A DNA stretch of 64,000 bases from Oscillospiraceae bacterium (GTDB taxonomy: Bacteria > Bacillota > Clostridia > Oscillospirales > Oscillospiraceae). Below the pieces are notes generated by a model, which saw only the letters and a program-made list of their open reading frames with translations, made no database searches and was not told the DNA's origin. Shown here piece by piece: positions 1 to 64,000 of this stretch; position 1 is the first letter of the stretch; every line of letters starts with the position of its first letter. A program made the translations under genes and the position numbers. Location of the stretch: NCBI GenBank assembly GCA_017458335.1, contig JAFTFT010000013.1:1-64000 (forward strand), written 5' to 3'.

Positions 1-190
1 CATGGCCAAGAAGGCCGGCGCCACCGACAGCATCACCCTGACCGGCGGCTGCGCCAAGAACGACGGCCTGAAGGAAGCCATCGAGCACGTCCTGAAGCTG
101 AAGGTCATCAACCTCAAGACCGACCCGCAGCTCATGGGCGCTCTGGGCGCCGCGGAGTATGCCCGCCAGAAGGGCCTCGCGAAGAAGTAA
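1..190 (+). CDS. hgdC: 2-hydroxyacyl-CoA dehydratase activator (HgdC/BcrAD/BadFG family), C-terminal part
   Basis: Only the last 62 or so residues lie in the window, so the methionine at position 2 is internal and not a start. The visible part reads TGGCAKNDGLKEAI and ends MGALGAAEYARQ, which matches the C-terminus of the ASKHA-fold ATPases that activate 2-hydroxyacyl-CoA dehydratases by ATP-driven electron transfer. The [4Fe-4S] cysteines would lie upstream, outside the window. The usual dehydratase partners are not visible. A strong terminator follows at once. The final 15 codons and the terminator recur at 2048-2151. Family call is good; the exact substrate cannot be told. Confidence 0.85.
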   Translation, partial: MAKKAGATDSITLTGGCAKNDGLKEAIEHVLKLKVINLKTDPQLMGALGAAEYARQKGLAKK

Positions 191-250
191 GCCCCCGCAT
201 AAATCCCCATAAAGTTCAATCCGGCCTCTCCCGAGGCCGGATTTTTTATC
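147..250 (+). repeat. 104-bp direct repeat, copy 1 (3' end of hgdC-like gene plus terminator)
   Basis: Copy 1 pairs with 2048-2151. I count 98 of 104 identical positions. The changes are three synonymous codon changes, one Leu-to-Arg change and two changes in the terminator loop. The two copies bracket the 1.8-kb segment holding the DUF4143 ATPase gene. Confidence 0.9.
218..248 (+). terminator. Rho-independent terminator after the hgdC-like gene
   Basis: An 11-bp perfect stem (AATCCGGCCTC / GAGGCCGGATT) with a 4-base loop is followed by a T tract. A near-identical copy lies at 2119-2148. Confidence 0.92.
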
Positions 251-276
251 ACTGCGGATGGGTGCGTTTTCATTGT

Positions 277-1596
277 TTACAGATACCGTTCCAGATTCTG
301 GATCAGATACAAGGGCAGGCTTACCGTTGTAGTGCCGTTTTCCTCGTTTACTCCGATGTTCTTCAGCGACAGCTTAAAGCCTGTCTGAATATTGTATTTC
401 CTGCAGAACTGACGGTAGCTTTTCGCCATGGTATTGGTTGCGGATTTTACTTCAATCGGCACAATCTTTCCCCTGCTTTCGATCAGGAAGTCCAGCTCCG
501 CCTGATTCCCGGACCGCCAGTAAAAGGGCTCATAACCCTTTGTTTTCAGCTGGTTCTGTACATAGTTCTCCGTCAGGGCACCCTTGAACCCGGTAAAGCT
601 GTCGTCGCCTTCCAGAATTGTTCTGTAGTACACGCCTGCTTTTCTGCGCAGCAGTCCGACATCCGCCATGTATACCTTAAAGGAAGCGGCATCCGCGCAG
701 AAGCTCAGAGGAAGCGACGGTGTCTGGACGAGCTCCGTCTGGTAAACAAGACCTGCATCCTTCAGCCAGATAAGCGCGTTTTCCAATTCCGCCGCGCGTT
801 TTCCTTCCCTGACATGCGAGAAAATAAATTTATTGTTTTCTTTTGCCAGCTGCTTTGGCACTGAATCCCAGACCCAGTGGATTTTCGGAACTTCTGCCGG
901 AGGGGCGTGTTTGGAAAAGTCAGCCGCATAATCCTCCAGGATCCGGTCTTGCTCCAGCTCCGCCTCTTCGTACTGATGTGTTTCGCACCAGGTCCGGACC
1001 ACCGCCGGCATCCCCCCGACAATCAGGTAGTTTCGAAATGCCTTTTCAAGAGGAACAGCGCAAAGCTCAGGGATTGGCACGTCCTTTTCCCTGCTTGAAG
1101 ACAGTTCAAGATATTTTTTTCCGTCATCTGCTTGCAAAAATTCTTCAAATGACATGGGAAACATCTGAAGTCGGTCAATCTTGCCAACCGGAAAGGAAAC
1201 ACTCTGTCGCTTGATCTCTACTCCCAGCAGGGATCCTGCACACATGACATGCAGTTCCGGCAGATCTTCGCAGAAATATTTGAGTGAAGTAATTGCCTTT
1301 GGGCATTCCTGGATTTCATCAAAAATCAGAATGGTCCTGCCTGCTTCAATCGGATATCCAAAGTATAGGCTGCCCAGTTCCCGCACAATCCTCTCCGGGT
1401 TCAGATCATATTCAAACAACTCTCTGACTCTGGTCTCCCGTTCAAAATTGATATAGGCAACCCGTTCAAAGAATTCTTCCGCAAAAGCCTTCATTACATA
1501 TGTCTTTCCACACTGGCGCACACCGGTGATCAGCAGAGGTTTCCGCCTTGGGCTGTCCTTCCATCTGATCAGCTCATCCGTGATTCTTCTTTTCAT
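277..1596 (-). CDS. AAA-type ATPase with DUF4143 domain
   Basis: The protein has 439 residues, a normal length for this family. A Walker A motif GVRQCGKT lies at residues 25-32 and a Walker B-like ILIFDEIQE near residue 90. The C-terminal half carries the DUF4143 region, with a nuclease-like stretch ELDFLIESRGKIVPIEVKSA near residue 365. These proteins are common and mobile in Clostridia and Bacteroidota; their role is unproven, though toxin or defence roles have been suggested. The start has GGTGG upstream. The gene stands alone in a low-GC segment bounded by duplicated hgdC ends, which suggests acquisition. Confidence 0.88.
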   Translation of the reverse strand: MKRRITDELIRWKDSPRRKPLLITGVRQCGKTYVMKAFAEEFFERVAYINFERETRVRELFEYDLNPERIVRELGSLYFGYPIEAGRTILIFDEIQECPKAITSLKYFCEDLPELHVMCAGSLLGVEIKRQSVSFPVGKIDRLQMFPMSFEEFLQADDGKKYLELSSSREKDVPIPELCAVPLEKAFRNYLIVGGMPAVVRTWCETHQYEEAELEQDRILEDYAADFSKHAPPAEVPKIHWVWDSVPKQLAKENNKFIFSHVREGKRAAELENALIWLKDAGLVYQTELVQTPSLPLSFCADAASFKVYMADVGLLRRKAGVYYRTILEGDDSFTGFKGALTENYVQNQLKTKGYEPFYWRSGNQAELDFLIESRGKIVPIEVKSATNTMAKSYRQFCRKYNIQTGFKLSLKNIGVNEENGTTTVSLPLYLIQNLERYL

Positions 1597-2047
1597 TTCC
1601 CGCCACCTTCTTCCCCGCTTCTGTTTTTCTTATGTTTTTTTCTTTTTGTTATGCTCAATGCGCAATTGAAAAAGTAAGTTCCAGCCCTGAACAGTAGCAT
1701 TTCAAGCAGTTTGCACGACTTGTTTCCAGCCTTGCAAACTTAACTGCCTGATTTGTAAAACTTACTGCTGTTTTGAACCCTTACTTTCTGCGCTTTCTTT
1801 TGCAAACTCCGCCACGCTGGAACTTACTCTTGCAAACCGGAACTTCGGATTGCATTTGAGCTTGCATTTGAGCCAATTTACGTTATCATAACAAATAAGG
1901 CACGAAATAGCAAGGGATAATGTTGAAGTTCCTATGAATTCTGGCATAATTAACGTTCTTTTTGGCACGAATTTGAGCAATCATGCTACAGGCGGCACCA
2001 ATGGCACAGTGATGGCATAGTGAAGAACTTCGCCATAAACGACTAGT
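1597..2047. other. Low-GC non-coding stretch with short repeated words
   Basis: No convincing gene is seen here. The stretch is AT-rich compared with its neighbours. It repeats CTTGCAAAC or TTGCAAAC-like words (around 1733, 1800, 1830), AACTTAC words, and a perfect tandem 12-mer TTGCATTTGAGC at 1850-1861 and 1862-1873. It probably includes the promoter of the ATPase gene, read leftward, but no clear -35/-10 pair could be chosen. Confidence 0.5.
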
Positions 2048-2091
2048 GCGCCGCGGAGTACGCCCGTCAGAAGGGTCGCGCGAAGAAGTAA
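2048..2091 (+). pseudogene. 3'-end remnant of a second hgdC-like gene
   Basis: This reads AAEYARQKGRAKK then a stop codon, the same C-terminus as the gene ending at 190 (AAEYARQKGLAKK). Three of the four codon differences are synonymous, as expected for a once-functional paralogue. Nothing upstream of 2048 resembles the rest of the gene, so only the tail survives. The matching terminator follows. It could instead be a scar of the insertion event. Confidence 0.75.
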
Positions 2092-2151
2092 GCCCCCGCA
2101 TAAATCCCCATAAAGTTCAATCCGGCCTCTTACGAGGCCGGATTTTTTATC
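2048..2151 (+). repeat. 104-bp direct repeat, copy 2
   Basis: This is the second copy of 147-250 (about 94% identical). It contains the hgdC tail remnant and a terminator at 2119-2148. The stop codon of the leftward GGDEF gene (2147-2149) lies in this terminator's T tract, so the hairpin may serve both strands. Confidence 0.9.
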
Positions 2152-3223
2152 TGTTTCTTCGGTTGTGCTCCGGCTGGCGATAGAACTCCTTCTTGGCGGC
2201 GAACATATTGTTTTCCGCTTCTTTGATCAGCTCAGCCATGTTTATTTTGCCCCGTGTCTGCTCCTGAATGGACATTCCGAAGGAGACATGATACTTTTCC
2301 CTCGCCAGCTCCTGCCGGATCCGGTCAATCTCTGATAAGACTTCCTCTGTCTGACCATCGACCCGAAACGCTGCAAACTCATCACCGCCGATTCGATAGG
2401 TATGTTCCAGCCCAAAATACTGCTGCATTTTTGAGGCAACTTCACGAAGCATTCTGTCTCCTGCCGAATGCCCTTCTCTGTTGTTCATTTCATGCAGGCC
2501 GTTTACATCGGCGTAAACACAGACCAGGCTTGATGTGCACATCTCTGGATATCCCTGCAGCCGTTTCTCGTAATGATTTCGGTTTTTGACGCCGGTCAAC
2601 AGGTCGGTCTGGCCCATGTATTCAATCTGCCTGGACTGTGCAAGTGCCTGCATTTTGATCTTTATGATGAACAAGGAGGTGGCAATTGCGACCATCCCGA
2701 AGGTGATTGTGTTCCAGATATCGCTTTCTGCCACACCCGGGTCCTTGTAACGTGCAACGATTCCGCAGAATATCGTCGCAACAAGGGCAATCAGAGCGGA
2801 TAAAGCAATCGGCCGATCATAAAACAGAAGCGGCGTCACCAGCAGAAAGACAATCGCCGAGACCGCCGGCATTTCTGCATGAAGCATCGAAATATGAATC
2901 CCGAATACATAAAGCGTAATTTCGAACAGATAGACGTACACCATGACAAACTCAGGCTGCTTTGGAAGGAAATACCGTGCGCACAGCTGAATCACCAGCA
3001 TCGCGATCCCACAGGTCAGGTATGTGCTGCTGTTCACGGAGGCAAAGCCTCTGGAAAGCATGCTGGTGATCAGCAGCAGAAAAAACATCACCGACGCAAG
3101 CAGAGAAAAGAGCCTTAACAGCACGAGATTCTCTTTATGGATGGCTGGACGAAGGTCATGAAATGTCTCTCTTTCCAGGCCCGCATAAAGAAACAGATTT
3201 CGCAGTCTGTTCAAACGATCCAT
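2147..3223 (-). CDS. Membrane-bound GGDEF diguanylate cyclase
   Basis: The start is placed at MDRLNRLRN (3223), 22 codons inside the longest frame, because AAGGAGT lies just upstream. The 358-residue protein has about six hydrophobic segments (residues ~38-180), then a GGDEF domain with an intact GGDEF signature at 279-283, predicting c-di-GMP synthesis from two GTP. No RxxD inhibitory site is visible five residues before the signature, so product feedback may be absent. No EAL domain is present. The N-terminal membrane part is an unassigned sensor. Promoter candidate at 3275-3303. Confidence 0.87.
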   Translation of the reverse strand: MDRLNRLRNLFLYAGLERETFHDLRPAIHKENLVLLRLFSLLASVMFFLLLITSMLSRGFASVNSSTYLTCGIAMLVIQLCARYFLPKQPEFVMVYVYLFEITLYVFGIHISMLHAEMPAVSAIVFLLVTPLLFYDRPIALSALIALVATIFCGIVARYKDPGVAESDIWNTITFGMVAIATSLFIIKIKMQALAQSRQIEYMGQTDLLTGVKNRNHYEKRLQGYPEMCTSSLVCVYADVNGLHEMNNREGHSAGDRMLREVASKMQQYFGLEHTYRIGGDEFAAFRVDGQTEEVLSEIDRIRQELAREKYHVSFGMSIQEQTRGKINMAELIKEAENNMFAAKKEFYRQPEHNRRNR

Positions 3224-3274
3224 TTGTTTCTCTACTCCTTTCTGCAGCAGCGTGTTTGCCGATCTGTGATATAA

Positions 3275-3303
3275 AATATAACATAGCATTCAAACAAATT
3301 CAA
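3275..3303 (-). promoter_or_regulatory. SigA-type promoter for the GGDEF gene
   Basis: Read on the minus strand: TTGAAT, 17-bp spacer, TATATT, about 50 bp before the chosen start codon. Confidence 0.55.
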
Positions 3304-3469
3304 TTTTAATTATAGGAAAAACTGATTCCATTCCTGTTCAAGATTCCGATGCCTTTTCTTGCATTCTCTTCCTCTGTTTGATAAAATACCGGTAGCAGGC
3401 CCCGTCCGAAGCCGCAGGAACCGGAGCATTTCTTGCAAATGAGTTTGAACGCGAGAGGAGCGTGGAAAA

Positions 3470-4108
3470 ATGGCTGCCCCCGAAAGGATACATCTCCTTT
3501 GTCCCCAGTGCGTCGAGGGGATCGACGTGATGGTATACCGGAGCATCGACAATCAGCTGCCCGATGCCGTGAATCAGACAATCTCCGGAGCGCTGTTTAA
3601 ATACCGGTGCCCGCACTGCGGCCGGAAAGACCGTCTGGAATACGACCTCTCGTTTTATGACGCGGAGAATAACGTCTGGATTCAGGTGGTGCACGAGGAG
3701 GAGCAGATTCCGGACTACGTCCGGGCGCTGAACATGTCGAGCGCCCACATGGGCCTTCGCGTGCGGATTGTCCATGATATCCACGAACTCAGGGAAAAAC
3801 TGATGGCTTTTGTCATGGGTCGGGACGACCGCATCCTGGAGATCTATAAGCACATCGCAAAATCCCAGTTTTTAAGTCAGAATCCCGGATTTGTTCTGGC
3901 CCGGGAGCCCTTCTACGCCGGGAGTACCGAAACCGGCGACGAGGTCATCACTTTTTACGGTCTCGGCGGGAAGAATCAGCTGATCCCGCTGGACGAGGCT
4001 TATTATCAGCTCCTGCGGCATGAATTCTCCGGCCGCATCAGCATGGAGCCCAAACGCTATGTCTATGACAGCGCATGGGCAGCCGGCTTTGCCGCCAATA
4101 TTACATGA
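3470..4108 (+). CDS. CpXC domain protein
   Basis: The 212-residue protein begins with LLCPQC and, about 37 residues on, has YRCPHCGRKD. This pair of CPxC knuckles is typical of the CpXC domain, a probable zinc-binding module of unknown function common in Clostridia and gut bacteria. No signal peptide or membrane segment is seen, so it is probably cytoplasmic. It starts after a GAGAGGAG sequence. The peptidase gene begins 46 bp downstream on the same strand, so co-transcription is likely. Confidence 0.75.
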   Translation: MAAPERIHLLCPQCVEGIDVMVYRSIDNQLPDAVNQTISGALFKYRCPHCGRKDRLEYDLSFYDAENNVWIQVVHEEEQIPDYVRALNMSSAHMGLRVRIVHDIHELREKLMAFVMGRDDRILEIYKHIAKSQFLSQNPGFVLAREPFYAGSTETGDEVITFYGLGGKNQLIPLDEAYYQLLRHEFSGRISMEPKRYVYDSAWAAGFAANIT

Positions 4109-4154
4109 ATCAAGGAATGCCGGCGGATCCGAGCACCGGCAGATTGAGGGTATT

Positions 4155-5444
4155 ATGAATCAAGTCAATGAAAAACTTCTGCACTTTCTGGCAAACAGTC
4201 CCACCGCCTTCCACGCGGTTTCCAACCTGAAGGCAGAACTGGATCAGGCCGGTTTTACACAGCTGCATGAGGAAGACCGCTGGTCTCTCACCCCTGGCGG
4301 GAACTACTATGTCGAGCGCAACGGCTCCGCGGTTCTCTCCTTCCGACTTCCGGAAGGTGACGTCCGGAGCTTTCACCTGATCGCCTCCCACAGCGACTCT
4401 CCTTCGTATAAGATCAAGCCCGGTTCCGGGATGCTGAATGAAGGTCTTCTCCGACTGAACGTCGAGCGCTACGGCGGACCAGTGGACAGCAGCTGGATGG
4501 ACCGTCCGCTCTCCTTTGCCGGGCGCGTGCTGCTCGATGAAGGAGATCATCTGAGCCACCGTCTGGTCTGGCCGGAAGAGGATCTTCTGCTCATTCCCTC
4601 TCTCGCCCCACATCTGACCAGGCATGAGAATGAAAAGAAACCCCTGAACCCCCAGTCCGATCTGCTCCCGCTTCTCTGTGAAACCGGTGATGCCGACGCC
4701 TTCTGGGCACAGCTGGCGTCCCGGCTGGGCACCGCGCCGGAGCGTATTCTGGGTGCGGATCTGTACCTCTGTGTCCGGGAAGCGCCGCGTCTCTGGGGCC
4801 CGGAGAAGGAGTTTCTCTCCGCCGCCCGGCTGGATGATCTGCAGTGCTGCTACGGATCCTTCCTGGGCTTTCTGCAGGCGCAGCCGCAGGACAGCGTCGC
4901 CGTTCACTGCGTCTTCGACAACGAAGAGGTCGGGAGCCGCAGCCGTCAGGGCGCCGACTCCGGTTTCCTGCGGGATGTGCTGGAGCGCATCTGTCTTTCT
5001 CTCGGTCTCTCTGCCGAAGAGTACCACCGCCTCGTCAGCCGAAGCTTCATGGTCTCCGCCGACAACGCCCACGCCGTGCATCCCAATGCCGTCCAGGCCT
5101 CCGATCCGGTCAACCGTCCCCGTCTCAACGGCGGCATCGTCATCAAGCACCAGGGTTCTCTGCGCTATGCCACCGATGCCTTCTCCGCCGCGGTGCTGAA
5201 GAAGCTCTGCAATCAGCATGAGATTCCCTGGCAGGACTATACCAATCGTTCGGATATCCCGGGCGGCTCTACCCTCGGGAGTCTCTCGGAGAGCCAGATT
5301 CCCCTTCCCACGGCGGACATCGGCCTGGCGCAGCTGGCCATGCATTCCTGTTTTGAGACCGCTGGAGCCCGCGACACCGAGAGCCTCGCCCGCTTCGCCG
5401 AGCTGTTCTACGGCGAGCCGCTGCCGGCGGTGATTCCGGAATGA
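4155..5444 (+). CDS. apeB: M18 family aminopeptidase
   Basis: The start is at MNQVNEKLLHFL (4155), after TTGAGGG; the longer open frame overlaps the CpXC gene and adds unlike sequence. The 429 residues fit the family. Zinc-ligand motifs are visible: ASHSDSP near residue 77, DNEEVGS near 255, and SADNAHAVHPN near 300. M18 enzymes are cytoplasmic dodecameric metallo-aminopeptidases that prefer acidic or neutral N-termini. It probably serves peptide turnover in an amino-acid-fermenting organism. Confidence 0.92.
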   Translation: MNQVNEKLLHFLANSPTAFHAVSNLKAELDQAGFTQLHEEDRWSLTPGGNYYVERNGSAVLSFRLPEGDVRSFHLIASHSDSPSYKIKPGSGMLNEGLLRLNVERYGGPVDSSWMDRPLSFAGRVLLDEGDHLSHRLVWPEEDLLLIPSLAPHLTRHENEKKPLNPQSDLLPLLCETGDADAFWAQLASRLGTAPERILGADLYLCVREAPRLWGPEKEFLSAARLDDLQCCYGSFLGFLQAQPQDSVAVHCVFDNEEVGSRSRQGADSGFLRDVLERICLSLGLSAEEYHRLVSRSFMVSADNAHAVHPNAVQASDPVNRPRLNGGIVIKHQGSLRYATDAFSAAVLKKLCNQHEIPWQDYTNRSDIPGGSTLGSLSESQIPLPTADIGLAQLAMHSCFETAGARDTESLARFAELFYGEPLPAVIPE

Positions 5445-5486
5445 CCCGGTCTCCCATATTCTACGCATCGAAAGGAGTTTTTTCTC

Positions 5487-5996
5487 ATGAGTACTGAATT
5501 TGTCTGCGTTCAGGGCGATATCACCAAAGACCATGGCGTGGACGCCATCGCAAACGCCGCGAACATGTCCCTTCTGGGCGGGGGCGGCGTCGACGGTGCT
5601 ATCCACCGCGCGGCCGGTCCCGACCTGCTGAAGGAATGCCGGACGCTCCACGGCTGCCGCACCGGTGAAGCGAAGATCACCAAGGCCTATCGCCTCCCCT
5701 GCAAGTATGTCATCCATACGCCCGGTCCGGTCTGGCACGGCGGCGGTCACGGAGAGCGCGAGCTGCTGGCTTCCTGTTACCGCTCCTGTCTGGAGCTGGC
5801 CGTGGAGAACGGCTGTCGGAGCATCGCCTTTCCCTCCATCTCCACCGGTGTCTATCACTTTCCGCTGGAGGATGCGGCGCAGATCGCCGTTTCGACCGCG
5901 AAACAGTTCGTCGCCGAGCATCCGGACGCCTTGGACGTTGTAAAGTGGGTGCTCTTCGACGCACGCACCCTCGCTGCATACCAAAATGCGCTGTGA
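5487..5996 (+). CDS. ymdB: Macro domain protein, O-acetyl-ADP-ribose deacetylase type
   Basis: The 169-residue protein is a single macro domain. It has the ADP-ribose-binding elements [20 protein letters not shown] (residues 21-40), a GPVWHGG turn and [12 protein letters not shown] near 115. These match YmdB-type O-acetyl-ADP-ribose deacetylases closely in sequence and length. AAAGGAG precedes the ATG by 10 bases. It lies between the peptidase and a Nudix gene on the same strand; both neighbours handle small metabolites or nucleotides. Confidence 0.9.
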
Positions 5997-6023
5997 TTCT
6001 CACCTCCGGAAGGAAATGTAGCA

Positions 6024-6578
6024 TTGATAGAATATCTTGACGTTGTGGATGAAAACGGAATGCCGACCGGGGAAACCGTGGAGCGATCCGTGGCGCACCG
6101 GGAGGGCTTCCCGCACAGGACGTCTCATCTCTGGCTGGTTCGCAGGCGCGAAGGCCGGATTCAGGTGCTGCTTCAGAAGCGCGCGATGACCAAGTCCTTC
6201 CCCGGCTGTTACGACATCTCCAGCGCGGGGCATATCCCGGCCGGACAGGATTTTTATCCCTCTGCGATCCGGGAGCTTCAGGAAGAACTCGGCCTCACGG
6301 CAGAGGCATCCGAGCTTGTACCCTGCGGGGACATGAAGATCGTCTGGGATGATGTGTTCTTCGGGATCCCCTATCATGACAGGCAATACACCCGCGTTCT
6401 GCTGCTCTGGGCCGATGTGGAGGAAAGCCAGATGACGCTTCAGAAGGAAGAAGTCGACGCTGTTCTCTGGATCGACCTGCAGGAGTGCATAGACCGGGTC
6501 GTCGCCGGAACCATACCCAACTGCATCTCTCTTGAAGAATTGAAACTGGTTCAGGCGGCCGCCGAGGCCTCCGCCTGA
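6024..6578 (+). CDS. Nudix hydrolase (IPP-isomerase-like subgroup)
   Basis: The start is a TTG codon at 6024, with GGAAGG about 9 bases upstream; no in-frame ATG fits the N-terminus EYLDVVDENGMPTGE typical of this subgroup. The 184-residue protein has a Nudix box, GHIPAGQDFYPSAIRELQEE. The first conserved glutamate of GX5E is glutamine here, while the metal-binding REXXEE is intact. The substrate is unknown; relatives hydrolyse nucleoside diphosphate derivatives. A terminator follows. Confidence 0.85.
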   Translation: MIEYLDVVDENGMPTGETVERSVAHREGFPHRTSHLWLVRRREGRIQVLLQKRAMTKSFPGCYDISSAGHIPAGQDFYPSAIRELQEELGLTAEASELVPCGDMKIVWDDVFFGIPYHDRQYTRVLLLWADVEESQMTLQKEEVDAVLWIDLQECIDRVVAGTIPNCISLEELKLVQAAAEASA

Positions 6579-6583
6579 ACGCA

Positions 6584-6630
6584 GAACCCCGGCTGCCGGG
6601 CTTTTACCGCCCTGCAGCCGGGGTTCTTTC
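6584..6630 (+). terminator. Terminator after the Nudix gene
   Basis: GAACCCCGGCTGC pairs with GCAGCCGGGGTTC across an 17-base loop, then TTTC. It lies between convergent genes and may act on both strands. Confidence 0.7.
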
Positions 6631-6660
6631 GCCTTATGATCTTTATCAAAAGCCGGGGCT

Positions 6661-7248
6661 TTACTCCCGCAGGTTCCCTTTCCGGATGTTTTCCCGGATG
6701 ATCCGGTCGGTGACCTCGAAGAGCTTCTCCGAGCCCAGACGCGTCTTTCTCTGGCGGCCGTAAACCGCCTCCGCCGTGACCCGGTGCTCTTTCCAGTCGC
6801 CGCCCTCGTTGGAATTGTTCAGCAGCAGCGGCTGCAGATTGTCCAGCGAATGCGCAAAGCGGGCTTCCGCTGTCTCATACGCCTCAAACTCATCGAAAAG
6901 CGCCGTCATCTCCGCCTTCTGATCCTCCGGAAGAATGGAGAAAATCCGCTCCTTCGCCGCGTCTTCCCGCGCCTTCTGCGTTTTCAGGTTCTCCTCGTCA
7001 TAGGCATAGGTGTCCCCCGCGTCAATCTCGACGATGTCGTGGATCAGGCACATCAGCATCACTTTGGCGATGTCCACCTCTTCGTTAGCATATTCCCGCA
7101 GCAGGTAGGCCATGATCGCCATATGCCAGGCATGCTCCGCGTCGTTTTCCTGCCGCCCGTGCCCGGAAAGATGTGTCTGCCGGAAGACATTCTTTTCCTT
7201 GTCGATTTCCAGCGCAAAAGCCAGTTGTTTTTTCAGACGTTCCTCCAT
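6661..7248 (-). CDS. HD superfamily phosphohydrolase (COG1896/YfbR-like)
   Basis: The start at MEERLKKQLAFAL (7248) is chosen because AGAGGAGA lies 8 bases upstream and this is where family members begin. A longer frame begins at 7299, overlapping the stop of the PHP gene. The 195-residue protein carries KNVFRQTH, ENDAEHAWHM and LIHDIVEID, the metal-binding H...HD...D set. E. coli YfbR of this group is a 5'-deoxynucleotidase. It is probably transcribed with the upstream PHP gene. Confidence 0.87.
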   Translation of the reverse strand: MEERLKKQLAFALEIDKEKNVFRQTHLSGHGRQENDAEHAWHMAIMAYLLREYANEEVDIAKVMLMCLIHDIVEIDAGDTYAYDEENLKTQKAREDAAKERIFSILPEDQKAEMTALFDEFEAYETAEARFAHSLDNLQPLLLNNSNEGGDWKEHRVTAEAVYGRQRKTRLGSEKLFEVTDRIIRENIRKGNLRE

Positions 7249-7295
7249 CGCTTTGCTCTCCTCTGTACTCTGAAGCTCTCCCTCTGCTTTTCCGG

Positions 7296-8156
7296 TCATG
7301 CCTCGACGGCCTCCAGGAATCTGCACATGCCTTCGGGGCATACGGTCTCCGCTGTGAACCCGGTGTCGCCCAACTGAACCCGCTTGTTCTTTCCGTGATA
7401 GTCGCTTCCCGCCGTAACATACAGGTGATACTGCTCTGCAAAGCCCAGGATTTCCTCCCGGTTCTGCCTGCTGAACCCGGAATAGAATGCCTCTACCCCC
7501 TGCAGTCCGTAGGCCGTCAGGCGCCCGAGCCGCCGGTCCATGTCCTCTCCCTGGATCAGCTGATCTCCGTTTCCGAAGGTCGGATGCGCCAGTACCGGGA
7601 TTCCGCCGCCTGCGAGAATCCCTGCGATGGCCTCCTCCGGTTTCAGGAATTCCAGACGGATCCGAAGCTTGTTCAGGTAGTCACGCATGGCGGTTTCTTT
7701 GGATTCCGCATAGCCGTCCTTTACCAGCAGGTTCGCCAGATGCGGCTTTCCGGGGTTGTCCAGGCGGAGCAGCTGCTCGATCTCTTCCGGGGGAAACACG
7801 ATTCCGAATTCCCGCTTCAGGAAATCCAGCCTTGTATGGATCTTCTCCATCCGGATCCGGTGTCCCTTTTCCACCAGCTCCCGCATGGATTCCGCTTCCG
7901 GATCATAGCCATATCCGAGGATGTGGTACTGTCCCTCCTCATCCCGGCAGGAGAACTCCACACCGGTGAGAAACTTCGGATCGTCCGGTTTTCTCATCTG
8001 CCGAATCACGCCGCAGCCCTTGATGGCGTCATGGTCCGTAATGGCGAACAGGTCGATTCCGTTTTCCTTCACACGGCCGAGAATTTCCTCCGGCGTATCG
8101 GTTCCGTCCGAAACGGTCGTATGCATATGCAGGTCAATTCTGTGAGCTTCTGTCAT
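7296..8156 (-). CDS. PHP domain phosphoesterase (RNase AM / TrpH-like)
   Basis: The 286-residue protein opens with IDLHMHTTVSDGTDTP, the first metal-binding motif of PHP phosphoesterases. It has ITDHD near residue 39, GVEFSC near 65, LAHPTFGN near 180 and SDYHG near 250. Close relatives act on 3',5'-bisphosphonucleotides or the 5' ends of small RNAs. GGAAG precedes the ATG. It is the first gene of a probable two-gene unit with the HD hydrolase. Confidence 0.88.
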   Translation of the reverse strand: MTEAHRIDLHMHTTVSDGTDTPEEILGRVKENGIDLFAITDHDAIKGCGVIRQMRKPDDPKFLTGVEFSCRDEEGQYHILGYGYDPEAESMRELVEKGHRIRMEKIHTRLDFLKREFGIVFPPEEIEQLLRLDNPGKPHLANLLVKDGYAESKETAMRDYLNKLRIRLEFLKPEEAIAGILAGGGIPVLAHPTFGNGDQLIQGEDMDRRLGRLTAYGLQGVEAFYSGFSRQNREEILGFAEQYHLYVTAGSDYHGKNKRVQLGDTGFTAETVCPEGMCRFLEAVEA

Positions 8157-8225
8157 GCTCTGCTTCCTTTTCCAGGTATTATTTGGCGCGGCTTCCGCCT
8201 AAATGCGTCAGCTCCGGCTTCGGTG

Positions 8226-9284
8226 TTATTCCAGGCTCATTTTCAGATGGAAATCGTCCGTCGCGGGTGCATATTCAACCTCTGCCATGCTTCCGGAGAT
8301 CAGCGGCATCATCGGCGGAAGGTGTCCGATGTCCACGTCCAGCAGGATCGGAACCTGATACTCTGCCAGAAGATCCGTCACGGCCCGGATATGATCCAGA
8401 CCCATCCGGTCTTCCTGCCCTGCCCAGGGCCGTCCGATCAGGAAGCCCTTCACATGCCGGAACCAGCCCGCGTTCTTCATTTGCCAGACCGCGCGGCGGA
8501 TTCCGAAGACGCTCAGATCACAGGCTTCCAGGAACCAGATCAATCCGTCATCTTTGTATTTCTCCGCGAAATCTGTTACCTTGTCATATTTTGTGCCGCA
8601 GAGCGTCGCGAGAATATCCATACAGCCGCCGATCAGCCTGCCGGAGAAGGCCAGTTCTCTGCCCTCTCCTTTCGGGAGCAGTCCCGACTCCGGGGCGAAG
8701 GCACGGATCTCTCTTGGGACAGTGCACGCATAGGGCTCCAGCGGATGATCCGCGTCCTTGTCCGGCTGCGTCTCATAATGAGAGTATCCCTTTGATTCCA
8801 GCTTCTCCCCTCTCAGCAGCCGGTACGCATCCTGAATGGCCTCGTGCCAGGGCTCCATCCCGAAAGACGCGGCACAGGGGCCGTAGATCGCCGCCGTGTC
8901 ACAGAGCGTGGTGAGCAGGAAAGTCAGATTGGTGTTGTCCGAATAGCCCATGAACCACTTCGGCTTCGCCTGCGCAATACGCTCGAAGTCCACATATTTC
9001 AGGATCTCGCACATCATCTCTCCGCCGCCGCAGGAGATGAGCGCATCTGTTGTGTCGGAGAGCAGCATCTCCGTCACTTCTCTCCCGCAGTTTTCCGGGC
9101 TGGAGCTGATGCCGATGCCGTCTCCCGCGTAGGCGTTCGGACCGCAGATTGTCTGGAAGCCTTTCTCTCGCAGGACCCCCTGCGCGTGGTCAAACGCGGT
9201 CCGATACGGCTCGATGTTGCAGCCGAAGGACGGTGCGGGGAATCCGATGGTGTCTCCGGTTTTCAAAAATTCGGGATATCTCAT
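8226..9284 (-). CDS. S66 family peptidase (LD-carboxypeptidase / MccF-like)
   Basis: The 352-residue protein has the S66 nucleophile motif MGYSDNTNL near residue 112, FLEACDLS near 235 and DIGHLPPMMPL near 310, consistent with the Ser-Glu-His triad. S66 enzymes either trim murein tetrapeptides in the cytoplasm (LdcA) or cleave peptide-nucleotide antibiotics (MccF). Its length and the GYSDNT motif look more like the MccF branch. AAGGAGT lies just before the ATG. Confidence 0.9.
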   Translation of the reverse strand: MRYPEFLKTGDTIGFPAPSFGCNIEPYRTAFDHAQGVLREKGFQTICGPNAYAGDGIGISSSPENCGREVTEMLLSDTTDALISCGGGEMMCEILKYVDFERIAQAKPKWFMGYSDNTNLTFLLTTLCDTAAIYGPCAASFGMEPWHEAIQDAYRLLRGEKLESKGYSHYETQPDKDADHPLEPYACTVPREIRAFAPESGLLPKGEGRELAFSGRLIGGCMDILATLCGTKYDKVTDFAEKYKDDGLIWFLEACDLSVFGIRRAVWQMKNAGWFRHVKGFLIGRPWAGQEDRMGLDHIRAVTDLLAEYQVPILLDVDIGHLPPMMPLISGSMAEVEYAPATDDFHLKMSLE

Positions 9285-9393
9285 GTTCCGTACTCCTTTT
9301 TACAATCTGCGCGGCACGCGCTCCGCACATCCCTGCCTGCAGGGATGTTTTATCATATCATATCCCCCGCCCCGCCGCAAGTTTTCCCAAAAA

Positions 9394-9420
9394 GAAAACC
9401 GGCCTTTTCAGGCCGGTTTC
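9394..9420 (-). terminator. Terminator after the LysM peptide gene
   Basis: AAACCGGCC / GGCCGGTTT, 9 bp with a 6-base loop. On the minus strand the hairpin is followed by a T-rich TCTTTTTG. Confidence 0.85.
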
Positions 9421-9434
9421 AATGGTCTTTCCGA

Positions 9435-9680
9435 TTAACGGATGACTGCCGGATAAATGGTGAGCTTCTGGCCGATCAGAATCTTGTCGGGGTTCTTGAT
9501 GTTGTTCCACTGTGCAATCTGCATGTAGGAAACACCAAAGCGCTGGCCGATTCCGCTCAGGACATCGCCGGGGGCGACGGTGTAGATGATGTAGTTGCCA
9601 TAGTTGACGAAGCTGCCGTTTGCATACTGCCAGCCGCCGCTGACCTGACCCAGATCGTTGTCATTAATGATTTCTGCCAT
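9435..9680 (-). CDS. Small LysM protein with a double-glycine leader-like N-terminus
   Basis: The start is at MAEIINDNDL (9680), after GGAGG at 7-base spacing. The 81-residue product begins with a short acidic stretch ending LGQVSGG (glycines 15-16), which looks like a bacteriocin-type double-glycine leader. The mature part is one LysM module (about residues 32-76: YTVAPGDVLSGIGQRF, then WNNIKNPDKILIGQKL), expected to bind peptidoglycan. No Sec signal peptide is present. If the leader is real, a peptidase-containing ABC exporter would cleave and export it; none is encoded nearby. The promoter region holds 11-bp-spaced repeats. Confidence 0.85.
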   Translation of the reverse strand: MAEIINDNDLGQVSGGWQYANGSFVNYGNYIIYTVAPGDVLSGIGQRFGVSYMQIAQWNNIKNPDKILIGQKLTIYPAVIR

Positions 9681-9753
9681 TTTAATTTCCTCCATTTTTT
9701 TATTTAAGAGTGCTCATTGAAGATCAATGAACGCTTCTCTTATTTACGGGTAC

Positions 9754-9802
9754 ATCATAGCACGCGTACTGTCACACAACTGTCACACGGTTTTCACCGA
9801 TC
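9754..9802 (-). promoter_or_regulatory. Promoter with tandem 11-bp-period operator repeats for the LysM gene
   Basis: On the minus strand a -10 element TATGAT lies at 9754-9759 without a good -35. Just upstream are two perfect copies of CTGTCACAC (plus-strand positions 9769-9777 and 9780-9788; start-to-start 11 bp) and a weaker third unit TTTTCAC at 9791. Direct repeats at one helical turn are the usual binding pattern of OmpR/PhoB-type response regulators, and CTGTCAC-N4-CTGTCAC resembles a Pho box. Confidence 0.55.
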
Positions 9803-9844
9803 TCACACGATGAATTATGTTAACAACTACGTTATACCATTGTC

Positions 9845-9863
9845 TGTCCAACAAATGTCCAAC
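9845..9863. repeat. Short direct repeat TGTCCAAC, 11-bp period
   Basis: TGTCCAAC occurs at 9845-9852 and 9856-9863. It shares the 11-bp spacing of the repeats at 9769-9788, about 75 bp away, and may be a second regulator site upstream of the LysM promoter. Confidence 0.4.
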
Positions 9864-9914
9864 AGAGTTTTCGGTACAGGAGGCCAGTATTTATTAATTT
9901 TTTATAAAGCGGTG

Positions 9915-10463
9915 TTATCTGCTCTGCGGATTTCGGAAAAGCCTGTTTCTCAGTCTTCTCTCATAGATCAGCGCCATTCTCTCATACACTCGGTCATACA
10001 GCAGCATGGTTGCCACCAGCATGGCATACACCACGATACTCAGCAGCATCTCGCTCTTCATGTCCTCCAGGCCCATCACAAATGTCAGCAGCACAAACAG
10101 CAGAACGAAAACCAGCGTGAAAAGGGCGAGCTTGGCCAGGATCCGTGTCACACGGGAAGAAATGCGGTCCAGAGCCGGTTTCAGAATCGGGTACCAGCCA
10201 ATGAAGAGATAGAAGAAGGCCGCCTCCCGGTCCGCGCACAGAAGCAGCGCCAGCAGCGCCGTAACGGCCCAGGTCATCCAGGCGTACTTTTTCCCGAATT
10301 CCGAGAGGATCGGAATCAGCGTCAGGCTTGCCAGCATCGGCGCCACATAGGTCAGCACCGGGATCAGATTGCTGGAAAGCATCAGGACCGTTCCCAGCGC
10401 CGCCATCAGGGCGCTCAGAGAGAGCCGGAACGCCGTCGCATGATTCTTTTGTCTCGTGTTCAT
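9915..10463 (-). CDS. Polytopic membrane protein of unknown function
   Basis: The start is at ATG 10463 (MNTRQKNHATAFRL), with AAGGAGG 11 bases upstream; a TTG two codons earlier is an alternative. The 182-residue protein has about five hydrophobic helices between residues 12 and 155 and a basic C-terminal tail. The N-terminal ALMAALGTVLML pattern resembles the first helix of ECF-transporter S components and related membrane proteins, but I cannot assign a substrate. No ATPase or T component adjoins it. Confidence 0.65.
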   Translation of the reverse strand: MNTRQKNHATAFRLSLSALMAALGTVLMLSSNLIPVLTYVAPMLASLTLIPILSEFGKKYAWMTWAVTALLALLLCADREAAFFYLFIGWYPILKPALDRISSRVTRILAKLALFTLVFVLLFVLLTFVMGLEDMKSEMLLSIVVYAMLVATMLLYDRVYERMALIYERRLRNRLFRNPQSR

Positions 10464-10609
10464 CTCCAACGGTGCCTCCTTCCCATTTCCCTTTCCCGTC
10501 TTCTGATCTTCAGCGGGAACGCTTCATCTGCATATTATTGTATCACAGGAGGCAGGTCTCTTGCAAGCAAGCCAATACTGCGCTGCAGCTGTGCCCCTGC
10601 ATTTTCTTC

Positions 10610-10638
10610 TTGCTCTCTTTCCCGTTTTCAGGTAAACT
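10610..10638 (+). promoter_or_regulatory. Possible SigA-type promoter for the 10679 gene
   Basis: TTGCTC, 17-bp spacer, TAAACT, 40 bp before the ATG. It is a weak match. Confidence 0.4.
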
Positions 10639-10678
10639 GAATACAGGAAACGATTGAATCAAAAAGAAGGAGCTGAGA

Positions 10679-11011
10679 ATGATGGCAAAACCTTTATGTA
10701 TGGTTCCCGGAAAAGAGCTGCCCGATGCTGCGGAGGACTTCCGCTCGGCCAAGCGGATTGAACAGTATCGCATCAGCGGGAAGGCCCTGTATTTTCCGGA
10801 AGGGCTGCGCTGGAAGTATCTTCCCTTCAGCGCCATTGACCGCGCGGAAGAGTCCTTCCGTGTGATCAGCGCGGGACACTGCGTTCCCGTGCGGGAGAAG
10901 CGCCCGGAACTTGACCTCACCGTCGGATCTGAAACCGTTCACCTGCAGCTGGAGAAAGCCGCCAGCATGCAGGCCGTCGTGGAACTCCTCAAGACGGCTT
11001 CCGTTCTCTGA
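10679..11011 (+). CDS. Hypothetical protein, 110 residues
   Basis: I do not recognise this protein. It is soluble, with no signal or membrane segment. It opens MMAKPLCMVPGKELP, continues with alternating hydrophobic strands (KALYFPEGLRWKYLPFS, AGHCVPVREK, ELDLTVGS) and ends in a helix, a layout like a small PH-type or regulatory fold. AAGGAGCTGAGA precedes two adjacent ATGs; either could be used. It is followed by a strong palindromic terminator, so it is probably a single-gene transcript. Confidence 0.7.
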   Translation: MMAKPLCMVPGKELPDAAEDFRSAKRIEQYRISGKALYFPEGLRWKYLPFSAIDRAEESFRVISAGHCVPVREKRPELDLTVGSETVHLQLEKAASMQAVVELLKTASVL

Positions 11012-11030
11012 TTCGTATCCTCTTATACAG

Positions 11031-11066
11031 CATGGCCGCGGGAATTCCCGCGGCCATGTCTTCTCT
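11031..11066 (+). terminator. Terminator: 28-bp perfect palindrome
   Basis: CATGGCCGCGGG meets its exact complement across a GAATTC centre (11031-11058), followed by pyrimidine-rich TCTTCTCT. Confidence 0.75.
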
Positions 11067-11105
11067 CTCGAAATTACATTTTCTTTGTTCCCTCTGGAAA
11101 GGCGA

Positions 11106-11134
11106 TTGACTTTACCCTGTGTTCCGGATAAAAT
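11106..11134 (+). promoter_or_regulatory. SigA-type promoter for the flavin reductase gene
   Basis: TTGACT, 17-bp spacer, TAAAAT, with the ATG 52 bp downstream. Confidence 0.65.
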
Positions 11135-11186
11135 AATTGCTGTTATCTGCCATTTTTAGATTAAATAAAGGAAAGGGGATTTCCAC

Positions 11187-11816
11187 ATGGCGTATAAGGT
11201 TCTGGTCCTCAACGGCAGTCCGAAGGCAAACGGCTGCACCGCCACCGCGCTGGATGAAGTGATCCGTACCCTGAATCAGGAGGGGATTGAGACCACCCTG
11301 CTTCAGATCGGCAAGGAGGATGTTCACGGCTGCATCGCCTGCGGTTACTGTTCCACCCACGACGGCTGCGTCTTCAAGGACAAGGTCAATGAAGCCGCAA
11401 AGCTCTTTGAGGAGGCCGACGGACTTCTCATCGGAAGCCCAACCTATTATGGTTCACCCAACGGTACCATTCTCTCCTTCCTCGACCGGCTCTTCTACAG
11501 CACGGGCTTCTCCAAGCACATGAAGGTCGGCGCGGCGGTTGTCAGTTGCCGGCGCGGCGGAAACACGGCAAACTTCGATGTGCTGAACAAGTATTTCACC
11601 ATTTCCGGCATGCCCGTCGTCTCCAGTACCTACTGGAACCAGGTTCACGGCTTCTCAGCCGCAGATGTGAAGAAGGACCTGGAAGGACTCCAGACCATGC
11701 GGAACCTCGGCCGCAACATGGCCTTCCTGATCCGGGCCATCTCCGCAGAGAAGGATCGCGCCGGTCTGCCCGAGGAGGAGCACAGCTTCTTCACCAGCTT
11801 CCCCGACGGGAAGTAA
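11187..11816 (+). CDS. NAD(P)H-dependent FMN reductase / flavodoxin-fold oxidoreductase
   Basis: The 209-residue protein starts VLVLNGSPKANGCTATAL, the FMN phosphate-binding loop of the NADPH-dependent FMN reductase family. It has a cysteine cluster CIACGYCSTHDGC (residues ~50-62) like that of iron-sulfur flavoproteins, and GLLIGSPTYYGSPNG near 92. It probably shuttles electrons between NAD(P)H and acceptors. Whether the cysteines bind a cluster is uncertain. AAGGAAAGGGG precedes the ATG. Confidence 0.88.
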   Translation: MAYKVLVLNGSPKANGCTATALDEVIRTLNQEGIETTLLQIGKEDVHGCIACGYCSTHDGCVFKDKVNEAAKLFEEADGLLIGSPTYYGSPNGTILSFLDRLFYSTGFSKHMKVGAAVVSCRRGGNTANFDVLNKYFTISGMPVVSSTYWNQVHGFSAADVKKDLEGLQTMRNLGRNMAFLIRAISAEKDRAGLPEEEHSFFTSFPDGK

Positions 11817-11899
11817 AAACGCGGTCTGTCTGACGCCTCTTCATCGGACAGACCTGTTTTAAATCTGTATACCCCATCAGAACCGGAAGGGCGATCACC

Positions 11900-12778
11900 A
11901 TGAACGGAACAAGCAACTCGTCTGCGCAAAAGCCTCAGACGCTTCTGTCCTACGGCATGTATGTGCTTTCGATGCTGATCTTCGGCACCAACGGCTATCT
12001 CGTGGCACACATGTCGCTGCAGAGCGGCCAGATCGTCCTGCTCCGCACCCTCCTCGGCGGGTTGCTGCTCACGGTTCTGGTGCTTCTGCGCGGCGGCTTC
12101 GACCGGGAGGCGCTCCGTGCGGAGCGTATCCCGCTGATGCTGGGCGGGGCTGCCCTCGGCCTGAACTGGGTTGCGCTGTTTGAAGCATACCGCCTTCTGA
12201 ATGTCAGCCTGGCGACGCTGATCTACTATGTCGGCCCGATGCTGATCCTGCTGCTCTCCCCGGTTCTTTTTCATGAGAAGCTGAGCTCCCGGAAGCTCAC
12301 AGCGGTGGTTCTTGTGGCGGCGGGTCTGGTCTGTATCAGCGGAAGCATCGCCTTCAGCGGCCTCAGCACCGCAGGGCTTCTGGTCGCGATCCTCTCTGCC
12401 CTGTTTTACGCCTCCCTGATCGCGTTCAACAAGCGCATCGTCCGGACCGGCGGCATGCAGACTGCGGCCCTTGAGCTGGACGTGGCCTTTTTCATCGTCC
12501 TGATCTACGTGCTTTTTACCTCCGGGCTCCCGCATCCCCGGCCTGCCGATCTGCCGTACGTCGCGGTCATCGGCTTTATCAACACGGGACTTGCCTATCT
12601 GCTCTACTTCTCCGGTCTGCAGAAGCTGCCCGGGCAGTCCGTCGCGCTGATCAGCTATATCGATCCCGTCTCGGCGCTGATCTTCTCCGCTCTCCTGCTG
12701 CATGAGACGATGACACCGGTCCAGATGCTCGGCGCTGTCCTCATCATCGGCGGCGCCATGTACGGGGAACTGAAGTAG
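11900..12778 (+). CDS. EamA/DMT family transporter
   Basis: The 292-residue protein has about ten hydrophobic helices forming two homologous EamA halves; the second contains GFINTGLAYLLYFSGLQKLP near 230. EamA proteins export metabolites or amino acids. The substrate cannot be read from sequence. GAAGGGCGATCACC precedes the ATG. The preceding flavin reductase gene ends 83 bp upstream and the two may share a transcript. Confidence 0.9.
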   Translation: MNGTSNSSAQKPQTLLSYGMYVLSMLIFGTNGYLVAHMSLQSGQIVLLRTLLGGLLLTVLVLLRGGFDREALRAERIPLMLGGAALGLNWVALFEAYRLLNVSLATLIYYVGPMLILLLSPVLFHEKLSSRKLTAVVLVAAGLVCISGSIAFSGLSTAGLLVAILSALFYASLIAFNKRIVRTGGMQTAALELDVAFFIVLIYVLFTSGLPHPRPADLPYVAVIGFINTGLAYLLYFSGLQKLPGQSVALISYIDPVSALIFSALLLHETMTPVQMLGAVLIIGGAMYGELK

Positions 12779-12906
12779 GTTTTTTCCGGTTCTGCTTCCC
12801 GTATCCTCTCTCGGCAGAAAAGGAATCGACGCCCTGCAGCTGGAGAAGGAAAAACTCATGGAGAAGGTCGGAACACAATCGAAATCATTCTATAGAAAGA
12901 AGGAAT

Positions 12907-14031
12907 ATGATGAGTAAAAAGAAACTTGGCTTCGGCCTCATGCGCCTGCCGCTGCTGGATCCGAACGACGACGGCAGCATCGACATGGAGCAGATGAAGC
13001 AGATGGTGGACAGCTTCTTGGAACAGGGCTTTACTTACTTTGACACCGCCTGGATGTACTGCGGCGGCAAGAGCGAGGAAGCCGCGAAGGAGGCTCTCAT
13101 CTCCCGTTATCCGCGCGACAGCTTCACCCTCACCACCAAGCTCCCCTCCTACATGCTCAAGAAGGAAGCCGACCGCGAATGGCTCTTTCAGGAGCAGCTG
13201 CGCCGGACCGGCGCCGGATATTTTGACTACTACTGGCTTCACGATGTCAATTCCGAGTCCGTGAAGAACTTCGACCGGCTGCACTGCTGGGACTTCATTC
13301 AGGAAAAGAAGGCCCAGGGCCTTGTCCGTCACATCGGCTTCTCCTACCACGACGGTCCCGAGCTGCTGGACCGGCTTCTGACCGCGCATCCCGAGGTTGA
13401 GTATGTCCAGCTGCAGCTGAACTATCTTGACTGGGACAGCCTCGGCGTCCAGAGCCGCAAGTGCTATGAGGTTGCGACAAAGCATCATAAGCCCGTCATC
13501 GTCATGGAGCCCGTCAAGGGCGGCACCCTTGCGAAGGTCCCCGAGAAGCTGGAGCAGATGTTCAAAAGCCGCGAACCGGAGATGTCCGTTCCCTCCTGGG
13601 CCATTCGCTTTGCCGCCAGCCTCGACAACGTCATGGTCGTCCTCAGTGGCATGAGCAACATGGAGCAGCTTCTGGACAACACCGGCTACATGAAAGACTT
13701 CCGGCCGCTGAATGAAGAAGAGCAGGGCCTCATGAAGATCGCGGCCGACATCATCAACGACAACATCACCATCCCCTGCACCGGCTGTTCCTACTGTACG
13801 GTCAACTGTCCACGGAACATCGCGATCCCGAAGTACTTCTCGCTCTACAACCTGGACCTCCAGGAGTCAAAAGAGAAGGACTGGACTCCTCAGGGCGGCT
13901 ATTATGAGCGCCTCACCCTCGAGCACGGCAAGGCCTCCGACTGCATCAAATGCGGCCGCTGCGAGGCCATGTGTCCCCAGCATCTTCCCATCCGCAAACT
14001 GTTGGAGGATGTCGCCGCCCACTTTGAATAG
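12907..14031 (+). CDS. Aldo/keto reductase with C-terminal 4Fe-4S clusters
   Basis: The 374-residue protein has an N-terminal aldo/keto reductase barrel (FGFGLMRLP-type start, FDTAWMYCGG near 40, HDVNSES near 115). A ferredoxin-like C-terminus carries two cysteine sets, C291-C294-C297-C301 and C346-C349-C352-C356, each ending in CP. These proteins are abundant in anaerobic Clostridia and probably use ferredoxin-linked electrons. The physiological substrate is unknown. GAAGGAAT precedes adjacent ATGs. Confidence 0.92.
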   Translation: MMSKKKLGFGLMRLPLLDPNDDGSIDMEQMKQMVDSFLEQGFTYFDTAWMYCGGKSEEAAKEALISRYPRDSFTLTTKLPSYMLKKEADREWLFQEQLRRTGAGYFDYYWLHDVNSESVKNFDRLHCWDFIQEKKAQGLVRHIGFSYHDGPELLDRLLTAHPEVEYVQLQLNYLDWDSLGVQSRKCYEVATKHHKPVIVMEPVKGGTLAKVPEKLEQMFKSREPEMSVPSWAIRFAASLDNVMVVLSGMSNMEQLLDNTGYMKDFRPLNEEEQGLMKIAADIINDNITIPCTGCSYCTVNCPRNIAIPKYFSLYNLDLQESKEKDWTPQGGYYERLTLEHGKASDCIKCGRCEAMCPQHLPIRKLLEDVAAHFE

Positions 14032-14044
14032 CCGGGCCCCACAG

Positions 14045-14084
14045 CCCCCGGTCCCCGCCGTAGATTCCGGCGGCGGAACGGGGG
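14045..14084 (+). terminator. Probable terminator after the aldo/keto reductase
   Basis: A GC-rich hairpin of CCCCCGG...CCGCCG with CGGCGG...CGGGGG is followed only by TCTCT. The weak T tract lowers confidence. Confidence 0.45.
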
Positions 14085-14131
14085 TCTCTGCCGAAATGTC
14101 CGGTTCTCCCAATTCCTGTATCCGGAAATGA

Positions 14132-14160
14132 TGTAACCTTTCCGTTGTTTTCGCGTCTAT
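14132..14160 (+). promoter_or_regulatory. ECF-sigma-type promoter upstream of the sigma gene
   Basis: TGTAACC, then 15 bp, then CGTCTAT. The same -35 and -10 words with the same 15-bp gap recur at 15260-15288. This suggests autoregulation by the sigma factor encoded 35 bp downstream. Confidence 0.75.
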
Positions 14161-14194
14161 TATCTGGAATCCATCGGGAAGATACGCTGTTATT

Positions 14195-14683
14195 ATGAAA
14201 CCAGACGTAGTTGATCAGCTGTTTACGCAGCATTATAATGAAGCGCTGCTCTACACGATCTCTCTCTGTAAAAACCGTACCACCGCGGAAGACATTGTAT
14301 CCACCGCTTTTTTCAAAGCGCTGACCATGTCTGACGACAGTGTCCGGAACTTCAAGCCCTGGCTGCTGACCGTCTGCCGGAATGAGTATTACAGTCTGTG
14401 CAGGAAAGAGAGCCGCTTTACCGGGGAAGAGATCCCGGAAGAGCTGGCGGATGATCGTGAAGAGCTGATCGAAAGCATCATACGAAAAGAGGAATACCGT
14501 TCCCTTTATCGCGCCATCTCGCTGCTGCCTGACGCGCAGAAGGAAGCGGTTACCCTCTTTTACTTTTCGGGGCTCTCTGTGCAGAGCATTTCAGAGATTA
14601 CCGGGAAAAGCGAGACCAATACCAAAGTACTCCTATGCAGGGCAAGGGAAAGACTGAGAAAGATTCTGGAGGAAGAACAATGA
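14195..14683 (+). CDS. ECF-type RNA polymerase sigma factor
   Basis: The 162-residue protein has sigma region 2 (residues ~8-70: TAEDIVSTAFFKAL, NFKPWLLTVCRNEYYS) and region 4 (residues ~105-160: LPDAQKEAVTLFYFSGLSVQ, then a helix-turn-helix ISEITGKSETNTKVLLCRAR). No region 1 or 3 is present. Its last codons overlap the start of the downstream PepSY membrane protein by ATGA, so the pair is translationally coupled, as is usual for a sigma and its regulator. An ECF promoter precedes it. Confidence 0.92.
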   Translation: MKPDVVDQLFTQHYNEALLYTISLCKNRTTAEDIVSTAFFKALTMSDDSVRNFKPWLLTVCRNEYYSLCRKESRFTGEEIPEELADDREELIESIIRKEEYRSLYRAISLLPDAQKEAVTLFYFSGLSVQSISEITGKSETNTKVLLCRARERLRKILEEEQ

Positions 14684-15231
14684 CGTTTGAAGACGCTTAT
14701 CAGAAGCTCCGGGAAGGCACCGCCACGGATGAAGAAGCGGCCTTCGTGGCGAGAGAACTGGAAAATGTTCGGAAAATCAGCGCCATTCTGGATGATCCGG
14801 CGCTGTCCGATCCGGGCATCGAAAAAGCCGAGGTGGAAACCGTTCAGAGGGCCCGCCGGGCTTTCAACCGCAGGACGCTTTTTCGTACGGTCGGGATCGT
14901 TGTATGCAGCCTCCTTGCCATCGCGGCCCTCGTCTGTGCCGTTCTCTTCATTCCGTCCAATCTATCCGCCTCCCAAAAGCAGAAGATCTCCAAGGCCGAA
15001 GCCATCGAAATCGCCTATGCCGGACTTGTGGAGCAGGTCGGCGAGGAGGCCGCAGAACAGTACTATGTCGATTATGCCCATCGTCATCTTCGTTACGCGG
15101 GGAACATTTTTGAAGCCATATACGTCTACCGGATTCAGTTTGAGGACTCCTACGACAACGAATACACCATGGAGGTCAATGCCAATTCCGGCTACACGGT
15201 GATCCGCGATATGGATCTCCGGCATCACTGA
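14680..15231 (+). CDS. Membrane-anchored PepSY protein, candidate anti-sigma factor
   Basis: The 183-residue protein starts at the ATGA overlap with the sigma gene. It has a soluble N-terminus (residues 1-62, TFEDAYQKLREGTATDEE), one transmembrane helix (~66-88, VGIVVCSLLAIAALVCAVL) and an outer C-terminal PepSY-like domain (~98-183: ISKAEAIEIAYAGL ... YTMEVNANSGYTVI). The order and coupling suggest an anti-sigma factor whose outer PepSY domain senses or inhibits something, but no classical zinc anti-sigma motif is seen. The function is inference. Confidence 0.75.
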   Translation: MTFEDAYQKLREGTATDEEAAFVARELENVRKISAILDDPALSDPGIEKAEVETVQRARRAFNRRTLFRTVGIVVCSLLAIAALVCAVLFIPSNLSASQKQKISKAEAIEIAYAGLVEQVGEEAAEQYYVDYAHRHLRYAGNIFEAIYVYRIQFEDSYDNEYTMEVNANSGYTVIRDMDLRHH

Positions 15232-15259
15232 GCGGAAAAAAATATTTTTCATCATTTGC

Positions 15260-15288
15260 TGTAACCTTTTCTGTGTTCATGCGTCTAT
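15260..15288 (+). promoter_or_regulatory. Second ECF-sigma-type promoter
   Basis: TGTAACC, 15 bp, CGTCTAT, matching 14132-14160 including TTT after the -35 word. It stands 36 bp before the start of the small PepSY gene. Confidence 0.75.
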
Positions 15289-15323
15289 TGGTTGAAAGAC
15301 AAAACAGAAAAGGAGAAAACACG

Positions 15324-15590
15324 ATGAAAAATATGATCTGCTCCCCGGCCGAGGCGCGCCGCATCGCAATGGAATATGCCGGACTCACTTATGACGACAG
15401 CCGCTGCCTGCGCAATGTCCTGGAAGACGGTTTTTACGAAATTGTGATCCTGACACCGTTTCAGAAATACGAGATCTATGTGGACGCTCAGACGGACGAA
15501 GTAACCGGCTTCAATACGGAACCGCGTCTGATTGTGGATGAGGAGCTGTTTGAGTCTGTCGAAGACGCGCTTCGCTATCTCGCCGCCTGA
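15324..15590 (+). CDS. Small cytoplasmic PepSY-domain protein
   Basis: The start is at MKNMICSPAEARRIAM (15324), after AAAAGGAG. The 88-residue protein is a single PepSY-like unit: a helix AEARRIAMEYAGL then strands FYEIVILTPFQKYEIYVDAQ with the typical ...TDEVTGF turn. There is no signal peptide. It is the first gene after the second ECF promoter and is probably part of the sigma regulon. Its role is unknown. Confidence 0.75.
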   Translation: MKNMICSPAEARRIAMEYAGLTYDDSRCLRNVLEDGFYEIVILTPFQKYEIYVDAQTDEVTGFNTEPRLIVDEELFESVEDALRYLAA

Positions 15591-15684
15591 CTGCGGAACG
15601 TTCTGTTCCGTGGGAGGGAATCCGCAGACCGCTGCCCCGCTGAATATTCCGATATCAGTTTAAGTTTGAAAGGGAAACAAAACC

Positions 15685-15960
15685 ATGAAAAAAATACTTA
15701 CCGTACTGCTTGTTATCATTCTCCTTGGTGCGGCCATCGGAGGCTTCTTCATCTACCGCCACGCTTCCACGACGATCGGAAGGGATGCGGCAATTGAGGC
15801 CGCGCTGGCAGATGCCGGTCTGACGCGCTCCGCCGCCCATGACATTGATGTGGATTATGAGCACGGTTATTACGAGGTATCCTTTGAATCTGCCGCCGGA
15901 GAGTTTGAATACCGGATCGACGCGAGAACCGGTGCGGTTCTCTCTTCAAGGGCAGACTGA
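15685..15960 (+). CDS. Membrane-anchored small PepSY protein
   Basis: The 91-residue protein has an N-terminal anchor (residues 3-24, KILTVLLVIILLGAAIGGFF) and one PepSY unit outside (IGRDAAIEAALADAGL ... YEVSFESAAGEFEYRIDA, TGAVLSS). AAAGGGAAAC precedes the ATG. It is the third PepSY protein beside the sigma factor. A 94-bp gap with no strong terminator separates it from the previous gene, so one transcript is possible. A terminator follows. Confidence 0.8.
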   Translation: MKKILTVLLVIILLGAAIGGFFIYRHASTTIGRDAAIEAALADAGLTRSAAHDIDVDYEHGYYEVSFESAAGEFEYRIDARTGAVLSSRAD

Positions 15961-16031
15961 CGCGCATCTTTCACACATTTTTCACACCGTTCATAATTCC
16001 TGCCTTTGAGGCATTCTTCCCAAAAAGTCTC

Positions 16032-16067
16032 CCGGAGAGCCTGTCTAAGGTCTCTCCGGCGTTTTTT
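16032..16067 (+). terminator. Terminator closing the sigma/PepSY cluster
   Basis: CCGGAGAG pairs with CTCTCCGG, followed by CGTTTTTTCTG. Confidence 0.85.
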
Positions 16068-16136
16068 CTGTCTGCTGCGTAGGGGTTCTTTATGATTCTG
16101 TCCCCATCCCTGCGGGCTGCCGGCAGCATCTGTCTC

Positions 16137-16165
16137 TTGCGCGTGCTCTGTGTTTCTGTTAAAAT
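16137..16165 (+). promoter_or_regulatory. SigA-type promoter for the aminotransferase gene
   Basis: TTGCGC, 17-bp spacer, TAAAAT, with the ATG 33 bp downstream. Confidence 0.6.
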
Positions 16166-16197
16166 AGGCAGTAACATGACAAGGGAAGTGATATTAT

Positions 16198-17388
16198 ATG
16201 AAGATTTCATCCAAAATGGAGCGCTGCGGTCTTTCCCCCATGCGCAAGTTCAATCCCTATGCACAGAAGACCAAAGAACGCGGCATCAAGATCTATCACC
16301 TGAACATCGGCCAGCCGGATGTGGAGACTCCCGCGCCCTTCTATCAGGCGCTGAAGGACTTTGATGAGAAGGTCGTCTCCTATGCGCCTTCGGGCGGTCT
16401 GCCGGTCTACTTGGACGCAGTGCGTGATTATTACAGAGGCATCGGCGTCGAGCTGGAGCGCGGAGATATCCTGCCCACCACCGGCGGCAGCGAAGCGCTG
16501 CAGATGACCTTTGCCACGATTCTCGACGACGGCGACGAGGTCGTCATTCCCGAGCCCTTCTATCCCAACTACCACACCTCGGTCACACTGGCCGGTGCGA
16601 AGATTCACCCGATTCCCACCTTCGTGGAAGAGGGCTATTTCTACGCCGACCGTGCCCGTGTCGAGGCCTGCATCAACGAGCACACCCGCGCCCTCTTCGT
16701 CACCAACCCCGGCAATCCCACCGGCTCCATCCTCTCTCCGGAGGAACTGAAGCTCATGCTGGATATTGCCAAAGAGCATGACCTTTACATCATCTGCGAC
16801 GAAGTCTACCGTGAGTTTGTCTACGCCGGCGAGCCTCTGCTCAGCGGGCTGCAGTTTGCCGGTTATGAAGACAACGTCATCGTCATCGACTCGGTCTCCA
16901 AGCGCTTCTCTGCCTGCGGCGCCCGTGTCGGCGCGGTCATCTCCAAGAACAGGACCTTCATGGGGCAGGTCATGAAGTGGTGCCAGTGCCGACTGGCCAC
17001 CCCGACCGTCGATCAGATCGCTTCCGCCGCGCTCTACGGCCTTGATCCAGGCTACTTTGACGCCGTTCGTGACGAATACCGCCTGCGCCGCGACACCATG
17101 GTGCGCAAGCTACAGGAGATCCCAGGGGTGGTCTGCCGCATGCCCAAAGGCGCCTTCTATGTCATGTGCGCGCTGCCCGTGGACGACGCGGACAAGTTCC
17201 AGCTCTGGCTGCTGAACGAGTTTGACGATCATGGCGAGACCGTGCTCTTTGCCTGCGGCGAACCCTTCTATGCCACCCCCGGCCGCGGCAAAAACGAAGT
17301 CCGTCTGGCCTATACCATCAACGCCCCGGACATCGCCCGCGCCATCGACATCCTGAAAGTCGCGATCGAAAAGTATAACGCGAGATAA
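16198..17388 (+). CDS. PLP-dependent class I aminotransferase (aspartate aminotransferase-like)
   Basis: The 396-residue protein has the fold-type I layout: LNIGQPDVETP near 40, ILPTTGGSEALQ near 90, TNPGNPTGSIL near 172, ICDEVYREFVY near 198 and the PLP lysine in DSVSKRFSACGARVG near 235. It belongs to the aspartate/aromatic/alanine aminotransferase group; the donor and acceptor cannot be fixed from sequence. AAGGGAAGTG precedes the ATG. Confidence 0.92.
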   Translation: MKISSKMERCGLSPMRKFNPYAQKTKERGIKIYHLNIGQPDVETPAPFYQALKDFDEKVVSYAPSGGLPVYLDAVRDYYRGIGVELERGDILPTTGGSEALQMTFATILDDGDEVVIPEPFYPNYHTSVTLAGAKIHPIPTFVEEGYFYADRARVEACINEHTRALFVTNPGNPTGSILSPEELKLMLDIAKEHDLYIICDEVYREFVYAGEPLLSGLQFAGYEDNVIVIDSVSKRFSACGARVGAVISKNRTFMGQVMKWCQCRLATPTVDQIASAALYGLDPGYFDAVRDEYRLRRDTMVRKLQEIPGVVCRMPKGAFYVMCALPVDDADKFQLWLLNEFDDHGETVLFACGEPFYATPGRGKNEVRLAYTINAPDIARAIDILKVAIEKYNAR

Positions 17389-17461
17389 GCTCGTGAATGC
17401 TCCCCCTATGGGCAGCGATCCACCCATGCAGGATATTAAAAATGATAAATTAGGTGATTAG

Positions 17462-19213
17462 TTGAGTATTTCAGAAATTTTCTCTCTGCTGACCGGCGTG
17501 GCCATGTTCCTGTTCGGCATGGGCCTCATGGGCGACGGACTGAAGAAGGTGTCCGGCAGCCGGCTGGAACCGATTCTTTACCGACTCTCCGGCACAACGC
17601 TCCGCGGAGTTCTGCTTGGTACCGGTGTCACGGCGGTGATCCAGTCCTCCTGCGCTACCGCGGTCATGACGGTCGGTTTTGTAAACGCCGGCATGATGAA
17701 GGTGCGTCAGGGAATCGGCGTCATTCTCGGCGCGATTCTCGGCACCAGCATCACCGGCTGGGTCATCTGTCTGAGCTATCTGGACGGTGCCGGCGGCGTC
17801 GCGGAGCTGGTTTCCACCGCCACCCTGACGGGGCTTGTCGCGGTCGTCGGGATCGGCCTGCGCATGTTCGCGAAAAAGAAGGTTTCCCGCTACATCGGCG
17901 ACATTCTCATGGGGTTCGCCGTGTTGATGACCGGGATGAGCGTCATGTCCTCCTCCGTGGAAGGGCTCGGGCGCATGGCTTGGTTTACCGATGCGCTGAC
18001 GAAGATGTCACACCCCGTGATCGGCATCCTGGTCGGTACCCTCTTTACCGCTTTGCTCCAGTCCGCTTCTGCGGCGGTCGGTATCGTGCAGGCGCTGAGC
18101 GTTACGGGTGCCATGAGTTTTGAGGCCTCCCTCCCTCTTCTGTTGGGGATCACCTTCGGCGCTTCGGCGCCGGTTCTGTTCTCCGCCATCGGCGCGAATG
18201 TGGAAGGCCGCCGGGCCGCGCTGGTCTATCCGGTTGCCACCGGTTTCGGCGTGGTGGTATGCGCCTGTCTTTTCTATGCCGCAAACCGTGTCTTTCCTTT
18301 CCCGTTCATGGACCGGACGATGAATCCCTTTTCCCTCGCCGCGGTCAACTCCGTTCTGCGCTTTATCATGGTGGTACTTCTACTGCCCTTCACCAATGTG
18401 ATCGAGACCATCGTCACCAGACTGGTGCCCGACCGTCCCGAGGAGAGCAGCGCCCCCGTCATCCAGCTGGAGGAGCGTTTCCTGGCCTATCCGGCGCTCG
18501 CCATTGAGCAGTCCAAGCTCACCATCAACGACATGTCACAGGTCTCCGAGACGTCGCTTCTCACCGCCCTGTCTCTCATCTCTGATTACAGCAAAGAGGG
18601 CTTTGAACAGGTGAAAAAGCTGGAGGACGACGGTGATACGTACGAAGACTCGCTGGGCACTTATCTGATTCGGGTCACCGGACGCGAGATGACCGTCCAG
18701 CAGAACGAAGAAGTGAGCAAGTATCTCCACACGCTTTCCGACTTTGAGCGTATCTCCGACCACGCCCTGAACCTGGCCGAGAGTGCCAGGGAACTGCATG
18801 AAAAAGGTCTTTCCTTCTCTCCCAATGCGCAGAGAGAGCTGGATGTGCTCTTTGCCGCGGTCAGGCAGATCGTCAGCATGACGATGACGGCCTTCTGTGA
18901 GGAAGACCTGCCGCTGGCCCGCCGGGTCGAGCCGCTGGAAGAGGTCGTGGACGAACTCTGCGACCAGATGAAGCTCAACCACGTGGACCGGCTTCAGCAG
19001 GGTATCTGCACGATCAGGCAAGGCTTTGTGTTCAACGACATTGTCACAAACTGCGAGCGTGTTTCCGACCACTGCTCCAACATCGCCGTCGCGATGATTG
19101 AGCTTTCCGGGGATGCGTTCCGTACCCACACATACGTACATGCTCTTCAGGAAAAGGAGACGCCCGAATTTCGGGAGGCTTACGAGGAATACTGCCGCCG
19201 GTTTGCCCTTTGA
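17462..19213 (+). CDS. Na/Pi cotransporter family protein with C-terminal PhoU domain
   Basis: The best start is TTG at 17462 with AGGTGAT just upstream. The 583-residue protein has two Na/Pi cotransporter repeats, each with a glutamine-serine-serine-type motif (TAVIQSSCATAVM near 62; ALLQSASAAVG near 200), and about eight membrane helices. The cytoplasmic PhoU-like domain spans residues ~340-560 (ERISDHALNLAE and CERVSDHCSNIA motifs). It probably imports phosphate with sodium. The PhoU fusion is normal for this branch. Confidence 0.92.
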   Translation: MSISEIFSLLTGVAMFLFGMGLMGDGLKKVSGSRLEPILYRLSGTTLRGVLLGTGVTAVIQSSCATAVMTVGFVNAGMMKVRQGIGVILGAILGTSITGWVICLSYLDGAGGVAELVSTATLTGLVAVVGIGLRMFAKKKVSRYIGDILMGFAVLMTGMSVMSSSVEGLGRMAWFTDALTKMSHPVIGILVGTLFTALLQSASAAVGIVQALSVTGAMSFEASLPLLLGITFGASAPVLFSAIGANVEGRRAALVYPVATGFGVVVCACLFYAANRVFPFPFMDRTMNPFSLAAVNSVLRFIMVVLLLPFTNVIETIVTRLVPDRPEESSAPVIQLEERFLAYPALAIEQSKLTINDMSQVSETSLLTALSLISDYSKEGFEQVKKLEDDGDTYEDSLGTYLIRVTGREMTVQQNEEVSKYLHTLSDFERISDHALNLAESARELHEKGLSFSPNAQRELDVLFAAVRQIVSMTMTAFCEEDLPLARRVEPLEEVVDELCDQMKLNHVDRLQQGICTIRQGFVFNDIVTNCERVSDHCSNIAVAMIELSGDAFRTHTYVHALQEKETPEFREAYEEYCRRFAL

Positions 19214-19266
19214 CGGGTTCCGCCGGATGCGTTTCTCTCCCATCTGAGACATACGGAATCCCAGAG

Positions 19267-19310
19267 CAGAAAAGGGGCCGGTCGAATCCGGTCCCTTTTC
19301 TGTTCTGTAT
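19267..19310. terminator. Bidirectional terminator between convergent genes
   Basis: CAGAAAAGGG-GCCGG pairs with CCGGT-CCCTTTTCTG around a TCGAAT loop. The A/T-rich flanks suit both the cotransporter gene and the leftward uvrA2 gene. Confidence 0.75.
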
Positions 19311-19312
19311 TT

Positions 19313-21826
19313 TTATTTCAGCACTTCACGAAGATACTTTCCGGTAACACTGTCCGGGTTTGCGGCAATCTCCTCCGGCGTGCCGCAGGCGACGATCCGT
19401 CCGCCCTGCTCGCCGCCGCCGGGCCCCAGGTCGATGATGTAATCCGCATTCCCGATGAGGTCCAGGTCATGTTCGATCACGACCACCGTGGCCCCGGCCT
19501 CTACCAGCCGGTTGAACACCCCCAGCAGCACCTGCACATCCAGCGGATGCAGGCCGATGGTGGGTTCGTCAAAGACGAAAACCGAGTCCTCCTGGGTTCT
19601 CCCCATCTCGGAGGCAAGCTTCAGGCGCTGTGCCTCGCCGCCGGAGAGGGCCGGGGTATCCTCCCCCAGTGTCAGATATCCCAGTCCGAGGCTCTGCAGC
19701 ACTTCCAGCTTCTCCCGGATTTTCCTGCTGCCGGAAAACACCTCGATGGCCTCGCTCACGGTCATGGCCATAAGCTCCGGCAGGGAGTATGCCCGCTCCC
19801 CGTGCTTCGGCTTCCAGAGCAGGTCCTTCGCCTCCGCGCCGTAGCGCCCGCCGCGGCAGTCCGGGCAGGTGATCGTCACATCCGGCAGGAACTGCACATC
19901 CAGGGAAATCTGCCCCGTCCCGTCACAGGTCGGGCAGCGCAGCGAACCGGTGTTGTACGAGAAGGCCCCGGCGTTCAGTTTCCGGCGCTTTGCCTCGTCC
20001 GTTCCGGCGTAGAGCTTGCGCAGTTCGTCCAGCACGCCGCTGTAGGTCGCAACCGTAGAGCGGATGTTGATGCCGATGGGTGAGGCGTCGATCAGGTTTG
20101 CCCGGGTGATGCCGTCCGCTTCGACCGCGCGCACGTGAACGGGCAGCTTCTGACCGTTTGCATGGGCGTTCAGCGCCGGGATCAGACTCTCCAGAATCAT
20201 GGTGGTTTTACCGGACCCCGAGACGCCTGTCACCGCTGTCAGGCGGCCTCGCGGGAGCTTCACATCCAGGGCATGCACGGTGTGGATGGGATCCGTCGCC
20301 ATGCGGATCGTTCCCTTTTCAAAGAGGCGTTCCCGCGGCGTACGCTTCCGGGTCAGGACCGGCTCCTCTTCGGTGATGAAGCCCGCAATTCTGGATCCGG
20401 GCGTCCTGGCCACCTCGTCAACCGTTCCCTGGGCAATGACGCTGCCGCCGTCCTTTCCGGCCAGCGGTCCCATCTCGATCATATGGTCTGCCCGCTTGAG
20501 CACCCGCACATCGTGGTCCACCAGGACGACGGAGTTTCCGTCGGCGATCAGGCTGTCCACCACCTCCATCAGTCCCTCGATGTTCGACGGATGCAGGCCG
20601 ATGCTCGGCTCATCCAGCACATAGAGGACCCCGGTGGTCTCGTTCCGGACTGCCCTGGCCAGTTGGACCCGCTGACGTTCCCCGGTGGAGAGCGTGCTGC
20701 TGGCCCGGTCCAGGGAAAGATATCCGAGCCCCAGATCCTTCAGGCGTCTGGCGTTGTCCAGAAAGGACTGGATGATGCTCTCTGCCATGGGGCGCATCTC
20801 CTCCGGCAGGGTTCCGGGGACCGCCTTCACCCAGGGGATCAGGGCGTCCAGCGTCATGGCCGTGGCTTCCGCCAGATTGATGCCGGCCAGGGTGGACGAG
20901 CGCACCTTCTTGCTGAGTCTGGTTCCGCCGCAGTCGGGGCAGGCCGCCTCATGGAGAAACTTCTCCACGCGCTTCATGCCCTTCTCGTCCTTGACCTTGG
21001 AGAGGGCGTTTTCCACGGTATATTTCGCGCTGTAATAGGTGAAGTCCATCTCGGTCGCAATGTTGCTCTTCTCGTTGACATAGAAGAGATGCCGCTTCTC
21101 GGCCGGGCCGTGGAGGACAATCTCCTTCTCCTCCGGCGTGAGATCCCGGAAGGGGACGTCCGTCCGCACGCCCATGTCCCGGGCGATGTCCTTCATCAGG
21201 GACCACATCAGGCTCTGCCACGGAGCGACGGCACCTTCGTCGATGGTCAGGGACTCGTCCGGCACCAGGCTGCTCTCGTCCACCGTTCGCACGATCCCGG
21301 TCCCGCCGCAGGTGGGGCAGGCTCCGTCCGAGTTGAAGGCCATGGCCTCGGCGCCGGGCCCGTAGAACTCTTCGCCGCAGACCGGGCACTTTGTCGGAAG
21401 CATCAGGGCCACATCCATATTCGGCGGGCAGGGATGCCCGTTGGGGCAGCAATGGCTTCCCAGGCGCGAGAACATCAGGCGCAGGCTGTTCAGAAGCTCC
21501 GAGGCCGTGCCAAAGGTGCTGCGCACCCCGGGGATTCCCGGACGCTGGTGCAGGGCCAGCGCCGCCGGGACATAGCGTACCTCTTCCACTTCCGCCCGGC
21601 TTGCCTGGGTAATACGTCGGCGAGTATAGGTGGACAGCGCTTCCAGATACCGGCGCGAGCCCTCCGCATAGAGCGTCCCCAGCGCCAGGGAGGACTTGCC
21701 CGAGCCCGAGACGCCCGCGATCGCGACGAGTTTTCCCAGCGGGATGTCCACGTCGACGTTCTTCAGATTATGTACCTTTGCGCCCCGGACTTCGATGGCC
21801 GCGGGCGCCGCTTTCTTTTGCGTCAT
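19313..21826 (-). CDS. uvrA2: UvrA2-type (class II) excinuclease-like ABC ATPase
   Basis: The 837-residue protein has two ABC units (Walker A GVSGSGKSS at 38-46 and GVSGSGKTT near 540; LSTGERQR and LSGGEAQR signatures) and zinc knuckles CPTCGGTG and CPTCDGTG. It is about 100 residues shorter than standard UvrA. The sequence runs from LGSHCCPNGHPCPP almost directly to CPVCGEEF and FNSDGACPTCGG, so the UvrB-binding insert is missing. Class II UvrA proteins of this kind are linked to drug or DNA-damage tolerance rather than core repair. No uvrB or uvrC is nearby. Confidence 0.9.
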   Translation of the reverse strand: MTQKKAAPAAIEVRGAKVHNLKNVDVDIPLGKLVAIAGVSGSGKSSLALGTLYAEGSRRYLEALSTYTRRRITQASRAEVEEVRYVPAALALHQRPGIPGVRSTFGTASELLNSLRLMFSRLGSHCCPNGHPCPPNMDVALMLPTKCPVCGEEFYGPGAEAMAFNSDGACPTCGGTGIVRTVDESSLVPDESLTIDEGAVAPWQSLMWSLMKDIARDMGVRTDVPFRDLTPEEKEIVLHGPAEKRHLFYVNEKSNIATEMDFTYYSAKYTVENALSKVKDEKGMKRVEKFLHEAACPDCGGTRLSKKVRSSTLAGINLAEATAMTLDALIPWVKAVPGTLPEEMRPMAESIIQSFLDNARRLKDLGLGYLSLDRASSTLSTGERQRVQLARAVRNETTGVLYVLDEPSIGLHPSNIEGLMEVVDSLIADGNSVVLVDHDVRVLKRADHMIEMGPLAGKDGGSVIAQGTVDEVARTPGSRIAGFITEEEPVLTRKRTPRERLFEKGTIRMATDPIHTVHALDVKLPRGRLTAVTGVSGSGKTTMILESLIPALNAHANGQKLPVHVRAVEADGITRANLIDASPIGINIRSTVATYSGVLDELRKLYAGTDEAKRRKLNAGAFSYNTGSLRCPTCDGTGQISLDVQFLPDVTITCPDCRGGRYGAEAKDLLWKPKHGERAYSLPELMAMTVSEAIEVFSGSRKIREKLEVLQSLGLGYLTLGEDTPALSGGEAQRLKLASEMGRTQEDSVFVFDEPTIGLHPLDVQVLLGVFNRLVEAGATVVVIEHDLDLIGNADYIIDLGPGGGEQGGRIVACGTPEEIAANPDSVTGKYLREVLK

Positions 21827-22051
21827 GCCTTCTCTCTTTCTCCTGCTCTCCGGATTCTCCGGTTTACGGTCACTTCTTCCCGTTTTCGAAACAGTGCAGA
21901 TACTATACCATAGTTCTGCCTTGTTTCCAAGTACACAGTTTTCCGGGACATGGTACGATTCGCGATACCTGATCCGACAGTTCTGCCGCCCGCGGTCCTC
22001 CCGTCCGTTGCAGCCTCAGGGAGAAAATGACAGATTATTTTCAGCTTGCAG

Positions 22052-22104
22052 TTGACAGTTGTAGTCTCTTGTGTTATGATGGCATCGCTCGAGCTACAAT
22101 TGTA
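22052..22104 (+). promoter_or_regulatory. SigA promoter with two BlaI/MecI-type operators
   Basis: TTGACA (22052-22057), 17-bp spacer and TATGAT (22075-22080) form a near-consensus promoter. GACAGTTGTA at 22054-22063 overlaps the -35, and the palindrome TACAATTGTA lies at 22095-22104 just past the expected start of transcription. Both match the TACAnnTGTA core bound by BlaI/MecI/CopY repressors, which suggests autorepression by the downstream gene. Confidence 0.8.
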
Positions 22105-22130
22105 AACTTTGCTTACAGGAGGAATCTGCT

Positions 22131-22511
22131 ATGCGCAAGGATCTCGCCGGAAAGATCTCTGATTCAGAGCTTGAAGTTATGAAACTCCTTTGGCACGCGG
22201 AAGCTTCCCTGTCCATCACGGAGATTCGGGAAAACCTTCAGCAGACGAAAGGCTGGGAACCTGCCACCATCAAGACGCTTGTCTCCCGCCTGGTCTCAAA
22301 GGGCGCCGTCCGCCAGGAAAAGCAGAATGTCTATTACTATTCCCCGCTCGTCAGCGAGGAAGAATACGCCAGCTGGGCAACCGGCGATCTGATTACCCGC
22401 CTGTATAACGGCAGTGCCCGGGATCTGGTCGCGGCGCTTGTCCATTCCGAAGGTCTCACCAGAGAGGATATTGAGGAACTTCGCGGCATGTTCCGGATGG
22501 AGGAGGATTAG
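22131..22511 (+). CDS. BlaI/MecI/CopY family transcriptional repressor
   Basis: The 126-residue protein has the winged-helix domain of this family at residues 8-75 (ISDSELEVMKLLWHAEASLS, WEPATIKTLVSRLVSKGAV) and a C-terminal dimerisation helix region (EGLTREDIEELRGMF). AGGAGGAATCTGCT precedes the ATG. It is followed after 3 bp by an M56 peptidase gene, the standard repressor/sensor pairing in which the peptidase triggers repressor cleavage. Confidence 0.93.
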   Translation: MRKDLAGKISDSELEVMKLLWHAEASLSITEIRENLQQTKGWEPATIKTLVSRLVSKGAVRQEKQNVYYYSPLVSEEEYASWATGDLITRLYNGSARDLVAALVHSEGLTREDIEELRGMFRMEED

Positions 22512-22514
22512 GCC

Positions 22515-25500
22515 ATGACCATGCTCCTGACCCTGACGCTGAGCGGAAGCACACTCACGCTTCTGCTGCTGGCGCTGCGGTATCTGCTGCTGAAAAGGAT
22601 GCCCAGTACGGTCTATTACTATGCCTGGCTCCTGGTGCTGCTGCGCTTTGTGCTGCCGCTGCCCGGTTTTGTCCCCGTGCCTGCAGCCGAGACCGAGACG
22701 CTTTCCTCGGCCGCAGCCTTTTCTCAGCACGTTTCCTTCGAAGAGAGCGCTCCGGCTGTACAGCCTGGGTTCACGCTTTCCCCCGCATCCCCGGAAGCCT
22801 CAGCCGCCTTGCCGGTCTCCGCATCGGGAAGCCCCTCTCCGGTGGTAAACTCTTCTCCTTCCCCCTTCGTCGCCTTGTTTCACAGCTTTCGCTGGAACTC
22901 GCCCGTGCTCTGGCTCTCCCTCTGGGGATTCGGCACGGTTCTCTGTTTCGGGAGTACGGTCCTTTCCTATCTGCGCTTCACCCGGAGCCTCCGCGCCAGT
23001 CTCCGCATACCGGGGGCTTTCGTCCGCGGGGTCTATCGCTCTCTCCCCGGCCGGAAGCCCGCCCTGTACCTCTGCAGCACGCTGAAAACGCCTCTGATGT
23101 GCGGTGTGATCCACCCGCGAATCGTTCTGCCGGAACGCAGCTATGACGAGGAACTTCTTATGAATATTCTTCGGCACGAACTGATGCATTACCGCCGGAA
23201 GGATACCCTGTACAAGTGGGTGTCCGTCGCCGTGCTCTCCCTGCACTGGTTCAATCCCCTCTCCTGGATGGCCAGACGGGAGATTAACCGCGCCTGCGAG
23301 CTCAGCTGTGACGAGATGCTTCTGCGCTCCATGACCCGCACTGAGAAGCAGGCATACGGCAACACCCTTCTGAACATGGCGGCAAGCTCGGCCCTTCCCG
23401 CCGGCGTAGTCGCCACCACCTTCTCCACGGAGAAAAAGAATCTGAAAGAAAGACTGGAACAGATCATGCACTATAAGAAAAGCAGAATCCGAACCCTTGC
23501 CGCTTTGCTCGCCCTGGTCGTGCTGTTCGGCTGCAGTCTCGCGGCCGGTCCCGCTTCCGCCGGAAACGCCGAAGTCTCTGTGGATGCCCGGAATGTCGTC
23601 CGGGTTTCCACGGTGGATGAGTTTCTCGCCGCCCTTGCCCCCGATACCGTCATTGAACTGGCTCCCGGCACCTATGACCTTTCTTCCGCGTCGAACTATG
23701 CCGGAGAATCCGGCAGCCCCTATTACGAATGGACCGGCGTCTATTCCGAAGACGGCGGTGCAGCGGCCGAGCTGGAGCTCAGGAGTCTTGAAAACCTCAC
23801 CATCCGGGGTTCCGGCATGACACAGACCACCATCGCCGCCGTTCCCCGCTACGCCAATGTGCTGAAGCTCTCCTCCTGCCGGGGCGTCACACTGGAGCAG
23901 CTCACGGCGGGCCACACCACCGAGCCCGGTTTCTGTGCCGGCGGGGTTCTGTCTTTTGACCTCTGCAGCGATATTGCTGTCAACGAATGCGGCCTCTACG
24001 GCTGCGGCACCATCGGCGTCCAGGCCAAAGACTGCAACAACCTGACCGTGACGGCTTCCGATATCTATGAATGCAGTTACGGGGCACTGGAAGCCCGCTC
24101 CTGCCGGAATGTCCGGATGGAGGACTGTGATGTTCATCATCACGGCACCCGTGCGGGGCAGGGCGGCGCCATGAATCTCTTTGACCTTGCCTACTCTGAC
24201 GGCGCCGTGATCCGCCGGAACCGGATTCACGACAACAACGTACAGTATCTGCTGCATTCAAGTTACACGCAGAATGCCTTTTTCCTCTCCAATGAAGTGG
24301 AAAACAACGCCATCGTCACCTGCGGCTTTGCTCTGGAGGAATACGGCGTCACGATCGACGGCTGCAGCTTCCGGAACAACGAACTGCGCAGCGGCTGGCT
24401 CTACGGAAACGGTGTCTATGCCAATGACACGGCCGGCAATCTTCTGGATAGCGATGCCCTTGCCTCCATGACCTGGCAGGATCTGGAGCCCAGCTCTGCC
24501 GTCACTCCGCTTCAGCCTGATCCGGCCATGGATCTTGCGGCCGGAGCCTCGGTGGAGGTCACAAGCGTCGACGAATTCTTAAGCGCCCTCGGACCGGATC
24601 GGACGATTGTGCTGAATGGGGAGCTCTTTGATCTATCCACCGCCTCCAGTTACGGAAGCATCGGCGGAGAATATTACTACTGGGCGGCGAGCTATGACGG
24701 GCCGGAACTTGTGATCCATGATCTTTCCGGCCTCACCATCCGAAGCGCCTCCTCTGATCCGGCCGCCGTCACCCTCGCGGCCATTCCCCGTTACGCCAAT
24801 GTTCTGAATTTCCGGGACTGCGAAAATGTCTCTCTCCTCGGTTTTACCGCCGGCCATACGAAGGAACCGGGCTCCTGCTCCGGCGGAGTCCTGGACCTTC
24901 AGAACTGCAGCGGCATCACCGTCGACGGCATGCGCCTCTACGGCTGCGGCATTCTCGGTCTCCAGACCCACTCCTGCACCTCCCTTGACGTTCTCCGGAC
25001 CGAGATCTATGAATGCTCTCAGGGCGCGGGCATGTTCTTCCAGACCGACGGCATCCGCTTCGGCGGCTGCGATATTCACGATGTGCCGAGCCCCGCCCTC
25101 CGCTTCACCCAGTGCGGGGATATCACCTGGAACGACGCGCCGGTTCTCGGTCTGAACGGGGAATTCGATGTGGCAGATGACGGTGTACTGGTGCCATATG
25201 AGTTTCAGCCGGGGGAGGAAGCGGTCTATAGCAGCTCGCTCGAAGATCTGGTGAATCCCTTTGCCGACGAGCCCTCCCATCATTACCAGGCCGGCTTTCC
25301 CCAGACCGTCTTTGCCGCCGCCGTTCAGAAGTCCATCACCGAAGGCGACTGGGAAGCTCTGGCGGACCGGATTGCTTTTCCCGTACAGATTTTTGTGAAC
25401 GGCCAAAGCTTTCCGATCTCCAGTCGGGAAATCTTCCTGGATTCTTTCTCGGATAAGAATTTCGACCGGTTTATCCAGAGTACCTTTAACGAGGACTTTC

Positions 25501-25715
25501 GCAGGCTCATCATCGAGGATGATCTTTCCGAATTCGGTGAATGCGTCTTCGGTGAAACCTGCCTGGATCACCGCATCGCCTTTGCCTGCGCCGGGAACCG
25601 GGTCGCGGAGGATAACCTCTTCATCACGGCCATCTCCTTCGACGGTCCTCTCTGGCCGGGAAGAGGCGCTTATGTCCAGGTTCTGCCGGACGTTCCTCCC
25701 ACACCGCAGCCTTAG
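22515..25715 (+). CDS. BlaR1-like M56 membrane metallopeptidase fused to two beta-helix domains
   Basis: The 1,066-residue protein begins like BlaR1/MecR1: membrane helices at ~4-50 and ~130-155, the zinc motif HELMHYRRKD at 221-230, a distal CELSCDE, then another helix at ~328-345. In place of the penicillin-binding sensor there are two parallel beta-helix (NosD/pectate-lyase-like) domains, ~360-690 and ~685-900. They are internal duplicates: ETSVDEF-type strands, RYANVL, CRGVTLEQLTAGHTTEPGFC versus CENVSLLGFTAGHTKEPGSC. A final ~120-residue soluble domain follows (~940-1066). The protein probably senses a surface ligand, perhaps a glycan, and signals to the repressor. Confidence 0.88.
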   Translation: MTMLLTLTLSGSTLTLLLLALRYLLLKRMPSTVYYYAWLLVLLRFVLPLPGFVPVPAAETETLSSAAAFSQHVSFEESAPAVQPGFTLSPASPEASAALPVSASGSPSPVVNSSPSPFVALFHSFRWNSPVLWLSLWGFGTVLCFGSTVLSYLRFTRSLRASLRIPGAFVRGVYRSLPGRKPALYLCSTLKTPLMCGVIHPRIVLPERSYDEELLMNILRHELMHYRRKDTLYKWVSVAVLSLHWFNPLSWMARREINRACELSCDEMLLRSMTRTEKQAYGNTLLNMAASSALPAGVVATTFSTEKKNLKERLEQIMHYKKSRIRTLAALLALVVLFGCSLAAGPASAGNAEVSVDARNVVRVSTVDEFLAALAPDTVIELAPGTYDLSSASNYAGESGSPYYEWTGVYSEDGGAAAELELRSLENLTIRGSGMTQTTIAAVPRYANVLKLSSCRGVTLEQLTAGHTTEPGFCAGGVLSFDLCSDIAVNECGLYGCGTIGVQAKDCNNLTVTASDIYECSYGALEARSCRNVRMEDCDVHHHGTRAGQGGAMNLFDLAYSDGAVIRRNRIHDNNVQYLLHSSYTQNAFFLSNEVENNAIVTCGFALEEYGVTIDGCSFRNNELRSGWLYGNGVYANDTAGNLLDSDALASMTWQDLEPSSAVTPLQPDPAMDLAAGASVEVTSVDEFLSALGPDRTIVLNGELFDLSTASSYGSIGGEYYYWAASYDGPELVIHDLSGLTIRSASSDPAAVTLAAIPRYANVLNFRDCENVSLLGFTAGHTKEPGSCSGGVLDLQNCSGITVDGMRLYGCGILGLQTHSCTSLDVLRTEIYECSQGAGMFFQTDGIRFGGCDIHDVPSPALRFTQCGDITWNDAPVLGLNGEFDVADDGVLVPYEFQPGEEAVYSSSLEDLVNPFADEPSHHYQAGFPQTVFAAAVQKSITEGDWEALADRIAFPVQIFVNGQSFPISSREIFLDSFSDKNFDRFIQSTFNEDFRRLIIEDDLSEFGECVFGETCLDHRIAFACAGNRVAEDNLFITAISFDGPLWPGRGAYVQVLPDVPPTPQP

Positions 25716-26037
25716 TCACAGCCTAACAGCACAGATGCGGCTCTTCGGATAATAAAGAGACGTCGACAGCACGGCGCCCGCGGCAGCGAAAACTGTCGCG
25801 GGCACCATTCTATTATGTCAAGCCGGTCTTCTTCCTTGTCTGCGCTGTTTGTTTCAGGCGGGAACGAGTCAGACACTGCTTGCTTTCAGCTTAAAAAACA
25901 GTAAACGACTGTAAAACGAGTATGAAGGTATATGTTTGCCTCCGGTAGATCCTGGTCGAGATCACACCACAGGAGGTAAAGCTTGACTGCCATGAAAGCA
26001 GTCCGCATCGGTCAGCGCTCCGCGGCAGAGTTACCGC
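25716..26037. other. Intergenic stretch between convergent genes
   Basis: A hairpin at about 25780-25802 (GCCCGCGGCAG with CTGTCGCGGGC, one G-U pair) may end the M56 transcript, though its T tract is poor. At 25973 an AGGAGG stands 6 bases before TTG/ATG codons, opening a frame of about 28 codons that runs into the antisense 3' end of the next gene. This may be the start of a lost gene. Nothing else is seen. Confidence 0.4.
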
Positions 26038-27228
26038 TCAGCCGATCAATTCAATCCGCTCGCCGGTGATGTCGTTTCTGCCGCTTCCATAGGCATTGAC
26101 CACATACCATGCGGAAGTGGCCGTGTGGGTCAGGCCGTCCAGATCGACAATCTCAAACAGATGGATGGTAAAACTGCCGTCGCTGTTCTTCGTCACCTCC
26201 GCCTCAGGCGGGAAAAAGCCGTAGTTCACGAAATAAGAGATCTGCGCCCATCTTCCAAGCTCTTCCTCGGAATAGGGTCCGCTCTGTTCCGGCCTGACTG
26301 CAGGTCTGCCCGTCGCGGTGTTGATGCCCACGCCCACCGGGTACATCGCGTAATCCCCGGTCAGAATGTTGTCCTCCGCTCCTCCGGCAAGGGTGCTTTC
26401 GTCGCGGACGGCCGTCATCACAACGCCGTCTGTGTAGAACTGAAAACTGAGCCGCCGGAACCAGTTGCTGTGGTCAAAGCCGTACTCGTCCCAGATGCGG
26501 GAGATCTCCAACCCGTTTTCCGTAATTTTTGCCGTGGACATATCCAGAATGAAGCAGCTTTCATAGAAAGTCGGATCGCCGGAGCGAAAATAGCAGTGCA
26601 GCACAGGATTGTCCGAAATCCCGCCTGTAAAATCCAGCCAGTATTTCGGCATTCCATCCCTCTGGCAGTACAGATACGCATCCGCAAGGCCGGATTCCGT
26701 CTGCTGCACAGGCTCCGCTTCGCCGAGGAACACACAGTCCGCCACCACATCCTCCAGCATGCTTCCCATGGTCATTCCGTTTGACTCGATCTCCTTGGAG
26801 GTAAACAGGTAGACCCGTCCGCTGCGCGGGATAACAATACGCCGGTCTTTGACATCGTAGCCGCTGACCTTATAGGTATAATCGATCTCCAGACAGGTTT
26901 TGTCGCCGATCGTTTTTTCCGTCGGTTCTGTCAGAATTTTCAGATCCGAATACTGGCTCTGCATATAAGCGGTGAATTCCTTGAGGAACGCCTCCGCATC
27001 GTCATAGCGATAGGGTCTCAGCATGACATACGGGATGGAACCCTCATGCTGGGCATAGATATAGTATTCATTTCCTTTCAGCACCGCTGTCGTATCGTCC
27101 GGAACAGCGATCCGGATCTCCCAATCTGCCAGGGTATCGTAATTATCCCCCGCAAATGCGTTTACACCGAGGCCCGTCATCAACATCAGGATGAGCGAAA
27201 ATGCAAGAATTTTACGGATTGTTTTCAT
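26038..27228 (-). CDS. Secreted protein of unknown function
   Basis: The start is at MKTIRKILAFSLIL (27228), with AAAGGAAG 8 bases upstream. The 396-residue protein has a Sec signal peptide (residues 1-25, cleavage near AFA-GD). The mature part opens with a PsbP/PsaA-like stretch that resembles small secreted stress proteins (WEIRIAVPDDTTAVLKGNEY ... YTYKVSGYDVKDRRIVI). The C-terminal half (~190-396) is unassigned. I do not recognise the whole. A strong promoter lies at 27261-27289. Confidence 0.75.
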   Translation of the reverse strand: MKTIRKILAFSLILMLMTGLGVNAFAGDNYDTLADWEIRIAVPDDTTAVLKGNEYYIYAQHEGSIPYVMLRPYRYDDAEAFLKEFTAYMQSQYSDLKILTEPTEKTIGDKTCLEIDYTYKVSGYDVKDRRIVIPRSGRVYLFTSKEIESNGMTMGSMLEDVVADCVFLGEAEPVQQTESGLADAYLYCQRDGMPKYWLDFTGGISDNPVLHCYFRSGDPTFYESCFILDMSTAKITENGLEISRIWDEYGFDHSNWFRRLSFQFYTDGVVMTAVRDESTLAGGAEDNILTGDYAMYPVGVGINTATGRPAVRPEQSGPYSEEELGRWAQISYFVNYGFFPPEAEVTKNSDGSFTIHLFEIVDLDGLTHTATSAWYVVNAYGSGRNDITGERIELIG

Positions 27229-27260
27229 ATCTGCACTTCCTTTCGTCATTTAATGTTATT

Positions 27261-27289
27261 ATGATATGACACATTCCGCGCTATGTCAA
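27261..27289 (-). promoter_or_regulatory. SigA promoter for the secreted protein gene
   Basis: On the minus strand: TTGACA, 17-bp spacer, TATCAT, about 35 bp before the ATG. Confidence 0.8.
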
Positions 27290-27403
27290 GCTTCTTTCCA
27301 GAGGTATATGTCCCGCAAGGGTATTGCGTTGTTAACTGCATAACGGAGATGTAAAGGCCCGGATATGAACGATCCATGCCTTTGGTGGGAAAACTGAGAA
27401 TGA

Positions 27404-27436
27404 AAGGACCTCCGGCTGAGCCGGAGGTCCTGGTCT
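27404..27436 (-). terminator. Terminator after the small membrane protein gene
   Basis: GGACCTCCGG / CCGGAGGTCC with a 5-base loop. On the minus strand the hairpin is followed by TTTCATTCT. Confidence 0.8.
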
Positions 27437-27640
27437 TTATTTCTTTCGCATCTTCTTCGCGTAAGCGAACATCCAGATTACAATCGCGACCAGCGCGATG
27501 ACAACCACGATCCCCAGAATCAGGTTGAACAGGCTCCCTACCAGCCCCGCGGTGCCCTGAATGAGCTTCACCAGCAGCGTCACCAGCGAGATCACCACCG
27601 CGACAAGTACCACAATCCTTGAAATCTGTTTGGTGGACAT
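27437..27640 (-). CDS. Small two-helix membrane protein
   Basis: The 67-residue protein has two hydrophobic helices (about residues 8-27 and 33-58) and a basic end KKMRKK. It follows rluD on the same strand by 18 bp, with AAAGGAGAAAA before the ATG, and is closed by a terminator. It is therefore probably the last gene of the rluD-lspA unit. Its function is unknown. Confidence 0.75.
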   Translation of the reverse strand: MSTKQISRIVVLVAVVISLVTLLVKLIQGTAGLVGSLFNLILGIVVVIALVAIVIWMFAYAKKMRKK

Positions 27641-27658
27641 GCGTTTTCTCCTTTCCGC

Positions 27659-28582
27659 TCAGGCCGTCTCGGGCCCCAGTCTCCCCAATACTTCCGTAAA
27701 CCACTCCGGCAGCTCCGTCGTCAGATGCACGTGCTCGCCGCTGCGCGGGTGGATGAACTTCAGCTCCCGCGCGTGCAGGCACTGTCCCTCCAGCCCCTTT
27801 TCCGGGCATGGTGCGCCGTAGACGCCGTCTCCCAGCAGCGGATGGCCGATGCTGGCCATATGGACACGGATCTGGTGGGTCCGCCCGGTCTCCAGGCGGC
27901 AGCGCACCCGCGTATAGCCGTTATACCGCGCCAGGACCTCCCAGTGTGTCACTGCCGGACGGCTGTTTCTCTCGATCACCGCCATGCGTTTGCGGTCCGT
28001 CGGGTGCCGTCCGATGGGGCGATCGATGGTTCCGCTGTCCTCCCGCAGTCTGCCGCGTACCACCGCCTCGTAGACCCGTGAGAGGCTCCGGTCCGCCAGC
28101 TGTACGGACAGAGCCTGATGGGAAAAATCGTTCTTTGCCACGATCAGCAGGCCGGAGGTGTCCTTGTCGATGCGGTGGACGATTCCCGGGCGCTTTTCCC
28201 CGCCGATGCCCGAGAGGCTGTCTCCGCAGTGCCAGAGCAGCGCGTTCACCAGCGTTCCGTCCGGATGGCCGGGGGCCGGGTGAACCACCATCCCGCGGGG
28301 TTTGTTGACCACGATGAGATCCCCGTCTTCATAGACGATGTCCAGCGGGATCTCCTGGGGAAGGAGCGGGACCTCTTCCGTTTCCGGAAGCGTTACGGTG
28401 ATTTCTGTCCCCGCTTCACAGCGTGTGTTCTTCTGTACCGGCCTGTCTCCGATCCGGACCGCGCCTTTTTCGATCAGGCGCTGCGCCGCGCTCCGGCTCA
28501 GACCCGTGACAGTACGAGCGAGGAGAGCGTCGATTCGCTCTCCGCTCTCCTCGGCAATGATGGACAGAATTTCTTCATCCAT
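27659..28582 (-). CDS. rluD: RluA-family 23S rRNA pseudouridine synthase
   Basis: The 307-residue protein has an N-terminal S4 RNA-binding domain (residues ~14-75: RIDALLARTVTGLSRSAAQR) and a pseudouridine synthase domain with the catalytic motif HRIDKDTSGLLIVAK (aspartate near residue 141). RluD-type enzymes modify helix 69 of 23S rRNA. The gene follows lspA, a common Firmicutes arrangement, with 13 bp between them. Confidence 0.92.
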   Translation of the reverse strand: MDEEILSIIAEESGERIDALLARTVTGLSRSAAQRLIEKGAVRIGDRPVQKNTRCEAGTEITVTLPETEEVPLLPQEIPLDIVYEDGDLIVVNKPRGMVVHPAPGHPDGTLVNALLWHCGDSLSGIGGEKRPGIVHRIDKDTSGLLIVAKNDFSHQALSVQLADRSLSRVYEAVVRGRLREDSGTIDRPIGRHPTDRKRMAVIERNSRPAVTHWEVLARYNGYTRVRCRLETGRTHQIRVHMASIGHPLLGDGVYGAPCPEKGLEGQCLHARELKFIHPRSGEHVHLTTELPEWFTEVLGRLGPETA

Positions 28583-28595
28583 ATTCTTGTGCTGT

Positions 28596-29738
28596 TTATC
28601 TGAATTCGTTCAGGATATCGTCCAGCGAGAACTCTTCCTCCGCGGCCGGTGCTGACTTCGCGGCGGGTCTGGGAGCGGGCTTTGCGGCCGGTTTCGCTGC
28701 GGGAACTGCCGCAGGCTTCGCGGTGGCCTGGGCGGCCGGTCTCGCCGCCGGCTTTGTAGCGGCCGGTTTCGCGGCAGCGGGCTGAGCGCTCCGCTGGGCA
28801 GGTCTGGCCTGTGCGCTCTGGGCGGGGGCAGTGCTTCTGGCTGCCGCTCTCGCCGCGGGTGCCGCAGCTGCGGCGGTTTTCTTTGCCGCCTCAACCTTCG
28901 CCTCGGCGCGGTCCCAGCCGGCAAACGGATCTTCATCCGATTGTACGGTTTTCGCTGCACTGGCCCGGGCCTTCGGGGCTGCGGTCTTCTGCGTTCCGGC
29001 GGTCTGCCTGCGGGCGGGAGCCGGTGCAGGCTCTTCGTAATCGTCCTCGTCGTCCTCCTCGACCGCGGCGCGTTTTGCGCGTCTGGACTTCAGAGACTTG
29101 CGGGCTGCGCGGGACGGCTTCTCATACTCCTCGTCGTCTTCCTCGTCTTCTTCGTAGTCGTCCTCGTCCTCATAGCGGGAGGCGCGGCGTCTGCTGCGCT
29201 TCTCCTTCCTGCGGGAGGAACGCTTCGGCTTTTCATACTCCTCGTCATCCTCATCGTCTTCAAACTCATAGTCGTCATCGTCGTCCCGCCTGGTCTTGCC
29301 GAAGATCACCGCCAGGGCAAAGACGATCGCAAACAGCGTGATGAATACGTCCGCGAGGTTGAAGACCGGGAAGTTCATGAATTCCGTCTTGAACATGTCC
29401 TGCACATAGCCATACAGCACGCGGTCAAGGCAGTTGGACAGGGCGCCGGCCGTCACCAGGACAATGGACCAGCGCGCCAGCTTTCCGGAGATCAGCTTTG
29501 TCGCCAGGGCAATGATCACCGCCACCGTAAAGACGCCCGCCACGATGATAAACGGGATTCTCGCTCCGCTTCCCGCCAGGAAGCCGAACGCGGCGCCGTC
29601 ATTATGCACATTGACCAGACTCAGGATTCCGGGGATGAATTCCTCTCCGGTCGAGGTCAGTGCGATGTGGCCCTGAACCCAGAATTTGATGTACTGGTCG
29701 GCAATGATGACCAGCATTCCGATAATCGCATACAACAT
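28596..29738 (-). CDS. lspA: Lipoprotein signal peptidase with a long low-complexity C-terminal extension
   Basis: Residues 1-150 are a complete signal peptidase II: four membrane helices, NVHNDGAAFG near 44, and the catalytic aspartates in GYVQDMF (D114) and FNLAD (D130). A further ~230 residues follow that normal LspA lacks. First comes a highly charged stretch rich in D/E/Y and K/R blocks (DDDDDYEFEDDEDDEEYEK, residues ~152-240), then an Ala/Pro/Lys-rich tail ending EEEFSLDDILNEFR. The tail is cytoplasmic by topology. No frameshift or second start is needed, so the fusion looks real. Confidence 0.92.
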   Translation of the reverse strand: MLYAIIGMLVIIADQYIKFWVQGHIALTSTGEEFIPGILSLVNVHNDGAAFGFLAGSGARIPFIIVAGVFTVAVIIALATKLISGKLARWSIVLVTAGALSNCLDRVLYGYVQDMFKTEFMNFPVFNLADVFITLFAIVFALAVIFGKTRRDDDDDYEFEDDEDDEEYEKPKRSSRRKEKRSRRRASRYEDEDDYEEDEEDDEEYEKPSRAARKSLKSRRAKRAAVEEDDEDDYEEPAPAPARRQTAGTQKTAAPKARASAAKTVQSDEDPFAGWDRAEAKVEAAKKTAAAAAPAARAAARSTAPAQSAQARPAQRSAQPAAAKPAATKPAARPAAQATAKPAAVPAAKPAAKPAPRPAAKSAPAAEEEFSLDDILNEFR

Positions 29739-29844
29739 AGTGATCTCCTATCTGCCGCATCAGCAGCGGTGAAAATGGAATCTCAACAGAATGGATGATA
29801 TACTTTCACCCGGGCGTACGGGGATCCGTCCGCCCGGCTTTGTC

Positions 29845-32643
29845 TTACAGGGTTTTCAGGACCTCGGCGCAGCGCGGGCAGAGCCCCGTCTCCGGATCGG
29901 CATCGACCGAATGCATCCAGCAACGCGGGCACTTGACGCCCGGCGCCTCACGGACGCTGATCTCCAGGCCGGGATAGGCGGCGCCTTTGTTTCTCGCGGC
30001 GGCATCCGGATCCTCGTCCGGAGCGATCAGGCATTCGGACACGATAAAGAGCTCTTTCAGGCCCATGTCGCTGACGCTCTCCAGAACCGCCCTGCTGTCG
30101 TCGTCCGTGGCGTGCAGCCGCACGGCGGCCTCCAGGGGCTTGCCGATGCGCTTGGCGGCGCGGGCGGTCTCGATGACGCCGTTGACGTCGTTGCGGACAC
30201 GGATCAGGCTGTCCCAGCGCGCCATCTCGTCTTCATTCAGGCTGTAGGCCGTGAAGGGCTTGTTCATCTGGTTCAGCAGCACGTTGCGGGTGTCGTCCTC
30301 CGCGCGGTGCGGCATGGCCAGCCAGATTTCGTCGCAGGTGAAGGCCAGGATCGGCGCAAACATCTTGGTCAGGGTGTCAAGGATATAGAAGAGGGCGGTC
30401 TGCGCGCTGCGGCGCTTCAGGCTGTTCGGCGCCTCGCAGTACAGACGGTCCTTGATGATATCCAAGTAGAAGCTGGAGAGCTCGACCACGCAGAAGTCGT
30501 TGATCGCGTGGGAAACGGTGTGGAACTCATAGTCCTGATACGCCGCTTCGGCCTTGTCGATCAGCTCGTTGAGCTTCGTCATCGCCCAGCGGTCCAGCGG
30601 AAGCATCTCTTCCGGCGCGACCGGGTTCTCCGGGTCGAAGCCGTCGAGGTTGCCGAGGCAGTAGCGGGCCGTATTGCGGAACTTCAGGTAGTTTTGGCTC
30701 AGCTGCTTGAAAATTTCCTTGGAGCAGCGCACGTCGACGTGATAGTCGGCGGAGCCCGCCCACAGGCGGACCACATCCGCGCCGAACTCATCGATCAGCT
30801 CCTGCGGATCCACGCCGTTGCCGAGAGACTTGTGCATCTCGCGCCCTTCGCCGTCCACTGTCCAGCCGTGGGTCAGGCATTCCTGATACGGAGCGCCCTT
30901 GCCCAGCGCGCCGACCGCCACCAGCAGCGACGACTGGAACCAGCCGCGGTACTGGTCGCCGCCTTCGATGTACATCGTGGAGGGCCAGAAGCCCTGATCA
31001 CGCTGCATCGCGGCGAAGTGTGTCGAGCCCGAGTCGAACCATCCGTCCAGGGTGTTGGTCTCTTTGGTGAAGTGCTTTCCGCCGCAGTGCGGGCAGACAA
31101 AGCCGTCGGGCAGAAGATCCTTTGCCTCGCGCTCGAACCACGCGTTGCTGCCGTTCTCTTCAAAGATCTTCGCAACGGACTCGATGCTCTCTTCGGTGCA
31201 GACAGGTTTGCCGCAGTCGTCGCAATAGAACACCGGGATCGGCAGGCCCCAGCGGCGCTGGCGGGAAATGCACCAGTCGCTGCGCTCACGGATCATGGCG
31301 CCCATGCGCTCCTTGCCCCAGGCGGGGAGCCAGCGCACATTCTCGCAGGCGGCGATGGCCTCGTCCTTGAAGGAATCCACCGAGCAGAACCACTGCGGAG
31401 TCGCGCGGAAGATGATGGGCTTCTTGCAGCGCCAGCAGTGCGGATAGCTGTGGGTGATGTTCTCCGAGGCGAAGAGCATGCCGCTCTCCTTCATATCGGC
31501 GGCGATGATGGGGTTGGACTCTTCCACCTGCAGCCCGGCGTACTTGCCGGCGTACTCGGTGTGGCGGCCCTGATCGTCCACCGGGACGACCATCTCCGTG
31601 CCGTACTGCATGCAGGTCTGATAGTCGACGTCGCCGAAGCCGGGCGCCGTGTGGACGCAGCCGGTACCGGAATCCGTCGTGACATAGTCCGCCAGCATCA
31701 GCAGGGAGGTCTTGGGCAGGAAGGGATGATCCGCCAGCATGTATTCAAAGAAGGTGCCGGGGTGGGTTTCGACGGTCTCATACTCCGTGATGCCGCCCTT
31801 GGCCATGACCTCGTCCACCAGGGCCTCGGCCATGATGTACATCTCGCCGCTGGGAACCTTGACGATCGCATAGCTGAAGTCCGGGTGCAGGGTGATGCCC
31901 AGGTTTCCGGGGAGGGTCCAGGTGGTCGTCGTCCAGATCATGAAGAAGAGCTTGGACTTGTCCAGATGGCTGAGCTTGCCCTTGTCGTCATGCATCGGGA
32001 ACTTCACATAGACCGTGGTGACCGGGTCGTCGTGATACTCGATCTCCGCCTCGGCCAGGGCGGTCTCGTCATGGGCGCACCAGTAGACCGGCTTGAAGCC
32101 CTTGTAGATGTGGCCGTTGCGGTACATCTTGCCGAAGACGCGCACCTCGTCGGCCTCGAAGCCGGGGTTCATCGTGTAGTACGGATGCTCCCAGTCGCCG
32201 ACGACGCCGAGACGCTTGAAGCCTGCCATCTGGATTTTGGCATATTTCTCGGCATAGTCGTGGCAGGCGCTGCGGAAGTCCGCGGTGGACATTTCCTTGT
32301 GGTTGAGCTTCTGCTCCTTGATAATGGCGCTTTCGATGGGCATGCCGTGGTTGTCCCAGCCGGGGATGTAGGGAACATAGCGGCCGCGCATCATATAGCT
32401 GCGGTTGATGAAATCCTTCAGGGCTTTGTTCAGCGCATGGCCCATGTGGATGTTGCCGTTGGAGAACGGAGGTCCGTCATGGAGCGAGAAAAGCGGTTTG
32501 CCCTCGTTCTTCTTCAGCTGCAGGTTGTACAGATCCATCTCTTCCCATTTCTTAAGCATGTCCGGCTCACGCTTGGGGAGGCCGGCACGCATCGGGAAGT
32601 CGGTTTTCGGCAGGTTCAGGCTGGCATTATAATCCTTGGACAT
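29845..32643 (-). CDS. ileS: Isoleucyl-tRNA synthetase
   Basis: The start is at MSKDYNASLNLPKTDF (32643), after AGGAG; the longer frame adds unlike residues. The 932-residue enzyme has a HIGH-type motif HMGH at 66-69, an editing domain in the middle, KMSKS-type MHKSLGNG near 590 and a C-terminal zinc knuckle CPRCWMH ... CPRC. This is the bacterial type. The gene lies between divIVA and lspA, as in many Firmicutes. No T-box leader is visible in the 96-bp gap before it. Confidence 0.97.
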   Translation of the reverse strand: MSKDYNASLNLPKTDFPMRAGLPKREPDMLKKWEEMDLYNLQLKKNEGKPLFSLHDGPPFSNGNIHMGHALNKALKDFINRSYMMRGRYVPYIPGWDNHGMPIESAIIKEQKLNHKEMSTADFRSACHDYAEKYAKIQMAGFKRLGVVGDWEHPYYTMNPGFEADEVRVFGKMYRNGHIYKGFKPVYWCAHDETALAEAEIEYHDDPVTTVYVKFPMHDDKGKLSHLDKSKLFFMIWTTTTWTLPGNLGITLHPDFSYAIVKVPSGEMYIMAEALVDEVMAKGGITEYETVETHPGTFFEYMLADHPFLPKTSLLMLADYVTTDSGTGCVHTAPGFGDVDYQTCMQYGTEMVVPVDDQGRHTEYAGKYAGLQVEESNPIIAADMKESGMLFASENITHSYPHCWRCKKPIIFRATPQWFCSVDSFKDEAIAACENVRWLPAWGKERMGAMIRERSDWCISRQRRWGLPIPVFYCDDCGKPVCTEESIESVAKIFEENGSNAWFEREAKDLLPDGFVCPHCGGKHFTKETNTLDGWFDSGSTHFAAMQRDQGFWPSTMYIEGGDQYRGWFQSSLLVAVGALGKGAPYQECLTHGWTVDGEGREMHKSLGNGVDPQELIDEFGADVVRLWAGSADYHVDVRCSKEIFKQLSQNYLKFRNTARYCLGNLDGFDPENPVAPEEMLPLDRWAMTKLNELIDKAEAAYQDYEFHTVSHAINDFCVVELSSFYLDIIKDRLYCEAPNSLKRRSAQTALFYILDTLTKMFAPILAFTCDEIWLAMPHRAEDDTRNVLLNQMNKPFTAYSLNEDEMARWDSLIRVRNDVNGVIETARAAKRIGKPLEAAVRLHATDDDSRAVLESVSDMGLKELFIVSECLIAPDEDPDAAARNKGAAYPGLEISVREAPGVKCPRCWMHSVDADPETGLCPRCAEVLKTL

Positions 32644-32660
32644 AGAAAATTCTCCTGGTA

Positions 32661-32735
32661 TCAGTATAAAATAATAAGCCGAAAGCGGGGCGTACGCTTT
32701 CGCGCCACCCCGCGACATGATTCGGCTTTCAGGAG
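32661..32735 (-). promoter_or_regulatory. Nested stem-loop between divIVA and ileS
   Basis: On the minus strand AAGCCGAA ... TTCGGCTT encloses GCGGGG ... CCCCGC, which encloses CGC-GAAA-GCG, a GNRA-type tetraloop. An AT-rich ATTATTTTAT follows. It may be a partial terminator or mRNA-stabilising structure that sets ileS expression relative to divIVA. Confidence 0.5.
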
Positions 32736-32739
32736 CAGC

Positions 32740-33414
32740 TTACAGGTTGAAGGACTGTGTGCTGCTCAGGTTTTTCCGCTTGGGGGCGGGAGCCAGATCG
32801 AAGTCGGAAAGGTCAAGATCCAGCGCCGGTTCCGGAGCGCTGGGACGGGAGACCTGCTCCTCAATAGAGCGGACCGCTTCGTCGATGTCGACGTCGTCGG
32901 TCACAACAGGCACCTCCTCTTCTTCCTCAACCTCTGCGGCCTCAGGCTCTTCCTCCGGCAGCTGCAGCTCTCCGCCGATCACACCCAGTCTGGTGAGGTG
33001 CTCGCTGCAGAGGGCCTTGGCCTTGTCCAGGAAGATCTTCGTCGCGGTCTGCGCATCATTCAGGCGGCGTTCCTCTGCGGCAGTCTGCTCCTGGATGGAG
33101 CCGACCTTCGCCTTGACCTGGCGCTCAGCGTCTTCAATCATCGCGGCGGCACGCTGACGAGCTTCGCTCTCGATCTGTACCGCGAGCTTCTGGGCCGAGA
33201 GAATTGCCATGTTCAGCGCTTCCTCATTGGCACGATATTCTTCTATCTTGTCCACGAGGACCTTCATCTTGCTCTTCAGAACGGCATTTTCCTTCTGGGC
33301 CGCGCCGATGTCCTCGGCCAGCTCTTCCAGAAAATCGTCCACAGAGGCCATGTCATAGCCATTCATTCTGGACTTCTCAAAAGTCTTTTCACGGATGTCC
33401 TGAGCGGTAATCAT
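32740..33414 (-). CDS. divIVA: DivIVA domain protein
   Basis: The 224-residue protein begins MITAQDIREKTFEKSRMNGY and DMASVDDFLEELAEDI, a DivIVA/GpsB membrane-curvature-sensing N-terminus. A long coiled coil follows (residues ~35-140) and then an acidic, low-complexity tail. It probably marks poles or septa and recruits division or wall proteins. It follows sepF by 57 bp. The tail is longer than in the short family members. Confidence 0.93.
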   Translation of the reverse strand: MITAQDIREKTFEKSRMNGYDMASVDDFLEELAEDIGAAQKENAVLKSKMKVLVDKIEEYRANEEALNMAILSAQKLAVQIESEARQRAAAMIEDAERQVKAKVGSIQEQTAAEERRLNDAQTATKIFLDKAKALCSEHLTRLGVIGGELQLPEEEPEAAEVEEEEEVPVVTDDVDIDEAVRSIEEQVSRPSAPEPALDLDLSDFDLAPAPKRKNLSSTQSFNL

Positions 33415-33471
33415 GCTTAAAATCCACCTTTCAATGATTGATGTACGGAATAACGAAATGAAGCTGCTATA

Positions 33472-34041
33472 TCAGGTTGAAGCCGTTCCCGATCCGGAGG
33501 AACCGAACTCCTCCGCGCCGAGCACGTCAACATTCTGCGGTGTGACAAAATAGGTCTTCGCCGAAATCGGGGTGATCTTCCCCTGCAGCGCATAGGCAAT
33601 CCCGGAGAGAAAGTCCAGCAGGCGTCTTGCCAGATCCGTCGGAACCCCCTCGAGCGTCATCACGATGCTCCGGCCCTGGCTCAGGTGCTGTACCAGATCG
33701 CCGGCCTCGTCAAAGCTCTTGGGATTGAAGAGGATCACCTGCTGCTCCGTTCCGCCGAACTCCACGGTCCGTTCCCGGGCGGCGATCCGCGGCCGCGGAA
33801 CCTTTTTTCTTCCCAGGCCGGAGAAAATCCCCTTTCCTCCGCCTTCCTGCGTTGCCGGAGCGGCGTCTTCGGTCTCTTCCTCAGCAGGCTCGGGCGTATC
33901 CCGCCCGCCAAACGCGTTTTCAAACTCCAGCTGAGCCTCCGTCGGAGCAGGCGGCTGCGCGGAGGGGTCTGCGCCCTCGTAAAAGTCGTCCTCGTCCTCA
34001 TACGGCTGGGTCAGCTTTCTCAATTCGTCCATGAAGCTCAT
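33472..34041 (-). CDS. sepF: Cell division protein SepF
   Basis: The 189-residue protein has an N-terminal amphipathic start (MSFMDELRKLTQPYEDEDDF), a long acidic Ala/Pro linker (residues ~20-95), and the SepF core (~97-180: VILFNPKSFDEAGDLVQHLS, LDFLSGIAYALQG). SepF tethers FtsZ to the membrane and bundles filaments. The gene follows yggS by 20 bp, the conserved order. Confidence 0.95.
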   Translation of the reverse strand: MSFMDELRKLTQPYEDEDDFYEGADPSAQPPAPTEAQLEFENAFGGRDTPEPAEEETEDAAPATQEGGGKGIFSGLGRKKVPRPRIAARERTVEFGGTEQQVILFNPKSFDEAGDLVQHLSQGRSIVMTLEGVPTDLARRLLDFLSGIAYALQGKITPISAKTYFVTPQNVDVLGAEEFGSSGSGTAST

Positions 34042-34061
34042 GGCTGATCCTCCGTTTTGTT

Positions 34062-34766
34062 TTATGTATAATTCCGCGGGCCGAAAATCCCGGTTCCGAC
34101 GCGTACCATGTTCGCACCGCAGCGAACCGCCTCGGCATAATCCCCGGACATGCCCATCGAAAGAAAATCCATCGATATATTATCGTATTTTTTTCCGCAA
34201 TTGTCAACAAAAAGCTTTTGCATTTTCAGAAAAAATGGGCGGTTTTCTTCCGGTTTTTCGCAAATCGGAGGGATTGCCATGAGCCCCCGCACCCGGACGG
34301 CCGTCATTTTGGCCGCTTCTTCCAGTGCCGGCTCGATCTCTTCCGGTGAAAATCCGGACTTTGATTCCTCGCCGCCGATGTTGACTTCGAGCAGTACGTC
34401 CTGTGTAATGCCCCGTTTTTCGGCTGTTTTGGAGATCTCCCGCAGCAGGGAGAGGCTGTCCACCGAGTGGATCAAGGTGCAGAGCCCCACGACCTGCCGG
34501 ACTTTGTTCTTCTGCAGATGGCCGATGAAGTGCAGCGGTGCCCCTTCATAGGCGCCCAGGGCGTTCTTTTCCAGCATCTCCTGCACGCGGTTTTCCCCGC
34601 AGACGTCCACGCCCGCCCGGATCGCCGCACGGACCGAATCCGCGTCGTTCATCTTGGTGGCCGCCACCAGGAGGATCTCCGCCGGGTCTCTGCCCGCTTC
34701 GCTGGCCGCCTTCGCGATCTCTGTCTTTACATGCTCTACGTTTTTTTGAATCTGTTCTTCCGTCAT
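34062..34766 (-). CDS. yggS: YggS-family PLP homeostasis protein
   Basis: The start is at MTEEQIQKNVEHV (34766), with GGAGG upstream and an ATGA overlap with the miaA stop. The 234-residue protein has the PLP lysine motif LLVAATKMN near residue 36, GENRVQEM near 62, HFIGHLQKNK near 80 and SMGMSGDYAEAV near 200. It is a non-enzymatic PLP-binding protein involved in vitamin B6 balance. It couples miaA to sepF. Confidence 0.95.
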   Translation of the reverse strand: MTEEQIQKNVEHVKTEIAKAASEAGRDPAEILLVAATKMNDADSVRAAIRAGVDVCGENRVQEMLEKNALGAYEGAPLHFIGHLQKNKVRQVVGLCTLIHSVDSLSLLREISKTAEKRGITQDVLLEVNIGGEESKSGFSPEEIEPALEEAAKMTAVRVRGLMAIPPICEKPEENRPFFLKMQKLFVDNCGKKYDNISMDFLSMGMSGDYAEAVRCGANMVRVGTGIFGPRNYT

Positions 34767-35710
34767 ATGATCTCCTCCCGTCCGAACGCTTCCAGCACCC
34801 GATTGGCCATCTCTTCCGTCGTCATCCGGTCCGCCTCCAGCCACAGCGCATCCGCCCTGCGGCGAAACCAGGTAAGCTGCCGCTTGGCATAGCGTCTGGT
34901 CGCCTGCTTGATGAGCGAGACCGCCTCTTCCCGTCTGATCTCCCCCCGCAGCGCCATGGCGGCCTGCCGGTACCCGATCGCCTGCATGCAGGTGCTCTCA
35001 TCCGGTACGCCTCTTCTCAGCAGGGCTTCCGTTTCTTCAAACAGCCCGTCCCGGCACATCCGGTCCACCCGCGCTTCAATGCGCTCATACAGCTTCGCAC
35101 GGTCCGAGAAGTTCAGCACCGCGTAGACCGCCTCATAGGCGGGCGGCGCAAGCCTGCTCTCCTCGTCGTGCTCGCTGATGCTGCGTCCGGTCAGCGCGTA
35201 CACCTCCAGCGCCCGGACGATCCGCCGGCGGTCCCCCGGAGCGAGCTTCTCAGCGCGTTCCGGGTCAATCGCCCGCAGTCTGGCAAGCATCTTTTCTCCG
35301 CCGACCCGGTCATATTCGGCGCCGAGCTCTTCTCTCAGCTCCGCGCTCTCGTTCTGCTTTCCGGCAAAGCGCCGACCGGCCAGGAGCGCGTCGATGTAGA
35401 GCCCCGTGCCGCCCACCACGACGGGCTGTTTCCCCCGGCGGAACAGCTCTTCGCAGACCCGGTCGGCATCCTCCACATAGCGGGAGACGGAGTAGTTCTC
35501 CCCCGGTTCAATCAGGTCGAGCATATGGTGTCTGACGGCGGCCTGCTCTTCCGCCGTTGCCTTCGCGGTACCCACGTCCATCCCCCGGTAGATCTGCATG
35601 GAATCCGCCGAGACGATTTCTCCGTTGACGCGGCCCGCCAGGGCGATGCCCAGCGCGGTCTTTCCCGACGCGGTCGGACCCGCGATTACAATCAGCTTTT
35701 TCTCTTTCAT
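34763..35710 (-). CDS. miaA: tRNA dimethylallyltransferase
   Basis: The 315-residue protein has a P-loop IVIAGPTASGKTALG at residues 5-19, DSMQIYRGMDVGTA near 36 and GGTGLYIDALL near 100. It transfers a dimethylallyl group to A37 of tRNAs reading UNN codons. MiaB, encoded divergently at 38078, then adds the methylthio group. It overlaps both mutL and yggS by ATGA, so the three are translationally coupled. Confidence 0.96.
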   Translation of the reverse strand: MKEKKLIVIAGPTASGKTALGIALAGRVNGEIVSADSMQIYRGMDVGTAKATAEEQAAVRHHMLDLIEPGENYSVSRYVEDADRVCEELFRRGKQPVVVGGTGLYIDALLAGRRFAGKQNESAELREELGAEYDRVGGEKMLARLRAIDPERAEKLAPGDRRRIVRALEVYALTGRSISEHDEESRLAPPAYEAVYAVLNFSDRAKLYERIEARVDRMCRDGLFEETEALLRRGVPDESTCMQAIGYRQAAMALRGEIRREEAVSLIKQATRRYAKRQLTWFRRRADALWLEADRMTTEEMANRVLEAFGREEII

Positions 35711-37782
35711 ACGATCCGCAGGAAGAGCTTATCCAGCTCTTTCCGGGTCACCGTCGCGGAGACCGGTCTCCCGTGGGGGCAGTACTTCACCCGTCCGCTC
35801 AGCACCTCTTCCGTAATCCGTTCCAGTTCCGCCATTCCGGTGTTCCATCCGGCCTTGATCGCCGCCTTGCAGGCAACCGTGTGCAGAAGCTCGTCCCGCG
35901 CGCTTCGCGGATCCGGGGTGTCTCCTTCTTTCAGGTGCTCCAGAATCTCCTCCAGCGCCGGCAGCGCATCATCCGGCAGGATATCCGCGGGCACCGCCCG
36001 GAGGATGACCTCATGCTCGCCGAAAGGCTCAATCTCAAAACCGAACTCTTCAAACAGCTCTCCGAACTCCTCCAGCAGCCCCAGCTCTTCCGCCGTGACA
36101 CGCCTGGTGATCGGCACGAGGAGCTGCTGCGCGGGAATTTCGCGCTCCTGCGCCTTCAGCCGGTCAAAGTTCATCCGCTCGTGGGCAGCGTGCTTGTCGA
36201 TCAGGATAATGCGGTCTTCCACTTCGACGATGATATAGGTTTTCAGCGCCTCCCCCACGATCTTGTGGTCCGGGATCGGGAACTTATCAACATCTTGAAC
36301 AGAGTTTTCGACAGGCGTCCCCGAAGCCGCCGGCTTTTCTTCCGTCAGCGGGGGAGCTGCCGCCTGTGTCTCGGTCGGCTCTGCGCTCCCTGCCGCTGTG
36401 AAGAGCGTCTGCTGCCGTGCGGGCTGCTCCGTTCTGAACAGGGAGGGCGCCGGTGTGTTCCCTGTGCTCTGCACGGGGTCAGGCTGTCCGGAAGGACCGA
36501 TGATCCGGGGCGCCCCGGCTTCCGCCGAGGCGACGGGTTCCGCCGTCTGCTTCCACGCCGACGCCGGCACGGTTTCATAGTTTTTCTCCGTTGCTGCCGG
36601 AGGCGTTGCTTCTCTCCGTGATACCGCCGCAGCCGGTACGGCCGGGCCTGATAGAGCACTTCGTGCTGCGGCGGGCGCTGCCGCAAAGGCAGGCGCTCCC
36701 GCTTCGGGCGCGCCGGTCCCGGTCCTTGATTCCGCCTGCCGGTCGGACTCTTTTGCCTCCGCTTTTCCCGACGCCTTCTCCGCCGCGACGCGGTTTTCGC
36801 CGTGCAGCGTCTCCAGGGCCGCCTGATAGAGCAGGTTGAAGACCCGCCGCTCCTCCGAGAACTTCACCTCGGTCTTTGCCGGATGGACATTGACGTCCAC
36901 GGCGCCGGGGCGGATCTCAAGGTAAACCACGCAGGCCGGGTACCGGCCAGTCAGAAGCGTGTTCTTATAGGCCTGCTCCAGCGCCGCCTGCAGCAGGCTT
37001 GAGCGAATAAAGCGGCCGTTTACATAGAAATACTGCGCGCCCCGGTTTCCTCTGCCCATCGCCGGAGAGGAGATAAAGCCCTTCAGACCCAGCCCCTCGT
37101 CCGAGCTGCTCACCGGCAGCAGCGTGGAGCTGATCTCCCTGCCAAGCAGCGCGTAGCAGGCGGAACTCATCTCTCCGTCGCCGGGGGTGAAGAATTCTTC
37201 CTTTCCGTCCCGCAGGAATCGCACCGAGATCTCCGGTCTCCCCAGGGCACAGCGCAGCCCCGCCTGCACGCAGGCTGAGGCCTCGCTCCGATCGGATTTC
37301 AGGAACTTCAGCCGCGCGGGGGTGTTGTAGAACAGATCCCGGATGCAGATGCTGGTCCCCGACGGGCAGCCCGTGGGCTCCATCACGTCGATCTCGCCTG
37401 CCGTCAGGGTCATATATGTTCCTTCCGTGTCCTCCGGCCTGCGGGTATAGAGCTCGATATGCGACACGGCGGAAATGGCCGCCAGCGCCTCTCCGCGAAA
37501 GCCCATCGTCTCGATGGCCTCCAGGCCGTGCTCGTCGTGCAGCTTGGACGTTGCGTGCCGCAGAAAGGCAATCCCGGCGTCCTCCGGCGCCATTCCGCAG
37601 CCGTCGTCGGTGATGCGGATCATGGTCGCGCCGCCGTCGCTGATCTCTACCGTCACGTGCTTTGCTCCGGCGTCAAAGGAATTCTCCATCAGCTCCTTGA
37701 TGACCGACGCGGGGCGCTCGACCACCTCGCCGGCCGCGATCAGGTCGGCGACATGCGGAGACAGGAGGTTAATCTGCGGCAT
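35707..37782 (-). CDS. mutL: DNA mismatch repair protein MutL
   Basis: The 691-residue protein has an N-terminal GHKL ATPase (AAGEVVERPASVIKELMENS, DDGCGM, GFRGEALAAI), a long variable Ala/Pro linker (~340-490), and a C-terminal dimerisation domain. The endonuclease motif DQHAx2Ex4E appears as DKHAAHERMNFD at about 529-540: the glutamine is lysine and the last glutamate is aspartate. CPHGRP near the end supports a metal-binding endonuclease MutL. It is first in a minus-strand operon with miaA and yggS. Confidence 0.95.
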   Translation of the reverse strand: MPQINLLSPHVADLIAAGEVVERPASVIKELMENSFDAGAKHVTVEISDGGATMIRITDDGCGMAPEDAGIAFLRHATSKLHDEHGLEAIETMGFRGEALAAISAVSHIELYTRRPEDTEGTYMTLTAGEIDVMEPTGCPSGTSICIRDLFYNTPARLKFLKSDRSEASACVQAGLRCALGRPEISVRFLRDGKEEFFTPGDGEMSSACYALLGREISSTLLPVSSSDEGLGLKGFISSPAMGRGNRGAQYFYVNGRFIRSSLLQAALEQAYKNTLLTGRYPACVVYLEIRPGAVDVNVHPAKTEVKFSEERRVFNLLYQAALETLHGENRVAAEKASGKAEAKESDRQAESRTGTGAPEAGAPAFAAAPAAARSALSGPAVPAAAVSRREATPPAATEKNYETVPASAWKQTAEPVASAEAGAPRIIGPSGQPDPVQSTGNTPAPSLFRTEQPARQQTLFTAAGSAEPTETQAAAPPLTEEKPAASGTPVENSVQDVDKFPIPDHKIVGEALKTYIIVEVEDRIILIDKHAAHERMNFDRLKAQEREIPAQQLLVPITRRVTAEELGLLEEFGELFEEFGFEIEPFGEHEVILRAVPADILPDDALPALEEILEHLKEGDTPDPRSARDELLHTVACKAAIKAGWNTGMAELERITEEVLSGRVKYCPHGRPVSATVTRKELDKLFLRIV

Positions 37783-37836
37783 GGTTTCTCTCCTTCACAG
37801 TTCTGCTTCTGATTTCTGTTTCTTCAGAATTAAAGT

Positions 37837-37865
37837 ATTATAACCTATTTTCCCGAAAAGGTCCA
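37837..37865 (-). promoter_or_regulatory. SigA-type promoter for the mutL operon
   Basis: On the minus strand: TGGACC, 17-bp spacer, TATAAT, about 55 bp before the mutL ATG. Confidence 0.6.
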
Positions 37866-37970
37866 TGTTTTTTTGCCGGTCTTTCATCCGCCGTTCATCC
37901 GGTCATCCCCGTCCTTTTCGCCCCTGTTTTCCGTTCTCCCCCGGAATCTGAGAAAAGCCCGGATTCCCGC

Positions 37971-37999
37971 TTGCACTTTTCTCCCTTTCGGGATAAAAT
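37971..37999 (+). promoter_or_regulatory. SigA-type promoter for miaB-mutS
   Basis: TTGCAC, 17-bp spacer, TAAAAT. Transcription from here would start near 38006, nine bases before the first in-frame ATG, which favours the downstream TTG start for miaB. Confidence 0.65.
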
Positions 38000-38077
38000 A
38001 GAGAATCTTTGAAAATGATTCCCCGGAGCCGCACGGACAGCGTCCCGGATTCGGAACACAGGAACGGAGTAAGGCCC

Positions 38078-39502
38078 TTGAAATACGAACGAACAAGCAT
38101 TCCCCGGGAGGAGATCTCCCGCCAGCTTTCCATCTGTCACGAGATTTTTGACCGGGTCACCGCCGACGGGGCCCGTCCCCTCGCCATGGTGGATACCTAC
38201 GGCTGCCAGCAGAACGAAGCCGACAGCGAGAAGCTCCGCGGCTATCTTGCCGAGATGGGTTACGGCATGACGCAGGACGAGTTTCAGGCGGACGTCATCG
38301 TCATCAACACCTGTGCCGTGCGCGAACATGCCGAGATGCGCGTGCTCGGCAATGTCGGCGCTCTGAACCACACCAAGAAGGCCCGCCCGAACCAGATCAT
38401 CGCGGTCTGCGGCTGCATGGTGCAGCAGGAGCACATGACCGAGCGGATCAAGCATTCCTATCCCATCGTGGATCTGGTCTTCGGCCCGCACGAGCTCTGG
38501 CGCTTCCCCGAGCTGTTGAAGCAGGTCATGGATCGGCACAAGCGGGTCTACGCCACCGAACAGAATCTCGGCGTCGTGGCCGAAGGCATCCCTCGTCAGC
38601 GCGACGGCAGCGTCAAAGCCTGGCTTTCCATCATGTACGGCTGCAACAACTTCTGCACCTACTGCGTGGTTCCCTATGTGCGCGGACGCGAGCGTTCCCG
38701 TCTGCCCGAGGATGTCGTCCGGGAGGCAAGGGAGCTGGTCGCCGCCGGCTACAAGGACATCACGCTTCTCGGCCAGAACGTCAACTCCTACGGAAAGGAC
38801 CTCGGTCTGGACGTAGACTTTGCCGATCTGATCCGCATGATCAACGACATCCCCGGGGATTTCCTGATCCGCTTCATGACCAGCCATCCGAAGGACGCCA
38901 CCGAAAAGCTCTTCCGGACCATGGCCGAGTGTGAAAAGTGCGCCCATCACATCCACCTGCCGGTTCAGTCCGGTTCGAACCGCATCCTCAAGGCCATGAA
39001 CCGCAGCTACACCCGGGAGAAGTATCTCGAGGAGGTCGCCTGCGCCCGTGCCCTGATGCCGGATCTCGTTATCACGACGGACATCATCGTCGGCTTCCCC
39101 GGCGAGACGGACGAGGATTTTGCCGAGACGCTCTCCCTCTGTGAAGAGGTCCGGTACGATGCGATGTTCACCTTTATTTATTCCAAGCGGGTCGGAACTC
39201 CGGCCGCTTCCATGCCCGATCCCTACACCCGGGAGCAGAAGCAGGTGCACTTCGACGCCCTGACGGAGACGGCAAACCGCATCTCCGCCGAAAAGCACCG
39301 GGCTTATATCGGCACCCGGCAGCGGGTCCTGGTCGACGGTCTGACCGGCCGGGAGGAATTCAATCTCTCCGCCCGCACAAACGGCGGCCGCCTGGTCCAC
39401 CTGAAGGGAGATCCGTCGCTCATCGGCCGCTTTATTACCGTCGAGATCACGGACGGCAACACCTGGGCCCTGTACGGAAAGGAAGCGAAGTGCGATGGCT
39501 GA
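38078..39502 (+). CDS. miaB: tRNA-2-methylthio-N6-dimethylallyladenosine synthase
   Basis: The protein is a radical-SAM methylthiotransferase. An N-terminal UPF0004 domain has three cluster cysteines (VDTYGCQQNEAD, INTCAVREHAE, VCGCMVQQE). The radical SAM motif is YGCNNFCTYCVVPYVRGRER, and a C-terminal TRAM domain follows. The start is uncertain: TTG at 38078 has GGAGTAAGG upstream and gives 474 residues, while ATG at 38015 lies almost at the predicted transcription start. GCQQN replaces the commoner GCQMN. Its end overlaps mutS by 8 bp. Confidence 0.95.
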   Translation: MKYERTSIPREEISRQLSICHEIFDRVTADGARPLAMVDTYGCQQNEADSEKLRGYLAEMGYGMTQDEFQADVIVINTCAVREHAEMRVLGNVGALNHTKKARPNQIIAVCGCMVQQEHMTERIKHSYPIVDLVFGPHELWRFPELLKQVMDRHKRVYATEQNLGVVAEGIPRQRDGSVKAWLSIMYGCNNFCTYCVVPYVRGRERSRLPEDVVREARELVAAGYKDITLLGQNVNSYGKDLGLDVDFADLIRMINDIPGDFLIRFMTSHPKDATEKLFRTMAECEKCAHHIHLPVQSGSNRILKAMNRSYTREKYLEEVACARALMPDLVITTDIIVGFPGETDEDFAETLSLCEEVRYDAMFTFIYSKRVGTPAASMPDPYTREQKQVHFDALTETANRISAEKHRAYIGTRQRVLVDGLTGREEFNLSARTNGGRLVHLKGDPSLIGRFITVEITDGNTWALYGKEAKCDG

Positions 39503-42116
39503 GCTGACCCCGATGAAGCGCCAGTATCAGGAGATCAAGGAGCAGCACCGCGACTGCCTGCTCTTCTTCCGTCTCGGCGACTTCTATGAGATGTTCAACG
39601 ACGACGCCGTCACTGCCTCCCGCGAGCTGGACCTCGCGCTCACAACCCGGGACCGGAACGTCGAGGATCCCGAAGAGCGCACGCCCATGTGCGGCGTCCC
39701 CTATCACAGCGCGGAAGGATACATTGCCAAGCTCATCTCCAAGGGCTACAAAGTCGCCATCTGCGAGCAGCTGGAAGACCCGGCCCTGGCCAAGGGCCTG
39801 GTGCAGCGCGATGTCATCCGCATCATCACCCCCGGCACCGTCACGGACAGCTCCATGCTCTCCGAGGACCGCAGCAACTACATCTGCGCCGTCTTTCTCT
39901 CCGGGGACAGCGCCGGCATCGCCTTCTGCGAACTCTCTACCGGTGAGTTCTGCTGCGCCGCCTTTCCCCGTGACGGGGAGGAGCATGTCCGCAACGAGCT
40001 TGCCCGCTTCCTCCCGAGGGAAGCGGTGCTCTCCCCCGGCGCGGCGGAAAACAGCGCCATTGTCTCCTTCCTGAGGGACCAGCTGGACGCCATGCCCGAG
40101 CAGGAGCCGGGGTATTTTGAATATCTGCCCTGCGCCGCCCGCGTCTGCGAGCAGTTCGGCTTTACCGACGTGGACGAGGCCGGGCTCCAGGACGGCACCG
40201 CCGCCGTCTGCGCCTGCGGTGCCCTGCTGCAGTACCTGCAGGAGACACAGAAGTTTGACCTCTCGCACCTGAGCCGCCTGGATGTGTTCTTCGGCGGCCG
40301 GTATATGGAGCTGGACTACACCGCCCGCCGCAGCCTGGAGCTCACCGAGTCCCTGAGCAGCGGCGAGAAAAAGGGCAGCCTCCTCTGGGTGCTGGACAAG
40401 ACCGGCACCGCCATGGGCAGCCGCATGCTCCGCGCCTGGGTGGAGCGTCCCCTGCTCTCCGTGGCGGCCATCCGCCGCAGGCTCAACGCCGTGGACGAGC
40501 TTACGAAAGCCACCGTCTGCCGGGGCGAGCTCATGCGCGCCCTGAAGGACATCAGCGACATGCAGCGCCTGGTCAGCCGCACCGTCTACGGCAGCGCCGG
40601 CGGGCGGGACCTGCGCATGCTCTCCAACTGCGTCGCCGTTCTGCCCCGTCTGCAGGAGCTCCTGAAAGACATGAAGAGCGCGGAGCTGCGCGAGATCGCG
40701 GGGATGGACCTGCTGGGCGATGTCCGCGAGGAGATCGACCGCGCCATCTGCGACGAGCCGCCCTTCTCCGTCCGCGAAGGCGGCATCATCCGCGAAGGCT
40801 TCTCTCAGGAGCTGGACGAGCTGAGGCAGCTGCGTGACCACGGGGCCGAGCGCATCGCCGCCCTGGAGGAGCAGGAGCGTCAGGCCACCGGCATCAAAAA
40901 GCTCAAGATCGGCTACAACCGGGTCTTCGGCTACTACATCGACGTACCGAAGTCCGCCGGGCTTGAGAATGTCCCCGAGCATTATATCCGCAAGCAGACC
41001 CTGGTCTCAAACGAGCGCTACTTCACGCCCGAGCTGAAGGAGCTGGAAAACAGCCTCCTCACCGCGCGGGACCGGATCCAGTCCCTGGAGTATGACTTCT
41101 TCTGTCAGGTGCGCGACAGCGTCGCCGCGAAGGTCGGCCGGATTCAGAAGACCGCCGAACATGTCGCCGCGCTGGACTGCTTCTGCTCGCTGGCCGAGGT
41201 CGCCGTGCGCAACCGCTATACCATGCCCGAGGTCGACGCCTCCCGGGAACTCTCCATCCGTGAGGGCCGCCACCCCGTGGTCGAGCAGACCCTGAAGGAT
41301 GTCCGCTTTGTCCCGAACGACACCTACCTCAACACCGGCTCCGACCGGCTCGCCATTGTGACCGGGCCGAACATGGCCGGTAAGTCCACCTACATGCGCC
41401 AGGCGGCCCTGATCGTGCTCATGGCGCAGATCGGCTCTTTTGTTCCCGCCCAGTCCGCCGTCATCGGCGTGACGGACCGGGTCTTCACCCGCATCGGGGC
41501 CTCGGACGACCTGGCCTCCGGCCGCTCCACCTTCATGGTGGAGATGAGCGAAGTGGCGAACATCCTCCGCAACGCCACCGCCTCCTCCCTTCTGATTCTC
41601 GACGAGATCGGCCGCGGCACCTCCACCTACGACGGCATGGCCATTGCACGGGCGATTCTGGAATACTGCGCCGACAAGCGCCGTCTCGGCGCGCGCACCA
41701 TGTTCGCCACGCATTATCATGAGCTTTCCGCGCTGGAAGGCGAGCTCGACGGCATCCGCAACTACAACATCACCGCCAAGAAACAGAACGGCAAGCTCAT
41801 CTTCCTGCGCAAGATCGTCCCCGGCGCCGCCGACGACAGCTACGGCATCGAGGTCGCAAAGCTCGCCGGCGTCCCCGACTCGGTCATCGACCGTGCCAAG
41901 CACTGCTTGGACGAACTGATCGAGAACCGGGGGATCGCCGCGCTCCCGGAGGAGCATGTCCATGCCGCGTCGGCAGACTCCCTCAGCCAGATCAGCTTTG
42001 CGGATCTGCAGGCCGACGAAATCCGTGAGACCCTGCGCAAAACCGATCTCAACACCCTCACGCCCCTCGAGGCGCTGAACCTGCTCTATACCCTGCAGCG
42101 AAAGGCGATGCAATGA
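39495..42116 (+). CDS. mutS: DNA mismatch repair protein MutS
   Basis: The 873-residue protein starts MAELTPMKRQYQEIKEQHRD and has the mismatch-probing FYEMF motif near residue 32. The ABC-type ATPase follows: Walker A GPNMAGKSTYMRQ near 623, LILDEIGRGTSTYDG near 700 and the ATHYHEL switch near 738. It is a full-length MutS1. It overlaps miaB upstream and the CPBP protease gene downstream (ATGA), forming one coupled unit. Confidence 0.97.
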   Translation: MAELTPMKRQYQEIKEQHRDCLLFFRLGDFYEMFNDDAVTASRELDLALTTRDRNVEDPEERTPMCGVPYHSAEGYIAKLISKGYKVAICEQLEDPALAKGLVQRDVIRIITPGTVTDSSMLSEDRSNYICAVFLSGDSAGIAFCELSTGEFCCAAFPRDGEEHVRNELARFLPREAVLSPGAAENSAIVSFLRDQLDAMPEQEPGYFEYLPCAARVCEQFGFTDVDEAGLQDGTAAVCACGALLQYLQETQKFDLSHLSRLDVFFGGRYMELDYTARRSLELTESLSSGEKKGSLLWVLDKTGTAMGSRMLRAWVERPLLSVAAIRRRLNAVDELTKATVCRGELMRALKDISDMQRLVSRTVYGSAGGRDLRMLSNCVAVLPRLQELLKDMKSAELREIAGMDLLGDVREEIDRAICDEPPFSVREGGIIREGFSQELDELRQLRDHGAERIAALEEQERQATGIKKLKIGYNRVFGYYIDVPKSAGLENVPEHYIRKQTLVSNERYFTPELKELENSLLTARDRIQSLEYDFFCQVRDSVAAKVGRIQKTAEHVAALDCFCSLAEVAVRNRYTMPEVDASRELSIREGRHPVVEQTLKDVRFVPNDTYLNTGSDRLAIVTGPNMAGKSTYMRQAALIVLMAQIGSFVPAQSAVIGVTDRVFTRIGASDDLASGRSTFMVEMSEVANILRNATASSLLILDEIGRGTSTYDGMAIARAILEYCADKRRLGARTMFATHYHELSALEGELDGIRNYNITAKKQNGKLIFLRKIVPGAADDSYGIEVAKLAGVPDSVIDRAKHCLDELIENRGIAALPEEHVHAASADSLSQISFADLQADEIRETLRKTDLNTLTPLEALNLLYTLQRKAMQ

Positions 42117-42835
42117 ACCGGCAGGCCTTTGACCCCGCGACCTTCACAAGCCGCATGACGAAAGGCGAGCTCATCGCCGTTCTGCTCTATCTCCCGCTCC
42201 ATGTCTGGCTGCTCCCGCTGCTGCTCTTTTCTCTTCCGGCCGCGTCCGGCATCTCCGAGCTTCAGATCAACCTGATCGTCTATGTCGCCGGGGCGCTGTA
42301 CATGCTGCTTTTTGCCGGCCGCTTTCTGCGGAGGGATTTTGATCCTCTCTGCGATCATTTCCGCTACTGCCTGCTTCAGGTTCTGATCTCCTACGGCATG
42401 ATGATCGGCTTCAACCTGATCCTCAACAGCATCCTTCTCCTCGTTCTCCCCTCGGAGAGCGCCAACCCCAACAACGCTGCCGTCATGGAGATGGCCGGGG
42501 TCGAATACGGCAAGACCGCGGCGCTTGCGATCTTCCTCGCGCCCCTGGTCGAGGAGCCGGTTTTCCGCGGCGCCGTCTTCGGCGGCCTGTACCGCTACGG
42601 CCGGCCTCTGGCCTACGGAGCCAGCATGCTGCTCTTCTCGCTCTATCATGTCTGGGGCTATGCCCTGCAGGACCCGGTCTACTGGGTCTATCTGCTGCAG
42701 TATCTGCCGGTCTCCTGGCTGCTCTGCCGCTGCTATGAGCGCTGCAACAGCATCTGGGGCAGCATCTTCTTCCACATGACGGTCAACGCCGTCTCCATCT
42801 CAGCCCTGAACGCACTTTCGGAGCTCCTCGGCTGA
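42113..42835 (+). CDS. CPBP family intramembrane glutamic metalloprotease
   Basis: The 240-residue protein begins at the ATGA overlap with mutS. It has about six membrane helices and the CPBP/Abi motifs LAPLVEEPVFRGAVFG (EExxxR near residue 147) and SLYHVWGY near 180. Family members include Rce1-like CAAX proteases and bacteriocin self-immunity proteins. Its coupling to mutS is not functionally obvious. Confidence 0.9.
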   Translation: MNRQAFDPATFTSRMTKGELIAVLLYLPLHVWLLPLLLFSLPAASGISELQINLIVYVAGALYMLLFAGRFLRRDFDPLCDHFRYCLLQVLISYGMMIGFNLILNSILLLVLPSESANPNNAAVMEMAGVEYGKTAALAIFLAPLVEEPVFRGAVFGGLYRYGRPLAYGASMLLFSLYHVWGYALQDPVYWVYLLQYLPVSWLLCRCYERCNSIWGSIFFHMTVNAVSISALNALSELLG

Positions 42836-42855
42836 CACGGGAAAGGGATCGTTTC

Positions 42856-43818
42856 ATGAACATCATCGACCTGCACTGCGACACGGTTCTGTTCTGTTAC
42901 AAAAACAGGAAAACCCTCCGCACCTGGGAGGGACACATCAATCTGGAAAAGCTGCGGGAGGGCGGCGGCCTGGCGCAGTGCTTTGCCCTCTTCATCCCCA
43001 CGCATGACGCGGCGGTCAACTATCTCGGCCGGGAGACGGAGCCCTGGGAGCTCTATCAGGAGCTTCTGCACTGCTACAGAGGGCTTCTCGCCGACAGCGC
43101 GGATGTCCTGCGCCCCGCGCTCTCCGCCGCCCAGGTTCTGGAAAATGCCCGCAGCGGCTTCCTCTCGTCCATCCTCACCATTGAAGACGGGGTGGAGCTG
43201 GACGGAAAGCTCGACCGCCTGGACACGGTCTACGCCGACGGCGTGCGCATGATTGCGCTGACATGGAACTATGAAAACTGCATCGGCTTCCCGAACAGTT
43301 CCGATCCCGCGGAGCATACGCGCCGCGGTCTGAAGCCCTTCGGCTTTGACGTGTTGGAGAAGATGAACGAGCTCGGCATCATCATCGACGTCTCCCACCT
43401 CTCCGAAGCCGGCTTTTATGATGTCGCCGCCCACAGCAAAAAGCCCTTCATCGCCAGCCACAGCTGCTGCCGTGCGCTGAAAGATCATTCCCGGAACCTG
43501 ACAGACGCGCAGCTCCGCACCCTGGCGGATGCCGGCGGAGTCGTCGGCGTGAATTTCTATGACGAGTTTCTCGGCGACCGCGGCGGGACGACCGCCGTCG
43601 AGGACATCGTCCGCCACCTTCTGTATCTCCGCGACCGGGCCGGGATTGAGAGTCTCGCCTTCGGTTCTGATTTCGACGGCATCGAAAGCGCGCTGGAATT
43701 CCGCGACTATGCCGGGTTCCCGCAGATTCTCCGAGCCCTGGAAACCCATTTCACCGACGACGAAATTGATAAGATCACCTACCAAAACTTCCTCCGGGTC
43801 TTCGCCGCACAGGAATAA
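42856..43818 (+). CDS. Membrane dipeptidase, M19 family
   Basis: The 320-residue protein has the M19 zinc motif IIDLHCDTV at residues 3-11, TIEDGVEL near 113, DVSHLSEAGF near 182, IASHSCCRAL near 205 and FGSDFDGIE near 272. Members hydrolyse dipeptides, often with D-residues at the second position. There is no signal peptide, so it is cytoplasmic despite the family name. GAAAGGGATCG precedes the ATG. Confidence 0.94.
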   Translation: MNIIDLHCDTVLFCYKNRKTLRTWEGHINLEKLREGGGLAQCFALFIPTHDAAVNYLGRETEPWELYQELLHCYRGLLADSADVLRPALSAAQVLENARSGFLSSILTIEDGVELDGKLDRLDTVYADGVRMIALTWNYENCIGFPNSSDPAEHTRRGLKPFGFDVLEKMNELGIIIDVSHLSEAGFYDVAAHSKKPFIASHSCCRALKDHSRNLTDAQLRTLADAGGVVGVNFYDEFLGDRGGTTAVEDIVRHLLYLRDRAGIESLAFGSDFDGIESALEFRDYAGFPQILRALETHFTDDEIDKITYQNFLRVFAAQE

Positions 43819-43829
43819 GTCCGCCGCAC

Positions 43830-43878
43830 AGGAAAAACGACAGCTTGCTCACAGAAGCAGCTGTCGTTTTTCCTGTTC
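43830..43878 (+). terminator. Strong terminator after the dipeptidase gene
   Basis: AGGAAAAACGACAGCT pairs perfectly with AGCTGTCGTTTTTCCT. It also closes the leftward HicB gene side and marks the edge of the lower-GC island. Confidence 0.85.
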
Positions 43879-43948
43879 TCATGTGTTGAGGCGCAAGCTG
43901 CAAACTGCCGGCTCGAATTTTCTTGAGAAATGCTTTTCTCTGCGTCAA

Positions 43949-44284
43949 TTATGCCTGGTGCCGCGCCAATTCATATTCTATTGATTGTTCTACCAGTCGA
44001 TTGAGAGATATCCCCTGTTTTTTCGCCGCAATCGCAGCTCGCTGATGAACCGCAGGATCAACACGTACATTGAATCTTCCTGAGTAGGGCTTTTCCGGTT
44101 CAACGCCGTCCTCTCTGCACCATGCCAGGTAGTCATCAACGGAATCCCGAAATGCCTTTTCGAGTTCCTGCACGGTCTCCCCCTGAAACGTAATCACATC
44201 TCTTGTATTGATGACCGAACCTGTAAAAATATGCTGTTCATCATCATACTCCACGTGGCCAATATAGCCGTGATAATTCATCAT
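43949..44284 (-). CDS. hicB: HicB family antitoxin (no HicA beside it)
   Basis: The 111-residue protein has the HicB N-terminal fold (GYIGHVEYDDEQHIFTGSVI, FQGETVQELEKAFRDSVDDY) and a C-terminal ribbon-helix-helix-like part (GRFNVRVDPAVHQRAAIAAK). GGGGGTGAAGAA precedes the start. No HicA mRNA interferase gene is found up- or downstream, so this is an orphan antitoxin or one serving a remote toxin. A decayed copy of its C-terminus lies at 57245-57319. Confidence 0.88.
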   Translation of the reverse strand: MMNYHGYIGHVEYDDEQHIFTGSVINTRDVITFQGETVQELEKAFRDSVDDYLAWCREDGVEPEKPYSGRFNVRVDPAVHQRAAIAAKKQGISLNRLVEQSIEYELARHQA

Positions 44285-44344
44285 TTCTTCACCCCCGCAT
44301 TATTAAGAAGTGGCGTCATAGTCAATGACATTAGTTTGCTGTTG

Positions 44345-44424
44345 CAGGCTGGATCATCGGTAAAAGTGATTCAGCCTGGTTTCGTTTTGAAGGGGCTAAC
44401 ACAGAGAACCGTCCCCTGTGCGTC
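44345..44424. repeat. 80-bp interspersed repeat, copy A
   Basis: It begins with a 12-bp stem (CAGGCTGGATCA / TGATTCAGCCTG, one G-U pair) and ends with CACAGAGAACCGTCCCCTGTG at 44400-44420. It pairs with 45005-45083 (about 95% identical, four differences including one indel). The two copies flank the higBA remnant in the same orientation. Confidence 0.85.
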
Positions 44425-44440
44425 TGCGCAGCACGCATTA

Positions 44441-44470
44441 CCCCTGTCACGCCCCTGTCACACCCCTGTG
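44441..44470. repeat. Short tandem repeat CCCCTGTCAC
   Basis: Three units with an 11-bp period (CCCCTGTCACG, CCCCTGTCACA, CCCCTGTGGG) overlap the 3' end of the XRE antitoxin gene, so the antitoxin's last residues are coded by repeat DNA. Confidence 0.7.
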
Positions 44471-44764
44471 GGTTGGGGCATCGTTTTTGGGGACAAAACT
44501 GATATTCAGCTCCATGCCCATTCCATCAGCCAGTCTCTGAAGCAGCCTGATACTGGGGTTACGCGTACCATTCTCCAGTCGGCTGATTTCGGTCTGAGCA
44601 ATGCCGGTTCTCTCGGCCAGTTCCTTCTGGGTCAGCTTCTGAGAGATTCTTGCGTCAATCATCGCACGTACTACATTCATCTCCGGCTGAAGCGCCGCAT
44701 ATTCCTTTGCAAATTCGGGATCCTGCATTCTCTTGCTCTTATACTCTTTCAGAGTCATGATCAT
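44447..44764 (-). CDS. higA: HigA-like XRE antitoxin
   Basis: The 105-residue protein has a helix-turn-helix at about residues 44-95 (KLTQKELAERTGIAQTEISR, RLADGMGMELNISF). The N-terminus YKSKRMQDPEFAKEYAALQP is typical of HigA antitoxins. It follows a truncated HigB gene by 11 bp, the usual toxin-first order. Its last ten or so residues (THRGVTGA) come from the tandem repeat. It may survive as a regulator or as an antidote to related toxins. Confidence 0.87.
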   Translation of the reverse strand: MIMTLKEYKSKRMQDPEFAKEYAALQPEMNVVRAMIDARISQKLTQKELAERTGIAQTEISRLENGTRNPSIRLLQRLADGMGMELNISFVPKNDAPTHRGVTGA

Positions 44765-44775
44765 TCCCTGCCTTT

Positions 44776-44922
44776 CTAAGGAAGGCGCAATTCCGTCCCT
44801 TTTTCTTCCAAGATCTCCATCAGCGAAATCATTTTCGCCGCCATTTTAGCGTCCAGAGAATCCAGAAAGTCAGAGACCGGCTGCTTTCCGTCTTCTGTTT
44901 CGTAAAACTCAATATGGAACAT
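44776..44922 (-). pseudogene. higB: Truncated HigB/RelE-type toxin
   Basis: The frame starts MFHIEFYETEDGKQPVSDFL (44922) and stops after GTELRLP, 48 residues in total. HigB toxins of this group run to about 110 residues, and the catalytic basic residues lie in the missing part. The stop falls where family members continue LRLPYSK, so either a nonsense change or a deletion is responsible. The adjacent antitoxin is intact. The toxin should be inactive. Confidence 0.8.
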
Positions 44923-45004
44923 GATGAATTCTCCATAAATGATTTGGTCAATCGCATTATATGAGATATATCTCAATATGTCAAGTGTTTCCTCATGAGA
45001 CAAT

Positions 45005-45083
45005 CAGGCTGGATCACCGGTAAAAGTGATTCAGCCTGATTTGGTTTTGAGGGGCTAACACAGAGAACCGTCCCCTGTGCGTC
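45005..45083. repeat. 79-bp interspersed repeat, copy B
   Basis: This is the second copy of 44345-44424, with the same stem-loop and the CACAGAGAACCGTCCCCTGTG end at 45059-45079. It lies between the truncated higB and the restriction-modification operon. Confidence 0.85.
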
Positions 45084-45153
45084 ATAAGCGGCAAAATGTG
45101 TCGGTGTCAGGAGAAGCAGCCCAGTGGCACACAGAATTTGACGGATTTCAGTT

Positions 45154-46482
45154 TCATATCCGCTCACAAATTACAGGTCCGGTCATTTTTACAGGAGAGG
45201 GCTTTTTACATTCTATCCATTCATTTACTTCTATACGACAATACTTCTCTTCAGAGTTTTTCGGCAGCTCAGAAATCTCTTTACGTGGCAGAATTCTTTT
45301 CCCGGAAATTCTTCCGGTATACCTGATCCCGGACTGTTCTCCACTCAGCCGTGATGGCAGGTAAAGGGCTACTTCTGAAACTCTTTCCAAATTCTCCGGT
45401 ATATATCGTGCCGGAAAATGATAGAATTTACCTGACAGAGCCGCTTCAAGCTGCTGTCTGTTTCTGACCGTTCCCACCAGCAGAAGTTTTTCCTCAGTCG
45501 TCGGCTCAGAACCCTCCATCAAAGCCGCAACGACCTTCTCGGCAAACTGTCTGACCACAGGAACACAAACAGTATTTCCCGCCTGTCGGTAAGCGCTTTT
45601 CACAGGTATTCCCTCAAGAGAAAATCCGTCCGGAAACCCCTGAAGCATAAAGCATTCATAAGGCGTCAGTTTTCTGATGCCCCATCGGTCCCGTATGACG
45701 GGTTCACGGTCATGCCAGTTCCCCATACCCGCAAGCAATGTAAAAGCTATGCCATTCCTGCTTGAAAGAATTCCTCCGCTCGCAGCAAATCTTCCGTCTG
45801 AGAACCGATACATTTCATTGTCATCTCTGATTGCCTGAGCCATCTTCTCATACTGTACTGTCCCGGGTATCAGATAGCACCACTCGGGTGCCTTCCTGCT
45901 TCTGTCTATAATATCGAAAATTTTTTTGCCCGGACGCGATTTCTCCGGAAAAGCAAAGCGTTCCGCAACCTCACTGCTTTTAAATCCGACGATATAAATT
46001 CTGTTTCGCCTCTGTGGAAACCCGTAGTCCTGAGCATCAGCCACCAGATATCGTAAATAATACCCCCGGGAAGCCAGCTGATCCCTGATTATATTGAAAG
46101 TGTTCCCATGATCATGGGTCTCAAGATTTGCCACATTTTCCAGAAAAAACGCCTGCGGCTTCCCAGAATCCATTATTCTGCATATCTCAAAGAAGAGATT
46201 GCCCCGCTTATCCTGAAATCCTTCTTCTCTGCCTGCAGCTGAAAACGGCTGGCAGGGGAAACCACCAGCAAGGATATCGAACTCCGGTATCTCACTGGCC
46301 GGTACTTTACGTATATCCCGCCTGTCGAGCAATACGTCAGGAAAATTCAGATGATACGTAAGGCATGCATCACGATCATTTTCATTCGCCCAGACCGTAG
46401 TGCAGCCCGCCTGCTCAAAGGCAATATCAATGCCCCCGGCGCCTGCAAAAAGACTGCAAATTCTGTACTTCTGTTCTCTCAT
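45154..46482 (-). CDS. DNA (cytosine-5) methyltransferase, second of two
   Basis: The 442-residue protein has the m5C methyltransferase motifs: ICSLFAGAGGIDIAFEQAG (SAM binding), [12 protein letters not shown] with the catalytic cysteine near residue 81, FFLENV near 113 and YRQAGNTVCVPV near 305. A ~115-residue C-terminal extension (residues ~325-442) is not part of the core. It is last in the operon, 1 bp after vsr. The target is unknown, but the Vsr neighbour suggests a site where deaminated m5C is repaired. Confidence 0.93.
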   Translation of the reverse strand: MREQKYRICSLFAGAGGIDIAFEQAGCTTVWANENDRDACLTYHLNFPDVLLDRRDIRKVPASEIPEFDILAGGFPCQPFSAAGREEGFQDKRGNLFFEICRIMDSGKPQAFFLENVANLETHDHGNTFNIIRDQLASRGYYLRYLVADAQDYGFPQRRNRIYIVGFKSSEVAERFAFPEKSRPGKKIFDIIDRSRKAPEWCYLIPGTVQYEKMAQAIRDDNEMYRFSDGRFAASGGILSSRNGIAFTLLAGMGNWHDREPVIRDRWGIRKLTPYECFMLQGFPDGFSLEGIPVKSAYRQAGNTVCVPVVRQFAEKVVAALMEGSEPTTEEKLLLVGTVRNRQQLEAALSGKFYHFPARYIPENLERVSEVALYLPSRLSGEQSGIRYTGRISGKRILPRKEISELPKNSEEKYCRIEVNEWIECKKPSPVKMTGPVICERI

Positions 46483-46483
46483 A

Positions 46484-46936
46484 TTAAAGTTCCAGTCTGC
46501 TCTCTTCAGATCCCAGAAATGACTGAATCTTCTGAATCAGATCTTCAGCATCCTCCGTATGCTTCTGCGCCCTGTTAACCGTGCATTCCCACACAATCAG
46601 CCTCCTGATGCCAAGAGATTCCAGCTGTCTGTCAATCTTTGCATCTCTTTCGACATTCTTCCTGAACTTCTCTGTCCAGAATTCCACACGGCTTTTGGGG
46701 ATATATGCATATTTACACCCGGCATGCCGGTGCCAGAAACAGCCATTGACAAATACGGCTGTATGGTATCTGGCAAGCCAGAGATCCGGATGTCCGGGAA
46801 GAACGGTCACATTTTTTCTGTACCGGTAACCATAATGAAAAAGCTGTTTCCTCAGCCATATCTCCGGTTTCGTATCGGTGCTTCGAATATGTGACATATT
46901 GCGGCTCCTGGCTTCCGGCGACTTGATATCAGACAT
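46484..46936 (-). CDS. vsr: Very short patch repair (Vsr) endonuclease
   Basis: The 150-residue protein matches Vsr throughout: ARSRNMSHIRSTDTKPE, RKNVTVLPGHPDLWLARYHT with the catalytic aspartate, and the zinc motif NGCFWHRHAGCKYAYIPKSR. Vsr nicks at T:G mismatches left by deamination of 5-methylcytosine. Its start overlaps the nuclease gene by 8 bp and the second methyltransferase follows at once, so all four genes form one operon. Confidence 0.95.
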   Translation of the reverse strand: MSDIKSPEARSRNMSHIRSTDTKPEIWLRKQLFHYGYRYRKNVTVLPGHPDLWLARYHTAVFVNGCFWHRHAGCKYAYIPKSRVEFWTEKFRKNVERDAKIDRQLESLGIRRLIVWECTVNRAQKHTEDAEDLIQKIQSFLGSEESRLEL

Positions 46937-48110
46937 TTATATCCTCAATCTCTTTAATATAGCTGACAAACTTCGTAACTGTCCAGATCCGATCCTGCCG
47001 GTCTCTCGGATAAGCTCTGATATACGGTCTCGGAACGACAAGAATGACCCTTTCTTCCTGCATTTCATCCATCTGAGCCGCTGAGATTCCCTGCTGCATG
47101 GTACAAAGATATTTATTCTGATCGCGAAGCCGGTTGGCTTCTGTCAGGACCTGACGCCATCTGTCCTTGCAAGTGGTCTTTGCAGCCAGAACGCAGAGTT
47201 TTTCAATTGAAAAAGTCATATCGTGATAGGCTTCTTCTGACGGGAAGAGGAAATCAGGCTTCTTATTACCCTCCGTGACAGCCTGAGCTGTATATCGTAT
47301 GCTGTTCTCGTCAAAGATTGCGGACAGATGATGCTCCAGGCTCTTACCAGCTCTGCTTTTACGTCTGTTCAGCACCTGATTCGCCACAGCAACAAAATCA
47401 TCCACCGACGGGAAGCCCCTGGTCACCATTGCCCCATAGCGTGCATGTTCAAGGGCACGGAACAGCCTGTACTCTTCCTCCGTCCATCTCAGCAGACTCG
47501 TATCTGGATCCGTCAGTATCAGTCTGCGATTGTTATAGATCTGATGCTGAATCCGTCTTGCTGCCTCAGACATATCTGCAGAACTCGGAAAATCCACGGT
47601 GAGGCTTCTGATAAAGTCCGCAATTGCCTGCTCTTCCCTGACTTCCGGTGCAATCTGGTCAAGTGTGATCGGTCTGTTCGTCTCCGCAGGTGTCAGGCCA
47701 AATGTATCAAGAAACTCAAGGATATCTTCATCCGTATTGAACAGGAATCCCTGATACTCTTCATCGGATTCTTTCACCAGCACAAAGAGCGCGCCTGTGA
47801 GCTCCGGGTTCAATGGAGATCTTCCTCTTCCAAAGCCTGTGATACGCAGCTCTTTCTTACTCTCATACCATGTAAAGGTGCATGTTGTGGAATAATCATT
47901 CTGCCATCTGATGGTACCGGACTTCTTCAGAATATGATTCTCCCGCACTTCCTCTTCTGTAAAAAGCATCGCTCTCGCAGAAACTGATATAAGGATGCCC
48001 GACTGATGACCGCCAGTTTCACCACTGTCATTCGCTGAAAGGAACTTGCAATAGGCAGCGCGGCTCCTGATCACAGAGCTTACTGCCGTATAAACGAGTT
48101 CTGTTACCAC
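46929..48110 (-). CDS. EcoRII-type type II restriction endonuclease
   Basis: The 393-residue protein starts at a GTG overlapping the methyltransferase stop. Its C-terminal half matches the EcoRII catalytic domain: [35 protein letters not shown] and [20 protein letters not shown], which form the PD-(D/E)xK core. The N-terminal ~170 residues fit the EcoRII effector/DNA-binding domain. EcoRII cuts before CCWGG and needs two sites. The recognition sequence here is inferred, not shown. Confidence 0.88.
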
Positions 48111-49327
48111 AGCGTCATCTGCTCCTTCCTTCTGCTGCCTGCAACCATCTGTGCAACAGGCGATTCTTTTTTCTTTTCCTCTGTCTGGTCATCTTCCTGC
48201 GGGATCACGGGAGCGGTTTCCAGTCTGACAATTTCCGCCGCTATCAATTTCGCAACATTCGCCATGAGCGGAACAACAACGGAATTACCGAACTGCTTAT
48301 AAGCCTGCGTATCTGAGACCGGGATTTTGAATGATTCAGGAAAACCCTGAAGTCTGGCACACTCACGGGGTGTGAGTCTTCTCGGATTCCTGCCTTCCTG
48401 TGCAATCAGGATTTCCGAACCGTCCTTATAATATCTTGCACTCAGCGTTCTGGAGACCCCTTCCGGATCCGCGATCCCATACCCGAACCCATTGCCCGCA
48501 GCTCGATGCCTGGCTGCATAGTTCTGGAGATAGGACCACAGCTTATCTGAAAGAGTGTAGGTATCGCTTACATTGTCTTCCAGAATGTCCTTCATAAGAG
48601 GTTTCGGATTTCTGGGAGTAATATCAAACCGAAAATCCATGTCTGTACCGTACCTCTCACGGTCAAAGCCGACAATGAGTATACGCTCTCTGTGCTGCGG
48701 GACAAAGTTCTGTCCGTCAATTATGGCATGAAATACTTCATAATTCAGTTCATCCAGGGCCTCCATGATCACCCGAAACGTTCTGCCTTTGTCATGGCTT
48801 TTCAGGTTTTTCACATTCTCAAGCAAAAAGGCTTTCGGTCTCTTTGCCTTCAGAATTCTGCACACATCAAAAAACAGCGTGCCCTGTGTCTTGTCCTCAA
48901 ATCCTGTTGCGCGCCCAAGGCTCTGCTTCTTTGATACTCCGGCAATGGAGAACGGCTGACACGGAAATCCTGCCACCAGTATATCATGATCCGGGATTGT
49001 TCCAGCCTCAACTTTCGTAATATCTCCATCCGGCTGTTCACCAAAATTCGCAAAATACGTCTGTTGGCTGTACTTATTCCACTCATTCGAGTAGACACAA
49101 TGGCCCCCGGCCTCTTCAAAGGCAATTCGCATTCCGCCTATACCGGCAAACAGATCTATAAAAGTAAACCCGGAATCCTCAGAGACTTCCTCCCTGTGTT
49201 TAGAGGTCAGGAACTGCATAATAGCTGAATTCACAGCATCCTGAACCTGGGTATTACTGCCGGAAGCATATTCGGTCAGCGCTTCAAAAACCGAATCATC
49301 CAGTCTGATATGAATTTGTTTCGCCAT
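48104..49327 (-). CDS. DNA (cytosine-5) methyltransferase with ribbon-helix-helix-like N-terminus
   Basis: The start is at [20 protein letters not shown] (49327), after GGAGG. The first ~50 residues look like a ribbon-helix-helix DNA-binding unit. The m5C methyltransferase core follows: [33 protein letters not shown] with the catalytic cysteine near residue 120, FLLENVKNL, and [12 protein letters not shown] near 370. As first gene of the operon, it may bind its own promoter, as M.EcoRII and other methyltransferases with N-terminal DNA-binding parts do. It is probably cognate to the EcoRII-type nuclease. Confidence 0.93.
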
Positions 49328-49453
49328 GATGTAAACCTCCATGAGGGGCAAAATTAAATACCAGATTTTTCCCCATTATAACAAATCTTTTGTTGGATAT
49401 CAACCAGAACGGGCGATATTACACACAATATCAGGGTAATATTTCATGATTAT

Positions 49454-49822
49454 TCATGACTTCGGCATGGTATCTGGTTCCGGCATACCATATTCTCTCA
49501 GTATCATGGATATGATACGCCGCTCCTTATCCGTCGCCTTATGCCAAGCTTGCAGAAGTCTGGTCTCCTCTTCCGTCAGATATGGTGAGTACTGTTCATG
49601 ATTTGTCAAGTGGGGCTGCACAGCCCAGCCGGCCAGTTCAGCTGGTGTACATGCAAGAACAGACGCGATTTTTTCCAGCTTGTGAGCCGGAACGGACCTT
49701 ACGATCCCTGTTTCATACTTATAAACAGTCTGCCTTGTCTCTCCTATTGCTTCTGCCAGCTGGCTCTGCGTCAGTCCCCTTTGCTTTCGAAAGAAACGTA
49801 TCTGATTGCCTGATCCGGTCAT
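49454..49822 (-). CDS. XRE family transcriptional regulator
   Basis: The start is at ATG 49822, with GAGGTG 6 bases upstream. The 122-residue protein has an N-terminal helix-turn-helix (IRFFRKQRGLTQSQLAEAIG, TRQTVYKYETG) and a C-terminal helical region with LTEEETRLLQAWHKATDKER, common in phage-type repressors. It sits upstream of the restriction operon on the same strand and divergently from a small gene. It may control one or both. Confidence 0.88.
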   Translation of the reverse strand: MTGSGNQIRFFRKQRGLTQSQLAEAIGETRQTVYKYETGIVRSVPAHKLEKIASVLACTPAELAGWAVQPHLTNHEQYSPYLTEEETRLLQAWHKATDKERRIISMILREYGMPEPDTMPKS

Positions 49823-49853
49823 CACGGTCACCTCATACTAAATCTGGCGACAG

Positions 49854-49897
49854 GATACCACATATCTTTTAAAGATACAAGTGCAATTTCGTATCTT
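49854..49897. promoter_or_regulatory. Candidate operator for the XRE regulator
   Basis: AAGATAC (49872-49878) and GTATCTT (49891-49897) form a 7-bp inverted repeat. A further GATAC lies at 49854. The sites lie between the divergent XRE and small-protein genes and next to the rightward promoter. Confidence 0.55.
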
Positions 49898-49902
49898 AAT
49901 TA

Positions 49903-49931
49903 TTTACATTTTTAACTTGATCTGATATAAT
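49903..49931 (+). promoter_or_regulatory. Strong SigA promoter for the small gene at 49964
   Basis: TTTACA, 17-bp spacer, consensus TATAAT, 32 bp before the ATG. It lies just downstream of the inverted repeat. Confidence 0.8.
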
Positions 49932-49963
49932 ATGCTTAAGACATATTGTATGGGGGAAGAACC

Positions 49964-50137
49964 ATGTATACGTTAACGTTCATAAGGTCAGACTTCAAGC
50001 CTGATGAAGTCTATTTCTATCAAAAAGAATCTGACGCCAGATATCATTTCAGTCTGTTTCAAAATGATGACTCAGGACTATATCGGAGTATTCTACTGAA
50101 AAACGATTCACAGCTGATCGATGCACTTCGTTTTTGA
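49964..50137 (+). CDS. Small hypothetical protein, 57 residues
   Basis: The start is at MYTLTFIRSDFKPDEVYFYQ (49964), after GGGGGAAGA. The protein is soluble, with aromatic-rich strands and a helix (ESDARYHFSLFQ), and ends SQLIDALRF. I do not recognise it. A consensus promoter and a good terminator make it a complete one-gene transcript. Its position opposite an XRE regulator suggests a regulated accessory or anti-phage/anti-restriction product, but this is speculation. Confidence 0.65.
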   Translation: MYTLTFIRSDFKPDEVYFYQKESDARYHFSLFQNDDSGLYRSILLKNDSQLIDALRF

Positions 50138-50227
50138 GCTAATATGGACACATTCTACAGCCTAATGTGTCCAAAAATCTACCCAGCATCTTTCTTCCTA
50201 GCAGAAAATAAACCTCAAATACCAAAA

Positions 50228-50266
50228 GCGGCACCAGGTTTTATGACCTGATGCCGCGATTTTTCT
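50228..50266 (+). terminator. Terminator after the 57-residue gene
   Basis: GCGGCA-CCAGGT pairs with ACCTG-A-TGCCGC around TTTTATG, then ATTTTTCT. Confidence 0.85.
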
Positions 50267-50276
50267 CTATGGTATC

Positions 50277-50639
50277 TCAGTTTTCCTGCATATACTCCAT
50301 CACAATCCGCTCCGCCTCCGCTCTTTCCACTACGTCGGAGATCGCGAACGGATCCGTGTGATGTTCATCAAAGGCAGCCTCAGCTTCTTCATACTCACCT
50401 TCTTCCCCACTGGCGCAGACAACATACTCTCTTCCCGTGCCATAATCCGGATCCTCTTCAGGACTGAGCGTAAAGATGCTTTTGCGCTGAAATCTACTCG
50501 GAAGAAGCAGCGGCCCGGGCAGCGGGTGAGGCTGTTCGGGCCGGAGGCAATGTTCAATGTGAAATGTGAAATGCGAAATTGGGGGCGGGGCGGAAAGTGT
50601 GTCAAGAGAACTGTGACTCGGGACGCACTCAATTAGCAA
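50277..50639 (-). pseudogene. Chimeric frame: gene 3' part joined to repeat DNA
   Basis: The C-terminal ~62 residues (SPEEDPDYGTGREYVVCASG ... FAISDVVERAEAERIVMEYM) look like a genuine acidic protein tail. The N-terminal ~58 residues are a translation of the 74-bp repeat at 50512-50585 and its flank (Pro/His-rich HFTFHIEHCLRPEQPHPLPG). The true 5' part of the gene appears to be lost or replaced by the repeat. The original function is unknown. Confidence 0.6.
50512..50585. repeat. 74-bp interspersed repeat, copy D
   Basis: It matches 51357-51430 at 69 of 74 positions in the same orientation. It has a GGCCCG ... CGGGCC stem and then the near-tandem AATGTGAAATGTGAAATGCG. It interrupts the frame at 50277-50639. 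Confidence 0.85.
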
Positions 50640-50911
50640 TAGTAATAGATTTCATCAAAGTATTTAACCCAAGCTTCTTTAATAAGCTCCGCATTAGCTT
50701 CTGCAAGACGCACCAGCTTTCTCAAGTCCTTTTCTGAAATTCTGGAATTGTTATTGGCAACAAGAGCTCTTCCAGACTTGCTTATCCATATTTTGGTGGC
50801 GTTTTCACGAGGCGCACCTTCTGCAACATGGACATGCACCGGTTCAAGCGGCTTTCCTTCGTCCAGCCAGAAATAGAATATATATGAGCCTACCTTAAAA
50901 ACTTGAGGCAT
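50633..50911 (-). CDS. DUF4160 domain protein
   Basis: The start is at MPQVFKVGSYIFYFWLDEGK (50911), overlapping the end of the upstream gene by 17 bp. The 92-residue protein has the DUF4160 layout: GSYIFYFW, PVHVHVAEG and KIWISKSGRA, then a helix LRKLVRLAEANAELIKEAW. DUF4160 proteins often pair with DUF2442-type partners in putative toxin-antitoxin loci. The partner role here is inferred from the overlap. Confidence 0.82.
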   Translation of the reverse strand: MPQVFKVGSYIFYFWLDEGKPLEPVHVHVAEGAPRENATKIWISKSGRALVANNNSRISEKDLRKLVRLAEANAELIKEAWVKYFDEIYYYC

Positions 50912-51164
50912 TTTCAAATCCGCCTTCCCGGGCAAACTGCAGGATCAGATGTGCATTGTTTTGGAGCAGCCTCTCCAGTTTTTGAACTTCCTGATCTGTG
51001 AAGCCTTTAATCTCTTCCCAACGGTATGAAGGAAGATAACAGGTGGCATGCTGAAAGCCGCCTTCGATCGGTTTTTCAATATACACCTTGACCGAGCCGT
51101 CTGCTTTCATCTCAGAATGGGCAATTCCGGTTTCATCCGGCAGTTTCATATAGCCGTACATCAT
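50895..51164 (-). CDS. Hypothetical protein coupled to the DUF4160 gene
   Basis: Three close ATGs (51170, 51164, 51161) follow AAGGGGAG; 51164 has the best spacing. The ~89-residue protein has strands VKVYIEKPIEGGFQHATCYL and a C-terminal helix EVQKLERLLQNNAHLILQFA. The helix resembles the C-terminal helix of the DUF4160 partner (both end in a run of about 15 residues before N-A-x-L-I). It is probably half of a two-gene module. Function unknown. Confidence 0.65.
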   Translation of the reverse strand: MMYGYMKLPDETGIAHSEMKADGSVKVYIEKPIEGGFQHATCYLPSYRWEEIKGFTDQEVQKLERLLQNNAHLILQFAREGGFENASSF

Positions 51165-51356
51165 AAACATATCTCCCCTTTCTCAGTTTTTCAGTCCATT
51201 ACATTATATCAAACAATGTCAAACTACGCAATAAAAACGGCTGTGACATAAAAACGGCTGTGAAGTTTTCCTTGTTCCACATGTGGTGGCCTCCGAAGGT
51301 GATTGTTATTGGGAATTGTAACATGAATCGGGAGCGGGGGCAAGAGAAGGAAGCGA

Positions 51357-51430
51357 GGCCCGGGCAGCGGGTGAGGCTGTACGGGCCGGAGGCAATGTGG
51401 AATGTGAAATGAGAAATGAGAAATTGGGGG
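51357..51430. repeat. 74-bp interspersed repeat, copy E
   Basis: Second copy of 50512-50585 (five differences). It has the same GC-rich stem and GAAATGAGAAATGAGAAATT stretch. Confidence 0.85.
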
Positions 51431-51505
51431 GTTGGGAGGAACTTTGCTATTGCACGGGGCAGGCAAAAAGCTACGTCCCCTTGTCTTCGCCCATGTCTTC
51501 GTACA

Positions 51506-51526
51506 CACAGAGAACCGTCCCCTGTG
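51506..51526. repeat. REP-like 21-mer CACAGAGAACCGTCCCCTGTG, third copy
   Basis: It is identical to the ends of repeats A and B (44400-44420, 45059-45079). GCACGCATTA follows shortly after, as it does after copy A, so the shared element is longer than the 21-mer. Confidence 0.8.
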
Positions 51527-51558
51527 CTCCTGCACGCATTAACCGTCCCCTTGACACA

Positions 51559-54500
51559 TCAGTGCTTCCCGACGTAGCGGGGTCTGCGGAATTTCCGGCG
51601 GGCGTAGTCCGCGCCGACGAAGCCGAGGCCCGCGAGGACCATCACCGCGGCCCAGACGCCGATGCGGGAGCTGTCTCCGGTTGTGGGCGAATAGCCACCG
51701 GGAGGCACGAGAATCGTCAGACCGGTGCTGGCCGAGCCGTCGTCAAAGGTGATCGTGACCGTGTGCTTCCCCGCGGAGAGCCTGTTCAGCATCTTCGCAT
51801 GCAGCGTGATTACGGTGCTGCCCTCTTCGGCCTTGTAGTCCTTCTGAATCAGCGCGGAGGTGTCCTCGGAAAGAACGGCGCCGTCGATTGCCACGCTGCC
51901 GCCGTTTCGGAAGTGCTGGAAGCAGGTCTCGTCCTTCGGGTCGCGCTTTACCTTGATGGACAGGTCGCCATTGCTGCCCTTCAGCCAGGAGGAATCAGCG
52001 CCCTCGACTACCGTGTAAAGGATCTCTTTGAAGGTCGCGGTTACCGCGACACCCGTCGCAGGCATCACAAAACTGTACAGGTTTGGATCATTCTGATCCG
52101 GATCCACATTGACGGCCTTCCCGGTGGCCGTGACGGTCAGAGACGTAAGCTCGGAACCCTTATCCGGCGTGACCGTCAGGGTGACGGTGTCCCCCGCCGC
52201 CGCGGAAGCAGGTGTCACGATGACTGTGCCGCCGGTCATGGAAGTATCGATCACGACGCCATAGAACTGCCTCGTGTTCGTGACTTCCAGGCTGTCCGCT
52301 CGGTCGTACTTCACATCTGCCGACAGCTTGTTGTTTCCATCTTTTGAAACCGTGACGACCACATTATGAGGCGTCGTGTCATAGGTCACGCCGGCAACGC
52401 CGCCATTCACTTCGGTGATCGTGTACTCATAGCTACCTGCAGTTTCATACGTGATCTCGTCGAAGGTAGCCTTTTTATTTTGTTCTGTCGCCGTCGCTGT
52501 GGTGCTCGGCGGCATCGGCGCGCCATTCACTGGCGCCAGCGTGAAGGTGAAGCTGTCACCGGCCCGCCAGGAGTTGAGGCTCTTTGTCACCTCAAGCGTC
52601 GCCGTCGCGGGCGTAAAGGTGTTCGTGACCGTCAGACTGTCCTGTCCGTCGTACGCCACTGTGGCCGACAGCGCGTTTGTCGCATCCTCTGCTTTCGTGA
52701 CCGTGACAACCACATTATGAGCTGCCTTGTCATAGGTCACGCCGTCCGCGCCACCATTCCTCTCAGTGATCGTGTACTTGTAGGTCCCGGCCTTGTCATA
52801 CGTGATTTCGCCGAAGCTCGCAATGGGTAGGTCTTTTGTCGCGGTCGTCGTCACCGGCACCGTGGTGCTGTTCGCAGGCATCGGCGCGTTATCCACCGGC
52901 GCCAGCTCGAAGGTGAAGGAATCCGCTTTTCCCCAGTCGTTGAACTCCTTTGTCACCTGAAGCGTCGCCGTCGTGGTTGCATAGGTGTTCGTGATTATCA
53001 GGCTGTTCGCTCCGTCGTACTTCACATCTGCCGACAGCTTGTTGTTTCCATCTTTTGAAACCGTGACGACCACCGAATGAAGCGCCTTGTCATAGGTCAC
53101 GCCGGGGATGTCGTCGTTCACCTCGGTGATCGCGTACTCATAGGTTCCCGCGGTGTCATACGTGACCACGCCGAAGACTGCCGTGGGGGCGCCTTTTGTC
53201 GCCGTCGCCGTGGTGTTCGCCGGCATCGGCGCGTTCTCCGTCACTGCCGCCAGGTTGAAGGTGAAGGAATCCGCTTTCGACCAGTCGTTGAACTCCTTTG
53301 TCACTTCCAGTTTGGCAGAGGGGAGTTGCACGAACGTCGCCCTCAGGGTGGCCTCTGCGGTGCTGTTGGGATTCGCATTCCAGCTCAGCGTCGTTCCGCT
53401 GATGCTGTAGCCGGCGGTATCCGGGGAAACTGTAAACACAACACACCGGTCCTCAGGCAAAATGCCGGTCCAACTGAGCGTCGCCGAATCTGTCCCGCAA
53501 AGAAATGCGTTGGAACCTATAGCGAGCACCGTGGCGGTGTCGCTGCGTTCGATCGTCACGTTCGTGAGCTTTTTGCAGGCATTGAACGCATAGTTCCCGA
53601 TGCTCGTCACACTCGACGGGATCGTCACGCTTTCGAGGCTTTCGCAGTCTCGGAACGCATCGACCCCGATGCTCTTTACGCCCGCCGGAATCTTTATGCT
53701 CCCGAGCCTGCTACAGGCATTGAACGCATAGTTCCCGATGCTCGTCACGCTCGACGGGATCGTCACGTCCGTGAGCCCGGTGCAGGTGTCGAACGCATAG
53801 TTCTCGATGCTCGTCACGCCCAACGGGATCGTCACGCTCGTGAGCTTTTTGCAGAGCTGGAACGCAGATACGCCCATGCTCGTCAGTGCGCTTCCTTCAG
53901 CGAATGTCACGCTCTCGAGGTTGCTGCAGGAAAGGAACGCACTGGCCCCGATGCTCGTCACGCTTGACGGGATCTGTATGCTCCCGAGGCCGCTGCCAGA
54001 GAACGCATAGTCTCCGATGCGCTCCAGTTGGCTTCCATCAGCGAATGTCACGCTTGTGAGGTTGGTACAGTTCTCGAACGCTTTGCTCCTGATGGTCGTC
54101 ACGCTCGACGGGATCTCTACGCTCCCGAGGTTAACGCATTGAAAGAACGCCAAGTCCCCGATGGTCGTCACGCCGTTATTGATGACGACTTTCTTGATAT
54201 TCTCTTTTTGACCATTCCATAGTACACTATCATACATCGCGCCGGTGCCGGAGATGGTCAGGGTGCCGTTACCATCCAATGTCCAGGTCAGGTGATCGCC
54301 GCAGGTGCCTCCTATGGCGAAGTTCGCGACGAGATCGCGGTCGGTGGTGGCGGTGAAGGAGTAGCTTGCATCTGTACTGACGGTGGTGACCGAACCATTC
54401 ACGTTCTCCGTCCAGTTGACGAAGGCGTAGTTGCTGTTGGCTGTGGCTGTCAAGGTGACGTCCGTGTTCGACCAGTACTTTCCGGCTGCGGGGGTGGGCA

Positions 54501-56733
54501 CGTCCTGGCCAAAGGAGGCGCTGACTGTGCCACTCCCAGAGGGCTCGACGGTGATACTCAACTCACAATGGACCGTCAGGTTGCTACCGGCCCAATTGGT
54601 CCCTTTTGGTATGTTGCTCCACTGCGATTCCGTACCATGATACCAGATATCACTCTCGCAGCCATCGAACGCATAGTCCCCGATGCTCGTCAGATTACTT
54701 CCTGCAGTGAATGTCACGCTTTCGAGGTAGGTGCAGTTCAGGAACGCCTCATCCCCGATGCTCCTGACGCTTGCCGGGATCTCTATGCTCAGGAGGCCTT
54801 CGCAGGATTTGAACGCACTGGCCCCGATGCTCGTCACGCTTTCCGGGATCTCTATGCTTCGGAGAGTGACGCATAATTCGAACGCGCGGTTTCCGATGCT
54901 CGTCAGATTACTTCCTGCAGTGAATGTCACGCTTTCGAGGTTGACGCAGTTATAGAACGCCAATTCCCCGATGGTCGTCACGCCTGACGGGATCTCTATG
55001 CTCCCAAGGTTGCCGCAGCCTTGGAACGCATAGCCCCCGATGCTCGCCAGTTGGCTTCCTGGAGCGAATGTTACGCTCCCAAGGTTGCCGCAGCCTTGGA
55101 ACGCATAGCCCCCGATGCTCGTCACGCCGTTCTCGATGACCACACTTTTAATGTCGCCACTTTGATCATACCATTCTTGACCATCATCCATCGCACCCGT
55201 GCCGGAGATGGTCAGGGTGCCGTTTTCATCCAATGACCAGGTCAGGTTGTCGCCGCAGGTGCCGCTCGCCGCTACCCCGCGCAGGGGCGCCCCCTTCGTC
55301 GCGCCGATGAACACGGAGAAGCCCTCCGTCTCGAAGGCGACGACGCCGTCCTCCGCGGACACGGGCAGCAGCTCGGACTCGGCCGAACCGGCCGCGCCCA
55401 CGGCGGAGAGGTCAAGGACGCCCGCCCCGTTCACCGCGTCCGCCTTCACATGCAGAACGTCGGAGGGTTCTTCCCCTGTGTTCAGGCCGCCCACGCTCAC
55501 GCGCACGCTCTCACCGAAGTCATCCGGCTGGAACTTCTCACCATCGGAGAGGATGGAGATATCATAGGCGAAAAGGATCTCTTCCTCCGCCTTTGCTTCG
55601 CCCGTCCGGATAGAATAGAGCTCCGCCGCGAAACTGAGCGGAATCTCAACCACGACCAGCTGCGCATCCTCCGGCAGCAGCCCGGAGACCTCGACCTTCC
55701 CGTCTTCGGAGACGACGGTCCGCTCGGTCAGGGCCGGCTTCTTCGCGGTTTCGTCGATGTACGGCCGGTCCGTCGGCACGGCGATCACGAGGGTCGAAAG
55801 GGTGTCGGTGCTGAAGCTCCAGGAGCTCTTCGTCGGGGTGTGGGTCGTCTCGAGGATCTGCACGTCGCGGTCGACGATGTCCCCCTCCTCGTCCCAGTGC
55901 AGGGTCACCAGGGCGAAGACCGGCTCATACGCCCGATACGTTTCCGTCGCGGGACCGGAGACCGTCACATCGTACCACCCGGAGGCGGGGACGAGGTTTT
56001 TCCGATCCCCCTCTTCGTCCGTCAGGTTCAGGACCGTCCAGTCGGTGGTATAATAGCCGATCTCCTTCTCCACCGCGAGGCGGTCGAGGTAGAGCTCTTC
56101 CGCGTCCGGGGTCTTCAGCCAGAGCTTCTTCTCCACGGGCATTCCATCCGGGGTCAGCAGGGGCTTCTGCTTCCCTTCGAGCAGATTCTGCACTTCCGGC
56201 GGCACGGCGGATTCCGTTTTTGTCTCCCGCTCGATGGTGAGGGTCAGGCTGCCGTCCACGGGGCGGATGCGGAGCTTCCCGTCGTCCTCGGGGTTCTCCT
56301 CGGGGGCGTTGGGGTCAGGCGCGTTCACCGGGGTCTGGCCCGGGACGGAGGCGTCGGGCAGGGTCTGTCCCGGTGTGGAGGCGCCGGGCGGTACGCTGCC
56401 CGGCACCGGCGTCAGGGAGATGCGCAGCTCCTGATCCCCCGCGGCGTCCGCCGGGATCGTGAAGGCCTGCAGCCCCGTGCTCTCATAGCCCTCAGCCGTG
56501 GCACTGTAAAAGTACGTGCCCGGCGTGAGGTGGTGGATGCCGTCCGCGCCGACGGGCAGCGGCAGCCCCGCCGGGTCGTAAACCGTCACGCTCGCAACGG
56601 TCTCATCACAGACAAAGCGAAGCGCGAGCGGATCGCCGCCCCCCTCCGCGAAGGCCGCGCCGCCCGGAAAAACGCCCACCAGCAGGGCCAGAACCAGCAT
56701 AAACATCACAACAAGCGTTCTTTTTGTTTTCAT
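51559..56733 (-). CDS. Giant cell-surface protein: BspA leucine-rich repeats plus isopeptide pilin-like modules
   Basis: The start is at MKTKRTLVVMFMLVLALLVG (56733), a Sec signal peptide (cleaved near AFA-EG); a longer frame starts 10 codons earlier. In the 1,724 residues the order is: an N-terminal region with Pro/Gly-rich linker (~100-150), two BspA-type LRR blocks (SIGDYAF/VTIPSSVTSIG units) separated by an InlB B-repeat-like domain (VEPSGSGTVSASFG), three Spy0128/FctA-like modules with Lys (LEVTK), Glu (ITEVN) and Asn (TNT) for isopeptide bonds, another repeat domain, and a C-terminal SPTTG motif, hydrophobic helix and RRKFRRPR tail. It is probably a sortase-anchored adhesin. No sortase is nearby. 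Confidence 0.9.
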   Translation of the reverse strand: MKTKRTLVVMFMLVLALLVGVFPGGAAFAEGGGDPLALRFVCDETVASVTVYDPAGLPLPVGADGIHHLTPGTYFYSATAEGYESTGLQAFTIPADAAGDQELRISLTPVPGSVPPGASTPGQTLPDASVPGQTPVNAPDPNAPEENPEDDGKLRIRPVDGSLTLTIERETKTESAVPPEVQNLLEGKQKPLLTPDGMPVEKKLWLKTPDAEELYLDRLAVEKEIGYYTTDWTVLNLTDEEGDRKNLVPASGWYDVTVSGPATETYRAYEPVFALVTLHWDEEGDIVDRDVQILETTHTPTKSSWSFSTDTLSTLVIAVPTDRPYIDETAKKPALTERTVVSEDGKVEVSGLLPEDAQLVVVEIPLSFAAELYSIRTGEAKAEEEILFAYDISILSDGEKFQPDDFGESVRVSVGGLNTGEEPSDVLHVKADAVNGAGVLDLSAVGAAGSAESELLPVSAEDGVVAFETEGFSVFIGATKGAPLRGVAASGTCGDNLTWSLDENGTLTISGTGAMDDGQEWYDQSGDIKSVVIENGVTSIGGYAFQGCGNLGSVTFAPGSQLASIGGYAFQGCGNLGSIEIPSGVTTIGELAFYNCVNLESVTFTAGSNLTSIGNRAFELCVTLRSIEIPESVTSIGASAFKSCEGLLSIEIPASVRSIGDEAFLNCTYLESVTFTAGSNLTSIGDYAFDGCESDIWYHGTESQWSNIPKGTNWAGSNLTVHCELSITVEPSGSGTVSASFGQDVPTPAAGKYWSNTDVTLTATANSNYAFVNWTENVNGSVTTVSTDASYSFTATTDRDLVANFAIGGTCGDHLTWTLDGNGTLTISGTGAMYDSVLWNGQKENIKKVVINNGVTTIGDLAFFQCVNLGSVEIPSSVTTIRSKAFENCTNLTSVTFADGSQLERIGDYAFSGSGLGSIQIPSSVTSIGASAFLSCSNLESVTFAEGSALTSMGVSAFQLCKKLTSVTIPLGVTSIENYAFDTCTGLTDVTIPSSVTSIGNYAFNACSRLGSIKIPAGVKSIGVDAFRDCESLESVTIPSSVTSIGNYAFNACKKLTNVTIERSDTATVLAIGSNAFLCGTDSATLSWTGILPEDRCVVFTVSPDTAGYSISGTTLSWNANPNSTAEATLRATFVQLPSAKLEVTKEFNDWSKADSFTFNLAAVTENAPMPANTTATATKGAPTAVFGVVTYDTAGTYEYAITEVNDDIPGVTYDKALHSVVVTVSKDGNNKLSADVKYDGANSLIITNTYATTTATLQVTKEFNDWGKADSFTFELAPVDNAPMPANSTTVPVTTTATKDLPIASFGEITYDKAGTYKYTITERNGGADGVTYDKAAHNVVVTVTKAEDATNALSATVAYDGQDSLTVTNTFTPATATLEVTKSLNSWRAGDSFTFTLAPVNGAPMPPSTTATATEQNKKATFDEITYETAGSYEYTITEVNGGVAGVTYDTTPHNVVVTVSKDGNNKLSADVKYDRADSLEVTNTRQFYGVVIDTSMTGGTVIVTPASAAAGDTVTLTVTPDKGSELTSLTVTATGKAVNVDPDQNDPNLYSFVMPATGVAVTATFKEILYTVVEGADSSWLKGSNGDLSIKVKRDPKDETCFQHFRNGGSVAIDGAVLSEDTSALIQKDYKAEEGSTVITLHAKMLNRLSAGKHTVTITFDDGSASTGLTILVPPGGYSPTTGDSSRIGVWAAVMVLAGLGFVGADYARRKFRRPRYVGKH

Positions 56734-56770
56734 CTTATCACGTCCTCTGTCCTGTTTCTGCATCCACGGA

Positions 56771-57088
56771 TCAGGTCTGTTTTCGCTCTGCCTTTTTCTG
56801 TCTGTCCCTGCTTCGGATCAGAATCACCGTAACCGTGACCCCCAGCATGAAGGCCAGCACACCTACGAGGACATAGCCGCCCGCGGCGTCGGACAGCAGC
56901 GACGCGCCGGAAGCGGAATTCCCGATCAGCCCGTGTCCGTGGAAGCTGAACACCGTCACAGCCATAAGGCATGCAAACAACAGCACTGTTACGCCACCCC
57001 ATGCCCGGAGCCGGGTAAGCTCTCTCTTTCGTTTCAACACCGCCATCCTGCGATGCACTTCCCGGATTCGTTCCTCGTTCGTCATCAT
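56771..57088 (-). CDS. Small two-helix membrane protein, paralogue of the 59268-59600 product
   Basis: The 105-residue protein starts MMTNEERIREVHRRMAVLKR, after GGAGGTGACAACAT. It has two helices (~30-50 and ~72-92) and a basic tail. The layout and the words TNEERI, GY-V-VGVLAF-LGV-VTV are shared with the membrane protein coupled to the sigma factor at 59587. It precedes the surface-protein gene by 37 bp in the same direction and is probably co-transcribed. A -10 TATAAT lies about 75 bp upstream. Confidence 0.78.
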   Translation of the reverse strand: MMTNEERIREVHRRMAVLKRKRELTRLRAWGGVTVLLFACLMAVTVFSFHGHGLIGNSASGASLLSDAAGGYVLVGVLAFMLGVTVTVILIRSRDRQKKAERKQT

Positions 57089-57199
57089 ATGTTGTCACCT
57101 CCGGTTGTCATCATCGTTTCATTTCTATAGATACATAAAATCGGAAAATTCCCGGCAGATTATATCTTGTTTACAAAAAGTTCACATTTACAGCAAGAA

Positions 57200-57242
57200 A
57201 GATGCGGCTCCTCGTTTTGATCTCCGACGAGGAACCGCATCT
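57200..57242 (-). terminator. Terminator/hairpin after the PIN toxin gene and HicB remnant
   Basis: AGATGCGGCTCCTCGT pairs with ACGAGGAACCGCATCT (one mismatch). On the minus strand TTTCTTGCTG follows. Confidence 0.65.
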
Positions 57243-57244
57243 GT

Positions 57245-57319
57245 TTATCTGATTATCTGAAGAATTAAAATCCGAAGCCGTGTCAACTCATATTCTATAG
57301 ATTGCTCTATCAGTCGAGG
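57245..57319 (-). pseudogene. HicB antitoxin C-terminal remnant
   Basis: Read leftward this encodes PRLIEQSIEYELTRLRILIL and then a stop. It matches NRLVEQSIEYELARH at the end of the HicB at 43949-44284. The DNA identity (about 30 of 34 bases in the core) shows common origin. Nothing upstream in this frame is HicB-like, because the PIN gene's 3' end lies there. Confidence 0.75.
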
Positions 57320-57331
57320 GGAGGACAAAGA

Positions 57332-57715
57332 TTACCAGAGAACACGCACATTCGGATATTGCGGAATACGTTCATCCTTCGTGATGAGGGTCATATCCCG
57401 GAAAATCGCCTGTGCAATCAAGAGCCGGTCAAAAGGATCTCTATGGATCAGAGGAAGCGTTTTCATCACATCAATCTCCGACGCTAAAATGGTAACGACA
57501 GAGATGCCAAGTTCATTGCAGAATGATTCCAGTTCTTCTGCGCTGGCATCGATATCAATTTTACCGATGCTCTGTTTGATGCCAAGTTCCCACAGAGAAA
57601 TAATGCTGACATAGAGTTCTGAGCTTTGCTCCACGATCTCACGGGCATCATCTGATAAAAACGCGGGAGAAAACAGCAGCCCAATCAAAGCGTTGGTATC
57701 CAGCAGGTATTTCAT
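57332..57715 (-). CDS. PIN domain toxin (VapC-like)
   Basis: The 127-residue protein has the PIN acidic residues in YLLDTNALIGLL (D6), SLWELGIKQSIG (E near 43), HRDPFDRLLIAQA (D near 94-97) and LITKDERI (D near 114). It is likely an Mg-dependent RNase. Its ATG overlaps the stop of the small antitoxin gene by 4 bp, the normal antitoxin-first arrangement. Confidence 0.92.
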   Translation of the reverse strand: MKYLLDTNALIGLLFSPAFLSDDAREIVEQSSELYVSIISLWELGIKQSIGKIDIDASAEELESFCNELGISVVTILASEIDVMKTLPLIHRDPFDRLLIAQAIFRDMTLITKDERIPQYPNVRVLW

Positions 57716-57924
57716 ATATAATCCTCAAACAGATCCGGAGTTGCGTCAAAGTCATCTGCAATAGAATGAAACCGATCAGCATAGAGACCGACCGAACGTT
57801 TTTTCACCTTTTTTTCCGTTTCAGCGGCGAACTGCTGCTGAAGAAACGAAATATAGGTTACTGCCATTTCAACATATTTATCCGGAAGGCCGGTAGCTTG
57901 CTTTACCATTGTTTCCAGAGGCAT
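57712..57924 (-). CDS. Antitoxin partner of the PIN toxin
   Basis: The start is at MPLETMVKQATGLPDKYVEM (57924), with AAGGTGG 9 bases upstream; a TTG three codons earlier is an alternative. The 70-residue protein has an N-terminal helical segment and a charged, Asp/Phe-rich C-terminus (SIADDFDATPDLFEDY), which could wrap the toxin. The class is close to DUF2281-type antitoxins. The assignment rests mainly on the coupling to the PIN gene. Confidence 0.8.
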   Translation of the reverse strand: MPLETMVKQATGLPDKYVEMAVTYISFLQQQFAAETEKKVKKRSVGLYADRFHSIADDFDATPDLFEDYI

Positions 57925-58015
57925 TATGTTCAACCACCTTTCTTATAGATGATAATATTTTATCACGTTTTTGACACGAGAGCAAGGTTTTGGACCGAAA
58001 GTGCCTGAAGCCGTG

Positions 58016-58648
58016 TCAGACTGCCATGCGCAGATATTTTCTGTCGAAGAGGCGGAGCAGGAAGGCCGTCACGACCGGGATCAGATAGCCGGCCCACGCA
58101 ACCCAGCCGGTCTGGGAGACGAGAATGTTATAAACCCCGTGATAGGTGGACGCCACGGCGAGCAGACTGGCCGTCCCGGCCACACGCAGCCACAGCCGGT
58201 CCCAGAGAAGCAGCATGCCCATCGTCAGAATCGAGCCGCAGACGACATGCATGGTCCCGGCGCCGAAGCCTCGGATCAGCAGGTGAAGGAAACTTGCCGC
58301 GCCGTTCTGGGTCAGGAAGCAGACGTTCTCAAAGGTGGCAAAGCCCAGCGCCAGCATCAGCACACAGCCGGGCACGCTCTTTTTCTCCGGCTCAAAGATC
58401 AGCAGCCAGAACAGCACAGGAAAGAGCTTCATGCACTCTTCCACGAGGGGCGCGATTTCCATTGCCGCGGTCTGCAGGTTTGCGCCCTGGACCGCGGCGA
58501 GAAAGGTGCTGATATAAGAAGACAGAAGGCATGCCGTCATCCCCGCCAGCAGGAACAGAAGATTCCGCCGCTCTTTCCCGCCGAAGCACAGCACCGCGAT
58601 CAGCAGCGGCGCACTCAGGCAGATATAGACGTTCTCAATATAGTTCAT
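58016..58648 (-). CDS. PrsW-family intramembrane protease
   Basis: The start is at MNYIENVYICLSAPLL (58648), at an ATGA overlap with the upstream gene. The 210-residue protein has about seven membrane helices and the PrsW motifs APLVEECMKLFPVLF (EExxK), FATFENVCF, a histidine in GTMHVVCG and another in STYHGVYN. In Bacillus, PrsW makes the first cut in the anti-sigma factor RsiW. Here it is last in an operon with a sigma factor and a small membrane protein, so it may act on that protein. Confidence 0.88.
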   Translation of the reverse strand: MNYIENVYICLSAPLLIAVLCFGGKERRNLLFLLAGMTACLLSSYISTFLAAVQGANLQTAAMEIAPLVEECMKLFPVLFWLLIFEPEKKSVPGCVLMLALGFATFENVCFLTQNGAASFLHLLIRGFGAGTMHVVCGSILTMGMLLLWDRLWLRVAGTASLLAVASTYHGVYNILVSQTGWVAWAGYLIPVVTAFLLRLFDRKYLRMAV

Positions 58649-59271
58649 TGCTCCTCCGCCTTTCTCAGAGCCCATGGGAACAGCAGGAAGCAGATGGACA
58701 ACAGCGTGTCGAACCAGAAGTAGGGGTTTTTCAGCGTATCGCCCATCCAGAAGCAGGAACTGGTCCATGCGGCATATTCCGCAGTGCAGAACAGAATGAT
58801 CGCATCGGCAACACACCGTTTCCCCATTTCCGGCGGATCCCGCCGCCACAGCAGCACACAGTCTGTCGTGTGCCAGAGCAGCAGACTCATCAGAACCGCC
58901 GCGGTGATGTTGCTGATCCAGTCACCCCACTGAAGATAAAACACGCCCATGCCGATCGTAAAGACCGGGAAGAGCCAGAGCAGCCGGCTGCGGGGTACAG
59001 AGGGACGCGGGCCCCGCACTTCCAGGAGCAGCAGGAGCAGAAACACATAGCCCGCGTACCAGCTCAGATAGGGAATATAGGAGTAATCCGGGGTCTCTCC
59101 GTAAAAGATCAGAAACAGCTGCCAGTACAGATCGCCCAGGAAATAGACGCCCGCGGCCAGGGCCAGAAGCAGCCATACCCGTTTTCCTGAGCGGACGGCG
59201 CGGCTGACGGACAGCGCCGTACAGACGGCGGTCGTCACCAGCTGGATGCCGTTTTCGATGCTCTCGATCAT
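58645..59271 (-). CDS. Polytopic membrane protein of the sigma/PrsW operon
   Basis: The start is at MIESIENGIQLVTTAVCTAL (59271), in an ATGA overlap with the preceding gene. The 208-residue protein has about seven hydrophobic helices with short loops, and aromatic-rich ends (WMGDTLKNPYFWFDTL). I do not recognise a named family. Its position between a putative anti-sigma factor and a PrsW protease suggests a sensor or scaffold, which is inference. Confidence 0.75.
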   Translation of the reverse strand: MIESIENGIQLVTTAVCTALSVSRAVRSGKRVWLLLALAAGVYFLGDLYWQLFLIFYGETPDYSYIPYLSWYAGYVFLLLLLLEVRGPRPSVPRSRLLWLFPVFTIGMGVFYLQWGDWISNITAAVLMSLLLWHTTDCVLLWRRDPPEMGKRCVADAIILFCTAEYAAWTSSCFWMGDTLKNPYFWFDTLLSICFLLFPWALRKAEEQ

Positions 59272-59600
59272 GGAAGGTCCTCGCGGTCTTTCTTTTCCCG
59301 CCATTTTTTCAGACGGAGGCAGAACACCGTCACGCTCACGCCGAGCAGAAAGGCCAGCACCGCCACGACGATATAGCCCAGAGCGCCGCTGTCGGAGAAC
59401 ATGCTGGCGCTCATGGCGCCGGGAGCACCTGTCATAGCCGCAGACAACTGGGGTATCCAGGCTGCCAGCGCGACGGTCAGCGCGAGACAAAGAACAACAG
59501 CCGCCGCGCCCGCGAGGCGGGTCTCCCGTTTTCTCTTTTCTCTCCGGAGCTCCGCCGCACGCGCATGCATGGCGGCAATTCGCTCTTCATTCGTACGCAT
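59268..59600 (-). CDS. Small two-helix membrane protein, candidate anti-sigma factor
   Basis: The 110-residue protein starts MRTNEERIAAMHARAAELRR and overlaps the sigma gene by 14 bp. A ~30-residue basic cytoplasmic segment is followed by a helix (~31-52), a short outer loop (~53-72) and a second helix (~75-95). The coupling to the sigma gene and a downstream PrsW protease suggest it restrains the sigma factor. It is a clear paralogue of the product of 56771-57088. No zinc anti-sigma motif is present. Confidence 0.75.
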   Translation of the reverse strand: MRTNEERIAAMHARAAELRREKRKRETRLAGAAAVVLCLALTVALAAWIPQLSAAMTGAPGAMSASMFSDSGALGYIVVAVLAFLLGVSVTVFCLRLKKWREKKDREDLP

Positions 59601-60147
59601 CGGTCACACCTTCCTTCTCCAGCTCCTGCCGCAGGAGGAGTTTGCCCCGCTGCAGGAGGCGATCGATCTTCTTTTCACTGACGCGAAGCACTTCGGACGC
59701 CTCACGGTAGCTCAGGCTCTCCATGTAGACCAGCCAGAGCGCCTCCCGGTACTGCGGCTCGATCCGGTTCAGACAGCGGTGCAGGGCAAGCTTCCGCTCC
59801 TGATCCAGATATTGGGCCTCGGTCTCCGTCGGAGAGGATGGTTCTTCCGTTAATTCTTCGATGGCAAAGGTCTGCAGGCGTCCGCGCGTTGCTCCAAACC
59901 GAAGCGCCAGGTTGCGCCCCGTTTTGAAGAGATAGGCTTTGAAGCAGCCTTCCCGGATCGAGGGCTTCTTCACCATGATCCGGGCAAAGGTCTCTATCAT
60001 CAGGTCTTCGGCGTCCTGCCAGTCGTGGAGGACGGCATGCAGATATGAGGTGAGGCTGTCGCCGTAACGCAGCATCAGCTCGTCTAAGGCGGCGGTTTCT
60101 CCGGACAGAAAGCGGAAATAGAGCTGATGATCGTTTTCGCTGTGCAT
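59587..60147 (-). CDS. ECF-like RNA polymerase sigma factor
   Basis: The 186-residue protein has sigma region 2 (residues ~10-90: LYFRFLSGETAALDELMLRY, DAEDLMIETFARIMVK, LFKTGRNLALRF) and region 4 (~125-180: LNRIEPQYREALWLVYMESL, YREASEVLRVSEKKIDRLLQ). GAGGAGG precedes the ATG. It heads a four-gene coupled operon with a small membrane protein, a polytopic membrane protein and a PrsW protease. A SigA-type promoter lies upstream. Confidence 0.9.
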   Translation of the reverse strand: MHSENDHQLYFRFLSGETAALDELMLRYGDSLTSYLHAVLHDWQDAEDLMIETFARIMVKKPSIREGCFKAYLFKTGRNLALRFGATRGRLQTFAIEELTEEPSSPTETEAQYLDQERKLALHRCLNRIEPQYREALWLVYMESLSYREASEVLRVSEKKIDRLLQRGKLLLRQELEKEGVTDAYE

Positions 60148-60191
60148 GTTCGCCGCCTCCTCTCATAGTACCCAGCAGCCGGACCGGTACC

Positions 60192-60220
60192 AGCATAACA
60201 GAAAAACCGTCATACTTCAA
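60192..60220 (-). promoter_or_regulatory. SigA-type promoter for the sigma/PrsW operon
   Basis: On the minus strand: TTGAAG, 17-bp spacer, TATGCT, 45 bp before the sigma ATG. It lies within the start of the RelE-like remnant. Confidence 0.55.
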
Positions 60221-60338
60221 TATCCGGAAGGTGCCGGTTAAGAACTATGTGCTGTATTATGCCGTCTTTCAAGACCGCGTGGAGATTCGCCGTTTTCTCT
60301 ACGGCAAGCGGGACAGAAGCAGAATTGTTGAGGAATAG
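60204..60338 (+). pseudogene. RelE/ParE-type toxin, C-terminal remnant
   Basis: This frame has no start codon. It reads YFNIRKVPVKNYVLYYAVFQ, then DRVEIRRFLYGKRD, then a stop. The pattern R-K-hP-hKNY-hhhY ... hEIRRhhYGKRD is the C-terminal half of RelE/ParE toxins. The N-terminal half and the antitoxin are missing; upstream is the divergent sigma gene. It is therefore a dead fragment. Confidence 0.75.
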
Positions 60339-60404
60339 TGGCATCATCATGCGGTGACGCACGAATCTGTTTCAGCCCTTCCGCTGTGGCAGGGCGGGAG
60401 GAAC

Positions 60405-60668
60405 TCAGGCGCTCTGTTCTTCCTCGAGGGCGGCCTCCAGGGCGAGAGAAAGCTGGTCGGCGCAGGAGGTCCCGCGCCCGTGGCAGTCGTTGCCCTTCAG
60501 GAGGCGGATGGCTTCTTCGGCCTCTTTTCCCTCCAGCAGCTTGCCGATGGCCCGGAGGTTGCCGTCACAGCCGCCGACGAAGCTGAGATCGTGGATCTTC
60601 CCGTCTTCGAGGCCGAAGCGGATCTCGCGGGAACAGACGTATTTCGGTGTATAGGTATAGGTGTTCAT
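60405..60668 (-). CDS. TSCPD domain protein (TIGR03905 type)
   Basis: The start is at MNTYTYTPKYVCSREIRFGL (60668), after AAAGGAG. The 87-residue protein contains FVGGCDGNLRAIGKLLEGKE and GRGTSCADQLSLALE, the TSCPD pattern also found at the C-terminus of class II ribonucleotide reductases. Here the word is TSCAD. Stand-alone members are common in Clostridia; their role is unknown. Confidence 0.88.
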   Translation of the reverse strand: MNTYTYTPKYVCSREIRFGLEDGKIHDLSFVGGCDGNLRAIGKLLEGKEAEEAIRLLKGNDCHGRGTSCADQLSLALEAALEEEQSA

Positions 60669-60797
60669 CAGGGTTCTCCTTTGCCTTGTGTTCTTGTCGG
60701 GACAGAATATCACGACGAGGTGCGAAGTTCAAGTGGCGGAATGTGAAAAAAGGTGCTATACTATTTTTTTGTAATCTTTGTTCAGGGAGGAATCCAT

Positions 60798-61589
60798 ATG
60801 GCAAGCGGAAGAATGGAATTTCACGCAGACAGCATCATGCAGCACACGAACTTCAGTTTCGTGATCCCCAATGATTTCATCATGGAAGAAATCTGGAATC
60901 CCCGGCACTATGACCGGCCCACCAAATCTCTCATTCTGCTGCACGGCCTGACCGGGACTGATACGGACTGGCTCTACGGCGGCGTGGCCCAGGAGATGTC
61001 CAAGCAGTATAATCTCGCCATCTTCATGCCCACCACGGGCAACTCCTTCTATCTGGACCGCGGATACGAGGGCGGGAACTTTGCCACTTTCGTCGGGGAG
61101 GAGCTGCCGGAATATATCCGCGACACCTTCGGCTATTGCCTGAACAGGGAGAACACCATGATCGCGGGGCTCTCCATGGGCGGCTTCGGCGCGATCCACA
61201 CGGCGCTGCAGTTTCCGGAGACCTTCTCCGCCTGCATTGCCCTCTCCTCGGCTCTGGTGATCCATGAGGTCGCCGAGCTCGGAAAACGGCGCAACAGCAT
61301 CATGCCCGAGGCCATGGTCCGGGATGTGTTCGGCGATCCGGAGAAGCTTCTGGAGTCCGACTATAACCCCGAGGTTCTGTACCGCAAGGGAAAGGCGGCC
61401 GGGAAGGCGCTTCCGAAGATCTATATGGCCATCGGCAGAGAGGACAGCCTCTACGGCGTGAACCAGGACTTCCGGCGCTTCCTGGAAGCGGAGGGTGCGG
61501 ACTTCTTTTATGAGGACGGTCACGGCATGCATACCTGGGACTTCTGGAACGAATATCTCCCCCGCGGCCTCGAATGGGCGCTGAAATAA
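60798..61589 (+). CDS. Alpha/beta hydrolase esterase (S-formylglutathione hydrolase / tributyrin esterase type)
   Basis: The start is at MASGRMEFHADSIMQ (60798), after GGGAGGAATCC. The 263-residue protein has the nucleophile elbow AGLSMGGFGA near residue 122, an aspartate region MAIGREDSLYG near 214 and the histidine in YEDGHGMHTWDFW near 240. It is an EstA/esterase-D-like cytoplasmic carboxylesterase, probably acting on short-chain acyl esters. It is a single gene upstream of the thiamine locus. Confidence 0.9.
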   Translation: MASGRMEFHADSIMQHTNFSFVIPNDFIMEEIWNPRHYDRPTKSLILLHGLTGTDTDWLYGGVAQEMSKQYNLAIFMPTTGNSFYLDRGYEGGNFATFVGEELPEYIRDTFGYCLNRENTMIAGLSMGGFGAIHTALQFPETFSACIALSSALVIHEVAELGKRRNSIMPEAMVRDVFGDPEKLLESDYNPEVLYRKGKAAGKALPKIYMAIGREDSLYGVNQDFRRFLEAEGADFFYEDGHGMHTWDFWNEYLPRGLEWALK

Positions 61590-61615
61590 GCTCATAACAT
61601 ATCTGAAACATCCTC

Positions 61616-61644
61616 TTGACAAGACTGCCTCTATGGACTACAAT
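61616..61644 (+). promoter_or_regulatory. SigA promoter of the first TPP riboswitch
   Basis: Consensus TTGACA, 17-bp spacer, TACAAT, directly before the riboswitch. Confidence 0.82.
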
Positions 61645-61654
61645 AGCGGCACAA

Positions 61655-61747
61655 TTGAGATGGGCGCTGGGTTTTCCCGGCTGAGATGGAGTAATCGAGC
61701 TCCAACACCATGGAACCTGATCCGGATAATGCCGGCGTAGGAAAGCG
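61655..61747 (+). ncRNA. TPP riboswitch 1
   Basis: The thi-box core is present: GGGCGC, CCGGCTGAGATGG, a variable hairpin GGAG ... CTCC, then GAACCTGATCCGGATAATG and CCGGCGTAGGAAAG. It is followed by a strong terminator and no gene before the next promoter. Confidence 0.9.
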
Positions 61748-61759
61748 AGAGTTCATTGG

Positions 61760-61794
61760 TATCAGGTTCGTCCGCGAACCTGATATTTTCTTTT
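61760..61794 (+). terminator. Terminator of TPP riboswitch 1 (expression platform)
   Basis: TATCAGGTTCG pairs with CGAACCTGATA around TCCG, then TTTTCTTTTCC. The arms repeat part of the aptamer's GAACCTGAT, so aptamer folding and terminator folding may be linked. Confidence 0.85.
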
Positions 61795-61882
61795 CCATCC
61801 TAAGACCGTTTTTTACTTTCCCAGGCTCTAAAGGATGATTGACTAACCTGCACAGAGCCGCATAAAGATTTTCAGGTATTGC

Positions 61883-61911
61883 TTGACAGGGATGCAGAAA
61901 AGTGCAATAAT
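61883..61911 (+). promoter_or_regulatory. SigA promoter of the second TPP riboswitch
   Basis: Consensus TTGACA, 17-bp spacer, AATAAT. Confidence 0.72.
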
Positions 61912-61927
61912 GCAGAATTAATAAAAA

Positions 61928-62003
61928 CAGGGGAGCCGCAAGGCTGAGAGGAAGCAGAGACTTCGACCCTTTACCTGATGTGGATCATGCCACCGTAGGG
62001 AGT
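61928..62003 (+). ncRNA. TPP riboswitch 2
   Basis: The thi-box core is present: CAGGGGAGCCGCAAGGCTGAGAG, a short hairpin GAAGC ... CTTC, GACCCTTTACCTGATGTGGA and CATGCCACCGTAGGGAG. It heads the thiW-thiM-thiE transcript. Confidence 0.93.
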
Positions 62004-62292
62004 CAGAAAGAGACAGGTCACGGGGGCATGAAAGATATCCTCTGTGATTTTTTTTGCGGAAAGGGGGAAAGACGATCCGGCGTCCCGCCCATGGCGGGAG
62101 CGGACAGAGGGGGAGCGCCCTGTGCCCGGGCCAAAAAGCAGCGATGGGAAGCCGTGTTCCGGCGTGAGAGGAGACCAGCGAGTCTCGACCGCTCTTCCAT
62201 GCATTGTGCGCAGGGTTCTGCGCGTTATTCTGCGGGGAGAAGACGCTGTTTGGACCGTTTTCGCCCTAAATCACAAAAAGGAGATCATAATA
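62004..62292 (+). promoter_or_regulatory. Long leader between TPP riboswitch 2 and thiW
   Basis: About 290 bases without a convincing gene; an open frame from 62044 runs into thiW but looks unlike protein. Hairpins are visible, such as CCCGCCCATGGCGGG near 62083 and GCGCAGGGTTCTGCGC near 62208, the latter followed by GTTATTCT. One of these may be the riboswitch terminator. Confidence 0.5.
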
Positions 62293-62805
62293 ATGAGTAA
62301 AACATCTGTTAAAAAGCTTGCGCTGGCCGCCATGCTGACGGCCGTTGCTGTTGTTGGAAGCACCTTATCCTTCCCCGTGTTCGGGAGTCGCTGCGCTCCA
62401 GTACAGCATATGGTGAACATTCTCTGCGCAGTCCTGCTGGGTCCCTGGTACGGGCTGGGTGTTGCTTTCGCGGCAAGCCTCTTGAGAAACCTTCTGGGTC
62501 TCGGAAGCCTGCTGGCATTCCCGGGCAGCATGTGCGGCGCATTGCTCTGCGGCCTTGGTTATCGCCTGACCAAAAACCTGCCGGTCACGCTGCTTTGTGA
62601 GATTTTCGGCACCGGAATCATTGGCGGTCTGCTATCCTACCCGATTGCCATTGCCTTCATGGGGAAGACTGCGGGTGATATCGCGTTTTATGCCTATGTG
62701 GTTCCCTTCCTGGTCTCCACCATCGGCGGAAGTCTGCTGGCCGGCGTGCTGGTTCTGGCTCTGCAGAAGAACGGCGCCCTGCACAAAATTCAGGCGACTA
62801 TCTGA
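62293..62805 (+). CDS. thiW: ThiW, thiamine-precursor ECF transporter S component
   Basis: The start is at MSKTSVKKLALAAMLTAVAV (62293), after AAAAAGGAG. The 170-residue protein has about five membrane helices and matches ThiW (FPVFGSRCAPVQHMVNILCA, LGLGSLLAFPGSMCGALLCG). ThiW is a predicted substrate-binding unit for the thiazole precursor of thiamine, used with shared ECF energising units encoded elsewhere. Its position before thiM and behind a TPP riboswitch fits. Confidence 0.94.
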   Translation: MSKTSVKKLALAAMLTAVAVVGSTLSFPVFGSRCAPVQHMVNILCAVLLGPWYGLGVAFAASLLRNLLGLGSLLAFPGSMCGALLCGLGYRLTKNLPVTLLCEIFGTGIIGGLLSYPIAIAFMGKTAGDIAFYAYVVPFLVSTIGGSLLAGVLVLALQKNGALHKIQATI

Positions 62806-62840
62806 TTATATTGTTTAATCGGATCTTTCGGGAGGATTCT

Positions 62841-63650
62841 ATGCTCGATTTCAACGGTCTGACCCGGATCAAGGAGGAGCGTCCGCTGCTGCACTGTGTC
62901 AGCAACATTGTCTCGGCCAACGACTGCGCCAACCTGGCTTTGGCGGTCGGGGCCAGTCCCATGATGGCGCAGGCCCTGGAAGAGATGACCGAGATTACGG
63001 CCATTTCTTCTGCGACGGTGCTCAATACCGGAACACCGGACAGGGAACGCTTTGCGGTATGCCGGATCTGCGGTCAGGCGGCGCAGGCAATCGGCCAGCC
63101 GGTTATTCTGGATCCGGTCGGCGTCGGCGCAGGCAGCTGGCGTCTGAAGGAAGTAACGGGCCTCCTGGAAAGCTTCCGACCCTCCATCATCCGGGTGAAC
63201 CTGGGAGAAGCCGAGGCGCTTTGCCGTCGGAAAGGTTATGAGCAAGGGGTAGACAGCACGGTACCCGCAGCCCCGGAGAAGAGAGCGGCACTGGCGAACG
63301 AGCTCGCCTGCCGCTATGAAACCACGGTTCTGCTGACTGGAGATGAGGATGTTGTCAGTGATGGAATCGACACCCTTGTCGTTACTGGTGGAAGCCTGCG
63401 GATGGCCCGAGTCACAGGTACAGGATGTATGCTTTCAGTGCTCTGCGGCGCATTTGCGGCGGTAGAATCGGATGCGTTTGCGGCGGCGGCATTGGCATCC
63501 GCATACTGGAAGCTCTGCGCAGAACGTGCATCCGAAGCGACGCAGGGTCGCGGAATTGGGAGCTTCCGGGCGGAACTCATGAATGCTGCGGAACAGATAG
63601 ACGCAAAGGCGCTGGAAGCACGCGGGAATATCCGGACGATTTCGGGATGA
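62841..63650 (+). CDS. thiM: Hydroxyethylthiazole kinase
   Basis: The start is at MLDFNGLTRIKEERPLLHCV (62841), after GGGAGGATTCT. The 269-residue protein has CVSNIVSANDCANLALAVGA near 20, GTPDRERF near 65, LDPVGVGAG near 88, RVNLGEAEAL near 117 and the ATP-binding GTGCMLSVLCGAF near 198. It phosphorylates the thiazole moiety for thiamine synthesis and salvage. Confidence 0.96.
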   Translation: MLDFNGLTRIKEERPLLHCVSNIVSANDCANLALAVGASPMMAQALEEMTEITAISSATVLNTGTPDRERFAVCRICGQAAQAIGQPVILDPVGVGAGSWRLKEVTGLLESFRPSIIRVNLGEAEALCRRKGYEQGVDSTVPAAPEKRAALANELACRYETTVLLTGDEDVVSDGIDTLVVTGGSLRMARVTGTGCMLSVLCGAFAAVESDAFAAAALASAYWKLCAERASEATQGRGIGSFRAELMNAAEQIDAKALEARGNIRTISG

Positions 63651-63666
63651 GCGGAGGAAAGAACCG

Positions 63667-64000
63667 ATGAAAAGAGACGATCTGACCCTGTACGCAGTGA
63701 CGGACAGAAGCTGGCTCGGAGAGGAGAGCCTCGGTGTACAGGTGGAGAAGGCGCTGAAAGGCGGCGCAACTTTTGTCCAGCTGCGGGAAAAGCATCTGGA
63801 TGGAGAGAGCCTTCTGAGAGAAGCAAGGGAGATCGCGTCTTTGTGCCATATATATGGCGTTCCTTTCGTTGTCAATGACAATGTGGAAATTGCCATCGCA
63901 TGCGGCGCGGATGGTGTCCACGTCGGGCAGGAAGATATGGCAGTACCAGAGGCAAGACGTCTTCTCGGTCCGAATATGATTATCGGCGCTACCTGCAAGA
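63667..64000 (+). CDS. thiE: Thiamine-phosphate synthase, N-terminal part
   Basis: The gene starts with ATG at 63667 (MKRDDLTLYAVTDRSWLGEE), 16 bp after thiM and behind GAGGAAAG, and runs off the end of the window. The visible 111 residues contain GATFVQLREKHLD, VPFVVNDNVEIAIACGADGV and HVGQEDM, hallmark parts of the ThiE TIM barrel. It joins thiazole phosphate to the pyrimidine pyrophosphate. Confidence 0.96.
   Translation, partial: MKRDDLTLYAVTDRSWLGEESLGVQVEKALKGGATFVQLREKHLDGESLLREAREIASLCHIYGVPFVVNDNVEIAIACGADGVHVGQEDMAVPEARRLLGPNMIIGATCK

Follow-up and report, generated by a model that had tools for sequence, protein, structure and literature searches.

The window, a 64,000-nucleotide stretch of an Oscillospiraceae contig, carries a conserved minus-strand gene set in which an ECF-type sigma factor and a PrsW-type protease homologue are encoded together, and which continues, behind a predicted promoter of that sigma factor, to a large secreted surface protein. 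The gene set, the link from sigma factor to promoter and the surface-protein output are well supported by computation, and we consider it probable that the whole works as a sigma switch, controlled at the membrane, that governs the expression of surface proteins. Relatives of the set are present in many gut and rumen bacteria. A widely conserved regulatory gene set is tied here to giant surface proteins; no description of it was found in the open PubMed Central literature searched.

The gene set and its conservation

The sigma factor gene (186 aa, 59587..60147) overlaps by 14 bp the gene of a 110-aa two-helix membrane protein, named small1 (59268..59600). The latter overlaps by 4 bp the gene of a polytopic membrane protein (208 aa, 58645..59271), itself overlapping by 4 bp that of a PrsW-type glutamic intramembrane protease homologue (210 aa, 58016..58648). 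An initial annotation had described these four overlapping genes as one unit. The coordinates and overlaps were confirmed, and the overlaps are beyond chance because they recur across loci: that of 14 bp in 52 of the 73 loci having both sigma and small1, the polytopic/PrsW one in 71 of 89. The unit is indeed conserved; it is also larger than was proposed, continuing to small2, a 105-aa two-helix paralogue of small1 (56771..57088), and to the repeat-rich surface protein (1734 aa, 51559..56763). It usually comprises six genes, or five without small1. Conservation of the gene order, one of the points on which the initial annotation had staked its proposal, was examined in a sample biased by its origin from the best 80 of 218 contigs by PrsW similarity: sigma, small1, polytopic, PrsW and small2 follow each other on one strand in 61 of 90 loci, the same order without a full small1 is seen in 13, and small2 is divergent in three. 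No sigma gene was found beside the polytopic-PrsW pair in L035 and L056, and no small2 within several kb of sequence in L050 and L069; L106 (P6B14) is without small1. Two further candidates were discarded as doubtful: G107 (E 9e-4, three stops, on a contig without any member of the set) and G324 (a 56-residue frame containing a stop).

The earlier identification of the sigma factor and of the PrsW homologue is borne out by Pfam matches over cut-off. For the sigma factor these are PF04542 (Sigma70_r2, 33.6 bits, cut-off 24) and PF08281 (Sigma70_r4_2, 49.3 bits, cut-off 25.7); no region-1 or region-3 family was listed in the Pfam search, and the protein has the ECF composition, regions 2 and 4 of sigma70 without 1.1 and 3. 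It exceeds the cut-off of the NCBIfam superfamily TIGR02937 (80.7 against 42.9 bits), and stays under every equivalog cut-off among the best 25 of 89 NCBIfam matches, that of SigW included (TIGR02948, 36.4 bits, cut-off 243.1). A sequence search of solved structures gave ECF factors, SigH, SigW and SigE among them, as its best chains. The PrsW homologue matches PF13367 (54.9 bits, cut-off 23.5) and stays under the PrsW equivalog cut-off (NF033739, 27.3 bits, cut-off 225); a sequence search of solved structures returned one match, at E 0.93. Its residues E70, E71, K74, E107, H134, H170 and N174 are identical in all 90 aligned rows. By analogy with CPBP relatives, these EE..K, E, H and HxxxN residues would be catalytic: the myxosortase MrtX has active-site residues E146, E147, H223 and N227 (PMC11980579). 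In the stretches around the genome's other three PrsW homologues, none of the profiles made for this set (sigma, small, polytopic, PrsW) found a match, and these homologues therefore belong to other PrsW subfamilies.

The polytopic protein, described initially as unassigned with about seven helices, has six hydrophobic helices by Kyte-Doolittle analysis with a threshold set here, which makes seven plausible. It did remain unassigned, with no NCBIfam match, no Pfam match over cut-off and no relative found by sequence search of solved structures. The Pfam matches of 68 relatives were scattered and weak, none occurring in more than 3 of the 68, and were taken as chance. All but one of the 90 loci have the gene, four of them (L038, L097, L103 and L109) as a piece; the remaining locus, L043, breaks off at a contig end. 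Distant relatives overlap PrsW genes that lack this sigma factor (4 of 4 in one other genus), and this recurrence of the overlapping pair speaks for the two proteins being linked.

The predicted promoter before small2 and the surface-protein output

In 74 of 83 loci, that of the window included, the region upstream of small2 contains a motif, GGGGAATTT-N9/10-ATGTATCTATATAAGTGAAAGG, that scores over 6 bits. At the same threshold it appeared in none of 83 shuffled sequences and in none of the sigma upstream regions (82 scored, three short ones of 85 being left out). With leave-one-out scoring, 73 of 83 small2 upstream regions exceeded 8 bits; 1 of 415 Markov sequences did so with the full model. 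The predicted window promoter, GGGAATTTTCCGATTTTATGTATCTA (57128..57153, minus strand), scores 29.8 bits when its own and near-identical sites are excluded from training, and it is the sole match to GGGAN{14,16}GTATCTA in the 2.95 Mb searched of its genome. Bipartite, with -35 and -10 elements, and different from the housekeeping promoter, it has on computational grounds the character of an ECF promoter. Nine of the 83 regions fell under the cut-off, L084, L096 and L105 narrowly; that of L088 falls inside PrsW through a miscalled start. In L046 (Lachnospiraceae bacterium G11) small2 stands about 1.9 kb away from PrsW and lacks the motif.

Variation in the promoter was compared with variation in the sigma factor (83 aligned rows). 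Over 74 sigma rows, the positions co-varying most with the -35 tetramer were R163 and D162, in the region-4 recognition helix (Pfam match 120-170), followed by R56 of region 2. For the -10 class, the ten top-ranked columns comprise five within the region-2 match (25-84), namely R56, L80, H37, T76 and T53, one at its edge, G85, and also L21, V156, D162 and Y185. Promoter variants track the sigma tree: the -10 classes require 10 changes on it against a shuffled mean of 27.6, a value as low being reached in 0 of 200 shuffles, with the TGTC class scattered over the tree and the L096 site, fitted in a shifted register, counted as ACTC though of the ACAC class by eye. Co-variation and class clustering partly reflect common descent. 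Away from the locus, 8 of 15 motif sites precede genes with a signal-peptide-like start, against 1 of 15 in the control; the other 7 do not, and the site in L159 was judged a chance match. Taken together, the promoter, the tree, the co-variation and the off-locus sites before secreted proteins make it very probable that the sigma factor drives the surface proteins and small2. Such a readable promoter offers a handle for finding the regulon.

In the window, 7 bp separate the small2 stop from the gene of the surface protein, which has the same orientation. The surface protein contains BspA-type leucine-rich repeats, FctA isopeptide domains and InlB B-repeats, and ends by eye in a sortase-type tail; proteins behind small2 in relatives also carry surface-type domains. 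For 60 of the 80 small2 genes with a downstream open reading frame, a frame of 250 aa or longer follows within 120 bp, and 56 of these 60 start in a signal-peptide-like manner by a hydropathy rule devised for this analysis; contig ends explain some of the 20 that lack it. The two genes often overlap by 4 bp.

Expression of the sigma operon appears to be of another kind. Autoregulation was rejected for the group, the fitted motif being absent before sigma and a loose pattern occurring in 3 of 85 sigma upstream regions. A more distant sigma factor, in L191, has a similar site 73 bp upstream of its own gene. In the window a weak housekeeping-type match, TTGAAA-17-CATAGT (60244..60272, minus strand, 9 of 12 positions), precedes sigma; 6 matches of that strength occur in 4.1 kb, against 1.9 in shuffles. 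TTGA-N19-TATA, among the commonest dyads in these regions, is found upstream of sigma in 12 of 85 relatives.

Proposed control of the sigma factor at the membrane

RsiW, the anti-sigma factor of SigW, is a single-pass protein with a zinc domain. The initial annotation had set the small protein apart from it, and rightly so: the window copies of small1 and small2, 40% identical, each show two hydrophobic helices (Kyte-Doolittle, same threshold), and HxxxCxxC, the motif that RsiW-type zinc anti-sigma factors carry in their cytoplasmic domain, occurs in 0 of 71 small1 rows and 0 of 82 small2 rows. No Pfam family matched small1 over its cut-off. A profile of the small-protein N-terminus was run on 245 open reading frames from seven loci with related sigma factors; the gene beside sigma ranked first in L192 and second in L194, with weak matches (E 0.004 and 0.008), ahead of an unrelated frame at 0.25 and of L197 at 0.41. 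L193 and L191 scored 3.0 and 2.7 bits, and L195 and L196 were not among the matches listed. The position of small1, its 14-bp overlap with sigma and this weak match near related sigma factors make an anti-sigma role likely, and small1 may be a minimal anti-sigma factor.

In the switch that we favour, the four overlapping genes would probably be expressed jointly from a housekeeping-type promoter, and small1, whose N-terminus is short, basic and cytoplasmic, would use it to tether sigma to the membrane. An envelope signal, probably sensed by the polytopic protein, which would steer PrsW, would lead PrsW to cut and remove small1. Sigma, freed by this cut, would act on the GGGGAATTT...GTATCTATA promoter of a separate operon, that of small2 and the large surface protein; some genomes would have additional secreted proteins under its control at other sites. 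Made with the surface protein and having the N-terminal positions and second helix of small1, small2 would probably provide negative feedback or couple sigma activity to surface-protein production. The mechanism of the initial annotation, in which PrsW cuts a two-helix anti-sigma factor and the polytopic protein may act as a sensor, is plausible; the surface-protein output and small2 were missing from it. With PrsW beside its presumed substrate, partner and output, the locus is a tractable case for asking what activates PrsW.

Small1 is not indispensable, since 10 loci lack it and three more (L040, L068 and L103) retain no more than its second helix. All 13 keep sigma and small2, and the inhibitor may instead be small2 or the polytopic protein. 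That small2 is the main inhibitor, a product-feedback anti-sigma factor with small1 as an accessory or older copy, would fit these 13 loci and the conserved cytoplasmic N-terminal R/H/R positions that both small proteins keep. We nevertheless think it unlikely: small2 is seemingly made under sigma and therefore could hardly restrain sigma before its first activation, and it is small1 whose gene so often overlaps sigma. The near-constant presence of the polytopic gene, set against the losses of small1, would also suit a scheme in which the polytopic protein binds sigma and the small proteins partner PrsW or the surface protein, for example as export helpers, small2 being often translated with the surface protein through the 4-bp overlap. 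This scheme too looks unlikely, as hydropathy shows loops and tails of the polytopic protein in the cytoplasm but no further evident domain there, the distant relatives pair with PrsW with no sigma-profile match nearby, and small1 both overlaps sigma and shares its N-terminal positions with small2.

PrsW might instead act on the surface protein. In Myxococcus the glutamic intramembrane protease MrtX sorts MYXO-CTERM surface proteins (PMC11980579), and several of the large proteins share, by eye, a C-terminal P-x-W...WN-x-LT helix. The ends of the large proteins are however unlike one another (SLH repeats, sortase-type tails or the P-x-W tail), and PrsW remains part of the sigma operon even where the surface protein is a different one, which leaves a myxosortase-like role very improbable. 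A wider proposal is tentative, and we hold it to be possible at best: gut Clostridia and Erysipelotrichia would share a modular switch for surface display, in which a polytopic-PrsW sensing pair of older origin came together with an ECF sigma factor and its two minimal anti-sigma proteins. One of these twins would be made with sigma and the other with the surface protein, an exchangeable cargo, and sigma would be shut off in step with the production of that cargo.

Related systems and an inserted gene pair

YxlC, of the Bacillus subtilis SigY-YxlC system, is a small two-helix membrane protein proposed as an anti-sigma factor and in this resembles small1; that system is not known to include PrsW or a surface protein. 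The SigW-RsiW-PrsW system shares with ours an ECF sigma factor and a PrsW-family protease, which in B. subtilis is the site-1 protease of RsiW (PMC3498285). Our set departs from it in several respects: PrsW and its candidate polytopic partner are encoded together with sigma in one operon, the presumed anti-sigma protein carries two helices and lacks HxxxCxxC, and large surface proteins form the output. Scores also stay below the NCBIfam equivalog cut-offs for PrsW and SigW. The fitted promoter is absent before all 82 sigma genes scored, whereas sigW is listed as SigW-regulated (PMC3498285). Two membrane proteins encoded in the sigma operon are also found for B. subtilis SigM, which is held by YhdL and YhdK, the latter being required for full YhdL activity; that operon is without PrsW and autoregulated, and the part of the source seen mentions no coupled surface protein (PMC6827917). 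The likeness to MrtX and the CPBP proteases lies in the EE and HxxxN active-site pattern, no sigma factor being mentioned in the portion of that source consulted (PMC11980579).

Just upstream of the small2 promoter lies, by eye, a terminator-like hairpin with a T-rich tail (57195..57242, minus strand); the terminator scan, which covered shorter loops only, did not list it. Among relatives, 28 of 83 small2 upstream regions contain TTTT-N12-GGGA.

The stretch 56771..60147 holds, besides the four genes initially described, small2 and a vapBC-like pair, both absent from that description. The pair (57933-57332, minus strand) sits in an insertion (57274..58018) between PrsW and the small2 promoter. 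Its vapB-like gene (57933-57712) matches PF10047 (32.2 bits, cut-off 26.5) and stays under the NCBIfam TA_VapB cut-off (38 against 60 bits); its vapC-like gene (57715-57332) matches the PIN family PF01850 (67.8 bits, cut-off 23.6). A 12-bp direct repeat, TGACACGGCTTC, flanks the insert by eye at 58018-58007 and 57285-57274. The nearest relative, L032, has the same site without the insertion, and the vapBC-like pair is outside the sigma system.

Gene set and distribution

The initial annotation had proposed that overlapping genes for a sigma factor, a small protein, a polytopic protein and a PrsW homologue form one regulatory unit. These four genes are real and do overlap end to start on the minus strand: sigma, of the ECF type (60147-59587), small1 (59600-59268), the gene for the 208-residue polytopic membrane protein (59271-58645) and that for the homologue of the glutamic intramembrane protease PrsW (58648-58016). 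The assignments of sigma and PrsW by Pfam are secure, and the products of the two middle genes reached no Pfam or NCBIfam cut-off. The unit is however larger than proposed, extending to small2 (57088-56771), whose two-helix membrane product is 40% identical to that of small1 and which was the only further copy found when the genome was searched with small1, and then, 7 bp after the small2 stop codon, to the gene for a protein of 1734 residues that combines BspA-type leucine-rich repeats with FctA and InlB-B domains. The interval first delimited did stop at the end of small2, although this gene was absent from its description.

In the window, a vapBC-like pair (57274-58018, between PrsW and the small2 promoter) separates PrsW from small2. 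It is bordered on both sides by a 12-bp direct repeat (identified by eye), and the corresponding gap in the nearest relative (L032, PrsW 80% identical) is only about 170 bp. The pair looks like a recent insertion. A terminator-like hairpin and the small2 promoter were left in place.

Searching 150 genomes of the family for the polytopic protein gave 11 matches, one of them doubtful (genome G107); the protein is present in 10 of the 150, the window's own included. The nine other genomes all contain sigma, PrsW and small2, and eight contain small1. Among 398 genomes of the phylum, six matches were obtained: three strong (own genome, G515 and G220), two distant and one judged spurious. Of 37 genomes of the genus, three, own included, have the sigma factor at E 1e-30, and its presence is therefore patchy. 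One of the three (G645) carries two systems (L198 and L199), one of them divergent; an extra secreted-looking protein lies there between PrsW and small2.

When named genome contigs were scanned with the PrsW alignment, 218 relatives turned up, and the comparison went on with the best 80 of them. Titles among these 80 include Lachnospiraceae, Ruminococcaceae, Oscillospiraceae, Erysipelotrichaceae, Solobacterium, Eubacterium and Mogibacterium. A ruminant is given as the source in 31 of them (our own count). Together with the window and the nine family genomes, 90 loci were compared. The gene order is conserved, as the initial annotation would have it: 61 of the 90 loci have sigma, small1, polytopic protein, PrsW and small2 on one strand. 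The others lack full small1 (13), lack small2 in the stretch covered (5), have a divergent small2 (3), are rearranged (4) or have no upstream sigma (4). Two of the last group (L109 and L043) start at a contig end, L043 with a weak sigma match further on; no sigma was found in more than 1.3 kb of sequence upstream of the other two (L035 and L056).

The small2 promoter and its probable sigma factor

The dyad GGGA-N15-GTAT was counted upstream of small2 in 34 of 83 loci, the best dyad of one shuffled set reaching at most 6, and the top dyad upstream of sigma was a housekeeping-like TTGA-N19-TATA (12/85). A strict pattern occurred in 46 of 83 small2 upstream regions versus 0.67 expected by shuffling. 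A fitted motif exceeded 6 bits in 74/83 of these regions, in none of 83 shuffled ones and in none of 82 regions upstream of sigma. When each site and its near copies were omitted from training, 73/83 still scored above 8 bits; under the full model, 1 of 415 Markov sequences did so. In the window, the promoter core (57153-57128) begins 64 bp upstream of small2. In many small2 promoters, and also at L191:3188, the motif extends as TATAAGTGAAAGG past the -10 element, across the likely transcription start.

Among 74 sigma rows, the columns most informative for the -35 tetramer were R163 and D162, followed by R56 of region 2. In sigma factors generally the -35 element is read by a region-4 helix, and R163 and D162 are placed in that helix, the position that direct -35 recognition predicts. 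For the -10 class the order was R56, G85, L21, L80, H37, V156, T76, D162, T53, Y185, with R56, L80, H37, T76 and T53 inside the Pfam region-2 match. Relatedness inflates such co-variation as well as the clustering of the -10 classes (TATC, TACC, ACAC, ACTC and TGTC) on the sigma tree, where we counted 10 changes versus a shuffled mean of 27.6 (0/200 shuffles as low), only TGTC being scattered. On sequence grounds, sigma and the small2 promoter belong together.

Surface proteins as probable output

Downstream reading frames were counted at 80 of the 90 loci, leaving out six without small2 and four without a downstream frame. In 60 of the 80, a frame of at least 250 codons lies within 120 bp after small2, often with a 4-bp overlap, and 56 of these 60 have a signal-peptide-like start by our own hydropathy rule. 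Domains were scanned in 16 chosen secreted proteins, ten behind small2 and six at promoter matches away from the locus. SLH domains were found in three; others have Listeria-Bacteroides, InlB-B, Ig-like, collagen, beta-helix, fibronectin III or GLUG domains, and two (L141 and L157) showed no domain at E 1e-4. The surface protein is variable and the regulatory genes are conserved. Sigma very probably drives small2 together with the large surface protein, which is the best supported result added here to the initial annotation.

At nine loci (L044, L064, L072, L074, L088, L094, L100, L102, L105) the large protein ends, by eye, in a P-x-W...WN-x-LT helix and a basic tail, in the place of an LPxTG-like or SLH end. 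This C-terminus is perhaps an undescribed anchoring signal.

In the window's genome, GGGAN{14,16}GTATCTA had no second match in the 2.95 Mb searched (assembly 84% complete) and a looser pattern gave no additional site, suggesting that the regulon here may be the small2 operon alone. We also searched GGGRN{14,16}GTATCTATA in 36 genomes, starting from the 46 strict-pattern loci, and obtained 41 rows versus 16 for the reversed control. The 41 rows correspond to 32 distinct sites (our own count), of which 31 were analysed; the one left over belongs to small2 of L038. Sixteen of the 31 precede small2: 15 by script, plus L132, where the L032 small2 site was picked up in a different frame. Of the other 15, eight lie before a gene whose start resembles a signal peptide and seven do not, against one of 15 distinct sites in the control, indicating that sigma probably controls additional secreted proteins in some genomes.

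The membrane proteins

The interpretation first given was partly right. For the membrane proteins we infer that the small proteins may bind sigma and that PrsW would act by cleavage, with the polytopic protein as a possible sensor. The EE and HxxxN pattern of glutamic intramembrane proteases, described in PMC11980579, was also seen in the PrsW rows, and the presumed catalytic positions are identical in 90/90. In 4 of 45 genomes from a different family, all belonging to one genus, the polytopic protein has distant relatives (for the one compared, hhalign gave a probability of 95% and E 3e-8). All four overlap a gene matching the window's PrsW profile, and neither the sigma profile nor the small profiles matched anything in the stretches read around them, which argues that polytopic protein and PrsW are a pair that predates the sigma module or does not depend on it.

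The cytoplasmic N-terminus of the small proteins has conserved R7, H12 and R14 (at least 64/71 small1 and 71/82 small2 rows), and conserved positions of the second helix are also common to both. In seven cases, the gene for a more distantly related sigma factor from the order overlaps or abuts one for a membrane protein (helices by eye), with a mostly short, basic N-terminus, that of L196 being longer. In a comparison of the small N-terminus profile with 245 reading frames, sigma-adjacent genes ranked first and second (E 0.004 and 0.008), followed by an unrelated frame and by L197 (E 0.41); two of the seven ranked lower and two were absent from the matches listed. This ranking weakly supports the idea that small1 acts as a minimal anti-sigma factor. 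The absence of small1 from 10 loci counts against that role; in three more (L040, L068, L103) the N-terminal part is gone, and what is left between sigma and the polytopic gene is some 35-40 residues that make up the second transmembrane helix with its tail. All 13 loci retain small2. At one of the more distant sigma factors, the product of the adjoining gene (L195:4344-6512) has a serpin domain (PF00079) in addition to a short basic N-terminus.
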